From NCBI GenBank assembly GCA_023151115.1, contig JAKLJP010000011.1, positions 148,028 through 212,027 of the forward strand: DNA of 64,000 nt. Reading direction: 5' to 3'. This document shows positions 1 through 64,000 of the stretch, in pieces. How positions within the stretch are numbered: position 1 is the stretch's first letter; the number at the start of each line of letters is the position of its first letter. The DNA comes from Anaerolineae bacterium (GTDB lineage Bacteria; Chloroflexota; Anaerolineae; 4572-78; J111). Made by a program: the position numbers and the translations under genes. The notes under the pieces were generated by a model. That model saw only the letters and a program-made list of their open reading frames with translations. It was not told the DNA's origin and searched no databases.

Positions 1-1
1 A

Positions 2-1615
2 GTCTACGACCCGATTAATAACATAGACGGCGAAGTGCGCGACATCTGCGTGCAGGACGGCAAAATCGTCGCGAGTGTGCCGCCGGAGGCCAAACGGATT
101 GACGCCAGCGGCATGGTCATTATGCCCGGCGGAGTGGATATTCACTGCCACATCGCCGGCCCCAAGGTCAATCTGGCCCGCAAGTTGCAGCCGGAAGACC
201 ATCGCTTTGACGTTCACCCGCGCACGGCCTTCACCCGTTCCGGCACGGGGGGCACGGTCCCGTCCACCTTTGCCACCGGCTATCGCTATGCCGCGCTGGG
301 CTACACCACCGCTATGGAAGCCGCTGTGACCCCGCTCGGCGCGCGCCACACCCTGGAAGAGCTGCATGATACGCCCATCATTGACAAAGGTTTCTACGTG
401 CTAATGGGCAACAACGTGCTGCTCTACCGCCTGCTCAAAGAGGGCCGCATGGAAGAATTCCGCGAGGCGGTGGCCTGGTGGCTCAACGCCAGCCGGGCTT
501 ACACCATCAAGCTGGTCAACCCCGGCGGCGACGAACCCTGGAAAGGGCAGCGCAACGCCAACATCACCAACCTGGGCCAAGAGATTGACGCCTTTGGCTT
601 TACCCCCCGCCAGGTCATCAAGGCATTGATTGATGCGGCTAATGACTTGGGGCTGCCCCACCCGGCCCACATTCACTGCAACAACCTGGGCATTGCCGGC
701 AACTATGAAACCACCCTGGAAACCATGCGCGCCGCCGATGGCCGCCGCGCCCACCTGACCCACATCCAGTTTCACTCCTACGGCGGCGAATTTGGCGGCA
801 AACCGACCTCCAAAGCCGCTGAGTTAGCCGAGTACATCAACACCCACCCCCAAATCAGCGCCGATGTCGGCCAGGTGATGTTTGGCAAAGCCACCGGTAT
901 GACCGCCGACGCCCCGCTCGGTTGGATGCTGCGCCATGTCAGCGGCAACAAGTGGGTCAACGCCGATACCGAGCACGAAAGCGGCTGCGGTATTGTGCCC
1001 TTTGCCTACAGCGACAAAAACTATGTCCACGCCTTGCAGTGGGGCATTGGGTTGGAACTGTTCCTGCTGACCAAAGACCCCTGGCGGCTGATCCTCTCCA
1101 CCGACCATCCCAACGGCGGCTCCTTTATGAGCTACCCCAAGCTGATCCGCCTGCTCATGGACAGGCAGTTTCGCCAGGAGCAGGTTCGCTCCGTCAACCA
1201 AAAGGCGATGGCTCAAACGGTCCTGCTCGACGGCCTGGAACGGGAATACTCTTTGCAGGAGATTGCCATCATTACCCGCGCCGGCCCGGCTAAGCTGCTG
1301 GGGTTAGCCGATAAAGGCCATCTGGGTGTCGGTGCGGATGCCGATATTACCATCTACATGGAGTGCGACGACAAAGAGGAAATGTTCACTACGCCGCGCT
1401 ATGTTTTCAAAGACGGCCAGATGATTATCGAGGACAGCGAATTTCGGGCCGACCACGAAGGCCGCATCCTGCACGTCGCCCCCGACTATGACCCCAAAAT
1501 CGAGCAGGTCATCCGGCCCTTCTTTGAGGACTACTACACCATCCAGTTTGACAATTACGCCGTCAGCGAGAAGTACCTGCACCAGCATCAGGTGGTGCCA
1601 ACGGCAGGCCAATAG
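2..1615 (+). CDS. fhcA: Formylmethanofuran dehydrogenase subunit A-like (FhcA), 5' end outside window
   Basis: Amidohydrolase-fold subunit of the formyltransferase/hydrolase complex, which releases formate from formyl-methanofuran in bacterial H4MPT pathways. The frame is open from base 2 and reads VYDPINNIDGEV just before the first possible start, the GTG at 35. That stretch is normal FhcA/FwdA sequence, so the true start lies upstream. Counted from the GTG, metal-site residues of the family are present: H37 and H39 (DIHCH), K159 (IKLVNPGG, the lysine carboxylated in methanogen FwdA), H212/H214, H243 and D357 (STDHPN). An active binuclear site is therefore expected. FhcD and FhcC follow on the same strand; FhcB is not in the window and presumably lies upstream. 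An FmdA/FwdA from a methanogen would look similar, but the bacterial setting favours FhcA. Confidence 0.95.
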   Translation, partial: VYDPINNIDGEVRDICVQDGKIVASVPPEAKRIDASGMVIMPGGVDIHCHIAGPKVNLARKLQPEDHRFDVHPRTAFTRSGTGGTVPSTFATGYRYAALGYTTAMEAAVTPLGARHTLEELHDTPIIDKGFYVLMGNNVLLYRLLKEGRMEEFREAVAWWLNASRAYTIKLVNPGGDEPWKGQRNANITNLGQEIDAFGFTPRQVIKALIDAANDLGLPHPAHIHCNNLGIAGNYETTLETMRAADGRRAHLTHIQFHSYGGEFGGKPTSKAAELAEYINTHPQISADVGQVMFGKATGMTADAPLGWMLRHVSGNKWVNADTEHESGCGIVPFAYSDKNYVHALQWGIGLELFLLTKDPWRLILSTDHPNGGSFMSYPKLIRLLMDRQFRQEQVRSVNQKAMAQTVLLDGLEREYSLQEIAIITRAGPAKLLGLADKGHLGVGADADITIYMECDDKEEMFTTPRYVFKDGQMIIEDSEFRADHEGRILHVAPDYDPKIEQVIRPFFEDYYTIQFDNYAVSEKYLHQHQVVPTAGQ

Positions 1616-1616
1616 A

Positions 1617-1701
1617 ATTTACGATTTACGATTTTGGATTTACGATTAGGGTTGAGCTTTAGCCCTTCTAATCGTAAATCGTAAATCTGAAATCGTAAAT
1701 A
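1617..1701. repeat. Imperfect palindrome built from TTACGATT words
   Basis: Tandem TTACGATT-like words on the left are mirrored by AATCGTAAAT words on the right around a GAGCTTTAGCCC centre. It fills the gap between fhcA and fhcD and could fold into a long hairpin in the transcript. Confidence 0.75.
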
Positions 1702-1729
1702 AAAGCGTAAGTGCTCAAGGAGCATACGT

Positions 1730-2641
1730 ATGCATATCCACAACACCGAAATCATTGACACCTTTGCCGAAGCCTTCAAAATGTGGGCCAGCCGGGTCAT
1801 CATTACCGCCGTGAGTCCACAGTGGGCCATGCATGCCGCCCAATCTATCACCGGCTTTGCCACCTCGATTATTGGCTGCAAGTGCGAGGCCGGCATCGAG
1901 GCCGAGTTGTCGCCAGACCAGACGTTGGATGGCCGGCCCGGTGTGAGTGTGCTGTTTTTCACGGTCAAAGCCGAGGACATGGGCAAGCGTCTGTTGGAAC
2001 GAGTCGGCCAATGCGTGTTGACCTGCCCCACCACCGCTTGCTTCAATGGCTTAGACGTCGAGCAGACAGTTATCGTCGGCGGGCAGCTTCGCTTTTTTGG
2101 CGATGGCTACCAGATCAGCAAGGTACTGGCCGGCCGGCGTTTCTGGCGCATCCCGGTCATGGAGGGCGAATTTCTGGTAGATGAGCGGTTCGGCGTCCAG
2201 CCGGCCATTGGCGGCGGCAATATTCTCATCCTGGGCCGGGACATGCCCACCACCCTGCAAGCCACCGAGGCCGCTGTGGCCGCCATGCGCACCGTCCCCG
2301 GAGTCATTTTGCCCTTCCCCGGCGGGGTGGTTCGCAGCGGCAGCAAAACTCGCTCCCGTTACAAGGGCCTGTTTGCCTCCACCAACGACGCCTACTGCCC
2401 CACCCTGCGCGGTATTGCTCCCGAAACGCAAGTACCCCCTGAAGCCGGCTGTGTGCTGGAAATTGTCATTGACGGCCTGGACCTGCCCGCCGTCGAAGAA
2501 GCCACCCGGCGCGGCATCCTGGCGGCAGCCGAAAGCGGCGGCGCGCTGCAAATCTCCGCCGGGAACTACGGCGGCACGCTGGGTCAGTACCAGATTAAGC
2601 TGCATGAGGTGTTGAATGGGCAAGCTAGTGTAGCATCCTGA
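1730..2641 (+). CDS. fhcD: Formylmethanofuran:H4MPT N-formyltransferase (Ftr/FhcD)
   Basis: Transfers the formyl group between methanofuran and H4MPT in the cytoplasm. The 303-residue length matches the roughly 300-residue family. Characteristic stretches are present: the N-terminal IHNTEIIDTFAEAFKMWASR, a central FFGDGYQISK, and a C-terminal ALQISAGNYGG. The ATG at 1730 is supported by AAGGAG at 1717-1722. The gene follows fhcA and precedes fhcC, an order seen in fhc operons. Its last codons lie inside the palindromic repeat that starts near 2631, so the C-terminus may have been slightly altered by that repeat. Confidence 0.96.
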   Translation: MHIHNTEIIDTFAEAFKMWASRVIITAVSPQWAMHAAQSITGFATSIIGCKCEAGIEAELSPDQTLDGRPGVSVLFFTVKAEDMGKRLLERVGQCVLTCPTTACFNGLDVEQTVIVGGQLRFFGDGYQISKVLAGRRFWRIPVMEGEFLVDERFGVQPAIGGGNILILGRDMPTTLQATEAAVAAMRTVPGVILPFPGGVVRSGSKTRSRYKGLFASTNDAYCPTLRGIAPETQVPPEAGCVLEIVIDGLDLPAVEEATRRGILAAAESGGALQISAGNYGGTLGQYQIKLHEVLNGQASVAS

Positions 2642-2775
2642 GTAGCCCTAAGCTTAGCGAAGGGCGTATCGAAGGGTGCGAGTTGGCGACGACTCCATGA
2701 TGGTGCAGCACCCCCTTCGTCAAGCTCAGGACGCGGCTTCGATACGGGGCGCTTCGCTCCCCTACTCAGGATGCT
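2631..2775. repeat. Inverted repeat with AGCATCCTGAGTAG ends
   Basis: The left end TAGCATCCTGAGTAG is mirrored by CTACTCAGGATGCT on the right. Internal AAGGGCGTATCGAAGGGTG and CTTCGATACGGGGCG arms also pair. The element spans the fhcD stop codon and ends just before the fhcC ribosome-binding site. Confidence 0.75.
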
Positions 2776-2799
2776 GTTCGCCACTAAATGAGGAATCTT

Positions 2800-3618
2800 A
2801 TGAGTATTACGTTAACCTTACAAACAACGTCAACCATACCGCTCGAGGCCGAGGTCATTTCCCCGGATCGGTTGGCCGGGCTGAACCATGCCGAAATTGC
2901 GGCGCTGCCGGTTCAACACGGCAACCAAAAAGCAGCCCTGGGCGACTTCTTCCGGGTAACCGGCTCCAGCAATGGCGAGATCAGGTTGGAAGGCGACCTG
3001 AGCCGGGTCAAACTGGTCGGCGCAGGTATGAGTCATGGCCGGATGGTGATTGCCGGGAATGTGGGCATGCACGTCGGTGCGGGCATGCGCGGCGGGGAGA
3101 TTGTGGTCGAAGGCGACGCGGGCGACTGGGCCGGCGCGGAAATGAGCGGCGGGCGATTGCTCGTCAAAGGCAACGCCGGACATTTGGTCGGCAGCGCCTA
3201 CCGGGGCGGCACGGTTGGGATGCAGGGCGGCGAAATTATTGTCCAGGGCAATGCCGGCAATGAGGTCGGCGCGGCCATGCGGCGCGGCCTGATTGCCGTT
3301 GGCGGCAACAGCGGCGACTTTACCGGCGTCAATATGCTGGCCGGCACGATTGTCGTTCTGGGCCAGCTTGGCTGGCGCAGCGGCGCCGGCATGAAACGCG
3401 GCTCGATCATCTCCATGCACCCTGCCGAAATCCTGCCCACCTTTACCTTTGCCTGCACCTACCAGCCGACTTTCCTGCCCATCTTCCTGCGCCGTCTCCG
3501 TGACCAGGGCTTGCCCATCAGCGAGGCCCAGCTCAAAGGATACTACCGGCGCTGGAGCGGCGATTCGGTGGAACTGAACCGGGGGGAGATATTGCTGCTT
3601 GAGACAATTAGCAATTAG
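2800..3618 (+). CDS. fhcC: Formyltransferase/hydrolase complex subunit C (FhcC)
   Basis: Subunit C of the Fhc complex, related to methanogen FwdC/FmdC. It is made of repeated glycine-rich turns of the G-xx-MxxGxIxxxG type (for example GAGMRGGEIVVEGDAGD and GAAMRRGLIAVGGNSGD), which form a right-handed parallel beta-helix. Two ATGs are possible; the one at 2800 is preferred because GAGG at 2790-2793 is correctly spaced, giving 272 residues. Its role is structural, positioning FhcA and FhcD. It ends 250 bases before mch, a gap filled by hairpin-forming DNA. Confidence 0.94.
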   Translation: MSITLTLQTTSTIPLEAEVISPDRLAGLNHAEIAALPVQHGNQKAALGDFFRVTGSSNGEIRLEGDLSRVKLVGAGMSHGRMVIAGNVGMHVGAGMRGGEIVVEGDAGDWAGAEMSGGRLLVKGNAGHLVGSAYRGGTVGMQGGEIIVQGNAGNEVGAAMRRGLIAVGGNSGDFTGVNMLAGTIVVLGQLGWRSGAGMKRGSIISMHPAEILPTFTFACTYQPTFLPIFLRRLRDQGLPISEAQLKGYYRRWSGDSVELNRGEILLLETISN

Positions 3619-3856
3619 CCTTGAATTGAAATTCAAGGCTGATACGGGAAGCCCGTTCAAAACGGGCTGGAATGGCTCGCCCTTCGAGTCGGCTTCCAGC
3701 CGACTTTCTTGTATCAGCCTGAGAATTATCGTTTTTGATTCTCAAAATCGGTAATAACTGCTCCCGCTGGATTGACAAATCCAGCGGCGGATATGGCTAT
3801 CCGCCGCGAGCCAATTACCGGATTTGATGGTCAAAAATCATTATTCTCAGGCTTAG
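3619..3856. repeat. Composite hairpin region between fhcC and mch
   Basis: Several nested inverted repeats occur: CCTTGAATTGAAATTCAAGG, GCCCGTTCAAAACGGGC, AGTCGGCTTCCAGCCGACT, GCTGGATTGACAAATCCAGC, GGCGGATATGGCTATCCGCC, and the outer pair CCTGAGAAT/ATTCTCAGG. No ORF is supported. The gap could terminate, process or stabilise the operon transcript, or be a cluster of inserted repeats. Confidence 0.7.
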
Positions 3857-3870
3857 AGGAGGAATAAGCA

Positions 3871-4824
3871 ATGACCCTTTCACTCAACGAACGAGCCTTG
3901 GCCCTGGTCGAACGGCTGGTTGACGATGCCGGGGCGCTGGGCGTGACCACGCATGTCCTGGCGAGCGGGACGCTGGTAATTGACTGCGGCATTGAAGCGC
4001 CGGGCGGCTTGGAGGCCGGGCGTATCTTTGCCGAAGTTTGCATGGGCGGTCTGGGACAGCTTTCCTTCGGTCATTTGAATCTCGATGGCTGGTGGCTGCC
4101 TGCCGTCACCGTCCGCACCGACCAGCCGCGGCTGGCCTGCATGGCCGCGCAGTACGCCGGCTGGCAGGTCAACAAAGAGAACTATTTTGCCATGGGCAGC
4201 GGTCCCGCTCGCGCTCTCATTCGGGCCGAGGAAAAACTTTACGACGAACTTGGCTACAGCGACCCGGCCCGGGTGGCCGTGCTGTGCCTGGAAGGTCATG
4301 TTCTGCCGCCGCCGGAAATTGCCGCCTACATTGCCGAGCGGGCCAAAGTACCGCCCAAACACCTGACCCTGTTAATTGCGCCGACAGCCTGTGTGGTCGG
4401 CGGCGTCCAGGTGGCAGCGCGGGTGGTCGAAACCGGGCTGCACAAGCTGCATGAGTTGGGCTTTGATCTGCACAAAATATTGAGCGGCATCGGAACCTGC
4501 CCCCTGCCGCCGGTAGCCAAGAGCGACATCCGGGCCATTGGCCGCACCAACGACGCCATCCTGTACGCCGGGCAGGTTCATTACACCGTCCGGGCCGACG
4601 ACGCCGAGCTGGAGCAAGTCGTCTCCCGCGTGCCCTCCTCAACCTCGAAGGATTATGGGGCGCCTTTCTACGATACCTTCAAAGGTTACAAATTCGATTT
4701 TTACCAGGTTGACCCGTTATTATTCAGCCCGGCCGAAATTTTTATGACCAACGTGGTCAGCGGGCGGACCTTCCACGCCGGGCAGGTTAATGTGGATGTC
4801 CTAAAGAAGTCATTTTTGGAGTAA
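3871..4824 (+). CDS. mch: Methenyl-H4MPT cyclohydrolase (Mch)
   Basis: Interconverts methenyl-H4MPT and formyl-H4MPT, the step just before Ftr/FhcD. The 317-residue length matches Mch. Recognisable blocks include GGLEAGRIFAEVCMGGLGQ, the pterin-binding-region sequence NYFAMGSGPARAL, and IGTCPLPPVA. A strong GAGGAGG lies shortly before the ATG. It is followed after 3 bases by a TTG-started ATP-grasp gene, implying co-transcription. Together with FhcACD this covers methenyl-H4MPT to formate. Confidence 0.97.
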   Translation: MTLSLNERALALVERLVDDAGALGVTTHVLASGTLVIDCGIEAPGGLEAGRIFAEVCMGGLGQLSFGHLNLDGWWLPAVTVRTDQPRLACMAAQYAGWQVNKENYFAMGSGPARALIRAEEKLYDELGYSDPARVAVLCLEGHVLPPPEIAAYIAERAKVPPKHLTLLIAPTACVVGGVQVAARVVETGLHKLHELGFDLHKILSGIGTCPLPPVAKSDIRAIGRTNDAILYAGQVHYTVRADDAELEQVVSRVPSSTSKDYGAPFYDTFKGYKFDFYQVDPLLFSPAEIFMTNVVSGRTFHAGQVNVDVLKKSFLE

Positions 4825-4827
4825 ACT

Positions 4828-5769
4828 TTGCGAATTGCTATTTTAGGGGCCAGCCCCGGCTGGCATGCCGAGCAGTTGCAGCAAGCGATTCAGGCGCGAG
4901 GGCATAGCTGCACCTTGTTGCCCATCACCCAGTTGAATGCGCGGGTCGGCCTGTCGCCCCGCCTGGGCAGCCTGAGCGCCGATTTGGACTCCTTTGATGT
5001 GGTGCTGGTCCGGTTCATCCCGGCCGGCTCGTTGGAGCAGATCGTCTTCCGTATGGACGCGCTGCACCTGCTGGAAAGCCGGGGGGTGCGGGTGGTCAAC
5101 CGGCCCAAAGCCATCGAGCGCACGGTGGACAAGCTCTATACATCGGGGCTGCTGGAACAGGCCGGGCTGCCGACCCCGCGCACCGTTGTCTGCGAGACCA
5201 GCGCCGACGCTCTGAAAGCTTTCGCGGCCCTGGGCGGCGATGTGGTGGTCAAGCCGCTCTTTGGGGCGATGGGCCTGGGCATCGTCCGCATCGAGGACCG
5301 GGACCTGGCTTATCGGGTTTTCAAGGCTTTGGAGCTGGAAAAAGCCGTCTACTATTTGCAGGAAACCATTCCTCACAACGGCTGCGATATTCGCGCCTTT
5401 GTTATCGGCGGACGGGTGGTGGCGGCTATGGAGCGCGTCTCTGACGATTGGCGGACCAACGTGGCCCGTGGGGGCCAGGCCCGCGCCTGCCGCCTGACGC
5501 CCGAACAGGCCGAACTTTGCCGGCGCGCCGCCGAGGTGGTTGGGGCCGACTATGCCGGCGTGGACCTGCTGCCGGCGGCAGATGGGCGGCTTTATCTGAT
5601 TGAAGTGAACAGCATCCCCGGCTGGAAGGGCCTGCAAACCACCAGCCCGGTCAATATTGCAGAGGAAATGGCGGTTTACCTTGAAACTGTGGCCGGCCAG
5701 CACCCTGGTAGGGAGTTCCAAAATTTAAATCATACCAAAATTTTGACCAGTTTAATGCGTGATACGTGA
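4828..5769 (+). CDS. RimK-like ATP-grasp ligase of the H4MPT cluster
   Basis: ATP-grasp protein of 313 residues with a RimK-like layout: an N-terminal pre-grasp domain (MRIAILGASPGWH), an ATP-binding segment (GGDVVVKPLFGAMGLGIVRI) and a C-terminal metal-binding loop (DLLPAADGRLYLIEVNSIPG with E-V-N). Relatives in methanogens and methylotrophs add amino acids to H4MPT or related cofactors, so glutamate ligation to a pterin or methanofuran precursor is inferred. The start is TTG at 4828, 3 bases after mch. The last codons fall inside palindrome D1 (5754-5822), so the native C-terminus may have been a few residues different. Confidence 0.88.
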   Translation: MRIAILGASPGWHAEQLQQAIQARGHSCTLLPITQLNARVGLSPRLGSLSADLDSFDVVLVRFIPAGSLEQIVFRMDALHLLESRGVRVVNRPKAIERTVDKLYTSGLLEQAGLPTPRTVVCETSADALKAFAALGGDVVVKPLFGAMGLGIVRIEDRDLAYRVFKALELEKAVYYLQETIPHNGCDIRAFVIGGRVVAAMERVSDDWRTNVARGGQARACRLTPEQAELCRRAAEVVGADYAGVDLLPAADGRLYLIEVNSIPGWKGLQTTSPVNIAEEMAVYLETVAGQHPGREFQNLNHTKILTSLMRDT

Positions 5770-5822
5770 TACGTGAAGACTTTTGGCATGAAATCATTAC
5801 GTATCACGCATCACGCATCACG
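5754..5822. repeat. GATACGTGA palindrome (D1)
   Basis: GCGTGATACGTGATACGTGAAG is partly mirrored by TTACGTATCACGCATCACGCATCACG. The element lies across the junction of two genes and supplies the stop of the upstream gene and the apparent start of the downstream gene. A relative lies inside the membrane-protein gene near 51.6 kb. Confidence 0.75.
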
Positions 5823-6732
5823 GGCTTGGGATAATTATTTGCTTGAAACAGCCTTAGAGGCGAGTGTCCCCTCTTCACCGACATCTTGGACGCCTGACAT
5901 CGTAGCCGCGGCGGCGCAGTTGGCCTGCCTGCTGGAGGTCAGCGCCGAAAAACCGGGCAACGTCACCCCCACTCACGCCTTCCACGATATGAATTATGAG
6001 GATTTTTTGCGCGGCGCAGCGGCGCTTGGCCCGGAGATGGCCCGAGCCGGGGAGCGCGGCGTCGGCGCGACCATTTTGGCCGCTATCACTGCCCGCCGGC
6101 GCTGGACGCAGGCCAACACCAACCTGGGCATCGTTTTGTTGTTCGCGCCGCTGGCCCGCGCCGCTCTGACCGGCTACGGTAATTTGCGTGACCGCTTGAG
6201 TGCGATTCTGCGCCACTTGACCATAGACGACGCTCGCGCCGCCTATACCGCCATCCGGCTGGCCGCACCGGGCGGCCTCGAAGCCGAAGTCGAGCACGAT
6301 GTCCGGGCCGAACCCACCATCACCCTGGGTGAAGCCATGGCCAGCGCCGCCCACCGAGACAGCATCGCCGCCGAGTATGGGAGCGATTACGCCATCACCT
6401 TTGAGCGCGGCCTGCCCGCTTTGCAGTCGGCTCTGGCGCAAGGAGCCGGCACCGGCCAGGCGGTAGTCCAAACTTATTTGGAGCTATTGGCCGCCGTGCC
6501 TGATACCTTGATTGCCCGCAAGCAGGGCCTGGAGGTAGCTGAGGCCGTTTCCGCAGAAGCGGTGCGAGTTGTGGCCGCCGGGGGTGTTTTTAGCCTGGAA
6601 GGGCAAAGGGCGATTGCTGAATTTGATGCTCATCTACGAGTAGCGAAGGATAACAGCCTCAATCCGGGGACGACGGCGGATCTGGTTGCGGCGACGTTGT
6701 TTGTGGGATTGTTGGAAGGAGTCATTCAATAA
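5773..6732 (+). CDS. CitG-like (triphosphoribosyl-dephospho-CoA synthase family) protein
   Basis: About 319 residues with the CitG/MdcB family hallmarks EKPGNVTPTHAFHD and QANTNLGIVLLFAPLA. Classical CitG makes the prosthetic-group precursor of citrate lyase, but homologs recur in H4MPT gene clusters of bacteria and in methanogens, where they probably act in cofactor synthesis; the exact reaction is not known. The first roughly 20 residues come from palindrome D1, so the true start is uncertain. An internal TTG at 5839 is an alternative. The 3' end is followed after one base by the FolK-MptA gene, indicating an operon. Confidence 0.83.
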   Translation: MKTFGMKSLRITHHASRAWDNYLLETALEASVPSSPTSWTPDIVAAAAQLACLLEVSAEKPGNVTPTHAFHDMNYEDFLRGAAALGPEMARAGERGVGATILAAITARRRWTQANTNLGIVLLFAPLARAALTGYGNLRDRLSAILRHLTIDDARAAYTAIRLAAPGGLEAEVEHDVRAEPTITLGEAMASAAHRDSIAAEYGSDYAITFERGLPALQSALAQGAGTGQAVVQTYLELLAAVPDTLIARKQGLEVAEAVSAEAVRVVAAGGVFSLEGQRAIAEFDAHLRVAKDNSLNPGTTADLVAATLFVGLLEGVIQ

Positions 6733-6733
6733 A

Positions 6734-8209
6734 ATGAACGGTGAAAGTGTTTACATCGCCCTCGGCAGCAACCTAGGCGACCGGCGGGCCAACCTGATTG
6801 ACGCTATCAGCCAGTTGCGCCAACAAGTTGCGGTGGAGCAGGTGTCTTCAGTTTATGAAACGGAGCCGGCTTACGTAACCGACCAGCCCCGTTTTTACAA
6901 CATGGTTCTGCGGGGACGCACCCAATTGCTGCCGGACGAACTGCTGCGTTTTCTCAAAAGTATCGAGCGGCGCATGGGCCGGCAGCGGCTGGTTCGCTAC
7001 GGGCCGCGGCCCATTGATTTGGACATCCTGACTTACGGCGACCGGCAAATGGAAACGCCGGATTTGGTCATTCCTCACCCGCGTATCGCCGAGCGGGATT
7101 TTGTGCTGGCCCCTTTCGCCGAAATTGCCCCCGACCTGATCCTCCCCGGCACGGAGCACAGCATCGCCGGGTTGTGGCGACGGCTCAACGGCGGCGGCTA
7201 CGGCCAGGTGGTGCAGGTGATGCAAAAATTGACGGTGCCGGTGGGGCGCGACCTGCAAGCCGAGCGCCCGCCGGTACACCTCGGCTTGACCCAGGCCGGG
7301 GTCAGCGGTATCAAGCGTATTGTCCGGCTGATCGGCGAGGAGCGGGATGACCTTTTCTACGCTGAAATGGATCTGTCGGTTGAGCTGGGGCCGGAACAAA
7401 AAGGGGCCCACCTGTCACGCTTCAACGATACGGTCGCCGAAATTATTGACCAGATCAGCAACGAGCGCGCGCCAACGCTGGAAGTGCTGGCCGGGCGGGT
7501 GGCCCAGGAGGTGTTGACGGAGCAGCATGCCCTACGCTCTGACGTCCGCATCCGGGCCAGATTTCCGCAGGAACGTTATGCCCCGGTGACGGGTAAATTG
7601 ACCCAGGAAATCTACACCCTCATCGGCATCGCTGCCGCCACCAGGGAACAGGTCGTCCACCTGGTTGGGGTGGAAGCAGAGGGGACGATGGCCAGCCCAT
7701 CGGCGCAGACGATGATTGCCGGCCAGGCCCATGAACAGCTGCTGGAGGCCGGCTTTAGCCCAGAGCAAGCGGCGCGGGTACTGGAGATTGTCCCGCTGGC
7801 GACCCACAATCAACGCGGCTGCGGCACGTTGCTGGTGGGGACTGACCAACCCATCCGCGCCCAGGATTTGGTCCATATTGTCGAGAGCGCCATGAGCAGC
7901 GAGAATTATGATCTGCTCAAGCGTCCCGACGAGTTATTTGTGGTGGCTAAAGCGCACCGTCACCCCCGCTTTGTCGAAGACGCCGTGCGGGAGATGATTC
8001 TGGGGTTGATCGAGTTGTACCCAAACCTGCCCGACGATACCTTTGTGTTAGCCCGCCAGCTTAATATCGAAACCATTCACAAGCACGATGTTTACGCCGA
8101 GCGAACCGGCGTCCTGGCCGAACTGCGCCATGAACTGGCCAACCACAGTCATGTCACCCCCCATACCACCCTGGACTTATGGTTACGTGCGCAGCTTGGC
8201 CTGGCTTAA
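6734..8209 (+). CDS. FolK-MptA/FolE2 fusion: HPPK plus GTP cyclohydrolase
   Basis: A two-domain protein of 491 residues. Residues about 1-160 are 6-hydroxymethyl-7,8-dihydropterin pyrophosphokinase (ALGSNLGDR at the start, RYGPRPIDLDIL, then PHPRIAERDFVLAPF). Residues about 170-490 are a GTP cyclohydrolase of the MptA/FolE2 type (HLGLTQAGVSGIKRIVRL, KGAHLSRFND, LRSDVRIRARFP, ATHNQRGCGTLLVG). These are the first step and a later activating step of pterin synthesis, so one polypeptide would supply activated pterin for H4MPT. ATG 6734 was chosen because HPPK homology starts at once; the frame is open 48 bases further upstream but reads unrelated sequence. It is the last gene of the fhc-mch run. 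Confidence 0.93.
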   Translation: MNGESVYIALGSNLGDRRANLIDAISQLRQQVAVEQVSSVYETEPAYVTDQPRFYNMVLRGRTQLLPDELLRFLKSIERRMGRQRLVRYGPRPIDLDILTYGDRQMETPDLVIPHPRIAERDFVLAPFAEIAPDLILPGTEHSIAGLWRRLNGGGYGQVVQVMQKLTVPVGRDLQAERPPVHLGLTQAGVSGIKRIVRLIGEERDDLFYAEMDLSVELGPEQKGAHLSRFNDTVAEIIDQISNERAPTLEVLAGRVAQEVLTEQHALRSDVRIRARFPQERYAPVTGKLTQEIYTLIGIAAATREQVVHLVGVEAEGTMASPSAQTMIAGQAHEQLLEAGFSPEQAARVLEIVPLATHNQRGCGTLLVGTDQPIRAQDLVHIVESAMSSENYDLLKRPDELFVVAKAHRHPRFVEDAVREMILGLIELYPNLPDDTFVLARQLNIETIHKHDVYAERTGVLAELRHELANHSHVTPHTTLDLWLRAQLGLA

Positions 8210-8248
8210 AAAGGAGTTACGCAGTTGGTTAAAATCATGTTGCTTTAG

Positions 8249-8310
8249 AGGAGGCGAGGACGCGAGGACGCGAATATCTTCCTCGCCTCCTCGCCTCACG
8301 CCTCATCGCA
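8249..8310. repeat. GAGGCGAGGACGCGAGGA palindrome
   Basis: Purine-rich GAGGCGAGGACGCGAGGACG is mirrored by CCTCGCCTCCTCGCCTCACG. It lies between two convergent genes and could act as a bidirectional terminator-like hairpin. Similar word palindromes occur near 50.7 and 51.65 kb. Confidence 0.7.
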
Positions 8311-8317
8311 TCTTTAT

Positions 8318-9031
8318 TTAAGCTTGCGCATCCGCAGCGGTTAGAACGCCCCGGTGGAAGGCCGTAGCTACGAGCGCTCCGGCAGCGCCGGCCTGCGCTA
8401 AGGCATCCAGATCGGCCCGATGGCGCACCCCACCGCCGGCGTAAAAGGCCAAACCTGGAAAGTGGGGGCGCAGTGAGGTAAGCAGTTCCAGCGGCGGGCC
8501 GGCGTTGGACCCTACCCGGATCAGGTCAAGCAAAATAACCTGGCTTAGACCTGACTGGACGGCCAGAGCCACCAGTTGTTGCGGAGTGTCAATACTGGTA
8601 GGGGCGCGTAACACACCATTCTGCAGGTCTACACTGAGAACGAGCCTCTCCGGTGGAAACGCCTGTGCCAGCGCCGCCAACTGATCCAGCGAGGGCAGCG
8701 TTTCGGAGCCGACAATGATCCGAGCCGCGCCTATACCGGCCAGCACTTGTGCCTGCTCAACACTGGCTACACCCGCGTCAACCCAGAGGGTCAGGCCCAG
8801 GCCGGCCAGATCGCGCAGCAGGCCGGTGTGAGCAGGGCGGCCGGCAATAGCATCCAGGTCGGCGACATAGCAAGTGTGGCAGCCTAACCGATCTCGATAA
8901 GCCAGAGCCAGGGTTAGGGGGTCATCGCCGGAGCCTAACACCCCCTGCACCGGGGCGTAGCGCTCCCGCTCACCCCGCACGGCGTGGACTGCTTGTCCAT
9001 CTTTGAGGTCGAGCACAGGGATTATCTGCAT
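8318..9031 (-). CDS. HisA-like TIM-barrel protein (COG1411 type) of the H4MPT cluster
   Basis: A protein of 237 residues related to HisA (ProFAR isomerase): it starts MQIIPVLDLKDGQAVHA, keeps a catalytic-type Asp in VLDLK and in LSVDLQNG, and has a phosphate-binding AGGGVRHRADLDAL loop. It is embedded in pterin/methanofuran genes rather than a his operon, and fits the HisA-related family found in methanogens and H4MPT-using bacteria. Its substrate is unknown; a phosphoribosyl-type or furan intermediate is a guess. ATG 9031 is preferred over the TTG at 9049 because homology begins at MQIIP. It converges with the FolK-MptA gene and diverges from mfnF. Confidence 0.85.
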   Translation of the reverse strand: MQIIPVLDLKDGQAVHAVRGERERYAPVQGVLGSGDDPLTLALAYRDRLGCHTCYVADLDAIAGRPAHTGLLRDLAGLGLTLWVDAGVASVEQAQVLAGIGAARIIVGSETLPSLDQLAALAQAFPPERLVLSVDLQNGVLRAPTSIDTPQQLVALAVQSGLSQVILLDLIRVGSNAGPPLELLTSLRPHFPGLAFYAGGGVRHRADLDALAQAGAAGALVATAFHRGVLTAADAQA

Positions 9032-9069
9032 AAATTTAGGCAGTTTCAAGATTTGAATCCTTCAAAGAC

Positions 9070-9108
9070 GTGGTGCGTAGTGCGTAACGTAAATACACCA
9101 CGCACCAC
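9070..9108. repeat. GTGGTGCG palindrome in divergent gap
   Basis: GTGGTGCGTAGTGCG is mirrored by CACCACGCACCAC. It lies in the gap between the HisA-like gene and mfnF, where promoters for both would be expected. Confidence 0.6.
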
Positions 9109-9180
9109 AAGAATTGGTGTTTTGTTTTCTTGGAATTGCCTTATTTTATCAGAAACGGGAGGAACCAGAAAGATAGCGCT

Positions 9181-10227
9181 ATGACCAGAGAGCCGGACAG
9201 TCATTACAGCTCAGGCAACTCGGCAGTTACGGGTTGGGATATTGGCGGGGCTAATCTCAAAGCCGTTCGGCTCAGCCGCGAAGGGCTACAGGTGGTCCAG
9301 CAGCCTTTTGCCGTCTGGCAGCGGCGGGATGAGTTAGCGGAAGCCCTGGCCCGGATTGCGGCCGAACTGGGGCCTGCCCCTCGCGCAGCGGTGACAATCA
9401 CGGCGGAACTATCCGATGCTTTTCGAACCAAGCGTGACGGCATAACCTTTGTCCTCGACGCGCTTCAGGCTGCTCTGTCCGAAACAGAGTTGAAGATTTT
9501 TGGCCTGGACGGAAAATTTCACCACCCGGCCAAAGCCTACCAGCAGCCCATGCTGGTCGCCGCCGCTAACTGGTTGGCTACGGCCCTGCTGGTCGCCCGC
9601 GATCTGGCCGACTGCCTGCTGGTGGACATCGGCAGTACCACTACGGATATTACCCCTATCGGCGGAGGTAAGGTGCTGGCCGAGGGGCGCAATGACCCGG
9701 AGCGGTTAGTACGAGGGGAACTGCTTTACACGGGAGCTTCGCGTACCCCGATTTGCGCCCTGGTGCAGCGCGTCCCGCTGTGGGGCGGCTGGTGCCCGGT
9801 CGCTGCCGAGCTTTTTGCTACAACTCAGGATGCGCATCTATTATTGGGACACCTGCCCGCCGAGCAGTGTGCCAGCCCCAGCGCCGATGGCCGTCCGGCG
9901 ACGCCGGAGTATGCCCTCGAGCGGCTGGCCCGCGTGGTTTGCGCTGATACAGAACTGCTGAGTCAAGCAGAAGTTCAGGCTATCGCCCAATATATCGCTA
10001 ACGAACAAATACATCAGATTGCCGGGGCGATGACCCAGGTGCTTTCGCGGGTCAAAGTTGTCGGGCCGGTGGCGGCAGTAGGCGCAGGCGCATTTTTGGC
10101 CGAGGCCGCCGCCGCCCGATTGGGTTTGGACTATCTGCGACCGGCCACCCTGGCCAGAGGCGCGGCCAGTGTGGCCGCACCGGCTGTGGCTGTGGCGCTC
10201 CTTTTGAACGAGGAAGCTTGTGTTTGA
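9181..10227 (+). CDS. mfnF: MfnF-like, H4MPT-linked C1 pathway protein (hydantoinase/oxoprolinase fold)
   Basis: ASKHA-fold protein of 348 residues. It has an N-terminal GWDIGGANLKAVRL, an LLVDIGSTTTDITPI phosphate loop, and VVGPVAAVGAGAFLA near the end. It matches the family first described as an uncharacterised H4MPT-linked C1 protein and later, in methanogens, as MfnF, which joins the aminomethylfuran and tyramine-glutamate halves of methanofuran. ATG 9181 was chosen over the upstream frame because that part reads repeat-derived sequence. It overlaps mfnE by 8 bases, so the two are translationally coupled. Confidence 0.87.
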   Translation: MTREPDSHYSSGNSAVTGWDIGGANLKAVRLSREGLQVVQQPFAVWQRRDELAEALARIAAELGPAPRAAVTITAELSDAFRTKRDGITFVLDALQAALSETELKIFGLDGKFHHPAKAYQQPMLVAAANWLATALLVARDLADCLLVDIGSTTTDITPIGGGKVLAEGRNDPERLVRGELLYTGASRTPICALVQRVPLWGGWCPVAAELFATTQDAHLLLGHLPAEQCASPSADGRPATPEYALERLARVVCADTELLSQAEVQAIAQYIANEQIHQIAGAMTQVLSRVKVVGPVAAVGAGAFLAEAAAARLGLDYLRPATLARGAASVAAPAVAVALLLNEEACV

Positions 10228-10855
10228 TGCTTTGGTCAAGGTAGGAGGGAGTCTCTATCACCAGGCTGAATTGCCAACGATTTGCGCCGCCTGGGCCAAA
10301 CTGGCGCAGGCGCATCGCCTGCTGCTCTTGCCGGGCGGTGGCCCTTTTGCCGATCAGGTCCGCGCCGCGGATACTCGCTTTCAATTGAGCAGCAGCGCCG
10401 CGCACTGGATGGCAATCCTGGCGATGGATCAGTATGCCTACCTGCTGGCGGACTTGATCCCCCAGGCCGTTCTGGTGCGTGATTTGACTGAGGCAGGGGC
10501 CGCCTGCGCCGCCGGACAATTGGCTGTTCTGGCCCCGGCGACTTTGTTGCTCCAGTCAGACCCGTTGTCTCATAGCTGGCATATCACCTCGGACTCGATT
10601 GCGGCCTGGCTGGCGCAGCAGGCTGATATTCGCTTATTGGCGCTGTTAAAAAGTGTGGCTGGAGTTTACGAGTCTGACAGGCTGCTGCGGCAAGTTTCAA
10701 GACAGATGTTAGCCAACCATGAATTGGTTGACTCTTATTTTGTCCAGATTCTTTCGCCAGCCACGCAGTGCTGGCTTATAGATGGAGGTCACCCGGAACG
10801 ATTGGCCGAACTTTTGGGGTCTGGCAGCACTTTGGGCACACAAGTAATGGCGTAA
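10220..10855 (+). CDS. mfnE: MfnE-like amino-acid-kinase family protein
   Basis: A 211-residue amino acid kinase fold protein with the substrate/phosphate loops KVGGSLYH and LLLPGGGPFADQV. In methanogens MfnE phosphorylates aminomethylfuran phosphate to the diphosphate used by MfnF. The GTG start at 10220 lies inside the end of mfnF, and the gene pair order fits this role. Assignment as a generic uridylate/aspartate kinase is less likely given MfnF and MfnB next door. Confidence 0.85.
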   Translation: MFDALVKVGGSLYHQAELPTICAAWAKLAQAHRLLLLPGGGPFADQVRAADTRFQLSSSAAHWMAILAMDQYAYLLADLIPQAVLVRDLTEAGAACAAGQLAVLAPATLLLQSDPLSHSWHITSDSIAAWLAQQADIRLLALLKSVAGVYESDRLLRQVSRQMLANHELVDSYFVQILSPATQCWLIDGGHPERLAELLGSGSTLGTQVMA

Positions 10856-10869
10856 ATAGAGATTAGAGG

Positions 10870-10990
10870 TAACTACTCAGCCATGTCATTTCGACCGCAG
10901 GGAGAAATCCCCGACACCTTACTTTCATGGGCTGCGCCTTGAAGATTTCTCGACCTTCGGTCTCGAAATGACATGAGCCTGAGCAGTAAC
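10870..10990. repeat. Dispersed palindrome family A, copy 1
   Basis: Ends TAACTACTCAG and CTGAGCAGTAAC are inverted. Inside, CATGTCATTTCGACC and GGTCTCGAAATGACATG are mirrored, with GGGAGAAATCC and GATTTCTC inside that. It lies between the convergent mfnE and mfnB genes. Four more copies are listed at 17.5, 19.8, 38.1 and 49.1 kb. Confidence 0.9.
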
Positions 10991-11028
10991 AATTAGAGAT
11001 TATTCGCCTGAATCTCCACACCAAGCGT

Positions 11029-11733
11029 CTAATCTCCCAACCCGGCGCGCAGGGCAGCCACTAACTCCGCCTCGACTCGGCCATTGACCCGGTCTCCCCG
11101 GCACGCCGCGCCGCGAAAACCGGTCACGTCGGGCTGCAAGCGGCGCAGGGTGGGCAGGTCGGTGTGACTTAATGAACCGGCCAGGGCGCACAGCAGACCC
11201 GCTTCGCGGCACTGGGCTAACCAGCGGGCCAGGGCTGGCTCGGAGCAGTGGTCGAACAAACAGCGACCATCTTTCAGAGCCGTATCAATCATACAGCCTT
11301 TGATGCGGGCGGCGTGGGCCACTTCGGGCAGCAGTTGCCAGGGTAAGGCGCCAATTTCGGCGGCGTCGGCATAGCCCACGGCAATCAAGGCACATTCGGG
11401 ATTGGCCAAATGCAGGCTGGACTGTACTTGTTGGAGTAGGGTAATGGCTTCAGTGGGAACGGGGGTCAGCAGCCCCAATTTAACATCATGGACACCCAGC
11501 CGGGCTGCGCCATAGGCAGCCAGGGCCAAAACCCCCGGCGCTGAATTTGACTCGCCCAGGGCTGCGCTGAGGACGCTTTCCGGGGGTAATAAAGTCTGGA
11601 TATCGCCCAGGGCCGCCACTGCAGCAGCCCCCAAGGCGCCTTCGGCGGGATTTTTTACGTCAACAATATCGGCCCCGCCTTGAAGGGCGGCCTGAGCCTC
11701 AACCGCGGAGGTGACACTTATCAATAATTTCAT
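11029..11733 (-). CDS. mfnB: (5-formylfuran-3-yl)methyl phosphate synthase-like (MfnB)
   Basis: Class I aldolase-like TIM barrel of 234 residues. The family signature DIVDVKNPAEGALGA carries the lysine expected to form a Schiff base; further conserved blocks are DVKLGLL, GCMIDTALKDGR and GFRGAACRGDR. In methanogens MfnB condenses two glyceraldehyde-3-phosphate molecules into the furan ring of methanofuran. It has a GGGAGAG ribosome-binding site and is divergent from the pterin dehydratase gene with only 41 bases between start codons. With MfnE and MfnF it implies that the host builds its own methanofuran-like carrier. Confidence 0.93.
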   Translation of the reverse strand: MKLLISVTSAVEAQAALQGGADIVDVKNPAEGALGAAAVAALGDIQTLLPPESVLSAALGESNSAPGVLALAAYGAARLGVHDVKLGLLTPVPTEAITLLQQVQSSLHLANPECALIAVGYADAAEIGALPWQLLPEVAHAARIKGCMIDTALKDGRCLFDHCSEPALARWLAQCREAGLLCALAGSLSHTDLPTLRRLQPDVTGFRGAACRGDRVNGRVEAELVAALRAGLGD

Positions 11734-11774
11734 TATAATTCTCTCCCAAACTATATTGAATTGGAGGAAACAAC

Positions 11775-12134
11775 ATGGCTGAAGAAATTAAAACTTATAG
11801 TGAAGAAGAAGTCAAGGAGAAACTGGCCAAAGAGTTGCCCGGTTGGTACCTGGAAGGCCGCTGGATCCGGCGTCAGTACAAAACCGATGGCTGGCAGGCC
11901 ACGTTGATGCTGGTCAACACTATCGGCTACATCGCCGAGGCCGCTTACCATCACCCGGATTTGGAAGTAACCTGGGCCAAAGTTTGGGTCAAGTTAATGA
12001 CCCACTCCAGTAACGGCATCACCGATAAGGATTTTGAACTGGCCAAACAGATCGAGTCAGTGGTTTTGTGGCGGCCAGAGCAGGGGTCGGTGTTTGCGGG
12101 GGGCACGCCCAACAAATGGGTCCGGGGTGGTTGA
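11775..12134 (+). CDS. Pterin-4a-carbinolamine dehydratase family protein
   Basis: A 119-residue protein with the PCD/DCoH signature AAYHHPDLEVTWAKVWVKL and a following THSSNGITDKDFELAKQ block. Classical members dehydrate 4a-hydroxytetrahydrobiopterin. In H4MPT-using bacteria relatives sit in C1 clusters, and a role in pterin cofactor handling is inferred. GGAGG precedes the ATG at a good distance. It diverges from mfnB. Confidence 0.92.
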   Translation: MAEEIKTYSEEEVKEKLAKELPGWYLEGRWIRRQYKTDGWQATLMLVNTIGYIAEAAYHHPDLEVTWAKVWVKLMTHSSNGITDKDFELAKQIESVVLWRPEQGSVFAGGTPNKWVRGG

Positions 12135-12177
12135 TAGCCGCATAGCCTGATTCTACATCCGTTTGTCCCCCTTGATT

Positions 12178-12336
12178 AGTGACACTTGTCGCCAACGATA
12201 GGGACAAATGTCACTTGCTGAGGGAGAGCTATAGCAATTCCAAGAAAACAATGATTCAATATTCGTGTTGCGTCTTGCGTGTTCCGTCCACTTTACCTCA
12301 CGCAAGAGGCAACACGTTTTATAAATCTTGGAATTG
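12178..12336. repeat. Two adjacent palindromes before the DHPS-like gene
   Basis: AGTGACACTTGTC pairs with GACAAATGTCACT (12178-12214). Then CAATTCCAAG ... CTTGGAATTG (12235-12336) encloses CGTGTTGCGTCTTGCGTG mirrored by CGCAAGAGGCAACACG. The open frame through this block looks like translated repeat, not protein. Confidence 0.75.
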
Positions 12337-12355
12337 TCTAGCCGGAGGAACCCAT

Positions 12356-13801
12356 TTGCCCAACAAAATCCTGTTTGTAACCGGCCGGCTGGCCGAGCCG
12401 GCGCTGCGCCGCACCTTGGCGGCGTTAACGCTGCCCTGCGCTTACGAGATTGTGGTGATGCCGATCTCGATTGCAGCTTTGATGACCACCTCATGGATGG
12501 CCCGCCATTTCACCCTGCCCGCTGCTCACCCCCGCCACCGCCGCATCCCGCCCGACTGCGATTTGGTAATGATCCCCGGCCACTGTCAGGGCGACCTGGC
12601 CGAAATCGAGCTGGCGTGCAGGTTGCCTGTACAAAAAGGGCCGACCGACCTGCAAGAGCTGCCCTACTACTTTGGACAGAAAGGGCGGCCTGAAGGTTAT
12701 GGCCGCTACGACATCCAACTCATCGCCGAAGTTCAGGATGCGCTGCAACTAACCGCAGCCGCCCTGTTAAGCCGGGCCGAATATTACCGGGCCAGCGGCG
12801 CAGAGATCATTGACCTGGGCATTACGCCCGGCAGCGCCCCCGACGCTGTGGCTCGCACCGTGCAACTGCTCAAACAGGGGGGATACCCGGTCAGCCTCGA
12901 CAGCATGGACCCGGCCATTATCCGGGAGGCTGACGCGGCGGGAGCAGATTATATTTTAAGCCTCAACAGCAGCAACCTGGAACTGGGGCGCAGCCTGCGA
13001 GCCATGCCGGTGGTTATCCCCGACGAAGACGGCGACGTGACCTCGCTCTGGCGCAACGCCGAGCAGTTATGGGCCTGGGGGCGAGATTGCATTCTCGACC
13101 CGATCATGCAGCCCATCAGTTTTGGGTTCAGCCGTTCGTTAGCCGACCTTTACCGCACCCGTGAGCGTTATCCCGAAGCCAAATTGATGATGGGCGCCCA
13201 TCACCTCAGCGAATTAACCGACGCCGACAGCACCGGCATCAACGCCCTGCTGATGGGCATCGCCCAGGAGTTGAAACTGTCCTTTGTGTTGACCACCGAA
13301 GTGGCCTCATGGGCCAGAGGCAGTATCCGCGAATTAGACCTGGCCCGCCGTTTGATGTACTATGCCATTAATGCCGGTGTGCCGCCCAAACGATTGGACG
13401 AGGGGCTGCTGACCATCAAGGAGAGCCGCCTGTTGCGCTCGACACCGGCGACGCTGCGCGAAATGCAGGCCGCGCTGACCGACCCCAATTTCCGTATTTT
13501 TATCACCGACCAGGATATCTGCGTTTTCAATGCCGACCGCTTTATTGCCGGAACCGATATTGAAACCATTTTTGAGCAGTTAGGGGTAGACGAAGCCGGA
13601 CATGCCTTTTATCTGGGGCACGAATTGACCAAAGCGCAATTGGCCTTACAGTTGGGTAAAAATTACCAACAGGACCAACCCCTGCGCTGGGGTTATTTAA
13701 CCGTCGCTGAGGCCCGGTCAGCGCAGGAGCGACACGTCCGCCTGACCCAACGCCGCCGGCCAAAACCTGAACCGGACGAAGAGGTTCTCTATGATCATTG
13801 A
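12356..13801 (+). CDS. Dihydropteroate synthase-like protein of the H4MPT pathway
   Basis: A protein of 481 residues with an N-terminal domain (KILFVTGRLAEPALRR, then a C-rich/PGHCQGDL block) and a DHPS-like TIM barrel (GAEIIDLGITPGS, PVSLDSMDPAIIREA, DPIMQPISFGFSRSL). It belongs to the archaeal/methylotroph dihydropteroate synthase-related family rather than folate FolP. It probably joins the pterin to the ribofuranosylaminobenzene half of H4MPT. TTG 12356 is the chosen start: GGAGGA at 12344-12349 is well spaced and conserved sequence begins there. It overlaps the next gene by 11 bases in a three-gene operon ending with beta-RFAP synthase. Confidence 0.88.
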   Translation: MPNKILFVTGRLAEPALRRTLAALTLPCAYEIVVMPISIAALMTTSWMARHFTLPAAHPRHRRIPPDCDLVMIPGHCQGDLAEIELACRLPVQKGPTDLQELPYYFGQKGRPEGYGRYDIQLIAEVQDALQLTAAALLSRAEYYRASGAEIIDLGITPGSAPDAVARTVQLLKQGGYPVSLDSMDPAIIREADAAGADYILSLNSSNLELGRSLRAMPVVIPDEDGDVTSLWRNAEQLWAWGRDCILDPIMQPISFGFSRSLADLYRTRERYPEAKLMMGAHHLSELTDADSTGINALLMGIAQELKLSFVLTTEVASWARGSIRELDLARRLMYYAINAGVPPKRLDEGLLTIKESRLLRSTPATLREMQAALTDPNFRIFITDQDICVFNADRFIAGTDIETIFEQLGVDEAGHAFYLGHELTKAQLALQLGKNYQQDQPLRWGYLTVAEARSAQERHVRLTQRRRPKPEPDEEVLYDH

Positions 13802-14348
13802 ATGTATTTTAACCACAACCGATCCTGAAGGCCGAGTAAATTGCGCCCCGATGGGGGTCGAGTGGGGCGAAGAAATCATCGTTATCAAGCCTTTTCAAGA
13901 GACGGCCACTTATCGGAATCTTCTCTCGCATGCTGCGGCGGTGGTCAACCTGACCGACAATGTGCTATTGTTTGCCCAAAGCGCCATTGCCAGCCCTATT
14001 TTTCCCACCCGCCCGGCGGAAGTGGTCGCCGGGGTGGTGCTGCAAGATGTCTGCTCCTGGCGCGAAGTGCAGGTGGAGACGATAGAGCGGCACGAACCAC
14101 GAGCGCGAATTACCACCCGCGTGGTGCGGCGAGGGTTTGCCCGCGAGTTTCTAGGCTTTAACCGGGCTAAACATGCCGTTCTCGAAGCGGCCATCCTGGC
14201 CACCCGAACCCACATTTTGCCGCGCGACGCTATTTTAGCCGATTTTGAACGGCTGCAAGTAATTGTTGACAAAACCGCCGGAGCGCAGGAGCGCGAAGCC
14301 ATGCAAATTCTGACGGATTATGTGTATGCTGCTTTGGGGGTGTCATGA
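13791..14348 (+). CDS. DUF447-family protein, probable flavin-binding fold
   Basis: A 185-residue protein starting MIIECILTTTDPEGRVNCAPMG, typical of DUF447, which has a split-barrel flavin-reductase-like fold and recurs in H4MPT clusters. Other conserved stretches are VVNLTDNVLLFA and GFNRAKHAVLEAAILATR. The biochemical role is unknown; a reductive step in H4MPT assembly is possible. It overlaps the DHPS-like gene by 11 bases and the beta-RFAP synthase gene by 4 (ATGA), a clear operon. Confidence 0.88.
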   Translation: MIIECILTTTDPEGRVNCAPMGVEWGEEIIVIKPFQETATYRNLLSHAAAVVNLTDNVLLFAQSAIASPIFPTRPAEVVAGVVLQDVCSWREVQVETIERHEPRARITTRVVRRGFAREFLGFNRAKHAVLEAAILATRTHILPRDAILADFERLQVIVDKTAGAQEREAMQILTDYVYAALGVS

Positions 14349-15292
14349 TGAAAACGGTCTATGTCAAAGCGCCAGCCCGTTTGCACCTGGGCATGTTTGA
14401 TATCAGCGGTAGTCTGGGTCGTCGCTTTGGCGGCCTGGGCGTGGCGATTACCAAACCGGCGGTCAGGCTGGAAGCCAGTCGCAGCGACAAACTGACGGCA
14501 GAGGGGCCCGAGACCGCTAGGGTTTTAGAATTTGCCCGCCGTTACTTGGACGCCACATCGCTCCAAGCGGGGGCGCACTTCCGGGTTGAGCAGGCGATTC
14601 CCCGGCATGTGGGGCTAGGCTCTGGCACCAAGTTGGGACTGGCAGTTGCTCAGGCGCTGGCGACCCTCTACGATCAAAGCACGGACCCGTATACCTTGGC
14701 TCAGGCAGTAGGGCGCGGCCATCGCTCGGCAATAGGGCTGTGGACTTTTGCTCAGGGTGGATTTGTGGTTGAAGGGGGCCATCGGCCCAACAGTACGCTT
14801 CCGGCTCCGCTGCTGCTGCGCTACCCCATGCCGGCCCACTGGTCCTGCGTTTTGGCTATCCCCGATCACTTTACCGGTCTCAACGGCCAGGCTGAAGCGA
14901 CGGCCTTTGAGCAGTTAGCAGTTCCCGCCGATCTAGCCGCCCGAATTGCCCATGTCGTCTTGATGTGGCTGCTGCCGGCTCTGGTTGAAGGTCAACTGGC
15001 TGAATTTGGCGCTGCCTTAACCCAGGTCCAACGCCTGGTCGGCGACTGTTTTAGCCCGGTTCAAGGCGGCCAGTTCAGCAATTCTCGCTCGGCGGAACTG
15101 ATTGAAGCCTTCCTGGCTGCAGGCGCTGCCGGAGCCGGTCAAAGTTCATGGGGGCCAGCCGTCTATGGCCTGGCCGCCGATGAAACGCAGGGCCAACAAT
15201 TAGTTAGCCTGGCCCAGAAAATTTTGGCCGGGCAGGGGCTGGTAGACTTGGTCACATTCGATAACCAGGGCGTCCAGGTCGAAAGCGCCTAG
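14345..15292 (+). CDS. mptG: Beta-ribofuranosylaminobenzene 5'-phosphate (beta-RFAP) synthase
   Basis: GHMP-kinase-fold enzyme of 315 residues that condenses 4-aminobenzoate (or 4-hydroxybenzoate) with PRPP, the committed step of H4MPT synthesis. Diagnostic sequence: APARLHLGMFDISGSLGRRF at the N-terminus and the GHMP loop HVGLGSGTKLGLAVAQAL. ATG 14345 overlaps the DUF447 stop; a second ATG follows at once. Its presence is the strongest marker that the host makes H4MPT itself. Confidence 0.95.
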   Translation: MMKTVYVKAPARLHLGMFDISGSLGRRFGGLGVAITKPAVRLEASRSDKLTAEGPETARVLEFARRYLDATSLQAGAHFRVEQAIPRHVGLGSGTKLGLAVAQALATLYDQSTDPYTLAQAVGRGHRSAIGLWTFAQGGFVVEGGHRPNSTLPAPLLLRYPMPAHWSCVLAIPDHFTGLNGQAEATAFEQLAVPADLAARIAHVVLMWLLPALVEGQLAEFGAALTQVQRLVGDCFSPVQGGQFSNSRSAELIEAFLAAGAAGAGQSSWGPAVYGLAADETQGQQLVSLAQKILAGQGLVDLVTFDNQGVQVESA

Positions 15293-15303
15293 TACGTCGG
15301 GTA

Positions 15304-15376
15304 AGCCTACAGTTTGTAGTGGCGACTTCAATCGCCTGGCCTGCCAAAAACGACTAAAGTCGTTACTACGATCTGT
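15304..15376. repeat. Inverted repeat around GCGACTT(CA/TA)GTCG
   Basis: GTAGTGGCGACTTCAATCGCC is mirrored by GACTAAAGTCGTTACTAC. Part of the 600-base gene-free stretch between mptG and the first radical SAM gene. Confidence 0.6.
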
Positions 15377-15485
15377 AGAGTCATTTATGCCGCGTATATT
15401 AGCTGCGGATTTTTAGAACTTCGCGGCAGCAGGTTAAAACAGATCGCCCCCAGTTGGTGTAAGCTGTTACTGAGCCGGTCACCAC

Positions 15486-15509
15486 CCGTCGAGAAATCGG
15501 CGGTTTTTT
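15486..15509 (+). terminator. Probable intrinsic terminator after mptG
   Basis: CCGTCGA and TCGGCGG pair (one G-T pair) around a GAAA loop and are followed directly by six T's. It is about 190 bases past the mptG stop. This is the only terminator-like signal in the 15.3-15.9 kb gap. Confidence 0.65.
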
Positions 15510-15625
15510 ATTTAGCCGATACACCTCTCTTTCTGGTTAAGCCGAAAAGCCTAGTCCCACTAAGCTTATCCCCGGTTGTCTTGCTGGTGGAGATGGGCTA
15601 TAGTGGAGTGGTTTTTTGAGGAAAG

Positions 15626-15703
15626 ACGGAAGGTTGGAAGGATGGAAGAGTGGAAGATTGGATATTATTTCAATACCCGGCCCTCCAACCTTCCATCCTT
15701 CCA
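15626..15703. repeat. GGTTGGAAGGATGGAAG palindrome
   Basis: GGAAGGTTGGAAGGATGGAAG is mirrored by CTCCAACCTTCCATCCTTCC around an AT-rich centre. An AT-rich stretch to about 15.9 kb follows and may hold the promoter of the radical SAM gene. Confidence 0.75.
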
Positions 15704-15910
15704 GTTTTTGCCTTGCGTTTGGTAATGTTGTAAAATCCGAGAAATTATTATAGTAAGTTTTGTAAAAATTCGAGATTGATTCGGACTGTAAAGGTTATAA
15801 AGCTTGTTCCGAGAAGATAGTGATTTGTCCGTCTTGGGTGTTGTGTAATATAAACGCAAGACGCTGGAACTACTTTTACGGCCTGAAAAGTGATAGTGGA
15901 GAAAAACGGA

Positions 15911-17308
15911 ATGTTCAACTTTTGGCCCCAGAAACGCCGGCAATCGAAAATCCTGTGGTTAGATTTGGGCGATTTGGGCGACCTGGTTCACCCGCACGGC
16001 CCGCACGAACAGTGGCAGGATCACGGCCTGGGGCTTTTGCGCACCATTTTGCATCAAAACGGCATCGAGACCGACCTGCTCTCGACCCGCGCCGTCACTT
16101 CGTGGCCGGAGCTGCAAAAACAGCTTAAAGGGTACGAGACGCTGATCATGAATGTGCGGAGCTACACTTTCCCCGTGGCCCGCAAGTCGGCCCAGCTTTT
16201 TAAGGAAGTGAACCCCAACGGCATGGTCCTGACCGGCGGCATGCACGCCACCGTCGCCGTAGACGAGATGGCCGAGGTGGCCGAATTTGACCGTATCTGC
16301 CAGGGGCCGGGCGAAAATACGATTGTTGACCTGGTCAAAGACCCGCACTCGTTTCCGCGTACCATCGTGGGGATTGGGGCCAAAACCATGGCCGACTGGC
16401 CGATGATTGACCGGACTCTCTGGCCCAAACCCCACCGGCGCATTGCCAAAAAGTTCAACTGGCCGATGGAGCCGGAATGTGGCTGGGGACCGGCCCCGGT
16501 GGCGACGATTTTGACCAATCGGGTCTGTCCCTGGCAGTGTGTCTTCTGCAATGAAAATTCTTACATCCCCAACATGGGCCGCAAGCCGGTCGAGGCGGTG
16601 ATTGACGAACTCAACTACCTGGATCGCAAATACGGCGTTGGCTCGGTGGTCATTCACGATTCGATGTTTTTCCAGAATCCGGGCTGGCTGCAAGAGTGGA
16701 TCGAGAAATACCCGCGTAAAGCCAACAAGGTCTGGCCCTATTGGGCCGCCGGTCGCTCCGATACGGTGCGGCAGTGGCCCGACCTGTTCGAGGCGTTGGT
16801 GCGCGAAACCAACTGGAACACCATCTCCATCGGCTTTGAGTCAGGCAGCGACCGGATTTTGCGCCTGCTCAACAAGGAATGTAGCGAGGAAGACAACTAC
16901 TTTGCCATCGAACTGCTCAACAAACTGGGCGACGAATTTAAGAGCAAGGGTAAACAGCCGCCCATGTTCTGGGCCAATATCATGCTCGGCATCCCCGGCG
17001 AGAGCGAGGACGACGCCTTCAAAACCATTCGTATGCTCAAGGCCATGCGCTACGTCTACCCCTCGATCTCCTACTACGCTCCGTATCCGGGGTCGGCCCT
17101 GGGCTACCAGCTCATCGCCGAAGGCAAGAGCATGATGTCCAAAGACAACTACCACCGCTTCCCCGGCGATGAGAAGGTCAAGGGGGTCAATTACCAATTC
17201 TACCGCGAGCTGCTGGCCGGCAAATTTGATAAAGAAATCAACCAGGGGCTTGACGCCTCGGCCCGTCATCGCTCCGGGGTGTACGAGGAAGCGTTGATTA
17301 AAGCATGA
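15911..17308 (+). CDS. B12-binding radical SAM protein 1
   Basis: 465 residues: an N-terminal cobalamin-binding-type Rossmann domain (HGLGLLRTILHQNGIETDLL ... VLTGGMHATVA), then a radical SAM TIM barrel with C206-P-W-Q-C210-V-F-C213, and a SIGFESGSDRIL block. Such proteins methylate or rearrange unactivated carbons; the substrate is not evident. ATG 15911 is preferred over GTG 15890 because GGAG lies 9 bases before it. The stop overlaps the start of a 68-residue gene by 4 bases. It diverges in sequence from the other radical SAM proteins in the window, so it is not a recent duplicate. Confidence 0.9.
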   Translation: MFNFWPQKRRQSKILWLDLGDLGDLVHPHGPHEQWQDHGLGLLRTILHQNGIETDLLSTRAVTSWPELQKQLKGYETLIMNVRSYTFPVARKSAQLFKEVNPNGMVLTGGMHATVAVDEMAEVAEFDRICQGPGENTIVDLVKDPHSFPRTIVGIGAKTMADWPMIDRTLWPKPHRRIAKKFNWPMEPECGWGPAPVATILTNRVCPWQCVFCNENSYIPNMGRKPVEAVIDELNYLDRKYGVGSVVIHDSMFFQNPGWLQEWIEKYPRKANKVWPYWAAGRSDTVRQWPDLFEALVRETNWNTISIGFESGSDRILRLLNKECSEEDNYFAIELLNKLGDEFKSKGKQPPMFWANIMLGIPGESEDDAFKTIRMLKAMRYVYPSISYYAPYPGSALGYQLIAEGKSMMSKDNYHRFPGDEKVKGVNYQFYRELLAGKFDKEINQGLDASARHRSGVYEEALIKA

Positions 17309-17511
17309 GCAGTTTTAGCAACCCTCACTACATGTATCTGTTTGAAATGAAAAACGGCAGGCAAAAGCTGGCCTACGGCCAATCGCCGCAGGATGCCCTG
17401 GATATTTTGCGGATTCGTCTCAGTGAAGAGGAGATGAAAGAGATTATCCAGGATAAGTATATCAAGATTTCGCAGCGCAAATTGCAGCAGTACGTTCATA
17501 ATTTGGGGTAG
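17305..17511 (+). CDS. Small protein (68 aa) coupled to radical SAM protein 1
   Basis: Unrecognised. The ATGA overlap with the preceding gene indicates translational coupling. The sequence begins with a YMYLFEMKNGRQKLAYG beta-hairpin-like part, then GQSPQDALDILRIRLSEEE and a basic C-terminal helix. It has no cysteines and no leader-plus-core layout, so a peptide substrate is possible but unsupported. A small partner or accessory protein of the radical SAM enzyme is equally likely. Confidence 0.65.
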   Translation: MSSFSNPHYMYLFEMKNGRQKLAYGQSPQDALDILRIRLSEEEMKEIIQDKYIKISQRKLQQYVHNLG

Positions 17512-17520
17512 TTTGTACCT

Positions 17521-17722
17521 GCTCAGGCATGTCATTTCGACCCGCGCAGCGGGGAGAAATCTTCAAGACCTTGCCCTTAGCTGCTGCACTTAGAGCCTAT
17601 CCGAAAACCTCAGTAGCGGCGGCTCCCACGCCGCCGTTAGCCGGGCGTGGGAGCCCGGCCCGCTAGTTTTCGAATAGGTTCTTAGAAGATTTCTCGACCT
17701 TCGGTCTCGAAATGACATGAGG
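17521..17722. repeat. Dispersed palindrome family A, copy 2, carrying a nested element
   Basis: Outer arms GCATGTCATTTCGACC and GGTCTCGAAATGACATG match family A. The centre is interrupted at about 17592-17686 by a second palindromic unit (family C). Confidence 0.85.
17592..17686. repeat. Family C element nested in family A copy 2
   Basis: Outer arms AGCCTATCCGAAAAC and GTTTTCGAATAGGTT enclose two hairpins, GGCGGCTCCCACGCCGCC and CCGGGCGTGGGAGCCCGG. A closely related core lies in reverse orientation at 34238-34291. Confidence 0.85.
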
Positions 17723-17734
17723 TTGAAGAGTAAG

Positions 17735-18007
17735 ATGCTCAAACCGTCAAAAGCCGAAATCAAAATACTCTGCGCGCTGGCCGATGGGGCTACCCTGAAA
17801 TCGCATCGTTATCTGGACGGAACCAAAATTTACCAATTACACTCTCTGACCGGCCAAGTTGAGCCGGTGCAAAGGCGGCTTGTTGAGGCGCTGCTGCGGC
17901 GCGGCTATATTATCAGCAATCAAAAATTTCCAGCCGCTACCTACTCGCTGACCGAACCGGGCCGAGAAATGGCCGCCCATTCCAACCAAGTTCCCCACTC
18001 GATGTAG
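17735..18007 (+). CDS. Small hypothetical protein, winged-helix-like
   Basis: A 90-residue protein starting MLKPSKAEIKILCALADGA. The pattern (helix, ALLRRGYIISNQ, short hairpin, YSLTEPGREMA) resembles a winged-helix DNA-binding domain with a beta-wing, but lacks a diagnostic signature. ATG 17735 was chosen because the earlier ATG at 17717 lies inside repeat A. No clear partner gene; function unknown. Confidence 0.55.
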   Translation: MLKPSKAEIKILCALADGATLKSHRYLDGTKIYQLHSLTGQVEPVQRRLVEALLRRGYIISNQKFPAATYSLTEPGREMAAHSNQVPHSM

Positions 18008-18035
18008 AGTTTGTTATGATTTACGCGATTGGGCC

Positions 18036-18077
18036 GTAGTTTAGGGCTTTATGCCCACCCACGAGGGGCTAAACTAC
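18036..18077. repeat. GTAGTTTAG hairpin
   Basis: GTAGTTTAGGGC pairs with GGGGCTAAACTAC around TTTATGCCCACCCACGA. It resembles half of family B (22793-22853) and lies in the gap before radical SAM gene 2. Confidence 0.55.
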
Positions 18078-18253
18078 CCTTGAACTGCGTAACTTCTATT
18101 TGTATCTAAATTCTCAATCCTCAGGCCGGATTTTGCCTTGAGCTTTAGCCTGATATAGAATAGAAAAATTATTATAGTGATATTTATAAAAATTACGACA
18201 CATCCTGGGCGGCCTGTAGCGGCAGCCTTTTGTTCTGAGGAGGTAAATTTCCT

Positions 18254-19744
18254 ATGCGCGTCATGATTGTGAATCCTCGTTTTCACCTGCCCATTGATAC
18301 TCGGACAACGCCCCATTTGGGGCTGGCCTACCTGGCCGCTGTCTCGGAGCAGCGTGGCGACGAGGTTGTAGTTTTTGACGCCGACGTTGAAGACGAGCCG
18401 ATTACCGAGGCGGTGCGCCGCTTCCGACCCGAAATCGTCGGCATCACCGCTAACACGCCCCAGGTGAAATCGGCCTGGCGCACCGCTCAGGCGGTTAAAT
18501 CTATTGCCGACATCCCGGTGGTGTTGGGCGGCCCGCACGTGTCCGTTTTGCCCGCCGAAAGCGCCAAACGGCCCGAAGTGGACGTGGTGGTGCGCGGCGA
18601 AGGCGAGGCGGTCTGGGTGAAGCTATGCGAGATCATCGAGCGCGCTCAGAGGGGCAACCCTACTTTTACCGCCCGCGACCTGCTGGACCCGCAGCAGGCG
18701 TTGCTCGACTCGCTGCTGGGCATCAGCTACTACACCTTTGACGGCCAGGAACGCCACAACCCCGATCATCCGGCTATTGCCGATTTGGACACGCTGCCCT
18801 TCCCGGCCTATCATTTCTTTAAAATGGAACGTTATACTAACCTTCAGCCGGCCACCGACGCCATTGACGGCTCCAAATCCTTCTCGGTCATGACCTCGCG
18901 CGGTTGTCCCTACCGCTGTACCTTCTGCTCGCAGAGTATCATGCCCATCAAATGGCGCGCCCGCAGCCCGGAAAGCGTGCTGGCCGAGTGGCAGCACCTG
19001 GTCCATAACCTGGGGGCGCAGGAAATCGGCGTGCTTGACGACTCGGCCAATATTCAGGTAGACCGCCTGGAACGTATGGCCGACTTGTTTATCGAACACA
19101 AGGTCAACCACGTCCCCTGGATTTTTGTTAACGGCATCCGGGCCAACCTGGCCACCAAGGAACTGTTGGGCAAATTGAAACGGGCCGGCCTGAAGCGGGT
19201 CGCCTTTGGCGTGGAAAGCGGCGACCCCGATGTGCTGCTTTCGATTGACAAGAAAATTGACCACGACACCATCCGCCAGGCCTTCAAAAACGCCAAGTCG
19301 GTCAACCTGGAAACCATCGGCTTCTTCATCATCGGCTTGCCCGGCGACACCGAGGAGTCTATGGACCGGACCATCAAATTCGCCTGCGAAGTGGACCCGC
19401 TCATCGCCAACTTCTCCATGATGACGCCCTACCCCGGCACCAAAGTTTATGAGATTGCCAAGCGCCAGGGCCGGCTGCTGCTGGAGGATTGGGAAGATTA
19501 CGTTTTCTTCGATGGCCGCGCCCGCTACGAATTGGGTGATATGACCGCCGAACTGGTCCAGCGCAAGTGGAAGGAAGCCTATCGCCGCTTTTATTTACGT
19601 CCGCACCGCATTGCCATGACCCTGAGCCGCAAAGATTTCTGGATCAACTGGCGGCGCACCTTCAAGGTGGCCTTCAACACCATCTTCCCCAAAAAGGAAA
19701 AGACCGAACTGCGCCAGGCCGTTGAGAGCGCCCAGGTGATTTAG
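18254..19744 (+). CDS. B12-binding radical SAM protein 2
   Basis: 496 residues. The N-terminal B12-binding domain (MRVMIVNPRF ... VVLGGPHVSVLP, VVVRGEGEA) is followed by a radical SAM barrel with C218-PYR-C222-TF-C225, then VAFGVESGD and IIGLPGDTEESMDRTI. The C-terminus (FYLRPHRIAM) matches that of radical SAM protein 3, making these paralogs. A strong AGGAGG lies upstream of ATG 18254. The layout resembles BchE-like enzymes and cobalamin-dependent methylases; the substrate is unknown. Confidence 0.92.
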   Translation: MRVMIVNPRFHLPIDTRTTPHLGLAYLAAVSEQRGDEVVVFDADVEDEPITEAVRRFRPEIVGITANTPQVKSAWRTAQAVKSIADIPVVLGGPHVSVLPAESAKRPEVDVVVRGEGEAVWVKLCEIIERAQRGNPTFTARDLLDPQQALLDSLLGISYYTFDGQERHNPDHPAIADLDTLPFPAYHFFKMERYTNLQPATDAIDGSKSFSVMTSRGCPYRCTFCSQSIMPIKWRARSPESVLAEWQHLVHNLGAQEIGVLDDSANIQVDRLERMADLFIEHKVNHVPWIFVNGIRANLATKELLGKLKRAGLKRVAFGVESGDPDVLLSIDKKIDHDTIRQAFKNAKSVNLETIGFFIIGLPGDTEESMDRTIKFACEVDPLIANFSMMTPYPGTKVYEIAKRQGRLLLEDWEDYVFFDGRARYELGDMTAELVQRKWKEAYRRFYLRPHRIAMTLSRKDFWINWRRTFKVAFNTIFPKKEKTELRQAVESAQVI

Positions 19745-19760
19745 ACCTTACAGGTTTTGT

Positions 19761-19889
19761 TATTACTCAGCCATGTCATTTCGAGCGACGTTAGGAGCGA
19801 GAAATCTTCTGAATCCATGATTTGTAGACAACGATCTCGAAGATTTCTCGGCTTTCAGCCTCGAAATGACATGAGGGGTGAGTAGTTAC
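19761..19889. repeat. Dispersed palindrome family A, copy 3
   Basis: Ends TATTACTCAG and GAGTAGTTACC with inner CATGTCATTTCGAGCG and CCTCGAAATGACATG arms. It fills the gap between the radical SAM gene and the EEP gene. Confidence 0.9.
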
Positions 19890-19924
19890 CAGGTTTTTAA
19901 AACCTGTCAGGTTTTGACTCAACC

Positions 19925-20674
19925 ATGAGACTTGTCGCTTACAACTTTCGCGCTGGTGGCAAAAGAGGGGAGCAAAATCAATGGTCAAAAATACTGACCG
20001 ATTTTGCCCCTGACATTGTTTTTGCCCAGGAGACCCGCGACCCAAAGTTGGAAGTGCCGCAGACTTACCAGATCAATCAAAACAGGTTTGTCTGGCATCC
20101 GGTCAACCCCAGATGGGGCAGCGCCTTGTTTATCAAGGATGGGGAAATTAAACCACTCGTCCTGCCCGGATTTGAAGGCTGGGTAGTTGGCGCGGAAGTT
20201 AACAATCCAGATTGGCCGCGTCCGCTGCGCGTGTTTAGCCTGCATGTGCCGACAAAAAAGGGCAGTGGTTACATCAAACAGATGAACCTCATTCTCGATA
20301 AAATTGCCGAATTGCCCGATAATGCCGAGTTGATTGTTGGGGGCGATTTCAATGTCACGGCCAGCTTTCGGCATTCCAGTGAAGCGATGGAGACGGGTCG
20401 AGCCAATGAAAAGATATTGATCCGTTTGCATAACGATTTTGGCTTAACAAGTTGTTGGCAAGCAGCCAACCCGGATCAGCCTTTGGTTCAAACCTTGCGC
20501 TGGGGCACAAACAAAACTATCCCTTATCACTGTGATGGTATCTTTGCTCCGGTAGCTTGGAGCCACCTTTTAGAGTCTTGCCAGATCATCTCTGAAGGCT
20601 GGGAGGCATTGAGTGACCACAATCCGGTGGTAGCAACCTTCAATCTTTACACGCCAAGTGGTCATCAGGTATAA
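19925..20674 (+). CDS. Endonuclease/exonuclease/phosphatase family protein
   Basis: 249 residues of the EEP (DNase I-like) fold. Visible catalytic motifs: QETRD (metal-binding Glu), FSLHVPTKKG, GGDFNVTAS (catalytic Asp/Asn) and a terminal SDHNPVVATF (Asp-His). No signal peptide, so a cytoplasmic phosphodiesterase or nuclease is likely; the substrate cannot be read from the sequence. It lies between two paralogous radical SAM genes, just before a HicBA pair. Confidence 0.85.
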   Translation: MRLVAYNFRAGGKRGEQNQWSKILTDFAPDIVFAQETRDPKLEVPQTYQINQNRFVWHPVNPRWGSALFIKDGEIKPLVLPGFEGWVVGAEVNNPDWPRPLRVFSLHVPTKKGSGYIKQMNLILDKIAELPDNAELIVGGDFNVTASFRHSSEAMETGRANEKILIRLHNDFGLTSCWQAANPDQPLVQTLRWGTNKTIPYHCDGIFAPVAWSHLLESCQIISEGWEALSDHNPVVATFNLYTPSGHQV

Positions 20675-20731
20675 TTTAGCCAGGGAGCAAAATAAAACTC
20701 GGAAAGTCCATTTACATGATAAGGCAGAAAC

Positions 20732-20950
20732 ATGGAAAAATTTACAGCCATTTTTGAGCAAGATAAGGAATGGTGGATCGGTTATGTTGAAGAACTACCA
20801 GGAGCCAACACACAAGGTCACACATTGGAAGAAGTACGAGAGAATTTGAAGGAAGCGGTGCAACTTACTATTGAGGCTAATCGTGAAATAGCTCGACGCG
20901 AAACTGAAGGTAAAAATGTAATTCGTGAAGAGTTAATTGTAGCTGTCTAA
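20732..20950 (+). CDS. hicB: HicB-family antitoxin
   Basis: 72 residues with the HicB partial RNase-H-like fold: FTAIFEQDKEWWIGYVEELP, then GANTQGHTLEEVRENLKEAV. It lacks an obvious C-terminal DNA-binding domain, as in short HicB proteins. It overlaps hicA by one base (TAATG). It would neutralise HicA; gene order is antitoxin first. Confidence 0.87.
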   Translation: MEKFTAIFEQDKEWWIGYVEELPGANTQGHTLEEVRENLKEAVQLTIEANREIARRETEGKNVIREELIVAV

Positions 20951-21171
20951 TGAAGCGCCGCGCTTTGCTGAAACACCTTGCTCAATACAGGTGTGAACTA
21001 TTGCGCGAGGGCGGCAAACACTCCGTCTATTGGAATCCCACCAATCGAAGAACCTCAACCGTGCCGCGACATACTGAAATTTCAGATGCATTAGCCGAAA
21101 AGATTTGCCGGGATTTAGAAATTCCTTCAGCCCGACAAGATAGCTCGCGGCAAAAGCAACGGGAGGATTAA
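20950..21171 (+). CDS. hicA: HicA-family mRNA interferase toxin
   Basis: 73 residues with the HicA double-stranded-RNA-binding-like fold and the catalytic-His region GGKHSVYWNPTNRRTSTVP, followed by the PRHTEI block. Expected to cleave mRNA when free of HicB. The stop codon is directly followed by the TTG start of radical SAM gene 3, so the toxin-antitoxin pair and that enzyme appear co-transcribed, which is unusual. Confidence 0.87.
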   Translation: MKRRALLKHLAQYRCELLREGGKHSVYWNPTNRRTSTVPRHTEISDALAEKICRDLEIPSARQDSSRQKQRED

Positions 21172-22713
21172 TTGAAAGTTTTACTTGCCAGCCCCGAATC
21201 CGAGGTCTGGAACAGCCGTAAACATATTCACATGGGCCTGGGCTACCTGGCCGGCTCGCTGTTGGCGCACGGGTATGAATGTGAAATCTGGGATGCCTCG
21301 GTCGAGTCGGATATCGAATCGCTGGATGAAAAGCTGGCCCGCGATCCGTTTGACATCGTTTGCCTGTCCGCGCCGACCCCGCTGATTGTGCAAGCCTGGG
21401 AAGCGGCCAGAACAGCCAAAAAGTATGGCGCGCTGACTATTCTCGGCGGGCCACATCTGACCCTCATGCCGCACGAATCCATGGAAAGACCCGAAGTTGA
21501 CCTGGTGGTTCGCGGCGAAGGCGAATATACTATTATTGAGATCATGCGGGCGTTGGAAAAAGAATGGTCAATAACCAACGGTCAATTGTCAATTGTTAAT
21601 GACCAACCACCAATTCACAATTCACAATTCACAATTCACAATTCACAATTAATGACCCCCCGCCTCTTCGATCCCGCCGCCGGCTGGGGCAACATCCTCG
21701 GTCTATCGTGGCGCGATAAAGCGGGCAAAATTAAGCACAACCTCGACCGGCCACTGCCCGACGACATTGACGCCATCCCCTTCCCGGCTTTTCACATGTT
21801 CAAGATTGACCGCTATACCAACCTCAACCCGCTGACCGATGGGCTGGATATGAACGCCCGCGCCTTCACCATTGTCACTTCGCGGGGCTGTCCGTATAAA
21901 TGCACCTACTGCTCCAAACCCATCACCGGCGACACCTGGCGGGGCCGCAGCGTGGACAATGTTATCGCCGAGTGGGAGTGGCTGGTCAAAGATTTGGGGG
22001 CCACCGAAATCGGCATCACCGACGATATCTGGAACCTGGACAAAAACCGGGCCAAAGAGCTGTGCCGGGCGCTGATTAAAGCCAACCTCAACCACGTCCC
22101 CTGGGTCACGATTCACGGCATGAAGGTCAATAATACCGACGCCGAACTGTTCAAGCTGATGAAGCAGGCCGGCTGCAAGCGAGTCGGCTTTGGCGTGGAA
22201 AACGGCGACGACTGGATGCTGCGCCACGTGATCAAAAAAGGCCAAACGGTGGACATGGTCCGTCAGGCCTTCAAATGGTCAAAAGAGGCCAAGCTGCAAA
22301 CGATGGGTTTCTTCATCTTTGGCATGCCCGGCGAAACCGAAGAGTCCATGGAAAAAACCATCCGGCTGTCGCTGGAACTCGACCCGGACCTGGCCCACTT
22401 TATGATGGCCGCGCCCTTCCCCGGCACCGAGATGTGGGAAACGCTCAAAAAACACGGTGATGTTTTCTCCGACAGCATGGATTGGTCGCAGATTGCCATC
22501 CAGGACGATAAAGCTCACTTTGCCTTTGGCGACCTGGACAAAGAAACGGTCGAGCGCAAGTGGCACGAGGCCCACCGCCGTTTTTACCTGCGGCCCAAGC
22601 GCATTGCCCGCATCGCCACCCGCAAAGATACCTGGCAGCGCTTCCCCTATTACCTCAAAACCGCCGCCAATATGCTGCTCGGCCTGGGCGAAAGAGAAGC
22701 AACGGCGGCCTAG
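21172..22713 (+). CDS. B12-binding radical SAM protein 3, with repeat-derived insertion
   Basis: 513 residues and paralogous to radical SAM protein 2. B12-binding domain (LTILGGPHLTLMP, LVVRGEGEYT), radical SAM motif C240-PYK-C244-TY-C247, GFGVENGDD, IFGMPGETEESMEKTI and FYLRPKRIARI. The TTG start at 21172 has GGGAGG upstream and follows the hicA stop directly. Residues about 132-160 are an in-frame insertion encoded by CACAATT-type repeats (reading IHNSQFTIHNSQ), absent from the paralog and located between the B12 and radical SAM domains. The insertion is probably tolerated as a linker. Confidence 0.9.
   Translation: MKVLLASPESEVWNSRKHIHMGLGYLAGSLLAHGYECEIWDASVESDIESLDEKLARDPFDIVCLSAPTPLIVQAWEAARTAKKYGALTILGGPHLTLMPHESMERPEVDLVVRGEGEYTIIEIMRALEKEWSITNGQLSIVNDQPPIHNSQFTIHNSQLMTPRLFDPAAGWGNILGLSWRDKAGKIKHNLDRPLPDDIDAIPFPAFHMFKIDRYTNLNPLTDGLDMNARAFTIVTSRGCPYKCTYCSKPITGDTWRGRSVDNVIAEWEWLVKDLGATEIGITDDIWNLDKNRAKELCRALIKANLNHVPWVTIHGMKVNNTDAELFKLMKQAGCKRVGFGVENGDDWMLRHVIKKGQTVDMVRQAFKWSKEAKLQTMGFFIFGMPGETEESMEKTIRLSLELDPDLAHFMMAAPFPGTEMWETLKKHGDVFSDSMDWSQIAIQDDKAHFAFGDLDKETVERKWHEAHRRFYLRPKRIARIATRKDTWQRFPYYLKTAANMLLGLGEREATAA
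21562..21651. repeat. CACAATT tandem/inverted repeat inside a coding region
   Basis: GGTCAATTGTCAATTGTTAA is followed by five CACAATT units, mirror words of each other. It keeps the reading frame of the radical SAM gene. Confidence 0.85.
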
Positions 22714-22742
22714 CCCCTCCTTTTTCAAGTAAACTTGTTCAC

Positions 22743-22772
22743 AAATGAGGCCGAAATTTTTCGGCCTCATTT
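22743..22772. terminator. Bidirectional-looking hairpin terminator
   Basis: AAATGAGGCCGA and TCGGCCTCATTT form a perfect 12-bp stem with a 6-base loop, A-rich before and T-rich after. It lies 30 bases after the radical SAM gene 3 stop. Confidence 0.75.
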
Positions 22773-22792
22773 CAATACTTTTCAAATAACGT

Positions 22793-22853
22793 AGTTTAGC
22801 CCCTTGTGGGCGGGCACAAGGCCCTGTGCTACGGCCTTATTTGAAATGTATTG
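22793..22853. repeat. Dispersed element family B, copy 1 (61 bp)
   Basis: Matches 34424-34484 at 59 of 61 positions, both in the same orientation. The core is GGGCGGGCACAAGGCCCTGT followed by TTATTTGAAATGTATTG. A CAATACTTTTCAAATAA stretch upstream mirrors its right end. Confidence 0.9.
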
Positions 22854-22921
22854 GGTCTAATTTATAATTCTCGAAAAACAGCTTCAGTGATAAAACTAAC
22901 TCGAATTGATGGAGTAGCCGG

Positions 22922-23563
22922 ATGAGTTCAGCCCAATTGAATGAATACGCCACTGCCGGCCACGCCCTGGCCTATCTGGCCAAAGCGGGCGATATCCCGC
23001 ATCGGACCGAGGGCGAAGCGGTCATTTTGGAGTTGCTGCCTCAGCGGGTTAAACGTATTCTGGATTTGGGCGCGGGCGATGGACGTTTGCTGGCGCTGAT
23101 CAAACGGGAAAAGCCCCAGGCGCAAGGAGTCGCCCTTGACTTTTCACCCACGATGTTAGCCGCCGCGCAAGCGCGATTTGCCGGCGATCCAACCATTTCG
23201 GTGTTCGAACATAATCTGGATGATCCGCTGCCTGAACTGGGTTTGTTTGATGTGATTGTCTCCGGTTTTGCCATCCATCATTTGAGTGATGAACGTAAAT
23301 TTGCCTTGTACCGCGAAATCTTTAAGATGCTTGAATCGGGCGGATTGTTTTGTAACCTGGAGCACATCGCCTCGCCGACGGCGGCGCTGCACGAAGCTTT
23401 TTATCGCGCCCTGGGCATGTCCGCTGCCGACGAAGACCCTTCCAACAAATGTATCAGCGTTGAGACTCAGCTCGACTGGTTGCGGCAAATTGGCTTTAGC
23501 GAGGTGGACTGCTTCTGGAAGTGGCGCGAGTTAGCTTTATTGGCCGGGGTAAAATCGTCTTAA
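22922..23563 (+). CDS. Class I SAM-dependent methyltransferase
   Basis: 213 residues with a standard class I fold: motif [17 protein letters not shown], motif II region [14 protein letters not shown], motif [15 protein letters not shown], then [14 protein letters not shown] 22922 has GGAG upstream. Sixteen bases separate it from the aminotransferase gene, so they are probably co-transcribed. The substrate is unknown; methylation of a small molecule is typical for this type. Confidence 0.9.
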
Positions 23564-23578
23564 GAAGGGAAAATTGAA

Positions 23579-24736
23579 TTGAAAATTGAAACCTTTGCCC
23601 TCGAACGATGGATGACCACCTACGAAATGCACGTCAAATACGATATTGCCGAAAGCGGAATTTTGCCCCTGACGGTCAATGACCTGCTGCAATTTGAGCC
23701 ACCTGAAAAGCGGGACGAGATCCTGCAACGGCTGCTGGAAATGCCCCTGGGCTACAGCGAAGCCCCCGGCTCGCTGGAACTACGCTCGCTGCTGGCCGCC
23801 ACCTATGATAACTGCGGCCCGCAGAATATTTTGATTACCACCGGGGCCATTGAAGCCAATTTTCTGCTTTTTAATACTCTGCTCGACCCCGGCGACCACG
23901 TGGTAGCGGTCTATCCGGCTTACCAGCAGCTTTACAGTGTGCCCCGCGCCATCGGCTGCGAGGTTTCGCTCTGGAAACTCCGGCCCGAAAACGGCTTTCG
24001 TTACGATCTGGACGAACTGGAGCGGCTGGTTACTCGACAGACTCGCCTGATTGTGATCAATACCCCCCACAACCCCACCGGAGCTATGCTCTCCACGGAA
24101 GATGTTAGGCGCATTTATATCCTGGCCGAGTCGGTGGGGGCGAAAGTTTTGGGCGATGAAGCCTACCGCTGGCTGACCATCCCCGGCGGCGATGATTTTG
24201 CCCCGCCGATGGTTAACCAGGGACCGGCCGGGATCAGCGTCGGCACGCTGTCCAAGCCGTTTGGCCTGCCGGGGCTGCGTATCGGCTGGATCGCCGGCCC
24301 GGCCGACCTGATTACTCAATGCTGGGCCATGCGCGACTACGTGTCGCTGAGTCCGGGTAAACTCAACGACGCCCTGGCCGTCCTGGCCGTCAAGCACCGC
24401 GAGCGGGTGTTTGAACGCAATCACGCCATTATCAGCCAAAACCTGGCCTGCGCCGCCGATTGGATGGCCCGCCACGCCGATACTGTCTCCTGGACTCCGC
24501 CACGCGGGGGCTTGCTGGCCCTGCTGCGCTACAACCTTGATATTCCTTCGCTGGAGCTGGCTAACAAGCTGGCCGAGGAGTACAGCGTGATGCTGGCCCC
24601 CGGTTCCGCCTTCGGTTTCGAGCATCACCTCCGGCTGGGCATCGGCCAAAATCCGGCTATCTTCGCCGCCGGGCTAAAGCGCACCGCCGAATGTCTGGCA
24701 GAGTTGCAGGCGGAGGGGGTTAAACGGCTGAGTTAG
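23579..24736 (+). CDS. PLP-dependent aminotransferase, class I/II
   Basis: 385 residues, fold type I. TTGAIEANFLLFNTLLDPGDH, the substrate-contact INTPHNPTGAM, the cofactor Asp in VLGDEAYRWL, and the PLP-lysine in GTLSKPFGLPGLRIGW are all seen. The N-terminus (RWMTTYEMHVKYDIAESG) resembles the capreomycidine-synthase-like branch of this superfamily, so an unusual amino acid or cyclisation reaction is possible, though a simple transaminase cannot be excluded. TTG 23579 is the only start near conserved sequence. Confidence 0.85.
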   Translation: MKIETFALERWMTTYEMHVKYDIAESGILPLTVNDLLQFEPPEKRDEILQRLLEMPLGYSEAPGSLELRSLLAATYDNCGPQNILITTGAIEANFLLFNTLLDPGDHVVAVYPAYQQLYSVPRAIGCEVSLWKLRPENGFRYDLDELERLVTRQTRLIVINTPHNPTGAMLSTEDVRRIYILAESVGAKVLGDEAYRWLTIPGGDDFAPPMVNQGPAGISVGTLSKPFGLPGLRIGWIAGPADLITQCWAMRDYVSLSPGKLNDALAVLAVKHRERVFERNHAIISQNLACAADWMARHADTVSWTPPRGGLLALLRYNLDIPSLELANKLAEEYSVMLAPGSAFGFEHHLRLGIGQNPAIFAAGLKRTAECLAELQAEGVKRLS

Positions 24737-24746
24737 GCCGGAGCAT

Positions 24747-24796
24747 CTTGCGTCTTACGTCTTGCGTTACTCTTACGCAAGACGTAAGACGCAACA
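24747..24796. repeat. TTGCGTCTTACG palindrome
   Basis: CTTGCGTCTTACGTCTTGCG is mirrored by CGCAAGACGTAAGACGCAAC with a short TTACTCTTA centre: a near-perfect hairpin between the aminotransferase and RidA genes. Confidence 0.85.
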
Positions 24797-24834
24797 CAAA
24801 CATTGAATTTTAGGCGCTATTAAGGAGACTCCCT

Positions 24835-25245
24835 ATGACTGCTCAAAACCCAACCGTTCGTTTCATTAATCCCCCTACGGTATCTCAGCCTACTGGCTAC
24901 ACTCATGTGGTCGAGGTGATGGGCGGCAAAACCGTTTATATTTCCGGCCAGATTGCCTTCGACTCGCAGGGCAAAGTGGTCGGCGTGGGTGATTTGGCGG
25001 CGCAGACGCACCAGGTGTTTGCTAATTTGCGAGCAGCCCTGGCGTCTGTCGGGGCCGATTTTAGCGAGGTGGTAAAATTGAATTATTACCTGCTGGACAT
25101 GTCGCAACTACCCACCGTGCGCGAGATTCGCAACCAGTATATCAACACGGCGCAGCCGCCGGCCAGCACGGCAGTTCAGGTGGGTGGGCTGGCTCACCCC
25201 GACCTGCTGATCGAGATCGAGGCGGTGGCGGTTATTCCGGCTTGA
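24835..25245 (+). CDS. RidA (YjgF/YER057c/UK114) family protein
   Basis: 136 residues with the family pattern: GKTVYISGQIAFDSQGKVVG, QTHQVFANLRAALASVGADF and a C-terminal IEIEAVAVIPA. RidA proteins deaminate reactive enamine/imine intermediates or act as chorismate-like ring enzymes. It is the first gene of a RidA-SDR-amine oxidase operon (9 bases to the next gene), so removal of an imine made by the oxidase or by the upstream PLP enzyme is plausible. Confidence 0.92.
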   Translation: MTAQNPTVRFINPPTVSQPTGYTHVVEVMGGKTVYISGQIAFDSQGKVVGVGDLAAQTHQVFANLRAALASVGADFSEVVKLNYYLLDMSQLPTVREIRNQYINTAQPPASTAVQVGGLAHPDLLIEIEAVAVIPA

Positions 25246-25254
25246 GGTTCAAGC

Positions 25255-25962
25255 ATGGCATCTACCTCACGGGTGGCGATTGTCACCGGGGCAAATCGCG
25301 GCCTGGGTTTTGAAACGTGTCGCCAACTGGCTCAGCAGGGCTATCAGGTGGTGCTGACCAGCCGCGATAAGGCCAAAGGCCAGGCTGCGGCTGAGACGCT
25401 TCGGCGTGCAGGCGGCAGCATTGTTTATCACCCGCTTGATGTAACTTCTGAAGAGAGCATTAGCCAACTGCGCGATTTCGTCGCCCGTGAATTGGGCCGG
25501 GCCGATGTTCTGGTCAACAACGCGGCGCTCTACCTGGATGAAGGGCGCGATGTGCTGGAGGTTGAGCTGGAGGTTTTTCGGACCACCATCGAGACCAATG
25601 TTTACGGGCCGCTGCTGCTGTGCCAGCAATTTGTCCCGTTGATGCTCAAGCAAAATTACGGGCGGGTGGTCAATGTTTCCTCCGGCAGCGGGCAGTTGAG
25701 CAGCATGGGCAGCGACACCCCGGCCTACGCTATGTCGAAAACCGCGCTCAACGCGCTGACCCTGATGCTGGCGCAGCGGGTCAAGGGGAGAAACATTCTG
25801 GTCAATGCTGTTTGCCCCGGCTGGGTGCGGACAGATATGGGCGGGGTGTATGCGCCTCGCTCGGTTGAGGAAGGCGCAGATACCATTGTCTGGCTGGCAA
25901 CGCTGCCGGCTGGTGGGCCGAACGGCGGCTTTTTTCGAGACCGTCACAGGATTGAATGGTAA
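25255..25962 (+). CDS. Short-chain dehydrogenase/reductase (SDR)
   Basis: 235 residues. Nucleotide-binding TGANRGLGFETCRQL, NNAALY, and catalytic Ser (VSSGSG) with Tyr-x-x-x-Lys in YAMSKTALN. The carbonyl-reductase-like C-terminus PGWVRTDMGG is present. Expected to reduce a carbonyl with NAD(P)H. It lies between RidA (9 bases upstream) and the amine oxidase (3 bases downstream). Confidence 0.93.
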   Translation: MASTSRVAIVTGANRGLGFETCRQLAQQGYQVVLTSRDKAKGQAAAETLRRAGGSIVYHPLDVTSEESISQLRDFVARELGRADVLVNNAALYLDEGRDVLEVELEVFRTTIETNVYGPLLLCQQFVPLMLKQNYGRVVNVSSGSGQLSSMGSDTPAYAMSKTALNALTLMLAQRVKGRNILVNAVCPGWVRTDMGGVYAPRSVEEGADTIVWLATLPAGGPNGGFFRDRHRIEW

Positions 25963-25965
25963 TTT

Positions 25966-27246
25966 ATGCCAACTGTTATGGGTGAAATTGTCATCATTGG
26001 CGCGGGTATGGCCGGACTGGCCGCGGCTCAACGGTTGGGTCAAGCGGGCCTGCCCGCTTTGGTGCTGGAAGCCCGGCAGCGGGTGGGCGGACGTGTCTGG
26101 ACCGATCGCTCTCGCGGCATAGTTGAATTTGGGGCGGAGTTCATTCACGGCAAAAAAGCAGTCACCTGGGATTTAATCAAGCAGGCTGGTTTGAGCGCAA
26201 CTTTGTGGCCGCCGGAAGCGCTGGCCGGCTCGGCGGCAGCCTATCGTTTTGCCTGTCAGGGGCGTTTTTTGCCGTCTAGCAGCGATGTGCCGGCTCGAAC
26301 CGAAAATTTATACGAACTGACCGAAGGTTACGATGGGCCTGAGCAAAGCGCCACCGAATGGATGGCCAGCCTCGCTCCGGCCGGTGATTTGGCTGCTCAA
26401 TTTGCCTTGCAGCGGCTGGCGAATGTGGAAGCCGCCGATGTTGCCCGGCTGAGCGTGCAGGCGTTGGGACTGGACCGGCGCATGGATACTGCCGGTTGGG
26501 GCGATGATTTTCACGTGAATGATGGTTACGACTCCCTGGCCGCATTTTTGGCGCAAGGGTTAGAGGTCAGCCTGAATACCGCAGTCACGCAAATTGATTG
26601 GGACGAGACGGGCGCGATGCTCCATTTGGCTAACGGGCAGACAATTCAGGCGCGGCGGGTCATTGTGACGGTTCCTCTCGGCGTGCTACAAGCCGGTACG
26701 CTCCGGTTTTGTCCGGCCTTGCCCCCGGAAAAAGAGCAGGCCATTAGCGCTTTAGCCATGGGCAGCGTCGCCAAGCTGTCCTTGTGGTTCGAGCAGGTTT
26801 TTTGGCCGCCCTTTGCTTTTTTGCACAGCGACGGCATGGTGTTGGCCTGGTGGCCGATCTACAGCGAGCAGGGAGCGGTGTTGATGGGCTATACCGGCGG
26901 CCCGGCAGCCCTCAGGCTGGCCGCTTTGGGAAATGAGGCAGCTGTCGAGCAAGGTCTGGCCGAAGTGACGGCCTTATTTGGTTCAGCAGCCAGAGAAACT
27001 TTTGTCAAAGGGCAGTTGGTAGATTGGTCAAGCGACCCCTGGGCGCGAGGCGGTTACACCTATACCCCCGTCGGGGCCGGCAACGCCCGCGCCGAACTGG
27101 CTGCGCCTGTCGCCAATGCCCTCTTTTTTGCCGGCGAGGCGACTTGCACCAATGGCCATCCGGCTACCGTTCACGGCGCGATTGAGAGCGGTTGGCGAGC
27201 CGCGGGCGAGATTTTGACCTTAGCTCAGCCAAACCCGCAGGTGTGA
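25966..27246 (+). CDS. Flavin monoamine oxidase family protein
   Basis: 426 residues. N-terminal FAD-binding VIIGAGMAGLAAAQRLG, the second motif EARQRVGGRVWT, and a C-terminal FFAGEATCTNGHPATVHGAI as in amine oxidases/polyamine oxidases. It probably oxidises an amine to an imine. The frame has an ATG at 25966 and another at 25978; the first is 3 bases from the SDR stop and was kept. No signal peptide. Confidence 0.92.
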   Translation: MPTVMGEIVIIGAGMAGLAAAQRLGQAGLPALVLEARQRVGGRVWTDRSRGIVEFGAEFIHGKKAVTWDLIKQAGLSATLWPPEALAGSAAAYRFACQGRFLPSSSDVPARTENLYELTEGYDGPEQSATEWMASLAPAGDLAAQFALQRLANVEAADVARLSVQALGLDRRMDTAGWGDDFHVNDGYDSLAAFLAQGLEVSLNTAVTQIDWDETGAMLHLANGQTIQARRVIVTVPLGVLQAGTLRFCPALPPEKEQAISALAMGSVAKLSLWFEQVFWPPFAFLHSDGMVLAWWPIYSEQGAVLMGYTGGPAALRLAALGNEAAVEQGLAEVTALFGSAARETFVKGQLVDWSSDPWARGGYTYTPVGAGNARAELAAPVANALFFAGEATCTNGHPATVHGAIESGWRAAGEILTLAQPNPQV

Positions 27247-27430
27247 CTCAGAGCGATGGGCGTGTTATAATTATTAGACATTATCCCGATTAGATTTATG
27301 TCACCCGGAAAGAGCAGGATTATCTGAATGATAGGTCAAAATCCTTTAATTCTGGAAATCCCGCTCTAAACGGGGCTACAAAACGCACCCCAATTAAAGC
27401 GATATAATGTCTATTGAACGAGGTGTTGCG

Positions 27431-27985
27431 ATGATTACAAAAACTCGTGAAGCCACGCTAGAAGATTTGTATCATGTGCCGGAGAACGGCAAAGCTGAAC
27501 TTGTCAATGGGGAGTTAGTGCTGATGAGTCCAACCGGGGCTAAACCAGGATATGCGGCTGACGAAATTTTTGTATCCTTGCGGAATTACAGCAAACGTAC
27601 CAAAGTAGGGCGGGCGGTTGGCGATAATAAAGGTTTTCATGTCAATTTACCCCATCGTACTTCGTTTAGCCCGGATACAGCTTTTTACATCGGCCCCGAC
27701 CCTGGCATGAAGTTTTTTGAGGGAGCGCCCATCTTTGCGGCTGAAGTGAGAAGCGAAGGAGATTACGATCTACAGGCTGAACAAGCGATGGCCGACAAAC
27801 GCCGAGATTATTTTGCGGCGGGAACTTTGGTGGTTTGGGATGTGGATTTGCTGAGCAACGATGTGGTCAGAGTTTACCGCGCCGACAATCCTGAGACCCC
27901 AACTATCTATCGTCGCGGTGATCTGGCCGAAGCCGAACCGGCCTTGCCGGGTTGGACCATGCCGGTTGATGATTTATTTGCGTAA
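27431..27985 (+). CDS. Uma2-family (DUF820) putative restriction-endonuclease-like protein
   Basis: 184 residues with the PD-(D/E)XK-like Uma2 pattern: [39 protein letters not shown] (Glu) and [19 protein letters not shown]. These proteins are abundant in Chloroflexota and Cyanobacteria with unknown biological roles. ATG 27431 is preferred (GAGG upstream, conserved start). It stands alone between the amine oxidase and the SPASM radical SAM gene. Confidence 0.88.
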
Positions 27986-28020
27986 GTATTGTTGCCCCTC
28001 ACTATTTTACTTTTTACCCA

Positions 28021-29100
28021 ATGCTCAATCTTTTGCCTAAACTTCCTCTCTACTGGGCCTATCGAAAATTCGGCTGGCCGATGATGCTGCCGTTCTCCAT
28101 CGTGGTCAGTGTGAGTTATCGCTGCAACAGCAAGTGCAAAACCTGCGATGTCTGGCGCAAGCCCAACGACGATATGACCCTGGAGGAGTGGGATAAAACG
28201 TTTGCCAATATCGGGCGCGGCCCGCTTTATTTCACCTTTACCGGCGGCGAGCCATTTATGCGTAAAGATACGGCCGATATGGCCCTGTCGGCCTACCAGC
28301 ACTGCCGCCCGGCGGTGATTACGATTCCGACCAATGGCATCCTGACCAAACAGATTATCAGCCAGGTAGACCGCCTGTGCGCCGGGGCACCGAAAGCCAA
28401 CATTGGCATCAATCTCTCGCTGGATGAGGTGGGCGAGCTCCACGACGAAATTCGGATGGTGCCGGGCAACTGGGCCAAAGCGATGAAAACCTGGGCCGAA
28501 CTCAAGGCGCTGCAAAAACAGCACAAAAACCTGGTGTTGACCAACCACACCGTCATCTCCAATTACAACATTGACCGCTTTTTTGAAATTTACGCCGGGC
28601 TGGAATTTTTAGAGCCGGATAGTTACATCACCGAAATTGCCGAAGAACGGGTCGAGTTGGATACGATTGATTGGGAAATTACCCCCCTGGCCGAAAAATA
28701 TGGTCCCATCGCCGATTTCCTGAGCCAGAAGGCTACACAGCGCCCGGTCAAAGGGTTTGCTAAAATTACCCAGGCTTTCCGGGCCGAGTATTATCAATTG
28801 GCCAAGCGTATCCTCTATGAAGAACGGCAGGTTATCCCCTGCTATGCCGGCTGGGCCAGTTGCCAGCTTGCCCCCAACGGCGATGTCTGGAGCTGCTGCA
28901 TCCGGGCAGAAAATGTCGGCAATTTGCGCGACCACAATTATGATTTGCGCCCCATCTGGCGCGGCCAGGCGATGGCGCAACTGCGCCACAGCATCGCCCA
29001 GGGCGAGTGCCAATGCCCCATGGCCAATGCCTCTTACGCCAACATGGTTTTGCACGCGCCGACCCTGGCCAAAGTGGTTTCAACGGTTGTCACCTCATAA
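28021..29100 (+). CDS. Radical SAM protein with C-terminal auxiliary-cluster (SPASM-like) region
   Basis: 359 residues. Radical SAM motif C35-NSK-C39-KT-C42, then [10 protein letters not shown]. The C-terminal region [21 protein letters not shown] and ECQCPMA holds cysteines spaced like a SPASM/twitch auxiliary Fe-S site. Unlike the other four, there is no B12-binding domain. Such enzymes modify peptides, sugars or lipids. It has no strong ribosome-binding site near ATG 28021, and lies 200 bases before the FHA/beta-propeller gene. Confidence 0.9.
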
Positions 29101-29307
29101 ACTTGCTTAAAATCTTCGCTCAAACAACTTGCTTCATTTTGAAAAATCCCTTACCATTGCCCTATTAAGCCTTATTACCGGAGTCTCCCCTGGGAACGAG
29201 TTCGGAGACTCAAGGTTTTTAAGGTTTGGCGAGTATAAGGAGCAAACCCGACCGCTGATTTGCTCGACGCGCCGTCTGAATTTCATATCCTGAAGGAAGG
29301 AACGAGA

Positions 29308-31368
29308 ATGTCCGAAGAGTTTGAAAAGCAGCATGAGGATGACCACTTTTTAGACCACGTGGTAGTACGCCATCCCACCGGCCAATCCGACAAGTTTACC
29401 ATTCCGGCTGATGAAGGAGTTGCTTTACGGATAGGCCGCGAACTGGACAACGAGGTGGTGCTGTTGGACCCGCGCGCCTCGCGCTACCATGCCGAAATGC
29501 GGCGCACCGCCACCGGCATCGAAATTAAAGACCTGCACAGCGCCAACGGCACGCTTATTGGAACCACCCGCCTGGAACCGGAAACATGGACCGACCTGGC
29601 CGCCGGGCAGATGGTCCAGATGGCGGAAACCCGCCTGTTTTGGGAAAAGGCGGCCTCGGCCCAATCTACCGTCGCGATGAGTCCGGCCCAAAAACAGGCG
29701 GCGGCTGCGGCCAGCGCCGCTCCCGCTGCTGTGGCTGTGCCCCCCCCACCTGTGGCGGCGCCCTCACAACGCCCGACCATCGCCCCCTGGATGATTGGTC
29801 TGGCGGTAGCCTTGTTACTGTTGCTGGCCATTGGCGCTTTTCTGTTCTTTTCTGACCGGGGTGGTCAGCAGGTAGCTGATGGCAATACCATCGTCGAGGG
29901 GCAGCCGGTTGTAACCCAAACTGCCGATAATAACCTGGCTTTGCAAACGCCCAGCGGCGGCCCGACCAATACGCCTACGCCCAGCGGCCCCCAGTTGGCT
30001 ATCCCGGTGGTTGAAGTCGTCTCGGCGCAAGTCCAGCCGATTCTCCTGGGCGCTTTGCCCAGCACCGACGAAGCCCTGTTAATGGTTAAAGTGCGGGTGC
30101 AAAATGTGGGCAACGCGCCGTTTGTTATCTCCACCGATGACTTCTCGGTGCGTACCCGTGATGGCAAAACCACCCTGCCCGAAGCAGGCGGAACCACCAG
30201 CGAAGAGGGCCTCAGGCGGCTAGGTGCGATTGACCGCTTTAACAATTTGAATTTAACTCCGGGCGGCAGCGTCCCCGAAAGTTTGATTTTTGAAGTTAAA
30301 CCTGAAACCTATGATTTTGAGTTAGTGTTTGAACCGGATGACCTTGCCCCCATTGTTTTGGGCCTGGGGACGATTCACGCCGGTGATGAGTTAGCCCTGG
30401 CTTTGGGTACGCCGATAGCCGAAGAGACGGAAGAAGCGGTGGCGGCTGCTGCGGCCAGTGCCGCCACCCCCACCCTCGAACCGACGCCAACCGCCACCCG
30501 CCCACCGGTGATTCCCGCGCCGCAGGTAGTGCCCAAGTCGGCCCTGGTGGGCACGATTGCTTATGCCGTTTTTAACGGCAATGATTACGATCTTTACATG
30601 GGCCAGGCCGACGGCTCGGGGACCAAGTTTTTCCGGGCCGGGGCCAGCCAGCCGGCCTTTAGCCCTGACGGTTCGCGGATTGCATTTCACTCCTGGAAAG
30701 GGGATTCGCGGGGCCTGGTGACGATGGATGTTTCCGGGGCCAACGGCGTCCTGATTTCCAATTTTATCGAAGACCAACTGCCCACCTGGATGGCCGATGG
30801 CGAGGATATCATCTACTTAAGCCGTCGTTCCGGCGGCCGCCAATCGCAACTGTTCAGAGCCAACGGTTCGACCGAATTGGCCGAGGCGACGCTTATCGGC
30901 GAAGGCGAATATCCGGCGGTTAATGCCCAGGGCAAGCTGGTTTTTAAAGGCTGGGGTACCACCGCTTACGGTCTTCGCACGGCCACCAGCAAGATGGAGG
31001 ACTTGCAAACCGTGACCAATGTGGACGAAGATACGGCTCCGGCGCTCTCGCCCGATGGGGAACAAATTGTCTTCATGTCGCGGCGTGAGGGCAACTGGGA
31101 GATTTACATTGTTAACGCCGATGGCAGCGGCTTGCAGCGTTTGACCAACGACCCCGCCGAAGACGGCCTGCCCACATGGTCGCCCGACGGTAACGCCATT
31201 GCCTTTGTCAGCAATCGCGGCGGCCCCTGGGCGGTGTGGGCTATGACCCCCGACGGCAGCGGCCAGCGCCAGCTTTTTACCATGGAAGGCTCGCCCGATG
31301 GGCAAGTGGGCACCGATACGTTCGCCAGCCGCGGCTGGGCCGAAGAACGAATCAGTTGGACGAAGTAG
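29308..31368 (+). CDS. FHA domain / transmembrane / beta-propeller protein
   Basis: 686 residues. An N-terminal FHA phosphothreonine-binding domain (LRIGRELDNEVVLLDPRASR, YHAEM, SANGTLIG) is followed by an Ala/Pro linker, one membrane helix (MIGLAVALLLLLAIGAFLFF), a DUF4352-like beta domain (VMVKVRVQNVG-like), a Thr/Pro linker and TolB-type PD40 repeats (PAFSPDGSRIAFHS, PALSPDGEQIVFMSRREGN, PTWSPDGNAIAFVSNRGG). The FHA would face the cytoplasm and the propeller outside. ATG 29308 has GGAAGG upstream. It may sense an external ligand and respond to a Ser/Thr kinase; no kinase is in the window. Confidence 0.87.
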   Translation: MSEEFEKQHEDDHFLDHVVVRHPTGQSDKFTIPADEGVALRIGRELDNEVVLLDPRASRYHAEMRRTATGIEIKDLHSANGTLIGTTRLEPETWTDLAAGQMVQMAETRLFWEKAASAQSTVAMSPAQKQAAAAASAAPAAVAVPPPPVAAPSQRPTIAPWMIGLAVALLLLLAIGAFLFFSDRGGQQVADGNTIVEGQPVVTQTADNNLALQTPSGGPTNTPTPSGPQLAIPVVEVVSAQVQPILLGALPSTDEALLMVKVRVQNVGNAPFVISTDDFSVRTRDGKTTLPEAGGTTSEEGLRRLGAIDRFNNLNLTPGGSVPESLIFEVKPETYDFELVFEPDDLAPIVLGLGTIHAGDELALALGTPIAEETEEAVAAAAASAATPTLEPTPTATRPPVIPAPQVVPKSALVGTIAYAVFNGNDYDLYMGQADGSGTKFFRAGASQPAFSPDGSRIAFHSWKGDSRGLVTMDVSGANGVLISNFIEDQLPTWMADGEDIIYLSRRSGGRQSQLFRANGSTELAEATLIGEGEYPAVNAQGKLVFKGWGTTAYGLRTATSKMEDLQTVTNVDEDTAPALSPDGEQIVFMSRREGNWEIYIVNADGSGLQRLTNDPAEDGLPTWSPDGNAIAFVSNRGGPWAVWAMTPDGSGQRQLFTMEGSPDGQVGTDTFASRGWAEERISWTK

Positions 31369-31400
31369 CCCAAACTGAGACAAGAGTAATTGTAAAATTT

Positions 31401-31462
31401 AAGGAACTGAGGGAACTAAGGGAACTTAATCCCGTTAGTTCCCTCAGTTCCTTTAGTTCCTT
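31401..31462. repeat. GGGAACT palindrome
   Basis: AAGGAACTGAGGGAACTAAG is mirrored by GTTAGTTCCCTCAGTTCC around a GAACTTAATCCC centre, in the 285-base gap before radical SAM gene 4. The rest of that gap is AT-rich and may hold a promoter. Confidence 0.8.
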
Positions 31463-31653
31463 GACGCTACTACTGTTGACCTGTAATAAATATAATAATT
31501 AGTAAAAAAATTATAAAATTGACAAAAAAATTCCCCTCCCCTATAATCAGCCTGCTTAGACTGGATCAACTCTACTCGTTCCCGAACTGGGAACGAGTAG
31601 AAACGAGTAGACAGGGTTCAGCTACAAATCCCCCTTAAAGGAGGAGATTGTCC

Positions 31654-33096
31654 GTGACGCGAGTTTTGTGGGTAGAAAAACAAATTGATTACGAGCCGCA
31701 GGGCATTATGTCTATGTCGGCGGTGCTAAAGCAGGCGGGGCATGAAGTCGCCCTGGCGATTTGCGCCCAGGAAGACCCGGTTCAACTGGCTAAAGAGTTC
31801 CAGCCGGATATCGTCGGCTACAGCATGATGACCGGCTCGCAGCATTACTATTTCAAAGTCAATCGCCGTATCAAAGAAGGGTTGGGCCAAAAACAGGTCA
31901 TGTCGGTTTTTGGCGGGCCGCACCCCACCTTTTTCCCGGATATGATTCACGAAGACGGCGTAGACGGCGTTTGCGTGGGTGAAGGTGAGGGGCCATTAGT
32001 AGATTTAGCCAATGCCCTGGGCAACGGCGGTTTTCACCCCGATATTCCCAACTGGTGGTTCAAGGTCGAGGGCGAAGTGGTCAAAAACCCGGTGCGCCCG
32101 CTCATCCGTAAATTGGGTGATTTGCCTATGCCCGACCGGGAACTGGTTTACAGCAAGCACGCTCCCACCCGTACCAGTCCCATCAAACACTTTATGGCCA
32201 GCCGGGGCTGTCCCTACAACTGTACCTACTGTTTCAACCACGCCTGGTACGAAATTTATACCCGTGAAAAACGCGGCTACCAGCGCAGCGTCGAGTCGGT
32301 TATCGAGGAAGTTAACTGGGTGCGGGACCGCTACCCCCTGGAGCAGGTTGTTTTTCTGGACGACTTGTTTATCATTTACGTAGATTGGCTGGAAGAGTTT
32401 GCCGAAAAGTTTCCCAAAGAGGTCGGCTTGCCCTTCTTCTGCAATGTGCGCTCTAACCTGATTACCCCGGAAAAAGTAGCCTTGCTGAAAAAGGCCGGAG
32501 CCAATACCGTCAGCATGGGCATCGAGGCCGGCAACGACCGCCTGCGCAACGATTTGCTCAAGCGCAAGATGTCCCGCGAAACCATCATCGAATCGGGCCG
32601 CATGCTGCACGAGGCCGGCATCAATCTGACTGCCACCAATATTCTGGCCTTGCCCACCGGCACCCTGGACGACGACTTTGATACCATGCGGCTCAACGCC
32701 GAGGCCAAAGTTAAATACGCCCATGCCTTTCTGTTCCAGCCCTATCCCGCTACCGAGTTGGGCGAATTTACCAAAAAGAACGGCCACATGGCCGGTAGCT
32801 TTGACGATATTGGAGCCATCGCCTGGGACAGCTCGATTTTGGTGCGTGATGACAAAGAGAAGACGCAGATGGAAAACTTGCAACGCTGGTTTGCCCTGGG
32901 CGTTGAGTTTCCCTGGCTGGAGCCGTTCATTCGCTTGGTTATAAAAGCGCCGCACAACAAGTTCACCGATACCCTCTTTTGGTGGATTCACAAACTGTGG
33001 AAAGGCTGGGCCATCACCCACCGGGTCCATCCCATCAAAATCACGCCCAAGGTCATTTGGAGCAACGCCAAGCATTTCATGCAAATGGAAGCATAG
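31654..33096 (+). CDS. B12-binding radical SAM protein 4
   Basis: 480 residues. Cobalamin domain ([43 protein letters not shown]), radical SAM motif C186-PYN-C190-TY-C193, then [11 protein letters not shown] and [19 protein letters not shown] 31654 is the preferred start because AAAGGAGG at 31637-31644 is 9 bases away; TTG 31648 is too close. It belongs to a different branch from proteins 2 and 3. It ends at a clear terminator. Confidence 0.91.
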
Positions 33097-33124
33097 TTTA
33101 GACCTGACAGGTCTTGATTAAAAG

Positions 33125-33154
33125 AGTCCGCAAGCTTAAAGTGCGGACTTTTTT
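33125..33154 (+). terminator. Intrinsic terminator after radical SAM gene 4
   Basis: AGTCCGCA and TGCGGACT form an 8-bp stem around a 9-base loop, followed by a run of T's. Confidence 0.9.
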
Positions 33155-33260
33155 ATTTGTGAAAACAGGAAGATATGGTTTCAATCCATTAACCTTGATA
33201 TTTCTTTGACACTCCCCTTGATTAGACTATAATGAGCGCCTTACTTTAAGGAGTCAACGC

Positions 33261-34199
33261 ATGACCGTTGTCGTTTTTGGCAGCATCAATATGGATTTGG
33301 TGGTCCGTACCCCGCGCTTACCGGCTCCTGCGGAAACCATTACCGGTCACGAATTTTTTACGGCCCCTGGCGGCAAAGGGGCCAACCAGGCCGTAGCTGC
33401 AGCCCGGCTGGGCGCACCGACCAAAATGGTGGGCCGGGTTGGCGGCGATGCTTTTGGCCAGGAACTACGCCAGAATTTGACTGCTGCCGGGGCAGATGTT
33501 TCTTCAGTTTTCACAGACCCAGCGGTCAGCTCCGGCGTGGCGGTGATCGCCGTAGATGACCAGGCCCAAAACACCATCATCATCGTGCCCGGCGCAAACG
33601 GCAACGTGGGCGATGATGACCTGGGCCGGCTCGAATCCGGCCTGATCGGAGCCAAAGTGTTACTGCTTCAGCTCGAAGTACCGCTGCCGGCGGTTGTCGC
33701 TGCGGCCCGGTTGGCCCACCAGCACGGTCTCACCGTTGTTCTCGACCCCGCGCCGGCCCAGGAATTGCCGGCCGAGTTATTTGCGCTGGTAGATATTATT
33801 ACTCCCAATGAAGTTGAAGCCGGTCAATTGGCCGGCATGACTGTGAAAACCCCCGCCGATGCGGCCAGGGCAGCCGAGAAGTTGCTCAATTTAGGGGTCA
33901 AAACGGCTATTATTAAAATGGGAGCTTTGGGTGTTTTGTACGCCCAGGCTGAGCGTGAAGCTAGCTTTGTGCCTGCCTTTGAAGTTCAGGCTGTGGATAC
34001 GGTCGCTGCCGGAGATGCTTTTAACGGGGGGCTGGCTACCGCTTTGGTGGAGGGCTGTGATTTGCCGGAGACAATCCGTTGGGGCGCAGCCGCCGGTGCG
34101 CTCTCGGCCACCAAACTGGGGGCGCAGCCCTCGATGCCCGGCCGGGCCGAATTTGAAGCGTTTCTAAAAGCGCACCCAGGCCCAATACTATTCAAATAA
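33261..34199 (+). CDS. rbsK: Ribokinase
   Basis: 312 residues of the PfkB family. N-terminal VVVFGSINMDLVVRTPRLP, sugar-binding GGKGANQAVAAARLG, and the catalytic DTVAAGDAFNGGL with the normal GD base. Phosphorylates ribose at O5. An AAGGAG precedes ATG 33261. It is the first gene of a nucleoside/ribose salvage run (to 39.2 kb), and could recycle ribose released by the nucleoside hydrolase. Confidence 0.95.
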   Translation: MTVVVFGSINMDLVVRTPRLPAPAETITGHEFFTAPGGKGANQAVAAARLGAPTKMVGRVGGDAFGQELRQNLTAAGADVSSVFTDPAVSSGVAVIAVDDQAQNTIIIVPGANGNVGDDDLGRLESGLIGAKVLLLQLEVPLPAVVAAARLAHQHGLTVVLDPAPAQELPAELFALVDIITPNEVEAGQLAGMTVKTPADAARAAEKLLNLGVKTAIIKMGALGVLYAQAEREASFVPAFEVQAVDTVAAGDAFNGGLATALVEGCDLPETIRWGAAAGALSATKLGAQPSMPGRAEFEAFLKAHPGPILFK

Positions 34200-34237
34200 C
34201 TTATAGACAAAGCAGATAAACATCGTACAATCTTTTA

Positions 34238-34291
34238 GCGGGCCGGGCTCCCACGCCCGGCCAAGCGACGGCGTGGGAGCCGTCGCTGCTA
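34238..34291. repeat. Family C hairpin pair, reverse orientation
   Basis: GCGGGCCGGGCTCCCACGCC and GGCGTGGGAGCCGTCGCTGC are nearly the reverse complement of the core nested in repeat A at 17.6 kb. It lies in the 360-base gap after ribokinase. Confidence 0.85.
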
Positions 34292-34423
34292 CAATGATAG
34301 TATCAGTGGATCCAAATTTCCCGTAGGATGGCATCCCTATGCCGCCCGCTGACGCATAAGGATGCGCCAGCTACGGTGAAAAATTGGATCTACTGAGTAT
34401 GACTTTTAAGTGATTTGTCTATG

Positions 34424-34484
34424 AGTTTAGCCCCTTGCGGGCGGGCACAAGGCCCTATGCTACGGCCTTATTTGAAATGTATTG
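34424..34484. repeat. Dispersed element family B, copy 2 (61 bp)
   Basis: Matches 22793-22853 with two mismatches. It and the hairpin above are the recognisable content of the gap before the ADP-ribosylglycohydrolase gene; no further gene is seen there. Confidence 0.9.
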
Positions 34485-34577
34485 CACCTAGGCCATTCCT
34501 AACCTTCCTAAGCTTCATTCGATTAGATGCGTTGAGCAAGAAATCTGCTCATCTGCTGTACCTTGCGGTACACTGAC

Positions 34578-35654
34578 ATGCAAGTGACGACAGACCTTTA
34601 TTCACACATTCTGGGCGGAATATATGGCCAGGCTCTCGGCGACGCTTGGGCCATGCCGGCTCACTTTCACCCGGAGCAAACCTGGGCCTACTACAATGGC
34701 TGGCTTGATCGCTTTTGGCCGGCCTCGCCTGATCACCCGCTGCATGCCGGTTTTCGAGCCGGCCAATTTACCGATGATACTCAGCAGGCACTGGCCCTGG
34801 CTGAGGCGATTATTGCCGGCGGCCAGATAACTGTTGAAGAAGCGGCCAGGGCCTTGCTCGCCTGGTATGAACGTGTCCAGGGAGAGGATGTAGCCTACAT
34901 CAGTCACAATACCCACCAGGCGCTGGCGGCGCTCAAATCCGGCAGCGACCCCCGTTTGACCGGGACACGCGGCTATACCGACGGCGGGGCCAAGCGGGTC
35001 AGTCCCATTGGCCTGATTCATCCCGGCGATCCTGAGACAGCAGTGGCCGATGCCGTCATCGCTTGCACCCCCACCCACTTCACCGATGTGGCTTTGTCGG
35101 GCGCTTGCGCGGTGGCGGCGGCAGTAGCCCAGGCCCTGGTCCCGGAAACAACCCTGGAGGAGATTGTCAATGTCGCTATGCACGCCGCCGAGGTGGGCCG
35201 GGAGCATGGGGTCATCTGGTGGGGTGCGTCGGTGGGCCGCAAAATAGATTACGCGGTGCAGTTGGCTACCGACAGCCGTTTTTCGGAGCGAGACCGTTTG
35301 CAAAATCTATATGATTTGATCGGCGTCACCCAGGCCGCCGCCGACAGCGTGCCCTGCGCCTTTGGGGTGCTGGCTATGGCCGACGGCCACCCCGTGCAAA
35401 CGGCCATCTTTGCCGCCGCTCTCTCCGGCAACGCCAATACCGTCGGGGCGATGGCCTGCGCCATTGCCGGGGCCTGGCACGGAGTCGAGGCTATTCCCCT
35501 GGAGCATATTGAAACGCTCAATCGAGCCAACCCGGCCTACAATTTTGAGCAAATAGCCGCCGGCCTTTACGAAATTGCCCAGCGCAACGTTCAGGCCGTT
35601 AAACAGGTAGATGAACATTCACTCAAAATCCTGCTGGATAATTACAACGAGTAG
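34578..35654 (+). CDS. ADP-ribosylglycohydrolase family protein
   Basis: 358 residues of the all-alpha ADP-ribosyl hydrolase (ARH/DraG) fold. Visible metal-site blocks: GQALGDAWAMPA, GQFTDDTQQALALAEAI (Thr-Asp-Asp) and, later, GGAKRVSPIGL. Removes ADP-ribose from proteins or nucleic acids, or hydrolyses related N-glycosides. ATG 34578 is chosen; a TTG at 34563 is possible. It is 3 bases upstream of an amidohydrolase, in a nucleoside-catabolic context that favours a small-molecule substrate. Confidence 0.87.
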   Translation: MQVTTDLYSHILGGIYGQALGDAWAMPAHFHPEQTWAYYNGWLDRFWPASPDHPLHAGFRAGQFTDDTQQALALAEAIIAGGQITVEEAARALLAWYERVQGEDVAYISHNTHQALAALKSGSDPRLTGTRGYTDGGAKRVSPIGLIHPGDPETAVADAVIACTPTHFTDVALSGACAVAAAVAQALVPETTLEEIVNVAMHAAEVGREHGVIWWGASVGRKIDYAVQLATDSRFSERDRLQNLYDLIGVTQAAADSVPCAFGVLAMADGHPVQTAIFAAALSGNANTVGAMACAIAGAWHGVEAIPLEHIETLNRANPAYNFEQIAAGLYEIAQRNVQAVKQVDEHSLKILLDNYNE

Positions 35655-35657
35655 GTT

Positions 35658-36983
35658 ATGTACGATCTCATCATCCACAACTGCCATATTTTGACCTCTA
35701 GCGGCGACATCCAACGCAACTGCGACCTGCTGATTGACGCCGGCAAAATCGCCGCCATCCTGCCGACGGGTCAAGTGGATATAGGTCAGGCTCACGAATT
35801 GCTGGAGGGCCGGGAGATGCTGGCTATGCCCGGCCTGATCAACACCCACGCCCACGTGCCGATGGTCATCTTTCGCGGCCTGGCCGAAGATGTAGCCATC
35901 GAGCGCTGGTTTAACGAATTTATGTGGCCCCTGGAAAGCAACCTGATCGAAGAGGATGTTTATTGGGGCATGCTGCTGGGGCTGGTCGAGATGATCGAGG
36001 GTGGGGTGACCACCGTGGCCGATCACTACTTTTTTATGGACCAGGCGGCCCGCGCGGTTGAACAGGCCGGCACACGGGCCGCCCTGGGCTGGGCCGTTTT
36101 TGGCGACCGGGGCTACACTGCCCTGGCCGAAACCGCCGCTTTTGTGGAACGCTGGCAGGGCCAGGCCGAGGGCCGCATCACCACCTGGATGGCCCCTCAC
36201 GCCCCCTACACTTGTGATGACGATTTTTTGCGGGCAACAGTGGCCCACGCCCAACGGCTGGGGGTGGGGATTCATATCCACGCTGCCGAGGAGATGGGCC
36301 AGACCCAGGCCAGTTTGCAAAAGCGGGGTATCACCCCGATCCGGGTGCTGGCCGAAACGGGCGTCTTGAATGTTCCGGTCATCATTGCGCACGGCTGCGG
36401 CATTTTGCCGGAGGATATTGAGCTGCTCCGGCAAGCCGCCGGGCCGGTGGGAATAGCTCACGCGCCGAAAACTTACCTCAAATTGGGCATGGGCTTGACT
36501 CCCATCCTGGCTTTGCAGGAGGCTGGCATTTCGGTAGGGCTGGCCACCGATGGCGCAGTCAGCAATAACACCCTCGATATTTTTGAGAGTTTGCGCCTGA
36601 TGGCGATGCTGCAAAAACACGAAGCCCGCAACCCGGAAGTGATGACCATTCGCCAGGCCTTGCAGATGGCCACCCGCGACAGCGCCGCGGTGGTGGGGCT
36701 GGCCGATAAAGTCGGCCAACTTTCTCCCGGCTACCTGGCCGATGTGATTCTGGTAGATTTGAGTGGGGCGCACCACCAACCGCTGCACAGCTTGACCGCC
36801 AGCCTGGTTTACAACACCCGCGCCAGCGATGTCCAAACGGTCATTATCAACGGTCAAATTATCATGCGCGACCGCCAAATTTTAACCCTGGATAAAGCCG
36901 AAATCATTCGCCAGGTCAACCGGAGTATGGCGCGCCTATCCCAGCGAGTGCCTGGCAAACGGATTCAGGTTTATAATCCCTAA
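35658..36983 (+). CDS. Amidohydrolase of the TrzA/ATZ/MTA-SAH deaminase type
   Basis: 441 residues. Metal ligands in MPGLINTHAHVPM (HxH), IHIHAAEE, VIIAHGCGIL and ATDGAVSNN (Asp) fit an aminohydrolase that deaminates adenosine-like bases or guanine-type heterocycles. The N-terminal beta-sandwich is normal. It starts 3 bases after the ADP-ribosylglycohydrolase gene, implying an operon. Deamination of 5'-methylthioadenosine/SAH or another modified nucleoside is inferred from family and context, not shown. Confidence 0.88.
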   Translation: MYDLIIHNCHILTSSGDIQRNCDLLIDAGKIAAILPTGQVDIGQAHELLEGREMLAMPGLINTHAHVPMVIFRGLAEDVAIERWFNEFMWPLESNLIEEDVYWGMLLGLVEMIEGGVTTVADHYFFMDQAARAVEQAGTRAALGWAVFGDRGYTALAETAAFVERWQGQAEGRITTWMAPHAPYTCDDDFLRATVAHAQRLGVGIHIHAAEEMGQTQASLQKRGITPIRVLAETGVLNVPVIIAHGCGILPEDIELLRQAAGPVGIAHAPKTYLKLGMGLTPILALQEAGISVGLATDGAVSNNTLDIFESLRLMAMLQKHEARNPEVMTIRQALQMATRDSAAVVGLADKVGQLSPGYLADVILVDLSGAHHQPLHSLTASLVYNTRASDVQTVIINGQIIMRDRQILTLDKAEIIRQVNRSMARLSQRVPGKRIQVYNP

Positions 36984-37010
36984 CCTGGATAAGCCAGAGC
37001 CAAAAAGGGT

Positions 37011-37086
37011 TCTCTCGCAAAGGCGCAAAGACGCAAAGTTTTTGGGAAAAATTTTCTTGGCGTTCTTGGCGACTTTGCGTGAGATT
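37011..37086. repeat. CGCAAAGACGCAAAG palindrome
   Basis: TCTCGCAAAGGCGCAAAGAC is mirrored by CTTGGCGACTTTGCGTGAGA around a TTTTTGGG...TTTTCTTGG centre. Confidence 0.75.
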
Positions 37087-37129
37087 TTCTGGCCTCATTA
37101 GATTTCTAAAATTTGAAAGTGTTGCTGAC

Positions 37130-38032
37130 ATGCCTCCTCAATTAAATTTTCAACCGGAAGTAAAAACCGCCCTGGAACAAGGCCGGGCCGTCGTGGCCCT
37201 TGAGTCGACCGTCATTACCCACGGCCTGCCTTCCCCGGAAAACATCGAGGTGGCTCAGGCCATCGAAGCGGCGGTGCGGGAGCAGGGCGCCGTTCCGGCG
37301 ACCATTGCTATTTTGGGCGGAGAAATTACGGTCGGCTTGACCCCGGAGCAGTTGCTCTACCTGGGGTCGGCCAAAAACGTGCGCAAATGCTCGCGCCGGG
37401 ATTTCTCCTGGGTGGTCGCCCGCCGCGAGGATGGGGCCACGACCGTAGCCGGAACGATGATGGTTGCGCACTGGGCCGGGATTCGCGTTTTTGCCACCGG
37501 CGGCATTGGCGGGGTGCATCGCGGCCAGCCCTTCGACGAGTCGGCGGATCTGTTAGAATTGGGCCGCACTCCGGTGGCGGTGGTCTGCGCCGGAGCCAAG
37601 GCCATTCTCGATCTGCCCCTGACCCTGGAGGTGCTCGAAACGCAGGGTGTGCCGGTTATCGGCTACCAAACCGGCGAATTTCCGGCCTTTTATTCCCGCA
37701 GCAGCGGTTTGCCGCTTGAACTGCGCGTCGAAACGCCGCAGGAGATTGCCGCCATCATCAAGGCCCACGATCAATTGGGCTTGAACGCCGGGACGCTGAT
37801 TGCCCAGCCCATCCCGGTGGAAGCAGAATGGCCCGCCGCCGAAGCTCAGGAAGTGATTGAAGAAGCCCTGCAAGACGCCGCCGCTCGGCACATTACCGGC
37901 AAAGCCGTCACACCCTATCTGCTGCAACGGGTCAGCGATCTCTCCGGAGCGCGCAGCAAAACGGCCAATATCGCCCTGCTGCTTAACAATGCCCAGCTGG
38001 CCGCCCAAATCGCCCTGGCCCTGAGAAGTTGA
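37130..38032 (+). CDS. psuG: Pseudouridine-5'-phosphate glycosidase
   Basis: 300 residues, normal length for PsuG. Splits pseudouridine 5'-phosphate into uracil and ribose 5-phosphate. Diagnostic blocks: VVALESTVITHGLP at the start, TVAGTMMVAHWAGIRVFATG, GGIGGVHRG and VIGYQTGEFPAFYSRSSGLP. ATG 37130 was chosen over 37079, which would read repeat. No psuK gene is adjacent; a nearby PfkB-family kinase could supply the phosphate. Confidence 0.95.
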   Translation: MPPQLNFQPEVKTALEQGRAVVALESTVITHGLPSPENIEVAQAIEAAVREQGAVPATIAILGGEITVGLTPEQLLYLGSAKNVRKCSRRDFSWVVARREDGATTVAGTMMVAHWAGIRVFATGGIGGVHRGQPFDESADLLELGRTPVAVVCAGAKAILDLPLTLEVLETQGVPVIGYQTGEFPAFYSRSSGLPLELRVETPQEIAAIIKAHDQLGLNAGTLIAQPIPVEAEWPAAEAQEVIEEALQDAAARHITGKAVTPYLLQRVSDLSGARSKTANIALLLNNAQLAAQIALALRS

Positions 38033-38084
38033 AGGGTTATCTCCAAAAACTAACCACAGATTTCACGGATTACACAGAAAAATG

Positions 38085-38209
38085 GTAACTGCTCAGCCAT
38101 GTCATTTCGACCGCAGGGAGAAATCCTCTACGACCTTACTTTTACGTGTTGCGCCCCGGGGATTTCTCGCTCCTTCGTCGCTCGAAATGACATGAGCCTG
38201 AGTAGTAAC
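38085..38209. repeat. Dispersed palindrome family A, copy 4
   Basis: Ends GTAACTGCTCAG and CTGAGTAGTAAC, inner CATGTCATTTCGACC and CGCTCGAAATGACATG. It separates psuG from the nucleoside hydrolase gene. Confidence 0.9.
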
Positions 38210-38225
38210 AAAGCAAAACCCACTC

Positions 38226-39176
38226 ATGCCTAAAAAAATCATCATTGATACCGACCCCGGCGTGGACGACGCCATGGCCATTCTGCTGGCGCTCAAATCG
38301 CCGGAAATTGAACTGGTGGGGTTGACCACCATCTTTGGCAATGTGTACACCCCTTTAGCCACCCAAAATGCGCTGCGCCTGCTGGAATTTGCCGGGCGGC
38401 CCGACATCCCGGTGGCGCACGGGGCCGAAGCGCCGCTGATTGCGCCGCTGGAATCGGTGGCCGATTTTGTGCATGGGCGTGATGGGCTGGGCAACATCAA
38501 TTTGCCGCCGCCGCAAGGCCAGGCCATTGCTAAACCGGCGGCGCAGTTTATTGTGGAAACGGTCATGGCCCAGCCGGGCGAAATTACCCTGGTCCCCATC
38601 GGCCCGCTGACCAACCTGGCTTTGGCCCTGGCCCTGGAGCCCCGCTTGACCGAAAATGTGGCCGAGGTAGTCGTCATGGGCGGGGCGGTGACGGTCAACG
38701 GCAATGTCAACCCCGCCGCCGAGGCCAACATCATCAACGACCCTCATGCCGCCGACAGAGTCTTCACCGCCAACTGGCCGGTGACGCTGGTTGGCCTGGA
38801 TGTGACCCTGCAAACGATCATGAGCGACGCTTACATGGCGGCGCTCAACGCCTCCGGTTCACCTGCGGCTCAATTCATTTATGCCATCAGCCGGTTCTAT
38901 CGAGATTTTCATTACGAGACGCATGGCCTGGCCGGGATGCACACCCACGATCCTTCGGCTATCGCCTATGTGCTGGACCCCACTTTGTTTACTACTGTAC
39001 GCGGCCCGCTGCGCGTGGTGACCGAAGGCATCGCTACCGGACAAACCCTGCTGGATCGCTTTCAGCACTGGCGAGATTCTAACCCCTGGACTGGCCAACC
39101 GGCCGTGAATGTTTGCCTGGGTGTGGACTCGGAGCGGTTGCTGGCCCTTTATCACCAACGTATTTGCCAACCATAA
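38226..39176 (+). CDS. Inosine/uridine-preferring nucleoside hydrolase
   Basis: 316 residues. The calcium-binding N-terminal signature IIIDTDPGVDDAMAILLAL is intact, as are LVPIGPLTNLALAL, VMGGAV and MHTHDPSAIAYVL (Asp ligand). Hydrolyses nucleosides to base and ribose, feeding the ribokinase upstream. Its stop at 39176 is followed by the Rhs fragment. Confidence 0.95.
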   Translation: MPKKIIIDTDPGVDDAMAILLALKSPEIELVGLTTIFGNVYTPLATQNALRLLEFAGRPDIPVAHGAEAPLIAPLESVADFVHGRDGLGNINLPPPQGQAIAKPAAQFIVETVMAQPGEITLVPIGPLTNLALALALEPRLTENVAEVVVMGGAVTVNGNVNPAAEANIINDPHAADRVFTANWPVTLVGLDVTLQTIMSDAYMAALNASGSPAAQFIYAISRFYRDFHYETHGLAGMHTHDPSAIAYVLDPTLFTTVRGPLRVVTEGIATGQTLLDRFQHWRDSNPWTGQPAVNVCLGVDSERLLALYHQRICQP

Positions 39177-39186
39177 TTCTTGACGG

Positions 39187-39425
39187 GGTTAGGGGATTCC
39201 CGACCCCATCGGCCAACTGCTGCTCACCCAACGCTTCGACCCGTTTGGGGGACTCGTTGAACGCGCTTCGCAAACGTTGAACGTTCAAACGGCCTACGGC
39301 TTTGCCGGTTTGGGCGCAACACCGGCCAGGTGGCCGACGAGATCGCGGCAGCGGCGGTAGATGCCGGTCGGCTGGCCGACAACGCTGACGAAGCGGCGCT
39401 CTCGCTGAGCCGGATGGACGATCTA
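39187..39425 (+). pseudogene. Rhs/YD-repeat core fragment, broken
   Basis: One frame reads LLLTQRFDPFGGLVERA and later TAYGFAG, the typical Rhs/YD-repeat core end. After a frame change it reads GRNTGQVADEIAAAAVDAGR and then ADNADEAALSLSRMDD. The last 47 bases (39375-39421) match 47838-47884 with one mismatch. The fragment ends 6 bases before the stop codon of the convergent permease gene, which suggests a recombination junction. It lacks both ends and is not expected to be expressed. Confidence 0.8.
39375..39421 (+). repeat. 47-bp direct repeat, left copy
   Basis: 46 of 47 bases match 47838-47884 in the same orientation. Both copies encode NADEAALSLSRMD from an Rhs-type gene and bracket the sugar ABC operon. 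Confidence 0.9.
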
Positions 39426-39427
39426 AT

Positions 39428-40327
39428 TTACCCTTTGATGCCTGTAAACTTGATTCCTTCCAGAAAATAGCGTTGGGCAAATAAGAATAGAATAATGAGC
39501 GGCAGGGTAGTCAGGGTAGCCCCGGCCATCAATAAGCCCCACTCGGTGGTACGCTGGCTGCGAAAGGCAAACAAACCCAGGGAGAGAGGGTATTGGCTCT
39601 GATCCGACAAATAAACCAGCGGGGTAAAAAATTCGTGCCAGGTCCACAAAAAAGTAAAGACAGCCATAACAATCAACGCCGGGCGTACCAACGGCAGCAT
39701 AATCTGCCAGAAGATACGAAACTCACTGGCCCCGTCTACACGGGCCGCATCGGTCAGCTCGGCCGGCAGCCCCAGAAAGAACTGGCGCATCATAAAGATA
39801 AAGAAGGCGTTGCCGAAAAAGCTGGGCAGAATCAACGGCGCATACGAGCCTAACAGGCCCAGAGTTTTGAATAACAGAAAGATGGGGATAAACGTAACAA
39901 TGGAAGGGATCATCAGGGTGGAGATGGTCAGCAGAAAAAGCAGGTCACGCCCCGGAAAGCGCAAGCGGGCAAAACCGTAACCAACGGCAGAACAGGAGAT
40001 GACGGTACCGACGGTCACCGCGCCGGCATAGAATATACTATTCCACATAAACCATAGGAAGGGAAAGCCGGGATAATTGGCCGCCTCTATGAAGTTTTGC
40101 CACCGGGTTGGATTGGGCCACCATTGGATCGGATCTGAAAAAACTATCTCATTGGGTTTGAGCGCCGAAATGACCAGCCAAAAGAAAGGGGCCATAAAGG
40201 CGACAGCGACTACACTCAGAATCGTGTGGCGGGCAAAGGAAATCAACTGCTTATAGAGCAGCGGTTGTCCGATTTGAGCCGTCTTTAGACTGGCGCCTGG
40301 GCGAGTTATTTCAGTTAACTGGGCCAT
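39428..40327 (-). CDS. Carbohydrate ABC transporter permease (MalG-like)
   Basis: 299 residues with about six membrane helices (for example ILSVVAVAFMAPFFWLVISA, IMLPLVRPALIVMAVFTFLW) and the EAA-type cytoplasmic loop LTDAARVDGASEFRIFWQIM. Works with the upstream permease to pass a sugar taken from the binding protein. ATG 40327 is supported by GAGGAG 10 bases upstream; ATG 40351 is also possible. Last gene of the operon. No ATPase gene is present, so a shared MsmX-type ATPase elsewhere is expected. Confidence 0.92.
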   Translation of the reverse strand: MAQLTEITRPGASLKTAQIGQPLLYKQLISFARHTILSVVAVAFMAPFFWLVISALKPNEIVFSDPIQWWPNPTRWQNFIEAANYPGFPFLWFMWNSIFYAGAVTVGTVISCSAVGYGFARLRFPGRDLLFLLTISTLMIPSIVTFIPIFLLFKTLGLLGSYAPLILPSFFGNAFFIFMMRQFFLGLPAELTDAARVDGASEFRIFWQIMLPLVRPALIVMAVFTFLWTWHEFFTPLVYLSDQSQYPLSLGLFAFRSQRTTEWGLLMAGATLTTLPLIILFLFAQRYFLEGIKFTGIKG

Positions 40328-40355
40328 AAGCTCTAGCTCCTCGTCCTTCATAACT

Positions 40356-41288
40356 TCAAACGGCCTGGTCGTCGCTCTCGTAGAAGACCCACACCCGGGC
40401 CGTGCGGAAGATAAGCAGGGTGAGCGCCAGGATGACAACAAATAGAACCATCGCCAGCGCCGAGGCATACCCCATTTTGAAATAGCGAAAGGCGCTGCGG
40501 TAGATCAGCACCATGAACATCAGGGTCGACTCAACCGGCTTGCCGGTGGTGCCGCCAATCACCAACGCCTGGGTGAAAACTTGAAAGGAATAAATCACCC
40601 CCATGACCAGATTGAACAAGATCACGGGGGTGAGCAGAGGTAGGGTGATGTGCCGGAATTTTTGCCACGGTCCGGCCCCATCAATCTCGGCGGCTTCTAA
40701 TAAGGTTTGCGGAATATCCTGTAAACCGGCCAGAAAGATCATGGTACTGACCCCGATGCCCCACAGACTCAATAAAACCAGCCCGGGTTTAGCCCAGACC
40801 GGGTCGGCAAACCAGGATGGCCCTGGCAGCCCAACCATCCGTAACAGGTTGTTGATTGGCCCCGATTGCGGATCAAACATGATGAAGAAGACCAGGGTGC
40901 TGACAATGGGGGGCACCACCGCAGGGAGATAGAACAGGGTGCGATAAAGGCCGATGCCGGCGGCGCGCAAATTTAGCACCAGGGCTACCGCCAGGGAGGC
41001 TACCAGGCCCACCGGGACTGAGAACAGCGCGTAATACGCGCTGTTGTACACCGACAGCCAGAAAGACGGGTCTACCGTGAACATCTCAGAGTAGTTGTTC
41101 AAGCCGGCCCACTTGGGCGACTCCACAATCGAATAATCCGTAAAAGACAGATAGATGGTGGCCAGCAGAGGATAGACGGTAAAAATGAGCAGACTTAAAA
41201 GCCAGGGTAGGATGAAGAGAAAACCGGCCCGCGCCTCGCGTCGCCGTATCTCCCCCATCTGTGTCCACGAATTTAGCCAAATAGACAT
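40356..41288 (-). CDS. Sugar ABC transporter permease (MalF-like)
   Basis: 310 residues, six predicted helices (FLFILPWLLSLLIFTVYPLL at the N-terminus) and the EAA loop LLEAAEIDGAGPWQKFRHIT. ATG 41288 is preceded by GGGGGAT. It pairs with the downstream permease; their genes are separated by under 30 bases. Confidence 0.92.
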   Translation of the reverse strand: MSIWLNSWTQMGEIRRREARAGFLFILPWLLSLLIFTVYPLLATIYLSFTDYSIVESPKWAGLNNYSEMFTVDPSFWLSVYNSAYYALFSVPVGLVASLAVALVLNLRAAGIGLYRTLFYLPAVVPPIVSTLVFFIMFDPQSGPINNLLRMVGLPGPSWFADPVWAKPGLVLLSLWGIGVSTMIFLAGLQDIPQTLLEAAEIDGAGPWQKFRHITLPLLTPVILFNLVMGVIYSFQVFTQALVIGGTTGKPVESTLMFMVLIYRSAFRYFKMGYASALAMVLFVVILALTLLIFRTARVWVFYESDDQAV

Positions 41289-41358
41289 TTCGTATCCCCC
41301 TTCCATACACCCTGAAATGCCTGGCAGAACAGAGCTGATAGGTTGCTCAAAACGCCGC

Positions 41359-42831
41359 TTAACCCGCCAGCACTTTGTTGAGTTCAGCCTGGCAAACCTT
41401 TTGGGCCTCGGCCAATGCCTCTTGGGGCGAAGCGGTTTTACTTAGAATCTGCTCAACCGTGCGCCCAATTTGATCATTGGCGAAATCTTGTATCGGCGAA
41501 GTCCACATAGGGGTAGCTACATCGAGTTGGCGGCGAAAGAAGGCTGTTACCTCCTCGGCAAACTCTTGGCCGCGCTTTTCGATGACAACGGCGGGGATTA
41601 GATCGGGAGGGACTTTCTTGTTAGCCGGCAAGTCGGGGATATTGGCGAACCAAACTTTAATCCCCTCACCAGCCATATAGTCCAGATACTTGAAAGCTTC
41701 TGCGACGTGTTTTGAACCTTTAGGGATTACCAACCAGTTGGGCCAGTAGCCGGTAACCGATTGGCTGCCCTGTGGGCCAACAGGGAAGGGGGCAACATTC
41801 CACTCTTCAAATTTGGCCTCTGCGGTGTAAAAATCTCCGGTATACCAGAAACCCTGCACGACCATCGCCAATTTGCCCTCATGGAAAGCTGAGGGCTGGC
41901 CCTGATCGTTGACGTAGCCCCCCCAGTTCCCAGATGCCCTAATCTTAACCAGGTCGCCTTGATACTCCTCTTCCAGCCATTCCAGGGCATAAGCCATCAT
42001 CTCGATATTTTGCTCAGAGTCAATCGTATATTTGAGATTCGTGGCGTCAAAGAGTTGTGAGCCATTCAAGGCTGACCAGATGGCAATTTCAACCGCCATG
42101 CCAAAAACATCGCCGGGGTTAGTCCAGGGGATAAAACCCGCGCTTTCTAACTTGTCGCCGTTCCATTGGGTAAACTCTTTTGATAATTTACGTAGTTCAT
42201 CCCACGTCTTTGGAAAATCTTCACGATTGGTAGAGATCCCCCTGGCCTCGAACATCTCTTGATTGTAAAAGATGCCAAATGTTCCTGCTGTCGCCGGCAA
42301 GCCATAAGTCTGACCTTTGAATTGGCAGCTTGCCAGCACGCCGGCCGGCCAATTTTCTAACTGCGAGTATTTGGAACCGGCCATCAACTCATCAAGCGGT
42401 TCCAGGGCGTTGCGGGCAGCAAACGCAACCGGCGAGGTCCAAAGAATGGTTGAGTCGGGCGGGTTGCCAGCCGCGATATTCGCCAGCAGAACCTCGTTGT
42501 AGGCTTCATCCCCCGAATAACATTGAACCTCGCTAATATCCAGACCCGGTTCCACTTTCTCAAAGTTCTGGGCAATCGTGTTAAACCCCTGGCAGAACAC
42601 GTCCGAGCCGCCGGGAGTCCAAAAAGAGACCGTCACTTTTTCGGCGGACGCCGCCGCTTCAGCCGGGGTGGCTTGTGCTGCGGCGATGGGACTCGCCTGC
42701 CCCCCCTCTTGAGCCGGCGTCGTCTGACCACAAGCGGTTAAATAGGCCGCCGCTCCGGTCAACCCGGCAAATCTTAAAAATTCTCGCCGGCTTAAGGTTT
42801 TAGCGGGATAGAATTTGCGATTCACACTCAT
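41359..42831 (-). CDS. Sugar ABC transporter substrate-binding lipoprotein (Tat signal)
   Basis: 490 residues of the family 1 solute-binding proteins. The N-terminus has a twin-arginine motif, LSRREFLRFAG, and a lipobox, AAYLTAC, so it should be exported folded and lipid-anchored outside. Further blocks: VSFWTPGGSDVF, TWDELRKLSKEF, and the typical KLAMVVQGFW. The sugar bound cannot be read off. It is the substrate-recognition part for the two permeases downstream. Confidence 0.93.
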   Translation of the reverse strand: MSVNRKFYPAKTLSRREFLRFAGLTGAAAYLTACGQTTPAQEGGQASPIAAAQATPAEAAASAEKVTVSFWTPGGSDVFCQGFNTIAQNFEKVEPGLDISEVQCYSGDEAYNEVLLANIAAGNPPDSTILWTSPVAFAARNALEPLDELMAGSKYSQLENWPAGVLASCQFKGQTYGLPATAGTFGIFYNQEMFEARGISTNREDFPKTWDELRKLSKEFTQWNGDKLESAGFIPWTNPGDVFGMAVEIAIWSALNGSQLFDATNLKYTIDSEQNIEMMAYALEWLEEEYQGDLVKIRASGNWGGYVNDQGQPSAFHEGKLAMVVQGFWYTGDFYTAEAKFEEWNVAPFPVGPQGSQSVTGYWPNWLVIPKGSKHVAEAFKYLDYMAGEGIKVWFANIPDLPANKKVPPDLIPAVVIEKRGQEFAEEVTAFFRRQLDVATPMWTSPIQDFANDQIGRTVEQILSKTASPQEALAEAQKVCQAELNKVLAG

Positions 42832-42911
42832 CTTTTGCTCCTTTGCATAGTAAGGTTAATCTGACATTACGCCGTTGTAGCCGAAGCCAATTTGGGCACA
42901 ATCGCCATCCA

Positions 42912-43709
42912 TCAACCAACTTTTTGGGCTGCCTCAACTCGCTCCTGCCATTTGGTTTGTTGTTGGGCCAGCCAATAAAAGTTGCGCGAAACAGCGCGGG
43001 GCCTGGCAGGTGTACCAAAACCCAAAATATAAGCTCGTCGCGGGCTGTTTGAACGATTGGGGCCTGTATAATGCAGGGTGCGGCAATGATGAACCGTTGC
43101 CCCGCCTGCCGGGATAGGGCAGGCCACGGCCTTAGCGACCAACGCCTCTGCGCCATCCACCTCCAACCCAACGACCCGCGGATCGTTACCGATACTGTGG
43201 TGGGGTAATACTTCCTCACTATGGCTGCCCGGTATAAATTGCATGCAGCCATTTTCCAGAGTGGCCTCCTGCAAGGGAATCCAGATGCTCAACGCGTTGT
43301 GCTCCAACTCCGGCGCCCAATAAGCCTCGTCCTGGTGCCAGGGTGTTTCTACGCCGGTATGGGCCGGTTTCATAATGGCGTGTTCACCCCCAAAATCAGC
43401 TTCCGGCCCTAATAATTGGCGGGCAATGATAAGGGCATTGGCGCGGAAGACCGTGTTGAGAAGTTCGGGCGCATATTTGGCCGGATTGAGGATCTGGGGC
43501 AGCGCCGGGGTCTGATCATCTTCATCAGTACTGCTAAGATCAAGATGATTTCCTTCCTCACGCCCCGCTTTGATGGCAAAAAGATGATCATAAACGCCGC
43601 GTAGCTGCGCCACCTCTTCCGCCGTAGTAATCGCCGGAATGGTCAAATACCCTTCCCGCTGAAAGAAAGCAATCTGGTCGTCAGTGAGTGTAAAAGTTGC
43701 ATCGGACAT
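42912..43709 (-). CDS. Phytanoyl-CoA dioxygenase (PhyH) family protein
   Basis: 265 residues of Fe(II)/2-oxoglutarate dioxygenase fold. Iron ligands in ETPWHQDEAYW (HxD) and the distal VHHCRTLHYTG (His), with Arg in SPRRAYILGF for 2-oxoglutarate. The N-terminal QIAFFQREGYLTI is typical of the family. In this operon it may hydroxylate or demethylate a sugar derivative or a substrate such as a phosphonate; the exact substrate is unknown. Confidence 0.9.
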   Translation of the reverse strand: MSDATFTLTDDQIAFFQREGYLTIPAITTAEEVAQLRGVYDHLFAIKAGREEGNHLDLSSTDEDDQTPALPQILNPAKYAPELLNTVFRANALIIARQLLGPEADFGGEHAIMKPAHTGVETPWHQDEAYWAPELEHNALSIWIPLQEATLENGCMQFIPGSHSEEVLPHHSIGNDPRVVGLEVDGAEALVAKAVACPIPAGGATVHHCRTLHYTGPNRSNSPRRAYILGFGTPARPRAVSRNFYWLAQQQTKWQERVEAAQKVG

Positions 43710-43797
43710 ATCTTTTATCCTCCTGGTTTGATGAAGACTGATTTAATGTAAAAACCCTGTCGCCTAAAAGTAACATCACTCCTTAACAAAAATAACA

Positions 43798-44739
43798 TCA
43801 CCCCCTTTCCCTTACAGGAAGACTCAGGTTGAGGGTGGCCGCCGCCCCAATCACCCCTGCTTCATGGCCAAGCGCCGCCGGCAGGATGGGCAGGTCGCGG
43901 GTGGCATCACTCCAGATGTGGGCGCGGGTTGAGGCAATAAAGCTGTCCCAATACAAGCCGCCGGCCAGCCCCAGGCCACCCCCTACAATCACTGCTTCGG
44001 GGTCAAGCGCATTGATCAGCCAACCGACGCTGTTGCCCAGCGCCTCGCCCGCCGTGCGCACTATTTCAATAGCTTTCGGGTCGCCGGCCGCCACAGCAGC
44101 TAACACGGCCTGTCCTGTAGTAGCTCCCCGCTGATAGCGGGCTGCCAGCGCCGGACCGGAGGCATACTCTTCCAGTATCTGCTCCGTGACCGCTCCACAA
44201 ACAGGGCAAAGGGTGGTCAGCGGGCTGGAAGCCAGGATCAAGGCATTGCCCCGCGCCCCCGGATAGGGGCGACCCTCCAAAACCAGGCAGGAGCTAATAC
44301 CCGTGCCAACAGTGATATAGACAAATGACTTGAAATCTTGCCCTGCCCCAAACAGGGCTTCGGCCAGCGCGTGCGCCCGCACATCCGACTCAACCACCGC
44401 CGGGGCCAGCCGGGCCAAAGCCTCGCGGATGGGCAGACCACGCCAGGCGACGGTATGGCCGCTGGTGATATTGCCCTGCAAATCTACCAGCTCGCATATA
44501 CCCAAACCAATACCGGAGACAGCCGGTCCCAGCTGTGCCGCTTGGGTTAGCAGCGCGCCGGCCAGATTGAGCGCATCGCCCAGTACAGCCTCGCCTCCTC
44601 GTTGGGGGTGGGTGGGAATCGTCTGTTTGACCAGGATGCGTCCCGCCGGAAATTCCACCACCCCCCCGGCAATTTTGGTTCCGCCCACATCAAGGCCGAT
44701 GGCGTAAATGGATAAATTGGGATTAGAGTTTGAACACAT
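43798..44739 (-). CDS. ROK-family sugar kinase
   Basis: 313 residues. The ATP-binding IGLDVGGTKIAGGVV, SGIGLGICELVD and the zinc region TLCPVCGAVTEQILEEYASG are visible. The zinc loop is shorter than usual, keeping CPxCG but not the full ROK cysteine set, so metal binding is uncertain. Probably phosphorylates the imported sugar. No DNA-binding domain at the N-terminus, so an enzyme rather than a repressor. Confidence 0.9.
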   Translation of the reverse strand: MCSNSNPNLSIYAIGLDVGGTKIAGGVVEFPAGRILVKQTIPTHPQRGGEAVLGDALNLAGALLTQAAQLGPAVSGIGLGICELVDLQGNITSGHTVAWRGLPIREALARLAPAVVESDVRAHALAEALFGAGQDFKSFVYITVGTGISSCLVLEGRPYPGARGNALILASSPLTTLCPVCGAVTEQILEEYASGPALAARYQRGATTGQAVLAAVAAGDPKAIEIVRTAGEALGNSVGWLINALDPEAVIVGGGLGLAGGLYWDSFIASTRAHIWSDATRDLPILPAALGHEAGVIGAAATLNLSLPVRERG

Positions 44740-44796
44740 ATCACTGAAGTATCGTCGGAACTAAAGGAACTCATAGAACTTGAGTTTCTTCGGCGC

Positions 44797-45660
44797 CTAT
44801 GAGTTTCCTTGAGCCGAATAACTCGGCGCAACGCCAAAAAGAAAACTGACCGGCTGGCCGGAGATATTGTAATATTGGTGCGGCACACCCTGGGGAATGT
44901 AGAAACCATCGCCGGGTTTAAGTTCAAACCAGCGCTGGCCGTCGTTCTCCGGGGTACGTACATTAAGCTGACCGTCTAACAGATACAAACTCTCATCGCC
45001 GTGATGAAGCTGGACATCACTTTTTTGGCCGGGCAAAAGCTCTATTTTACCTACCGTTAAATGCTCAGTTGAGGCTAGCAGCCCGACCAAAACCTGCTGA
45101 GTTTGTCCCTCCAACCCCCATAAAACATCCTGTTCACGCACAATTTGGATAGTAAACTTACGCCGGGCTTCTGTTAGAGCCATTGGCCAGTTGCCCAACC
45201 ATTCCTCCTGAATATATTTTGAGACAGCCAAATTGGGTTTGGTGCGGGCATAAACCCCCGAAGTACCTTGGGCAGGCGGCGGAGCAAAAAATTCCAACAC
45301 CCGCAACGGCTCGGTACTGTGATTAAAAGCGTGGTGCCAGGTGTCGCGCCGAAAAAAGGCTGCTTCCCCCGGCAGCAACCGATGCGTCTCGCCCGTCTCC
45401 GGGTTGCTCAAAACCATCACCCCGCTGAGCACATACAGCACCTCATCGGCGGCAAAAATGGTGCGGTAGTCGTCGGAATGGCGAAAGGCCCCACCCGGCG
45501 GCAGGCCAAACACCAGTTGATGAATTTTATCGCTGGATACATAGATCCAGTCGGCCACCTCGCCCGCTACTTGATCACCCCATAAGTGGCGTGTGACCGT
45601 TTCATAGGGAATATGGGCCGGCCCGGTAAAAGTGGGCCGGGGGGATGAGGCATAACCCAT
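44797..45660 (-). CDS. Double-cupin domain protein
   Basis: 287 residues with two cupin barrels: EVLYVLSGVMVLSNPETGET with WHHAFNHS, and QLHHGDESLYLLDGQLNV with GVPHQYYN. Metal-binding His residues occur in both, though only the second shows a full HxxxxE-like pattern. Such bicupins include sugar isomerases, dioxygenases and binding proteins. Start at 45660 (MGYASSPRP) follows GGAG; the open frame continues upstream into the neighbouring gene. It is in the sugar operon and probably acts on the same substrate. Confidence 0.85.
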   Translation of the reverse strand: MGYASSPRPTFTGPAHIPYETVTRHLWGDQVAGEVADWIYVSSDKIHQLVFGLPPGGAFRHSDDYRTIFAADEVLYVLSGVMVLSNPETGETHRLLPGEAAFFRRDTWHHAFNHSTEPLRVLEFFAPPPAQGTSGVYARTKPNLAVSKYIQEEWLGNWPMALTEARRKFTIQIVREQDVLWGLEGQTQQVLVGLLASTEHLTVGKIELLPGQKSDVQLHHGDESLYLLDGQLNVRTPENDGQRWFELKPGDGFYIPQGVPHQYYNISGQPVSFLFGVAPSYSAQGNS

Positions 45661-45694
45661 GGGGTGTTTTTCTCCCTTCAAACATATTGAGTGA

Positions 45695-46798
45695 TTAAAA
45701 ACTCCGGTCGTGGGCCAGGTGGGCCGTTTCACCCTCAAACGTTGGGTCGAATACCGGCGGGGTGAAGGCGCTTTCAATCAACTTGGCCTGCCCGTCGCGG
45801 CCCGACTCCTGCGCTCTAAGCATGATTTCAAGAACGTGATAGGCGTGCTCCGGGGTATTCAGCGGCGGCGTTTTCTGCTGGATACACTCGACCAGGTGGC
45901 GCAGGCCGTCGGTCCAGGGCCAGGCCGGGTCGGTTTCTTCAAAAATCTGCCAGGCGCCAACCTCGTTCTGCCACAATTCGTAGCCTTCGGGGTCCCAATC
46001 GTCGCCCATCATTTGCATCGTCCCGGCGCTGCCATATAGTTCAATCGCCGGGCAGCGATATTTTTGGATGGTAAAGCCGGTAGTGACCACGGCAAAAACC
46101 GACTCGCCAAAATCCAGCAGCACGTGGGCGTTGTCCTCAGCCTCAACCCGCATCATCTGGCCTTCCACCAACCGCTCCGGGATAGCCACACCGGTCATAG
46201 CCATGACTCGCTTAACCGGCCCCAACAGCCCGGTCAGACTGGTCACATTGTAAACGCCCAGGTCAAACAATGATCCGCCGCCGGGTTGGTAAAACCATCG
46301 CCCCCACCATGGGCCGGCCCAGCCATACAAGGCCCGCGCCGACAGCACCCGGCCAATGTCGCCCCGCCGCAGCCGCTTCGACATAGTCTGGTAGGTGGGG
46401 CTGAGGATGATATGCGGGGCGCACATCAGGTAGCCGGAACTGCGTTTAGCCAGTTCAACCAATTGAGCCGCTTCATCTAAGTTGACCGCCATGGGCTTTT
46501 CTACCAGCACATGCTTGCCGGCTTCCAACGCAGCCCGGGCCAGCGGGCCATGCTCCACCATCGAGGTTAAAATCATGACCAGCTCCACCTGCTCCGACTC
46601 AAGCAACTGCTGGGGGCTGGTTGTAAAGTTGGTGATGCCAAACCGTTCCCGGACCATTTCTCGCCTGGCCTCGACGACATCGCAGGCCATAACCACTTCA
46701 ACCTGCCCGCGCCCACGCAATCTTTCAATGAGCGACATATACGGGCCGCTCATCACACTGCCGCAGCCAATAATGCCAATTTTGACAGGGTAAGACAT
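45695..46798 (-). CDS. Gfo/Idh/MocA-family oxidoreductase
   Basis: 367 residues. N-terminal Rossmann motif VKIGIIGCGSVMSGPYMSLI, then the substrate/cofactor Lys in VLVEKPMAVN, followed by the mixed alpha/beta substrate domain. These enzymes oxidise sugars or inositols with NAD(P). GGAGGG precedes the ATG at 46798; earlier in-frame ATGs read non-conserved sequence. Second gene of the operon after the GntR regulator. Confidence 0.93.
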   Translation of the reverse strand: MSYPVKIGIIGCGSVMSGPYMSLIERLRGRGQVEVVMACDVVEARREMVRERFGITNFTTSPQQLLESEQVELVMILTSMVEHGPLARAALEAGKHVLVEKPMAVNLDEAAQLVELAKRSSGYLMCAPHIILSPTYQTMSKRLRRGDIGRVLSARALYGWAGPWWGRWFYQPGGGSLFDLGVYNVTSLTGLLGPVKRVMAMTGVAIPERLVEGQMMRVEAEDNAHVLLDFGESVFAVVTTGFTIQKYRCPAIELYGSAGTMQMMGDDWDPEGYELWQNEVGAWQIFEETDPAWPWTDGLRHLVECIQQKTPPLNTPEHAYHVLEIMLRAQESGRDGQAKLIESAFTPPVFDPTFEGETAHLAHDRSF

Positions 46799-46892
46799 AA
46801 AATTCCCTCCGAGATTCAAAAGTAATGGGGCCTGGCCCACTCTGGTTTCATCACCTTTGGGGCGAGATTGGGGAACAGATCGGCAATCTTCT

Positions 46893-47675
46893 TTAAGCCA
46901 ACACGACGCTGATGCGGGGGGAACCGGACGTTTCATCAAGGCCGGTCTGGCGTTGGCTTTCTAACTCAAACTTAAACCGGTCGCCGCGATAAATCGCCTT
47001 GAAATATTCCACCGGGCGGTCCCGGTCCCCATAAGTAACGCCTTCCAGCAGAATCATAGGCGTGCCGGCTTCAATGCCAAACAATTGGCTTTCATAATCA
47101 TTGGCAATGGTTGCCTCCAGGGTTTGCCGTGTCCGCTCAAGCTGTAAGCCATAGCGCTGCTCCAACAAAGCATAGAGAGATTTCAGCGCCAAATCCTCCT
47201 GCTCCAAACCAGGGCACCGGTCGGCCGGCACAAAAATTGTCTCCAGGAGGAGGGGTTGATTTCCGCTCAAGCGTAAGCGCACAATTTTGACCGTCAATAT
47301 ATCCGCTGGCAGTTGCAAAGCGGCGCTGACATGCCCCGGTGGGGCAACCCGCGCTTGCTCTAAAACCCGTGAAGTGGCCGGCTCACCCTGACGCATCATC
47401 TCTTCGGTAAAGCCAAGCAGATGCAGCACATTGTGGGCCAGTTTTGGCTCGGCCACAAAAGTGCCAACGCCCGGCTTAACCTCCAAAACTCCCTGGCGCA
47501 TTAAGTAGGCGATGGCCTGGCGAGCCGTCATCCGGCTGATGCCAGCCTGCTCGCTCAACTCCCGCTCCGAGGGGAGTTGAGCGCCCGGTTTCAACTCACC
47601 CATTTGAATCCGCTCACGGATGAGTTCGGCCAGTTGATAGTACAAAGGAACAGGATGTCTTTTGTCGAGAGTCAA
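46893..47675 (-). CDS. GntR-family regulator with UTRA ligand domain
   Basis: 260 residues. Winged-helix N-terminus (PLYYQLAELIRERIQMGELK, LPSERELSEQAGISRMTARQ) and a UTRA effector domain ending with MILLEGVTYGDRDRPVEYFK. It probably represses or activates the downstream sugar operon in response to a sugar or phosphorylated intermediate. It is the first gene of the minus-strand run, and the 47.68-47.8 kb gap should hold its promoter and operator. Confidence 0.92.
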   Translation of the reverse strand: MTLDKRHPVPLYYQLAELIRERIQMGELKPGAQLPSERELSEQAGISRMTARQAIAYLMRQGVLEVKPGVGTFVAEPKLAHNVLHLLGFTEEMMRQGEPATSRVLEQARVAPPGHVSAALQLPADILTVKIVRLRLSGNQPLLLETIFVPADRCPGLEQEDLALKSLYALLEQRYGLQLERTRQTLEATIANDYESQLFGIEAGTPMILLEGVTYGDRDRPVEYFKAIYRGDRFKFELESQRQTGLDETSGSPRISVVLA

Positions 47676-47819
47676 TGGTTTTCACCCTAGAGGTCTATAC
47701 CACAGCCATTGTAACTTAAAAGATAATAGCCGTCAAATCTGATAATCGTATAAGGGGTAGTCCCGCTGTTGATGGTAGATAATTCAGGTTGACAGAGGGG
47801 TGTTCACGAACTTGAGCAC

Positions 47820-48100
47820 GCCACCGATGATGAAAATGCCGACAACGCTGACGAAGCGGCCCTCTCGCTGAGCCGGATGGACGAACTCATGGATGAGCAG
47901 CGGGTGTTCAGCCAGGCGGAGACGCGGGCGGCCTTCTCCGGCGGTGCTGATGGAGCTTTGAGCAATAGACTGAACCCTGGCTGCCCATGAACGGGTCAAA
48001 CTGGCCGAGCCGGAGTTGGTTTACAACTTCACGGTCAAGGGCTGCACACCTACTTCGTGTTGGAAGTCGGGGTGTTGGTGTATAATGCGGGTTGTGGCCT
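47820..48100 (+). pseudogene. Rhs/Hint toxin C-terminal fragment, frameshifted
   Basis: One frame reads NADEAALSLSRMDELMDEQR and then FSQAETRAAFSGGADGALSN. After a frame change it reads VKLAEPELVYNFTVKG, and after another HTYFVLEVGVLVYNAGC, the classical C-terminal Hint-domain end found just before toxin domains in Rhs and other polymorphic toxins. At least two frameshifts and no start make it a relic. It carries the right copy of the 47-bp direct repeat and ends about 40 bases before the PfkB gene. Confidence 0.82.
47838..47884 (+). repeat. 47-bp direct repeat, right copy
   Basis: Matches 39375-39421 with one mismatch. Continues into ELMDEQRVFSQ-coding DNA that is absent after the left copy. 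Confidence 0.9.
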
Positions 48101-48141
48101 GCAGGAGCCATTCGCTATAAATTTATGGAAAGGTTTAAGAC

Positions 48142-49062
48142 ATGGATTTCGTCGCTTTTGGCCTGATCATTGACGACATAGTTTTCCCCGACGGCCGGAC
48201 GGCGATGGGCGTTTTGGGCGGCGGTGGCCCCCAGACGGCTTTTGGTATGAAGCTGTGGGCCGAGCAGGTCGGGCTGGTAGGGGGAGTCGGCCACGATTTG
48301 CCCGCTGAAGCCCTGGTCTGGTTGAAATCAAGTGGTCTTGATACCGCCGGCTTGCGTGTGTCAACCCAATGGCCCACGCCGCGCGCCTGGCAAATTTTGG
48401 AAGCGGACGGCCGCCGCACCCAGGTTTGGCGCGTCCCCGGTCCGGCGATTGGGGCGCAGTTGAGCCGCCGTTTGGAATATATGCCAGACAGCTACCGGCA
48501 GGCGCGGGGCTTTCACCTGGGCCTCCACCCCGAAGAGCCTGACCTTGATTTTATCAAAGCGCTACGTCACGGCGGCGCTGTTGTTTGCATCGAGCCGTTT
48601 CGACCGGCCGCCCGGCCTCTGGCTGAAGCGGAGCTGCGGGCGCTGCTGTCGGCGGGGCAAATTTTTTCACCCAACGACGAAGAGGCCGCCTCGCTGGTCG
48701 GCCCGGCCGAGCCGCTGGAACTGATCCGGCGGCTGGTCGCAGCGGGAGCCGAGGTGGTGGCGCTTCGCCAGGGGGAACGCGGGGCCATCGTCCACCGGGC
48801 CGATATGGGCGAAACCTGGCACATTCCGGCCTTTAACACGCCAGTCGTTGATCCCACCGGGGCAGGCAATGCCTTTTGCGGCGGTTTTTTGGCCGGCTGG
48901 GTTCAAAGCGGCGATTTGCGCCTGGCTGGGTTGTACGGCACAGTTGCCGCCAGTTTCCTGGTCGAGCAGGTTGGCCTGCCGGCGGCGGAGACGCGAAGAG
49001 GCGAGGAAGCGAAGAGGCGCTTGGCTGTCTTGCAGGCCAGCGCAACCTGCCTGGATAAATGA
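48142..49062 (+). CDS. PfkB-family kinase-like protein with GAGN in place of GAGD
   Basis: 306 residues. Glycine-rich [20 protein letters not shown] and a C-terminal [17 protein letters not shown]. The normal catalytic Asp of PfkB (GAGD) is Asn here, a variant I recall from Mak32-like eukaryotic relatives, so catalysis is uncertain. The last 30 residues include [11 protein letters not shown], encoded by GAGGCGAGGA-type repeat words. ATG 48142 has a weak GGAAAGG upstream. The immediate upstream neighbour is the Hint relic, so no operon partner is evident. Confidence 0.85.
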
Positions 49063-49114
49063 CCACGAACTGCCACAGGGTTTTGCCATCTTCTACCTTC
49101 TATCCTCGATCCTC

Positions 49115-49245
49115 GTAACTACGTAGGCATCATGTCATTTCGACGAGCCTGCGAGGAGAAATCTTCCAGGTTGGTGCCTGAATAGCCTGTGAGCGGGGAA
49201 GATTTCGAGGCCTACGGCCTCGAAATGACATGCCTGAGTCGTAAC
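49115..49245. repeat. Dispersed palindrome family A, copy 5
   Basis: GTAACTACGTAGGCATCATG and CATGCCTGAGTCGTAAC ends, inner TCATTTCGACGAG and CCTCGAAATGA. It is flanked on both sides by TTCTACCTTCTATCCTC-like words, as if inserted into an older word palindrome. Confidence 0.85.
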
Positions 49246-49327
49246 CCATCCTCTATCTTCCATCTACCATCTTCTATTTTTGCTGGTTGGTTTGACACAC
49301 TCCCCCTCCCTGCGTTAAACTGGCCCT

Positions 49328-50653
49328 ATGACTCCCCGCCACCGGCCCCATTTGCTGCTGTTTAGCCTCAGCCTGTTGTTCATTTTGACCGCCTGTGTTC
49401 CGCCCACGCCGCCCCCTTCGCCCACACCATGGCCCACCGCCACCCCGACACGAACTTCCACTCCAGCCAGCGCAGCCGCAACGCCCCGCCCGTCGGCCAC
49501 ACCCACCCGCACCCCCGCGCCCACGCCTACCCCCCCGGTGACCAATCTGCTGGTCTGGGCCAGCCTGCCCGAAACCCAGACCAAAGCTTTAACCGAGGAT
49601 ATCCAGGCCTTTCAGAAAGAGTTTCCCTCCTATAGCGTCACCTTGCGCCCCTACGACAGCCCGGAAAATTTTATGACCCCTTTGATGGCCGGCGAAACCC
49701 AGTTTGATGTGGTGCTGGCTGCGCCGGTGCTGCTGGGCAGCTTATGGCGGGCCGAGCAGCTTGCGCCCATGGCGGACTTTTATGCCCCGGCGTTTCTCGA
49801 CAGCTTTGCCTCAATCACCCTGCAAGGAGCCAGGCGAGATAACCAGCTTTGGGGTTTGCCTGATACGGCAGGCTTTCATTTGCTGCTGTTTTACAACCGG
49901 GATTTGCTGGATACACCTCCGGGCGATACGGCTGAACTGGCAAAGCTGGCAAAGGAGGGGTCAGCGCCAATTCTGGGGGTCAACAGCTACGATCTGTTGT
50001 GGTTATTACCCTGGCTGCCGGCCTACGGCGGCTGGCTGACCAATGCCGCCGGAAGGCCCACCCTGGATACCCCGGCGATGCAAAAGGCGCTGGAACTTTA
50101 CCGGGGCTGGCACGATCCTAAAGATGGCCTGTCTCCCCTGGCGACCTACGACGAAATGCGGACTCAATTTTTGGCCGGTCAGTTGGCCATGGTCATTGAT
50201 GGGGAGTGGGCGATTGGAGAGCTGGGCCGTTCGGCCAAGATCAATTGGGGCATCGCGCCGCTGCCCAACGTGATCGAGGAAGGCGAAAGCCAGGCGGCGG
50301 CCCCGCTGGTACTGGCCCGCTATTGGGCCATCAGCCGCGCCGCCCGCGGCAACCGGACTTTGGCGGCCGCAGCCTTTGTGGAATTTATCACCCGTCCGGA
50401 ACGCCAACTGGACCGAACCGTCCGTTTTGGACTGCTGCCCACCCGCCGCGAGGCGCTGGATGACCCGCTGATTGTGAATGATTCGACCCTCCGCCTCAGC
50501 GCCGAACAGATGCTCGCCGGGCGGACCATTCCCCTGGGCGTCAACGCCGATGCGCTGCTCAACGCCATGCGCGAACCGCTGCGGCAAGTGCTTGAAGGCG
50601 AATTGACGCCTGAACAGGCCGTGGAGAAGATGCAGGCAAACGTGGAAGAGTGA
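49328..50653 (+). CDS. Extracellular solute-binding lipoprotein, orphan
   Basis: 441 residues. Signal peptide with lipobox (LLFSLSLLFILTAC) followed by a long Pro/Thr linker (to about residue 70), then a family 1 binding-protein fold (LLVWASLPETQTKALTEDIQ, FDVVLAAPVLLGS, LAMVIDGEWAIGELG). No permease or ATPase is adjacent. It may serve a distant transporter or act as a surface sensor. The stop codon overlaps a GAGGCGAAGAGGCGAGG repeat. Confidence 0.9.
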   Translation: MTPRHRPHLLLFSLSLLFILTACVPPTPPPSPTPWPTATPTRTSTPASAAATPRPSATPTRTPAPTPTPPVTNLLVWASLPETQTKALTEDIQAFQKEFPSYSVTLRPYDSPENFMTPLMAGETQFDVVLAAPVLLGSLWRAEQLAPMADFYAPAFLDSFASITLQGARRDNQLWGLPDTAGFHLLLFYNRDLLDTPPGDTAELAKLAKEGSAPILGVNSYDLLWLLPWLPAYGGWLTNAAGRPTLDTPAMQKALELYRGWHDPKDGLSPLATYDEMRTQFLAGQLAMVIDGEWAIGELGRSAKINWGIAPLPNVIEEGESQAAAPLVLARYWAISRAARGNRTLAAAAFVEFITRPERQLDRTVRFGLLPTRREALDDPLIVNDSTLRLSAEQMLAGRTIPLGVNADALLNAMREPLRQVLEGELTPEQAVEKMQANVEE

Positions 50654-50722
50654 GGCGAAGAGGCGAGGATGCGAGGATGGGAGGGTTTATCACCGCCTCA
50701 CTTTTCATCGCCTCATCGCGTC
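50650..50722. repeat. GAGGCGAGGATGCGAGGA palindrome
   Basis: GTGAGGCGAAGAGGCGAGGA is mirrored by CCGCCTCACTTTTCATCGCC and CTCATCGCG. It lies between two convergent genes. Confidence 0.7.
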
Positions 50723-52746
50723 ATAATTGTTTGCTCTGCCAGATTTTCAAAGCCACTGCCGGTGGTTTTATAGACAATTACCTGGATGGACTCCGGGATC
50801 ACTTTGGGTGGCAGTGAGAGGGCGTAAACATCGCGCACAATTTCGCCGGGCCGCCAGCGGTGGGTGGGGTAGAGGTTCCACACCGGCCGATGATCCTGGA
50901 TCAACGCCTCTCCGTTGACGGAAATTAACCGCCCGCCGACCAATGGCCTGACCGAAACAGTGTAATCCTCGGCGAGCGGCTGCGAGGCTTGCCAGTACAA
51001 GGCGATTTGCCAGTTGGCCCGTGCTAACCGGCCGGCAACATCGTCCGGTAAAGGGTAGGCCGGGTCCACTTTTTCCCATCCAACCAATTTAAGCGTCTCG
51101 CCAAACCGTAAGTCGAGCGGCAAGGCCGTTGCCGGAATTTCCCGGCGCGGCGCGGGCCACAAGGCCACAAGCTGCTCCCCGGCTGCCTGGGGATACCTCT
51201 CTCCCTGATTAATCGCCTCCGGCACAACCGCAGCCGCCCGGCGGCTAATATAGTAGGACACGCTTCGCGTGTCAGCTTGTCCTACCCTAACCGATACAGA
51301 AAAATCTTCCGGCTTTGTGGGATAAAGTCCCGGCGCAACGCCCCAGACCGCGTGCAGATACTGCAGCGCGACCTGCTCCGAAAAGTCGCCGGAGATGAGC
51401 GCCGGCAGCGCAGGCCGGTCGGCCAGAATGGCCCAACCCGGATCAAGGCCGGTGTCAGCGGGGAGATGGCTCTGGTCGGCGCGGGGCAGGTTGGTACTGA
51501 AGCGGTAGAGGAGGAGGAGAAGGAGTAGGGAGTAGGAAGTGAGGAGTAGGAAGTGAGGCGTGGGACGTGATACGTGATACGTGAAGCGTGGTGCGTCCCA
51601 AGGGGAGGCTTCGCACTGGTGCGTGGCACGTGAAGTTTCCTCGCCTCCTCGCGTCCTCGCCTCCTCGCGTCTTCGCTCATTTGCCCACGCTTCGTGGCTG
51701 ATTCGCTTCAACCCCGCGGCAGCGCCGATGATAAAAATGGGATAGGCCGGGATAATCACCTGAAACCAGTTGCCAAAGCGGTAGAGCCAGCAAAAGATGA
51801 AGTAGCTCAGCAGGGTGCTGTAAAGAAAAATGGCCCGCCGCCGGCCCAGAAAAGCCAATCCCACCAGCCCGCCGAAAAAAACAGGCCAGGTTAATTCTTG
51901 CCCCATCAGGGCCGGAAACTCGGCGGTGAAGAAATTTTGCAAGCTCAGGCCGGGAGTCAACTCATCGCGGCCCTGCTGGATGGTCAGAAAATCCACAAAC
52001 CAGGCCCAGGCGTTGGGCCATTCGCCTGCGCCGCGCCATTCCGGGTGGAGGGCGCCGCTGATGAAAATGTAGAGATAACTCAGCAGGGGCAAAAGGGCCA
52101 GGACGATGGCGGTCAAGATAAGTTTGGGCCTTAAAAGCGCAGGCCGGTCTTGTTTGGAAAAAATGAACCACAGCAGCGGCGGCAAAATGAACAGCGTTGT
52201 GACCATGTTCGCCAGCATCGTGCCGGCGAGAAGCGCCAGCCAGAGCAAGGTTGAGGCGCGGGGTTGCTCGTCCCACCGAAAAGCCAGCCAAATGACCAGC
52301 AGAGTTTGCAGCACAGCGCTGGTGTATTGTTCGGTGGTGACGGCGTAATACCAGAAAAAAAAAGTGACGGCGTAAAAAACCGCCAAGAGCAGGGCAAGCG
52401 GCCACTGCTGGCGGGTCACCCGGAGCAAAATCAGGTAGAGTACCAGCAGTGAAGCCAGTCCCCACAGGGTGGAATAGAGCGAGAGAATTTGGATGGGATT
52501 GAGCGCCCAGTTCAGGAGGAAGCGCCCCAGGCGAAACCAGAGCCAGCCGCCCAGAGTGTAGAGGGGATAGCCGGGAGCGTTGCTGGGCCGGCCTTCAACT
52601 TGGGCGTATTGATGAGTAATCAGGTCGCCGCCGGTCAACTCGTCGGGGCGCAGGCCGTTGTCCAGGGTCAACAGGTAGAGCAGGGCCGCAGCCACCAGCA
52701 GCAGGCCCAGGCCGTAACCAGATGCCCTTTTGTTGTTGGCAAGCAT
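50713..52746 (-). CDS. DUF2723-like polytopic membrane protein
   Basis: 677 residues. The N-terminus (LYLLTLDNGLRPDELTGGDL, ITHQYAQVEGRPSNAPGYPL) fits the DUF2723/protein O-mannosyltransferase-like family with an early acidic loop. About nine to ten membrane helices follow, and a non-membrane C-terminal third. Probably transfers sugars from a lipid carrier, though this is inference. Around residues 345-410 the protein carries repeat-encoded sequence (EEARTRGGEETSRAT, RFTYHVSRPTPHF) before the last helix, so that loop is a recent insertion. Confidence 0.83.
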   Translation of the reverse strand: MLANNKRASGYGLGLLLVAAALLYLLTLDNGLRPDELTGGDLITHQYAQVEGRPSNAPGYPLYTLGGWLWFRLGRFLLNWALNPIQILSLYSTLWGLASLLVLYLILLRVTRQQWPLALLLAVFYAVTFFFWYYAVTTEQYTSAVLQTLLVIWLAFRWDEQPRASTLLWLALLAGTMLANMVTTLFILPPLLWFIFSKQDRPALLRPKLILTAIVLALLPLLSYLYIFISGALHPEWRGAGEWPNAWAWFVDFLTIQQGRDELTPGLSLQNFFTAEFPALMGQELTWPVFFGGLVGLAFLGRRRAIFLYSTLLSYFIFCWLYRFGNWFQVIIPAYPIFIIGAAAGLKRISHEAWANERRREEARTRGGEETSRATHQCEASPWDAPRFTYHVSRPTPHFLLLTSYSLLLLLLLYRFSTNLPRADQSHLPADTGLDPGWAILADRPALPALISGDFSEQVALQYLHAVWGVAPGLYPTKPEDFSVSVRVGQADTRSVSYYISRRAAAVVPEAINQGERYPQAAGEQLVALWPAPRREIPATALPLDLRFGETLKLVGWEKVDPAYPLPDDVAGRLARANWQIALYWQASQPLAEDYTVSVRPLVGGRLISVNGEALIQDHRPVWNLYPTHRWRPGEIVRDVYALSLPPKVIPESIQVIVYKTTGSGFENLAEQTIMTR
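51555..51690. repeat. Repeat block (GATACGTGA and CTCGCCTCC words) inside a coding region
   Basis: ACGTGATACGTGATACGTGA and a GTGCGTGGCACGTGAAG partner, then CCTCGCCTCCTCGCGTCC words. It resembles D1 at 5.75 kb and the 8.25 kb palindrome, placed side by side. The reading frame of the membrane protein is kept. Confidence 0.8.
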
Positions 52747-52916
52747 GGGCAGTGTCTCACGGATGATTAATGAAGCGGCGGTACTATAACAAAGGCGACA
52801 TGCTTTGTCAAAAGGATTTTGGCGGCCTGGTTGGTTTGACAGATTAGCCGCAGCTAATTACCATGTCAACCTATCTGCCGCATGAGACTTCGAAACCAGG
52901 GAGAGCTTGACCTGAC

Positions 52917-53894
52917 GTGAGCGACAATTTATCCACCCAATTTCCCAAGCCGCCGGAGTTACAGCCTCTGGCGGCGCCTTCAGCCAGAGGCCGGCAGATA
53001 TTTAGCTCGTTACTGATTGTGGTTGGCGTGGCACTGCTGGCTACCGGGGCCTGGATGTTTGTGCAGTACCAGATTGAGGCCAGCAAACCCCCGCCCGCTC
53101 GCATTTTGGAAGTATCCGTAACCGACTTAACCGAGACGCCCACCCCTCGACCCAGCCCTACCCCTCGGCCTACCGTGACCATCGTCTTTGCGACCCCCTC
53201 TCCGACGGCGGTCAGCCAACTGGGCGACACCGTGCTGCTGGTCAAACCCACCAGTACCCGCGTCCCTCGTGTTTCGCCAACGCCGGAAGCGACCGTTACC
53301 CCCGAACCCAGCCCTACCCCGACGGTTGTTGAGCCGACGGTCGAACCCACCGCCGAAGCATTGTCTTTGGAAAGCAACCCGCTGGTGGTTGAGGAACCGG
53401 CGGGTGCAGAAGCCGTGCCGGCCTCGCCCAATGACGCCGCTGCTTCGCCGATTACCCGGATTGTGGCCGAAACGATTGGCCTGGACGCTCCGGTGATTGG
53501 CGTCGGCTGGGTGACGGAAGATCGCGGCGGTGTGCCGACCAATATCTGGAGCGTGGCCGATTATGCTGCTGGCTGGCATAAAAATTCGGCTCTGCCGGGC
53601 CAGGGCGGCAACATTGTCCTGTCCGGCCATCACAACATCAAGGGTGAAGTTTTTCGTTACACCATTGATCTGAACGTGGGCGACATCGTCACCATTTATC
53701 TGGGCGATCAGCCTTACAAGTATGCGGTGGTGGATAAATTTATTGTCAAAGATAAAGGCGAACCCGACGCCATCCGCCGCGAAAATGCCAAGTGGATTGG
53801 CCCCTTCAACGAGGAGCGCCTGACCCTGGTGACCTGCTGGCCCTATACCAACAACACCCACCGGGCCATTGTCATTGCCAAACCGGTGCAATAA
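52917..53894 (+). CDS. Class E/F-like sortase
   Basis: 325 residues: a short cytoplasmic N-terminus, one membrane helix (residues about 30-50), a Pro/Thr-rich linker to about 170, and a sortase domain. Catalytic residues are visible: His at 238 or 239 (VLSGHHN), C307 (TLVTCWPY) and R316 (THRAIV). It would attach or process secreted proteins at the cell surface. The GTG start at 52917 gives a sensible N-terminus. A B3/4-domain gene begins one base after its stop. Confidence 0.9.
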   Translation: MSDNLSTQFPKPPELQPLAAPSARGRQIFSSLLIVVGVALLATGAWMFVQYQIEASKPPPARILEVSVTDLTETPTPRPSPTPRPTVTIVFATPSPTAVSQLGDTVLLVKPTSTRVPRVSPTPEATVTPEPSPTPTVVEPTVEPTAEALSLESNPLVVEEPAGAEAVPASPNDAAASPITRIVAETIGLDAPVIGVGWVTEDRGGVPTNIWSVADYAAGWHKNSALPGQGGNIVLSGHHNIKGEVFRYTIDLNVGDIVTIYLGDQPYKYAVVDKFIVKDKGEPDAIRRENAKWIGPFNEERLTLVTCWPYTNNTHRAIVIAKPVQ

Positions 53895-53895
53895 T

Positions 53896-54597
53896 ATGCA
53901 TTTCTCTCATTCTTCTGAAATTTGGCAGCAGTTCCCCCAGCTTGTGCCCGGCCTGCTGCTGGTCGAAGGGCTTCACCCGGAGGCCGACGTGGAGCCGCTG
54001 CTGCCACCCTGGTATCAGCGCGCCCGCGAGCGGTTGAGCGGGAGGACCGAGTCTGACCTGCCGGAGGTGTCGGCCTGGCGGCGGGCTTATGCCCAGATGG
54101 GCCTCAAACCAACCCAGTATCGCTCCGCCGCCGAAGCGCTGCTGCGTCGTTTTCGCAAAGAAGACGATTTGCCGCGCCTGCACCCGTTGGTGGATTTGTG
54201 CAATGCTGTCTCGCTGGCCTTTGCCCTGCCGGTGGCCGTGTTTGATCTGGCCGGGGTGGAGGGCTACCTGGAGGTGCGCCATGCCCGCGGCGACGAGCAG
54301 TACCTGGCCTTCAGCGGCGAGATCGAAACCCCGGAGCCGGGCGAAGTCATCTTTGCCGATGCGGCCAATCAGGTCCATGCCCGCCGCTGGACCTTTCGCC
54401 AGAGCCGCCGCTCGACCATCAGCCCGGAAACCCGCCGCGCTCTCATCGTCAGCGAGGGCCTACACCCCACCGCCCCCACCGATGTCCCCGCCTTGATCGA
54501 GACCCTGACCCAGGCGATCACGGCCACGTGGTCCGCGCCTCGTGCCCAGGCCATCCTTACGGCGGCTGCGCCGCGCCTGGAGTTTTCGCTGGATTAA
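53896..54597 (+). CDS. B3/B4 tRNA-binding domain protein (PheT-like)
   Basis: 233 residues matching the free-standing B3/B4 domain of phenylalanyl-tRNA synthetase beta: WRRAYAQMGLKPTQYRSAAE, LHPLVDLCNAVSLAFALPVA and EPGEVIFADAANQVHARRWT. These proteins are proposed to edit mischarged tRNA or bind amino acids. ATG 53896 follows the sortase stop by one base, implying co-transcription without an obvious functional link. Confidence 0.87.
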   Translation: MHFSHSSEIWQQFPQLVPGLLLVEGLHPEADVEPLLPPWYQRARERLSGRTESDLPEVSAWRRAYAQMGLKPTQYRSAAEALLRRFRKEDDLPRLHPLVDLCNAVSLAFALPVAVFDLAGVEGYLEVRHARGDEQYLAFSGEIETPEPGEVIFADAANQVHARRWTFRQSRRSTISPETRRALIVSEGLHPTAPTDVPALIETLTQAITATWSAPRAQAILTAAAPRLEFSLD

Positions 54598-55025
54598 CAG
54601 GATTGTTCAATCGGTTCTTTAGCCGCTTTAACCAAAGCAGCCTTGAACTCTTCAGGAGTAATGCCTTTGAGGGGGTTATGATTGACAAACACCTGTTTCC
54701 CTTTGGCTGTAACTATGATGAAGCGGCAGTTGTCAGGATCGTCAAGACGAGGTGGCCGCGCTTTGGAGACAGGTCCTTGCCAGATCAATGCCAATCCCTG
54801 GTCATACTGGGCGTCTTGAATATCTTTAATAATCCCTTTGCCGTTTAATAAGGCATCGTTAACTCGCCTCAAAAGCTTGTGAGCTTCAATCACCCTCATT
54901 GCGCTAATGGCCTGGTCACGCCGCCCCAAAACGCTCAAATCGAGTGAAGCATCTTTTTTATGCTTATTCTCACGCTCTTCATCTTCACGCCGGATCTTGT
55001 AAAGATCATCTAACCAATCCGCCAC
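54594..55025 (-). CDS. Hypothetical protein at the end of the HerA-nuclease unit
   Basis: 143 residues, not recognised. A charged helical first part (WLDDLYKIRREDEERENKHK) is followed by VIEAHKLLRRVNDALLNGKG and a beta-rich C-terminal part (RFIIVTAKGKQVFVNHNPLK). GTG 55025 is preferred to the longer frame because GGGGAG lies 8 bases upstream and the upstream gene ends just before it. It is the last gene of the minus-strand run and converges with the B3/4 gene, the two overlapping by 4 bases. Confidence 0.6.
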   Translation of the reverse strand: MADWLDDLYKIRREDEERENKHKKDASLDLSVLGRRDQAISAMRVIEAHKLLRRVNDALLNGKGIIKDIQDAQYDQGLALIWQGPVSKARPPRLDDPDNCRFIIVTAKGKQVFVNHNPLKGITPEEFKAALVKAAKEPIEQSC

Positions 55026-55044
55026 TGTTACATCTCCCCAGTTT

Positions 55045-55605
55045 TTAGCTTTTAATCGGCAGCCATTGTTTACAAGTTTGAAAATTAGGGCACTTCCAAA
55101 AGGATTGTCCTGCCTCTTTGTGCCCCTCTGGTACTTTCTCTTCAATCATCTCAATATTGCACTTGGGGCACAAGGGGGCATCAAAGGCCATTGAATAAAA
55201 GCCTTTGCCGAGGGCCATTAAGCCAATCTGGTCTTTGGTCAAGGGCTTCTTGACCGCTGGTTTAGGTTCCAGGGCTTGGGCTTTAGCTTTAGCTGAGGGG
55301 GACTGCTCCGGGATAGGTCTGGGGTGTTCGTCCAAAGCTGTTTCTACTGGCATTAATGCGCTGTTTTTGGTTTGGTCTTGCCCTGGGGTTTCTTTTGGCA
55401 GTTGAGCTGATTGAGGGCGATTGTTTGGGATTTCAACGGGCGTGGCGGCCAGGGGTAAAATGCCATGAATAGCTCCGCACTGGCCACAACAGACCACCTG
55501 AAACAAGGCTGTTTGCTCGATCTTGAGCAAATCAAGGCCCTGAGCATTACAAAAGGGACAGCGGGGCGTGGTCATTTGGGTAAGTCCAAAACGAGTTGTG
55601 CTCAA
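55045..55605 (-). CDS. Double zinc-ribbon protein
   Basis: 186 residues. An N-terminal zinc ribbon (CPFCNAQGLDLLKIEQ and a later CCGQCG), a low-complexity Pro/Glu linker of about 70 residues, and a C-terminal CPKCNIEM ... WKCPNFQTCKQW ribbon like the topoisomerase-type C4 finger. It probably binds nucleic acid or bridges proteins. The upper start could be ATG 55575 (MTTPRCPF) instead of 55605. Part of the HerA-nuclease run. Confidence 0.72.
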   Translation of the reverse strand: MSTTRFGLTQMTTPRCPFCNAQGLDLLKIEQTALFQVVCCGQCGAIHGILPLAATPVEIPNNRPQSAQLPKETPGQDQTKNSALMPVETALDEHPRPIPEQSPSAKAKAQALEPKPAVKKPLTKDQIGLMALGKGFYSMAFDAPLCPKCNIEMIEEKVPEGHKEAGQSFWKCPNFQTCKQWLPIKS

Positions 55606-55756
55606 AAAAGCGGTAAGACGTTGCCAAATTATATCACGCCTGAAAATGGGGAGTCAAGGGGCAGACCTCATACTCATAGGGTACGCTGCGCGAAAGCCTA
55701 TAAGGTTATCGCCCGTATCGAAGGGTGATTTTCGGTAAAATATTGAACGCAGGTTA

Positions 55757-56626
55757 TTACCAATTCAAATCCTCAGCCAACTCCAGCAGCGAGCGCGGCC
55801 CGTTCTTTTTCTTGCCGGTCATCGCCTCGGCGCTCTTTTTGGCCACAATGCGCTTGGCAATCATATCGGCCATGACCTTGTCGGGCAGTTGTTTGGGCTG
55901 GCCTTTCTGCCATTCCAAAGCGCGTTTGCCCGGTTCGCAGATGTCGAGATAAGCGCAGTAAGTGTGCGCCCAATGATCCGGCGGCAGGACATCCTCTTCC
56001 GGCAGCCGATCTTCGGCCAGCCCGGCCAGCATTTGCTTGATTCGTTCCAGCCAGCCGGCCATCATCTCTGGGTCGGGATAGACTTCAAGAGCCAGGTGGT
56101 CCAGAGTATCCCGGTTTTCATAGTAGATGATTGCCCCGTTGAGCGGAATCGCCCCGCCATAATATTCGGTCAAGCCCCACAGATAAATCTGGGCCTGGAG
56201 AATGTGCTCCTCTTTGGGCATTTTGGCCGCCTTGAGCTTGTCGAACTCACTGGCCGCGACGGTTTTGAACTCCAGCACCCAGAACCCGGCCACAGACTCC
56301 TCAACCGTTTTATCGGGGGGAATGTATAAGATGCCGTCGCAAAAGCCGTGAATACGATACTCCGGGATTTCAAAAAAGACCTCCTGGGCCAGACAGGCCC
56401 GCGACAGCCCACGCTGCAAACGGCGGTGGCTGTCGGTGCCGACGGAAAGGATGCGCCCCACCCGGGCCTCGAATGGGGGTTTGGGCTGGCCTTGCAGTTC
56501 AAAGGCTACGTACAGCATGCAGCCCTTCGCCAACGATGAAGGCTTGATATAAGGTTCGCCCTGGCCGCGCTGGTCCGTCTGTAGCCACTCGACGGCGTAC
56601 CCGGCAGCGCCTTTTAGCTTTTTCAT
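55757..56626 (-). CDS. PD-(D/E)XK nuclease of the RecB/Cas4-like type
   Basis: 289 residues. Nuclease motifs: GTDSHRRLQRG (His67), FCDGIL (D97), WVLEFKT (E119, K121) and LQAQIYLWG (Q144/Q146). Cysteines at 36 (LAKGCMLY), 224 and 230 (YCAYLDIC) are placed like the Cas4 Fe-S ligands, but a fourth is not obvious. It should cut or resect DNA ends. No cas1, cas2 or CRISPR array is near. It lies 80 bases downstream of the HerA gene in the same direction, implying a joint function. Confidence 0.85.
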   Translation of the reverse strand: MKKLKGAAGYAVEWLQTDQRGQGEPYIKPSSLAKGCMLYVAFELQGQPKPPFEARVGRILSVGTDSHRRLQRGLSRACLAQEVFFEIPEYRIHGFCDGILYIPPDKTVEESVAGFWVLEFKTVAASEFDKLKAAKMPKEEHILQAQIYLWGLTEYYGGAIPLNGAIIYYENRDTLDHLALEVYPDPEMMAGWLERIKQMLAGLAEDRLPEEDVLPPDHWAHTYCAYLDICEPGKRALEWQKGQPKQLPDKVMADMIAKRIVAKKSAEAMTGKKKNGPRSLLELAEDLNW

Positions 56627-56640
56627 AGTTCCTCCAAAAG

Positions 56641-56723
56641 TAGTAATCAGTATTCAGTAGCCAGTAATCGGTATTCAGTGAACAGTTAAACTAATTACTG
56701 ATAACTGATTACTGTTCACTATT
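56641..56723. repeat. CAGTAATCAG palindrome
   Basis: TAGTAATCAGTATTCAGTAG words are mirrored by TACTGATAACTGATTACTG. It fills the gap between the HerA and nuclease genes and enters the last bases of the HerA gene. Confidence 0.75.
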
Positions 56724-57983
56724 CCCACGGCGAAAGAAAAAGCGCGTTTCCCCGGCGGTATTGATTCCGGTCAGCGGATTAACTCTGAAAATCAAAGGAT
56801 ACTGAGCGGTGGCATTACCGATAACCAGGGCGTGGTGCTGGCGCAGCCGGCGGACAAAAGAAGCCATCGTCTCGTAGTCGGTGGCGGCTCCCCGCGATAC
56901 GTGGCGCACATCGTCGTCGAAGGGAATGCGTAATAAAAAGAGATTGTCGGCCTGGCGCAGGATGGTCTCATCCAGCCCGTGAATCATATTGGTTACAAAA
57001 AAACTGGTAATGCCCAGGTGGCGGGCGCGGGTGACGATGTAATCAATGCTGTGGCGCGACACGTACAGGTGGGCTTCCTCGAAGAAAATAAAAGGGAAGC
57101 GGTGGCTGCCGTGCGCAATCTCCCACAAACATAGATCTTTCACCAGCTCGATGATGGCCTGGACAAACCCTTCGCGGGCCAGATTCGACAGGGCCGAGAT
57201 GTCAATCACCAGCGCCCCGCCGTGCCGGATGCGCTGGTACGACTCGCTCAGCGAGGCGGCCTCTTGCGGATTGCGGGCAAAAATTTGGGTATTTTTTATG
57301 GCCTCCAGCCGCGAGCGGATGGCTTGATTAACCACCAGGGCATTCGAGCCGCCGCCGAACTCGTTGTTTTCGGCCATTTGCATGATCTGTTCCAGGCCCA
57401 CATACGGCGCGCGGCCCCGCTCTCGTTCAAGAGTCTCGGCTTCGGCCCACAGCCGGGCAATGCGATTCTCAAAGTACAGCGCCGACACCTCCGGCAGGCC
57501 AAAACGCTGCAAGAGGGTCATCATCGGGGACAGGCCAAACTGCCGCACCCCCAGGCGAAAATTGCCGCCGGCTTCCAGGTGGACAATGCCCCGCCGGGTG
57601 ATCTGGCCCGTTTCCGGGTCAACCTCAACCGAGGGTAGATGGATATATTCTTTGTTAATATCAAAAACCACGCACGGCGCGCCGCTGTTAATCAGTTCTA
57701 ACAAAATTACTTTGGAGAGATGACTTTTGCCGCTGCCCTTCACCCCTGTCACCACATTAACTTTTTCCAGGTCTTGCCCTTCGACATCAAAAGGATGCCC
57801 GCCCAGGGTGTAGCCTAAGCGCAGGGGGTTGCCCAGATTGCGGGTGGCATTGGCAAAAACCTCTTCGTCGCTGGTGCGTTCGATGGTCACATCGCGGGTG
57901 GGAATCCAGCCGTCCCACTGCTCCCAACGATTCAACCCCTCCTCATCTCCAAATCTCAGGCGACGGCCATTGGTTGCTGCCAT
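56709..57983 (-). CDS. HerA-type ATPase (FtsK-HerA superfamily)
   Basis: 424 residues. Walker A GVKGSGKS at 80-87, Walker B FPFIFFEEAH at 296-305, the HerA-typical IDISALSNLAREGFVQAIIE, and a candidate arginine finger in VTRARHLGITSFFVTN. HerA hexamers translocate DNA and usually work with a nuclease. The usual N-terminal HAS-barrel is missing and appears to be encoded by the small upstream gene, which overlaps by 28 bases. The last residues may be altered by a repeat. DNA translocation for the nearby PD-(D/E)XK nuclease is inferred. Confidence 0.87.
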   Translation of the reverse strand: MAATNGRRLRFGDEEGLNRWEQWDGWIPTRDVTIERTSDEEVFANATRNLGNPLRLGYTLGGHPFDVEGQDLEKVNVVTGVKGSGKSHLSKVILLELINSGAPCVVFDINKEYIHLPSVEVDPETGQITRRGIVHLEAGGNFRLGVRQFGLSPMMTLLQRFGLPEVSALYFENRIARLWAEAETLERERGRAPYVGLEQIMQMAENNEFGGGSNALVVNQAIRSRLEAIKNTQIFARNPQEAASLSESYQRIRHGGALVIDISALSNLAREGFVQAIIELVKDLCLWEIAHGSHRFPFIFFEEAHLYVSRHSIDYIVTRARHLGITSFFVTNMIHGLDETILRQADNLFLLRIPFDDDVRHVSRGAATDYETMASFVRRLRQHHALVIGNATAQYPLIFRVNPLTGINTAGETRFFFRRGNSEQ

Positions 57984-58276
57984 TGGACAACCTTTCTGAT
58001 TTTGGCAATCGCCAGTTTGAGATTACTCTTTTCGGATAAGCCCTCCGGTTCGAGCGCCGGGTTTGGGGCCGGTCCGTCCTCGGCCACCAGTTGCAGCATC
58101 TCCTGCACCAGCGAGGGGTAGGAGACAGTTCGAAACTCAATCACCTGCACAATCAGGCCCCGGTCGCTGCCGTTTTCGCGCAGAGTTAAATTTTCGCCCA
58201 CCCGCAGGTCTTCCTCTCTAGGATTAAAAACCAACTCAACAATGTCACCCTTGATCTGCTTGATCTGGATTTTCAT
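57956..58276 (-). CDS. Small HAS-barrel-like protein preceding HerA
   Basis: 106 residues. A beta-rich first half (IKGDIVELVFNPREEDLRVG, ENLTLRE, RGLIVQVIEF) recalls the HAS-barrel of HerA-like ATPases; the second half is a charged helical tail (SEKSNLKLAIAKIRKVVQWQ). It overlaps the HerA gene by 28 bases, so synthesis is coupled. First gene of the minus-strand run from the AT-rich divergent promoter region. The fold assignment is a guess from pattern only. Confidence 0.6.
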   Translation of the reverse strand: MKIQIKQIKGDIVELVFNPREEDLRVGENLTLRENGSDRGLIVQVIEFRTVSYPSLVQEMLQLVAEDGPAPNPALEPEGLSEKSNLKLAIAKIRKVVQWQQPMAVA

Positions 58277-58429
58277 AGATACAGCGCTCCTTTTTTGAAA
58301 ATATTATCCGATTAGAGTTGAAATATTTTCCTAAATGAGTATAATAATTACCGTAAATATACTAGAAAAAAAGTTACTTGTCAACATTATTGGTAAATTA
58401 TTATCCTGAATTGGGAGGGCTATTTATGT
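58277..58429. promoter_or_regulatory. AT-rich divergent control region of the HerA and XRE-ImmA units
   Basis: Markedly AT-rich compared with its surroundings. Two inverted repeats are visible: GAAAATATT (58297-58305) with AATATTTTC (58322-58330), and ATAATAATTACC (58341-58352) with GGTAAATTATTAT (58392-58404). A promoter-like TTGTCA at 58378 and a TATTAT at 58399 precede GGGAGGG (58413-58419) and ATG 58430. The inverted repeats are candidate operators for the XRE protein. Confidence 0.6.
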
Positions 58430-58816
58430 ATGAATCTCTTTGATTATGTCGGGCAGCGGATTCGAGATTTACGCCTGAACTACGGGGACGGGCAAGGGCT
58501 GTCGCAGGAGGCTTTAGCTAAAGCGCTGGGCGTGGCCGCCAATACCATTTCTCGATGGGAAACAGCGACTTACCGGCCCAGCCTGGAAGACCTGGATAGT
58601 CTGGCTCGTTTTTTTGGAGTCTCTATTTTGCAATTCTTCCCGCCAGAAGAAGCCCCGGCCAACGACCAGTTAAACGCCCTGCTGCGTGCCGCCCGGCAGC
58701 TCAAACCGGAAGACCTGGATGAGCTGCGGCGGTATGCCGAGTTTCGGCGGGCGCGCAGCGTTTATGGCGACCAGGAGCGTCCCCGCGCCGGGCGGAAGCG
58801 GAAAGAGGCGGCGTGA
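58430..58816 (+). CDS. XRE-family transcriptional regulator
   Basis: 128 residues. Helix-turn-helix in residues about 10-70 (LSQEALAKALGVAANTISRW, RPSLEDLDSLARFFGV). A basic C-terminal tail follows. It overlaps the ImmA/IrrE-type gene (GTGA junction). The pair resembles ImmR-ImmA, in which a protease relieves repression of a mobile element. It diverges from the HerA-nuclease genes and probably represses them. ATG 58426 is out of frame; GGGAGGG sets ATG 58430. Confidence 0.88.
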   Translation: MNLFDYVGQRIRDLRLNYGDGQGLSQEALAKALGVAANTISRWETATYRPSLEDLDSLARFFGVSILQFFPPEEAPANDQLNALLRAARQLKPEDLDELRRYAEFRRARSVYGDQERPRAGRKRKEAA

Positions 58817-59427
58817 GCCATTTTAATTATTATGACGAAATGAGGGCGCTGGCCCGGCAGGTACGCCAGGAACATGGCCTGGCCGGGCCGCGTGTGCTCA
58901 GATCGGACCTGCGGCGGTTATACCGGGCCTACGGCATCAAAATTGACCTCTGGCCGCATAAGTTTAAATCGCTGCGCGGCGCATATTTTGACGACGACCT
59001 GGGGCCGACGGTTATGCTGGCCCGCCAATTGCCGCCGGAGCCGTTGATTTTCACCATGGCCCACGAATTGAAGCATCACCTGGTGGACCGCGGCCGGGCC
59101 ATGGCCTACTGCGACGTCTCCAATGAGCGAGACCCCATCGAAATTGGGGCTGAAATCTTTGCCGCCGAGCTGATTTTTCCCACGCCCGACTTTTTTGCCT
59201 GCCTCAAGCAAATGGGCATCGGCCCGCGCCAATGCACCGCCGAAGTGGTGGTCCGGCTCAAACACGAAACTCAGACCACCCTCAGTTACACCGGTCTGGC
59301 CAAACGCGCCGAATTTCTTGGGTTTGCACCTGCCGGCTCTCTGGTCCGTATCCCCTGGAAAAAACTGGAAACCCAGCTTTACGGCGAGCCGTTTTACAAG
59401 CAGTTGCAGCGCGCCCAGCAAGCTTAA
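58813..59427 (+). CDS. ImmA/IrrE-family metallopeptidase
   Basis: 204 residues. Zinc motif H84-E-L-K-H88 in FTMAHELKHHLVD, with the third ligand probably the Glu of EIFAAELIFP. The N-terminal half (LRRLYRAYGIKIDLWPHK) is typical. Expected to cleave the partner XRE repressor in response to a signal. GTG 58813 overlaps the XRE stop. It converges with the decayed XRE-AAA-TPR gene. Confidence 0.88.
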   Translation: MSHFNYYDEMRALARQVRQEHGLAGPRVLRSDLRRLYRAYGIKIDLWPHKFKSLRGAYFDDDLGPTVMLARQLPPEPLIFTMAHELKHHLVDRGRAMAYCDVSNERDPIEIGAEIFAAELIFPTPDFFACLKQMGIGPRQCTAEVVVRLKHETQTTLSYTGLAKRAEFLGFAPAGSLVRIPWKKLETQLYGEPFYKQLQRAQQA

Positions 59428-62252
59428 TTTTGGCGAAACTCGTTTTCAATTTCCTGAACGACTAACGAATTAAAAAACGACGCTTTGAGTTCGGTATCCC
59501 CAAGTTGTCCGGCCAGAGTCTCAATCAGACCGAGGGCATGATTGAACGCCGCTTGAGCCTGGCCAGTATCCCCTGTCTGGCGCAGGGCCTGGCCGAGACC
59601 GCGCAAGGCGCGAAGCTGGTCATAGGGGCGGTTCAAAGCTTGCCACTGGCTGGCGGCGGACCGAAACGGTTCGACAGCCTGAGTTGGGTTGTCTTCGGCC
59701 AGGGCAATAATCCCTTGCCCTTCAGCGTAAGCGGCTTCCGTTTCCGGGCTGCCGATTTGCGCGGCTCATTCCAGCCGGCTCAAACAGGCACGGGCAGCCG
59801 CCAGATCTCCAGCAGCAGGGTGGGTGACTAACCACTGGCAGGCGAAGAGCAGGGCCAGGAAGTTGTTCCGGTGAGCATCGGGCGTATGGTCAATCAACGC
59901 TAACAATTCCTCGACGATGGCCGTAGTTTCAGTTTCCAGCCCCAAGCCGGCTAAAGCGCGGGCCAATTGACCCAGGTGAGGCACAGTTGTTTGCGCTTCA
60001 GCCAACCCTCTGACCTGGGGTAATTCTTCTTCCAGGACCTGTCGGGCGGCCTGGGGCTGGCCCAGGTCATTGCGCATCCAGCCCAGCAAGGTGCTGGCCC
60101 AGACCCCTGGCACCATCGAGGTCGTCATACTCTCCCGCCACTCGACAATACGCTCTCGCCGGGTGAGCGCTGCGGCCCACTGGCCGCTCTGCCACTCCAG
60201 TTCGCCCAGGTGGACCAGGGCGTCGCCGATAAACAGGCTGGCCTGAACACGGGTGGCGTAAGCCAACAGCTCTTCATAGGTGGTTCTCGCTTCAGCATAA
60301 TGACCCATCCAAAACAAGCCCTCAGCCATGTTGGTGTAGGCCCGGCAGGCATCGTGTGGTAGCTTGACCCTCAGGGCGCGGCGCAAACTGTCTTGTAACA
60401 TGGCCAACCCCTGTTCCCGGTCTTGCGACTGCATGGAAGCTGAACCGATATTATTTAAGGCGTGGATGATAACATCTTCTGCTGCCAAACGCTCAGCCAG
60501 GGCCAGGGCGCGCCTACCCCAGGCAATCGCCTGGTCATAGGCGGAAGCCAACAGGTGCATCGCTGAAATGGCGCTGATGGTGTGGGCCAACTCAACACTC
60601 TCCGGCCCTTGTTCCAACATCGCCAGGGCTTGATTGTAATGGCGCTGCGCTTGCGCCCGGTCGCCCTGCTCCCAATACAAGCGCCCAATCAGGCGATGCA
60701 TGGCCCCCGCTTGCAGCCGGTCGCCCTGTAGCTCAAACAAAGCTTGACTGGCTTCATAAGTGGTCAATGCGTCGAGCAACTGGCCGGTCATCCATAAACA
60801 CTCGCCCAGTTTGCGCAGGGTTTCCGCTCGCCCGGCCTGTTCCCCCTTGGGCTACTGTTTCAGCGCAGCCCGGTAGAACCGGATGGCCTCATTCAGGGCC
60901 ACCACCCGGCGGGCCTGATCGCCCGCTTGCAGCAGATACAGGACTGCTTTCGCCGAGTTGCCGGCTTCAGTATAGTGATAGGCCAACGAGACGATGATGG
61001 CCTGCAAGGCATCAGCATAAAATGTTTCCAGGCTGCGGGCAATCTCCCCATGCCACAGCCGCCGTTCGCCCTGGCTTAACCGCCGGTAGAGATATTGCTG
61101 AAACAGGGCATGCCCAAACTGAAAGCGGGTCAAATAGTGAGATTCTACTTTAACCTCCTCATACTCGCGCACCAGGCGCTGACGCTGGCCCAATTCCTGA
61201 GTCAGTTGGCGCAGCACATGCCGCTCATCTTGCTGTTGGGCCTGGGCCACAACCTGGGCGGTAAAGAGTTCACCTTCCACACTGGCGATGGCCGGCAGCT
61301 CTTGACGGCTCGGCTCCAGGCGCTCTATCCGCTGTTTTATTACCGCTTCCACCCGCACCGGCAGGGTCTGCCAATCTAACGTCGCGCCCTCCACCCAGCG
61401 CCCTGCCTCGTCCCGCACCAGATTGCCCCGCTCCTGCATGTCCCGCAGCAATTCGATGGTAAACAGGGGATGGCCCTTGGTGTGCCCGAACAAGGTTTTG
61501 CGGAAAGCCGGCCCCAGGCGGTTGGGTTCGCTATCCAGGAGGGCCTCGACAAAGGCTTGCTCTTCGGCCGGAACAAACTGTTCCAGGTCAAGCTGGATGT
61601 CGCCCAGGCGTCGCTTAAACTCGTTGACAATCCCCTCCAAGAGATGGTGGGACCGATCCTCGGAATTCCCCGGGGCCACCTCACTGGCCCGGTAAGCCCC
61701 CACCATCAAAATCCGGCTGCCGGGCAAGCGCCGGCCCAGATGAAAGAGCAAATTGAGTGAGGCGCTGTCGGCCCACTGCAAATCATCCAACAGCAACAAC
61801 AAGGGCTGCGCCGCGGCCAAGGCCCGCAATACCAGGGTGATCTGCTCAAAAAGCTGGCGCTGCTCCAACTGAGCCGGTCGGGGCGCTTCGACCAGGCGCT
61901 GCCATGCCTTCAACCAGCCGGCCCCGGCCGGCGCATACATCGTTATCCGTTCAGTTAAAACAGTCGTAGGGACCAACACGTCCAGCAGGTCGGGGCCATG
62001 CTCGGCTAACGCCTGGATGGTCTGGGGCAGAAAGCGCCACAGCCGGTTGGCTTGTTCGGCGGAAAGCGCGCCGGCCGCCCAGTGGGCTTCCAGATCGTCG
62101 GCCATCTCGCGGGAAGGCCGCCGCTCATCCTGCTCGATCTTCTTGATGGTAATCACCGCGCAGCCAATCAGTTTGGCCAGGTCCGCCTGGGTCAGGTCCA
62201 GCGCCTTGCGCCGCTGCTGCACCCAGGCCCCAAAAGAAACAATCTCATCCAT
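59424..62252 (-). pseudogene. XRE-AAA-TPR regulator with two in-frame stops and no Walker A
   Basis: One frame stays open by homology over 2.8 kb. An XRE helix-turn-helix (VQQRRKALDLTQADLAKLIG) leads into an AAA-type ATPase (Walker B LLLLLDDLQWADSASL) and a long TPR region (AMHRLIGRLYWEQGDRAQAQ and more). A TAG at 60852-60854 and a TGA at 59766-59768 interrupt it without frame change. The Walker A loop expected between the helix-turn-helix and RLWRFLPQTIQALAEHGPDL is missing, as if deleted in frame. The family (about 1000 residues) is common in Chloroflexota. A decayed gene is the simplest reading. Confidence 0.8.
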
Positions 62253-62263
62253 AAATTTGCCCC

Positions 62264-63232
62264 TTGTATCCCCGCTACACCGCAATGGATTTCCTGGTGG
62301 CCCGCTTCCTGCCCAACGGTGGTATTGACAGCAGCTTTGGCACAGGGGGCGTGACCACGATAGATTTTGCCGTCCGGGCCGATAAAGCCACCGCTCTGGC
62401 TCTGGCCCCCGACGGCAAGATTGTCGTCGCCGGTCCAGTCGAGGGGACTCGTTTCATCTGGGGCGTAGCCCGCTTGACCGCCAGCGGCCAACTGGACAAC
62501 AGCTTCAATCAGGGTGGCAAGGCCTATGTGGATTTCAACGTCGCCAACGGGGTCAGTGCGGTCCTGGCCCAGCCGGATAAAAAGATCATTCTGGGCGGTT
62601 ATTTCAATGGTGATTTCGCGCTGCACCGGCTGTTGGAGAGTGGTCAGCCCGACCCCGGTTTTGGCAGCAACGGCAATGGCTATAGCTTGACCAACCTGGG
62701 CGGCGCCGAGGCCATCAATGCCCTGGCTCTGGCCCCCAACGGCTGGATTTATGCCGCCGGGTATCGCACGACCGGAAGCGGCACCAGCCGCAACAGCGAT
62801 ATGGCTCTGGCCCAGTATAGCCCCCAGGGCATCTTGACCGCGTGTGATGACCCCAACAATTGTCACATCTGGCCCAGCGGAACCTTCTTTTTCGATCAGG
62901 CTCGCAACGATTATGCCTATGCCTTGGACCTGCGGGCCGACGGCCAGCTGGTGGCGGCTGGCTGTAGTAATCAGCACTTTGCCGCCGTTCAAGTGCGCAC
63001 CGATGGCGAGCCGACCCCGCGACCCTTCAACACCGATTTTGTGGGCCTGCCCGACTGCGCCTCCGCGGTCAAGTTCAGCGGGGCTAACAAAATCCTGCTG
63101 GCCGGCGCCCACTACCTGGACGGCAGCGATAACAACATCGCCCTGGCCCGCTTTGAAACGACGGTGAATACGCCGGGACCCAATCCCACCCCTGGCCTGG
63201 GCCGGGTCTACCTGCCGATCATCATGCGCTAA
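62264..63232 (+). pseudogene. Delta-60-repeat secreted protein, 5' truncated
   Basis: About 322 residues of delta-60 repeats (DFLVARFLPNGGIDSSFGTG, GKIVVAGPVEGTRF) folding as a beta-propeller. The C-terminus, GRVYLPIIMR, is a motif I associate with secreted Chloroflexota proteins. No signal peptide: an in-frame TAA at 62252-62254 closes the frame only 9 bases before the first start, directly at the start codon of the divergent regulator. The N-terminal part is therefore missing. A cytoplasmic short form is possible but unlikely. Confidence 0.7.
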
Positions 63233-63346
63233 ACACTTGCCGGCGCTGACCGCTGACCGAGGACCGGGTGCTTGCTCGCCCAGTGTGTAACCGGTCTCCC
63301 GTCTCCGGTCCCCGGTCGTATTGACGAAGGAAAAGGAATAAAACTA

Positions 63347-63556
63347 ATGAAACACCCCAATTTGACATTGCTAGACCTGGTCCGGTTTGAGCATCAGAAC
63401 CGGCTGCGTCAGGCTGAAACCTGGCGGTTAGCCAGAGCCGCCCGGCAGGAGCGCGCTGGATATGGGGGCCACCTCCTGCGCCGCCTGGCTTCGGCGGCCA
63501 GACAACGCTTGCGCCTGCCAGCCCGCCCCTGGCCGGTGAAGCTCGCCGAGCGTTGA
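63347..63556 (+). CDS. Small basic hypothetical protein
   Basis: 69 residues starting MKHPNLTLLDLVRFEHQNRL, rich in Arg/Ala/Leu and probably helical. ATG 63347 has AAGGA upstream; the longer frame has no support. Function unknown. Amphipathic basic helices suggest nucleic-acid or membrane contact, but nothing specific is visible. Confidence 0.5.
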   Translation: MKHPNLTLLDLVRFEHQNRLRQAETWRLARAARQERAGYGGHLLRRLASAARQRLRLPARPWPVKLAER

Positions 63557-63566
63557 AACGCCCGGC

Positions 63567-63840
63567 TCAGACAGGTGAAAGCCCGCTGAAGCAGGCTCAA
63601 ACCGGCCCACCGAGCCGGTTCTGAACCGGCTTTCACCTGGAAGCCGGGGGCTTCCAGCCCTCGGCGGGCGGCAAGGCATGACTCTTTGCCGGGATGATAG
63701 CGTTCGGAAACTATCTCGTCTGACTTGCCCGCCCCGGCATAAATGCCAGGGCTACTGAACAACGCCGGGTCAACCCGGCTTTAGCCCGACTAATCGGGCG
63801 CTGTGGAATAGTCCGGCGACCTCATCGCCGGACGAGTGCC
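63567..63840. repeat. Hairpin-rich right end
   Basis: AGGTGAAAGCCCGC is mirrored by GAACCGGCTTTCACCT, with CCGGTTCTGAACCGG inside; then GGAAGCCGGGGGCTTCC, GCCGGGTCAACCCGGC, GCCCGACTAATCGGGC and GTCCGGCGACCTCATCGCCGGAC. No gene is supported from 63557 to the window end; beyond 63840 I see no structured feature. Confidence 0.6.
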
Positions 63841-64000
63841 GCTAGGAAGGGCGCCTCTGAGGTTTCCGAATGCTCTCCGGATAAATTAAGGAACGTGAGG
63901 TGTGTTCACAAACCTGTGGCACGCGGCGGTATCACAAATTTTGTGTTAAACCCCGATTCCCTTGAGGGAGACGGGCAATTTACACAACTTTCGACAAACC

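Follow-up and report, generated by a model that had tools for sequence, protein, structure and literature searches.

A candidate damage-inducible HerA and Cas4-fold nuclease cassette with exchangeable regulators in Chloroflexota

Results

A HerA-nuclease core beside a repressor-protease pair

The analysed window, a 64,000-nucleotide stretch of contig JAKLJP010000011.1 from an Anaerolineae bacterium (GCA_023151115.1), encodes a HAS barrel, a HerA motor and a Cas4-fold exonuclease that, judged from sequence, form the core of a unit lying next to a repressor-protease pair. This core most likely encodes a damage-induced, DNA-end-degrading motor-nuclease, used either in anti-invader defence or in accessory break repair. 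As described in an earlier sequence-only reading, five minus-strand frames diverge from two on the plus strand, and all seven open frames were confirmed (Table 1). That reading treated the five as one unit, but the predicted core is smaller. The HAS barrel, HerA and nuclease are found side by side in 8/8 close loci and 0/3 distant loci, the window and G001 being closely related (blocks with 91-95% DNA identity), whereas the zinc-ribbon gene and its 143-aa neighbor are not conserved with them. Conservation as a set thus fails for these last two genes and holds for the other three. No Rfam families or tRNAs were detected in the window.

Table 1. Positions of genes and candidate regulatory sites in the window.
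Feature	Position	Strand	Remarks
143-aa orphan	54594..55025	-	Adjacent, judged outside core; GTG start at 55025; original ORF 54594-55145
Double zinc-ribbon protein	55045..55605	-	Adjacent, judged outside core; CxxC pairs at residues 16, 40, 146
Cas4-fold PD-(D/E)XK exonuclease, 289 aa	55757..56626	-	H67/D97/E119-x-K121/Q144/Y148; possible metal-site ligands C36/H221/C224/C230
HerA/FtsK-type DNA translocase ATPase, motor half, 424 aa	56709..57983	-	DUF87 1.4e-11
HAS-barrel half of split HerA, 106 aa	57956..58276	-	Overlaps HerA start by 28 nt, different frame
Promoter-like site for XRE-M78	58318..58345	+	TTGAAA-16-TATAAT, 11/12; consensus match only
Candidate shared operator between divergent promoters	58348..58356		TTACCGTAA; near-palindrome in conserved block
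Promoter-like site for HAS-HerA-nuclease	58356..58384	-	TTGACA-17-TATATT, 11/12; consensus match only
XRE-family repressor, 128 aa	58430..58816	+	HTH_3 6.2e-15; PADLOC capH 1.1e-8
M78/IrrE (ImmA-like) metalloprotease	58813..59427	+	PF06114 2e-10; PADLOC capP 6e-11; HEXXH = HELKH, residue 84

A split HerA

The motor half matches the Pfam DUF87/HerA family, and its Walker A residues (K86/S87) and Walker B stretch (FFEEAH) are kept in 125/125 sequences, which confirms the HerA assignment made at first sight. The small gene preceding it had been listed as a HAS-barrel-like component. The barrel assignment holds, but the gene is half of a split HerA rather than a separate component, because in relatives both halves are contained in one protein of 496-566 aa; this fusion is found in 39/131 rows of the HerA tree. 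The HAS-barrel translocase typical of HerA-NurA systems is thus present, with a gene of its own for the barrel half in the window. A predicted model of the fused HerA is of low confidence (mean pLDDT 62.9), and its use was therefore restricted to the N-terminal barrel and the overall HerA match.

A Cas4-fold nuclease with a histidine ligand position

The nuclease matches PDDEXK_1 (1.2e-4) and PADLOC Cas4 (4.3e-8) and has no match to NurA (PF09376) at E ≤ 0.1, in agreement with its initial description as a PD-(D/E)XK nuclease other than NurA. In silico structure comparison revealed a Cas4-like fold. The nuclease profile gave no match to PDB sequences at E ≤ 1. The proposed active-site residues D97, E119 and K121 are invariant in 129/129 sequences, as are C96, which adjoins D97, and a C…H-x2-C-x5-C set. 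The first cysteine of the C-x2-C-x5-C group of Cas4 is a histidine in all 129. The protein thus has the RecB-type core, intact motifs and fold of Cas4, but its ligand positions are occupied by three cysteines plus the invariant histidine, where the Cas4 Fe-S site has four cysteines. For this reason we did not file it as Cas4 proper, despite the Cas4-like fold; it also scores 31.3 bits against TIGR00372, for which the cut-off is 65.

Three regulator types in one position

The two plus-strand genes match HTH_3 and M78/IrrE, respectively, so that an XRE repressor and a HEXXH M78 protease lie beside the operon, as in CapH+CapP-type systems. The reading of the locus as being under XRE-ImmA control is thus borne out for the window, but this pair is one of three regulator types occupying the position: relatives carry instead a WYL gene, upstream of the HerA-nuclease operon, or, in one locus, LexA. 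All three belong to DNA-damage/ssDNA-type classes. None of the three distant loci (G539, G666, G667) shows a regulator of these types. The promoter-like site for HAS-HerA-nuclease lies within a block that is also conserved in L001 and L002, and five sites of this kind were observed in the region versus 3.1 expected. No shared operator emerged when four upstream regions were searched for inverted repeats; a perfect repeat of this type, 8 nt long, was present only in L033.

Extent and nature of the unit

The zinc-ribbon gene and the gene of unknown function next to it had been put forward as two further partners. A five-gene system with both as working partners would be in keeping with their tandem order on the same strand in the window and with an expanded zinc-ribbon gene at the same place in L001, and yet we find it scarcely credible. 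By tblastn (E ≤ 1e-3), L001 was the sole zinc-ribbon match among six loci (L001-L006), and blastp at 1e-4 found no matching ORF in L033, L035 and L057 (L003/L035 and L057 are short contigs). The zinc-ribbon gene, with an ATG near 55575, has its own promoter-like site just upstream (55657-55628, consensus match). Its neighbor, which probably starts at 55025 and encodes 143 aa, has 7 relatives by protein search, five of them of 141-143 aa, versus at least 451 for the nuclease and at least 827 for HerA at E ≤ 1e-3 (120 among the 451 and 120 among the 827 matches being listed). Finally, the stretch of about 54599-55447 lacks a long DNA match to L001. With both genes unconserved and the zinc ribbon preceded by a promoter-like site, the five-gene unit was rejected; the two genes (54594-55605) seem to make up a cassette of their own that is not conserved.

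We also considered whether the locus belongs to a prophage or to an integrative or conjugative element, with XRE-ImmA as the induction switch of that element. An ImmR-like regulator is described as the switch of the element TnSmu1 (PMC10233336), and the patchy spread of the cassette would fit. This option, likewise raised by the sequence-only reading, gained little support and is very unlikely. The surroundings were surveyed with 49 chosen proteins from the window, L002, L004, L005, L033 and L057, L001 being left out. They are mostly metabolic (Pfam matches listed, 25 of 56). At 1e-6 they match 22 PHROGs families, including one transposase and, among the described families, no integrase (11/22 are without description). 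Pattern-based scans of IMG/VR, which need an exact peptide pattern, gave no close relative, and the relatives of the nuclease in phages (18 records) and plasmids (4 records) are distant, below 31% identity. Moreover, one flank is common to G001 and G002, and WYL or LexA replaces XRE-ImmA at other loci. Nor was a defence-island context seen among the 49 neighbors with PADLOC at 1e-15: the four matches are all mad3, and are probably the four ABC transporters.

Distribution and coexistence with NurA

The cassette was found in 6/396 genomes of the class, search centre counted; the genome draws at class, order and phylum level share members, and each counts its own centre genome. Between orders, the HerA proteins resemble one another more than the RecA proteins do, which points to horizontal spread of this rare cassette. 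The comparison covered RecA for 10 of the 12 loci fetched, G666b and G539 having been dropped by a filter; G966 was left out, the G003 RecA was a 223-aa part, and additional RecA matches that had no locus were set aside.

NurA scored above its cut-off in 11/11 genomes checked, including all 7 with the adjacent pair. The pair is thus an addition, and replacement of NurA at the genome level was ruled out; the contrast holds at the operon level. There, G539, from the same phylum as G001, encodes a 50%-identical HerA beside NurA, as opposed to the eight loci with a Cas4-like nuclease. In G667, no Cas4-like nuclease was found within the 18 kb read around HerA, and in G666 the nuclease is on a different contig from HerA. 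The G666 nuclease lies among apparent core genes, as judged from ORF starts only.

Discussion

The presence of HerA and a Cas4-like nuclease next to one of three DNA-damage switches suggests that DNA ends are chewed only under damage or attack. We consider it probable that the cassette is self-contained and horizontally spread, and makes a DNA-end-degrading machine on demand. By analogy with PprI-DdrO and CapP-CapH, single-stranded DNA from damage or an invader would activate the M78 protease, which would cleave the XRE repressor. The divergent promoter would then be released, and the HAS barrel, HerA motor and nuclease would be made; the two HerA halves, fused in relatives, may reassemble into a HerA subunit. 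A hexameric HerA ring could then pump duplex DNA into the exonuclease, which holds the place of NurA as operon partner, with ends being degraded or resected; here the fold and active site come from in silico comparison, while the complex and its activity are our proposal. Given these steps, inducible anti-invader activity or end clearing is slightly favored, and dedicated double-strand-break repair falls just short of an even chance.

Accessory double-strand-break repair is a serious possibility, if one we would not bet on: as a member of a LexA/DdrO-type regulon, the machine would resect chromosome ends for RecA and give some hosts damage tolerance. Chromosome-end resection has likewise been proposed for HerA-NurA, one locus has LexA alongside, and strong sequence conservation, mostly metabolic neighbors and the apparent core-gene setting in G666 suit a repair gene. 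PprI-DdrO is a repair switch (PMC10904395), but regulators of this kind are also found on immune operons (PMC13373217). The very patchy distribution, the NurA already present in the hosts and the pattern of cross-order transfer also argue against repair. More tentatively, the cassette may be a stand-alone Chloroflexota anti-invader system, in which an inducible HerA ring is joined to a Cys3-His Cas4-type exonuclease and XRE-M78, WYL or LexA is plugged into the same place. If so, it would represent a naturally occurring Cas4-plus-HerA partnership, reportedly one of two possibilities guessed at in 2012. The original suggestion of DNA-end processing or defence, drawn from a HerA and a non-NurA nuclease beside a repressor-protease pair, is plausible.

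The HerA-NurA DNA-end-processing complex occurs in archaea, Deinococcus and other bacteria. The cassette shares with it a HAS-barrel HerA motor beside a nuclease (fold matches 4d2i, 9x1m, 7f6d), but differs in its Cas4-fold nuclease, in having, in one form, a HAS barrel separate from the motor, and in the attached damage-type regulator, NurA being encoded elsewhere in the same genomes. SIR2-HerA (Nezha) and DUF4297-HerA also pair a HerA motor with another enzyme (8xav, 8j4u, 8ziq), whereas the partner here is a Cas4-like exonuclease rather than SIR2 or DUF4297. The motor half falls far short of the antiphage-HerA thresholds of NCBIfam (25.8 against 850 and 22.2 against 800 bits). Cas4 and solo-Cas4 resemble the cassette nuclease in their RecB-type active site, their fold and the spacing of the ligands, but the cassette nuclease has H for the first C, scores below the TIGR00372 cut-off and lies beside HerA. 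According to PMC5704561, "many Chloroflexi" have solo-Cas4; the main text of that paper does not mention HerA. We found no description of a HerA and Cas4-like nuclease pair in open-licence PMC papers. A pair of HerA and a RecB-type nuclease may already be mentioned in the comparative genomics of HerA and FtsK by Iyer et al. in 2004.

The cassette is a testable second case for the question of whether HerA-type motors act in repair or in defence; a 2026 Thermococcus study speaks against a direct role in end resection and in favor of a possible antiviral use (PMC12977600). The cassette also points to a candidate for the helicase that feeds a Cas4-like ssDNA exonuclease. An XRE and M78 pair beside an operon, or a WYL gene upstream of one, is reminiscent of CapH+CapP, CapW/BrxR and PprI-DdrO, but here the regulator adjoins a HerA-nuclease pair and LexA can take the same position. 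The M78 protease has weak sequence similarity to solved CapP (7t5t, E 0.18). As tallied at the HerA-nuclease loci, the exchange of three kinds of switch in a single cassette provides good comparative evidence for damage or ssDNA as the signal. The WYL regulators draw PADLOC "Cas3c" matches, which are taken as the WYL part of that model.

Pairing of HerA with a Cas4-like nuclease

All seven open frames claimed by the sequence-only reading are present in the window. That reading had also proposed a five-gene set, of which HerA and the Cas4-fold PD-(D/E)XK nuclease recur together; the zinc-ribbon gene and the last gene do not. HerA and the nuclease adjoin in 8/8 loci whose HerA is at least 78% identical to that of the window (the window and genomes G001, G002, G214, G003, G024, G665 and G966). 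Among the best 120 of at least 827 HerA relatives and the best 120 of at least 451 nuclease relatives, 27 of 119 distinct contig sizes are common to both lists, versus a jittered mean of 1.15. In the more distant G666 (HerA 65-66%), whose phylum is represented by four genomes in the collection searched, no nuclease lies beside HerA and the nuclease (49%) sits on a different contig; none was found beside HerA in the 18 kb read of G667. The gene adjoining HerA in G539, from the phylum of G001, is NurA (E 4.2e-6), and the pair is presumably flanked by argG- and argH-like genes, as named from ORF starts. NurA was above cut-off in 11/11 genomes searched, including all 7 with an adjacent HerA–nuclease pair. 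Thus, the Cas4-like nuclease takes the seat of NurA in the operon, not in the genome.

The zinc-ribbon gene matched only L001, the locus of G001, among loci L001-L006 (tblastn, 1e-3). In L033, L035 and L057 it has no matching ORF either. The contigs of L003/L035 and L057 are short; those of L002, L004, L005 and L033 are not. The last gene, probably of 143 aa with its start at 55025, has 7 relatives by protein search, and in L001 no full match to it follows the zinc-ribbon gene. These two genes occupy a variable slot outside the system.

Regulators

The XRE-ImmA pair proposed from the sequence as the control is present in the window, and is one of three regulator types found at this place. A divergent XRE and M78 protease pair lies 5' in the window, G001 and G002; in G214 it is 5' in the same direction. 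A WYL regulator is found 5' in G024 and G665 (WYL+WCX+HTH_11, Pfam) and G966 (PADLOC match only), and a full divergent LexA in G003 (S24 5e-33, LexA_DNA_bind 8.7e-21). This tally covers eight close loci. HerA is fused to its barrel in all three WYL loci and split in the XRE-M78 and LexA loci. No regulator of these classes was seen by HerA in G539, G666 or G667. The sensing parts of the three classes are unrelated, and responses to ssDNA or DNA damage are known for each class: published work describes them for PprI/CapP (PMC10904395), for the WYL proteins PafBC, SiwR and DriD, and for LexA via RecA (both PMC12288472). CapW or CapH+CapP are reported with 219/544 Bub operons, whose putative function is immune (PMC13373217).

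Plain WYL regulators hit PADLOC model PDLC01766 'Cas3c' at 6.6e-80 to 2.7e-92, the matches spanning the first ~318 of its 1009 positions. A WYL regulator part seems to be built into this model, and plain WYL genes would be mislabelled by it.

Surroundings and spread

We surveyed 49 chosen neighbouring proteins from the window and five loci. They are mostly transporters, sugar/energy metabolism, sortase, B3/4 and similar, judged from 25 of 56 Pfam families listed. PADLOC at 1e-15 gave mad3 for four neighbours only, the same number as matched ABC_tran. The 22 PHROGs families matched (11 undescribed) include one transposase and none described as an integrase. Among these neighbours we recognise no defence island and no mobile element; the cassette sits amid unrelated genes.

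Counting each search's centre genome, close matches occur in 4/298 class genomes (23/298 when the cut-off is relaxed to E 1e-3, 19 of them weak), 6/396 of another class draw and 2/400 of a phylum draw, G539 being one. Orders centred on carriers gave 3/25, 1/46, 1/5 and 1/301; the orders of G003, G024 and G665 thus gave none beyond the centre genomes. HerA is 82-90% alike within the order of G001 versus 88-97% for RecA (matching paralogues), and 76-83% versus 67-79% across orders. In no cross-order pair does the likeness of HerA fall below that of the best RecA pair, the smallest margin being 1 point (with G003's partial RecA). Being less conserved than RecA nearby and more conserved far away, HerA points to transfer. 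Pattern scans of IMG/VR found no close relative. At least two strong RecA matches occur in several of G001, G002, G024, G214 and G666 (genomes up to 9.4 Mb).

Possible function

HerA is a ring translocase. Thermococcus HerA-NurA is reported to degrade both dsDNA strands, the authors doubting a direct resection role (PMC12977600); Cas4 is described as a 5'-3' ssDNA exonuclease, the suggested helper being either Cas3 or a helicase, HerA for instance (PMC3466216). From this behaviour, the simplest reading is that damage would induce the HerA ring, which would feed the Cas4-like exonuclease. Such a cassette may serve repair, as the LexA neighbour at one locus (G003), the strong sequence conservation and the lack of a defence neighbourhood would suggest; its patchy distribution, transfer and immune-type switches favour anti-invader use, toward which we tilt. 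In titles, abstract starts or passages of the open-licence literature we found no description of the HerA–Cas4-like pair; Makarova 2009 (PMC2743648) notes, in general terms, FtsK-like ATPases accompanied by nucleases, and mentions an association of Cas4-related nucleases with Argonautes.

Sequence features of the locus

The nearest relative contig, JABTUK010000003.1 (Anaerolineales MAG), shares blocks of 91-95% DNA identity with the window without being identical, and over window ~54599-55447 no long stretch of DNA matches L001. The window's XRE/AAA/TPR regulator is ~130 residues shorter than the 1085-aa form of L001, and its three-ORF state reflects decay or assembly error. The repeat between the HerA and nuclease genes is MITE- or REP-like.

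Coordinates of features in the window and in loci of relatives
Feature	Locus	Position	Observation
Near-palindrome TTACCGTAA	window	58348-58356	with two divergent back-to-back promoter-like sites, each 11/12 consensus matches; block conserved in L001, L002
Promoter-like site upstream of zinc-ribbon gene	window	55657-55628	consensus match; 5 such sites in region versus 3.1 expected
Inverted repeat	window	56641-56721	AT-rich, imperfect; 28-nt arms, 79% complementary; also 21-nt direct repeats
XRE/AAA/TPR regulator	window	59424-62285 (-)	three ORFs
XRE/AAA/TPR regulator	L001	5114-8371	single open frame
Zinc-ribbon gene	L001	12520-13314	264 aa; additional zinc-ribbon-like segment
HerA with NurA gene	L034 (G539)	462-4461	HerA of window's subfamily (50-52%)
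WYL regulator	L004	5067-6065	matches PDLC01766
WYL regulator	L035	2700-3800	matches PDLC01766
WYL regulator	L057	3788-4861	matches PDLC01766
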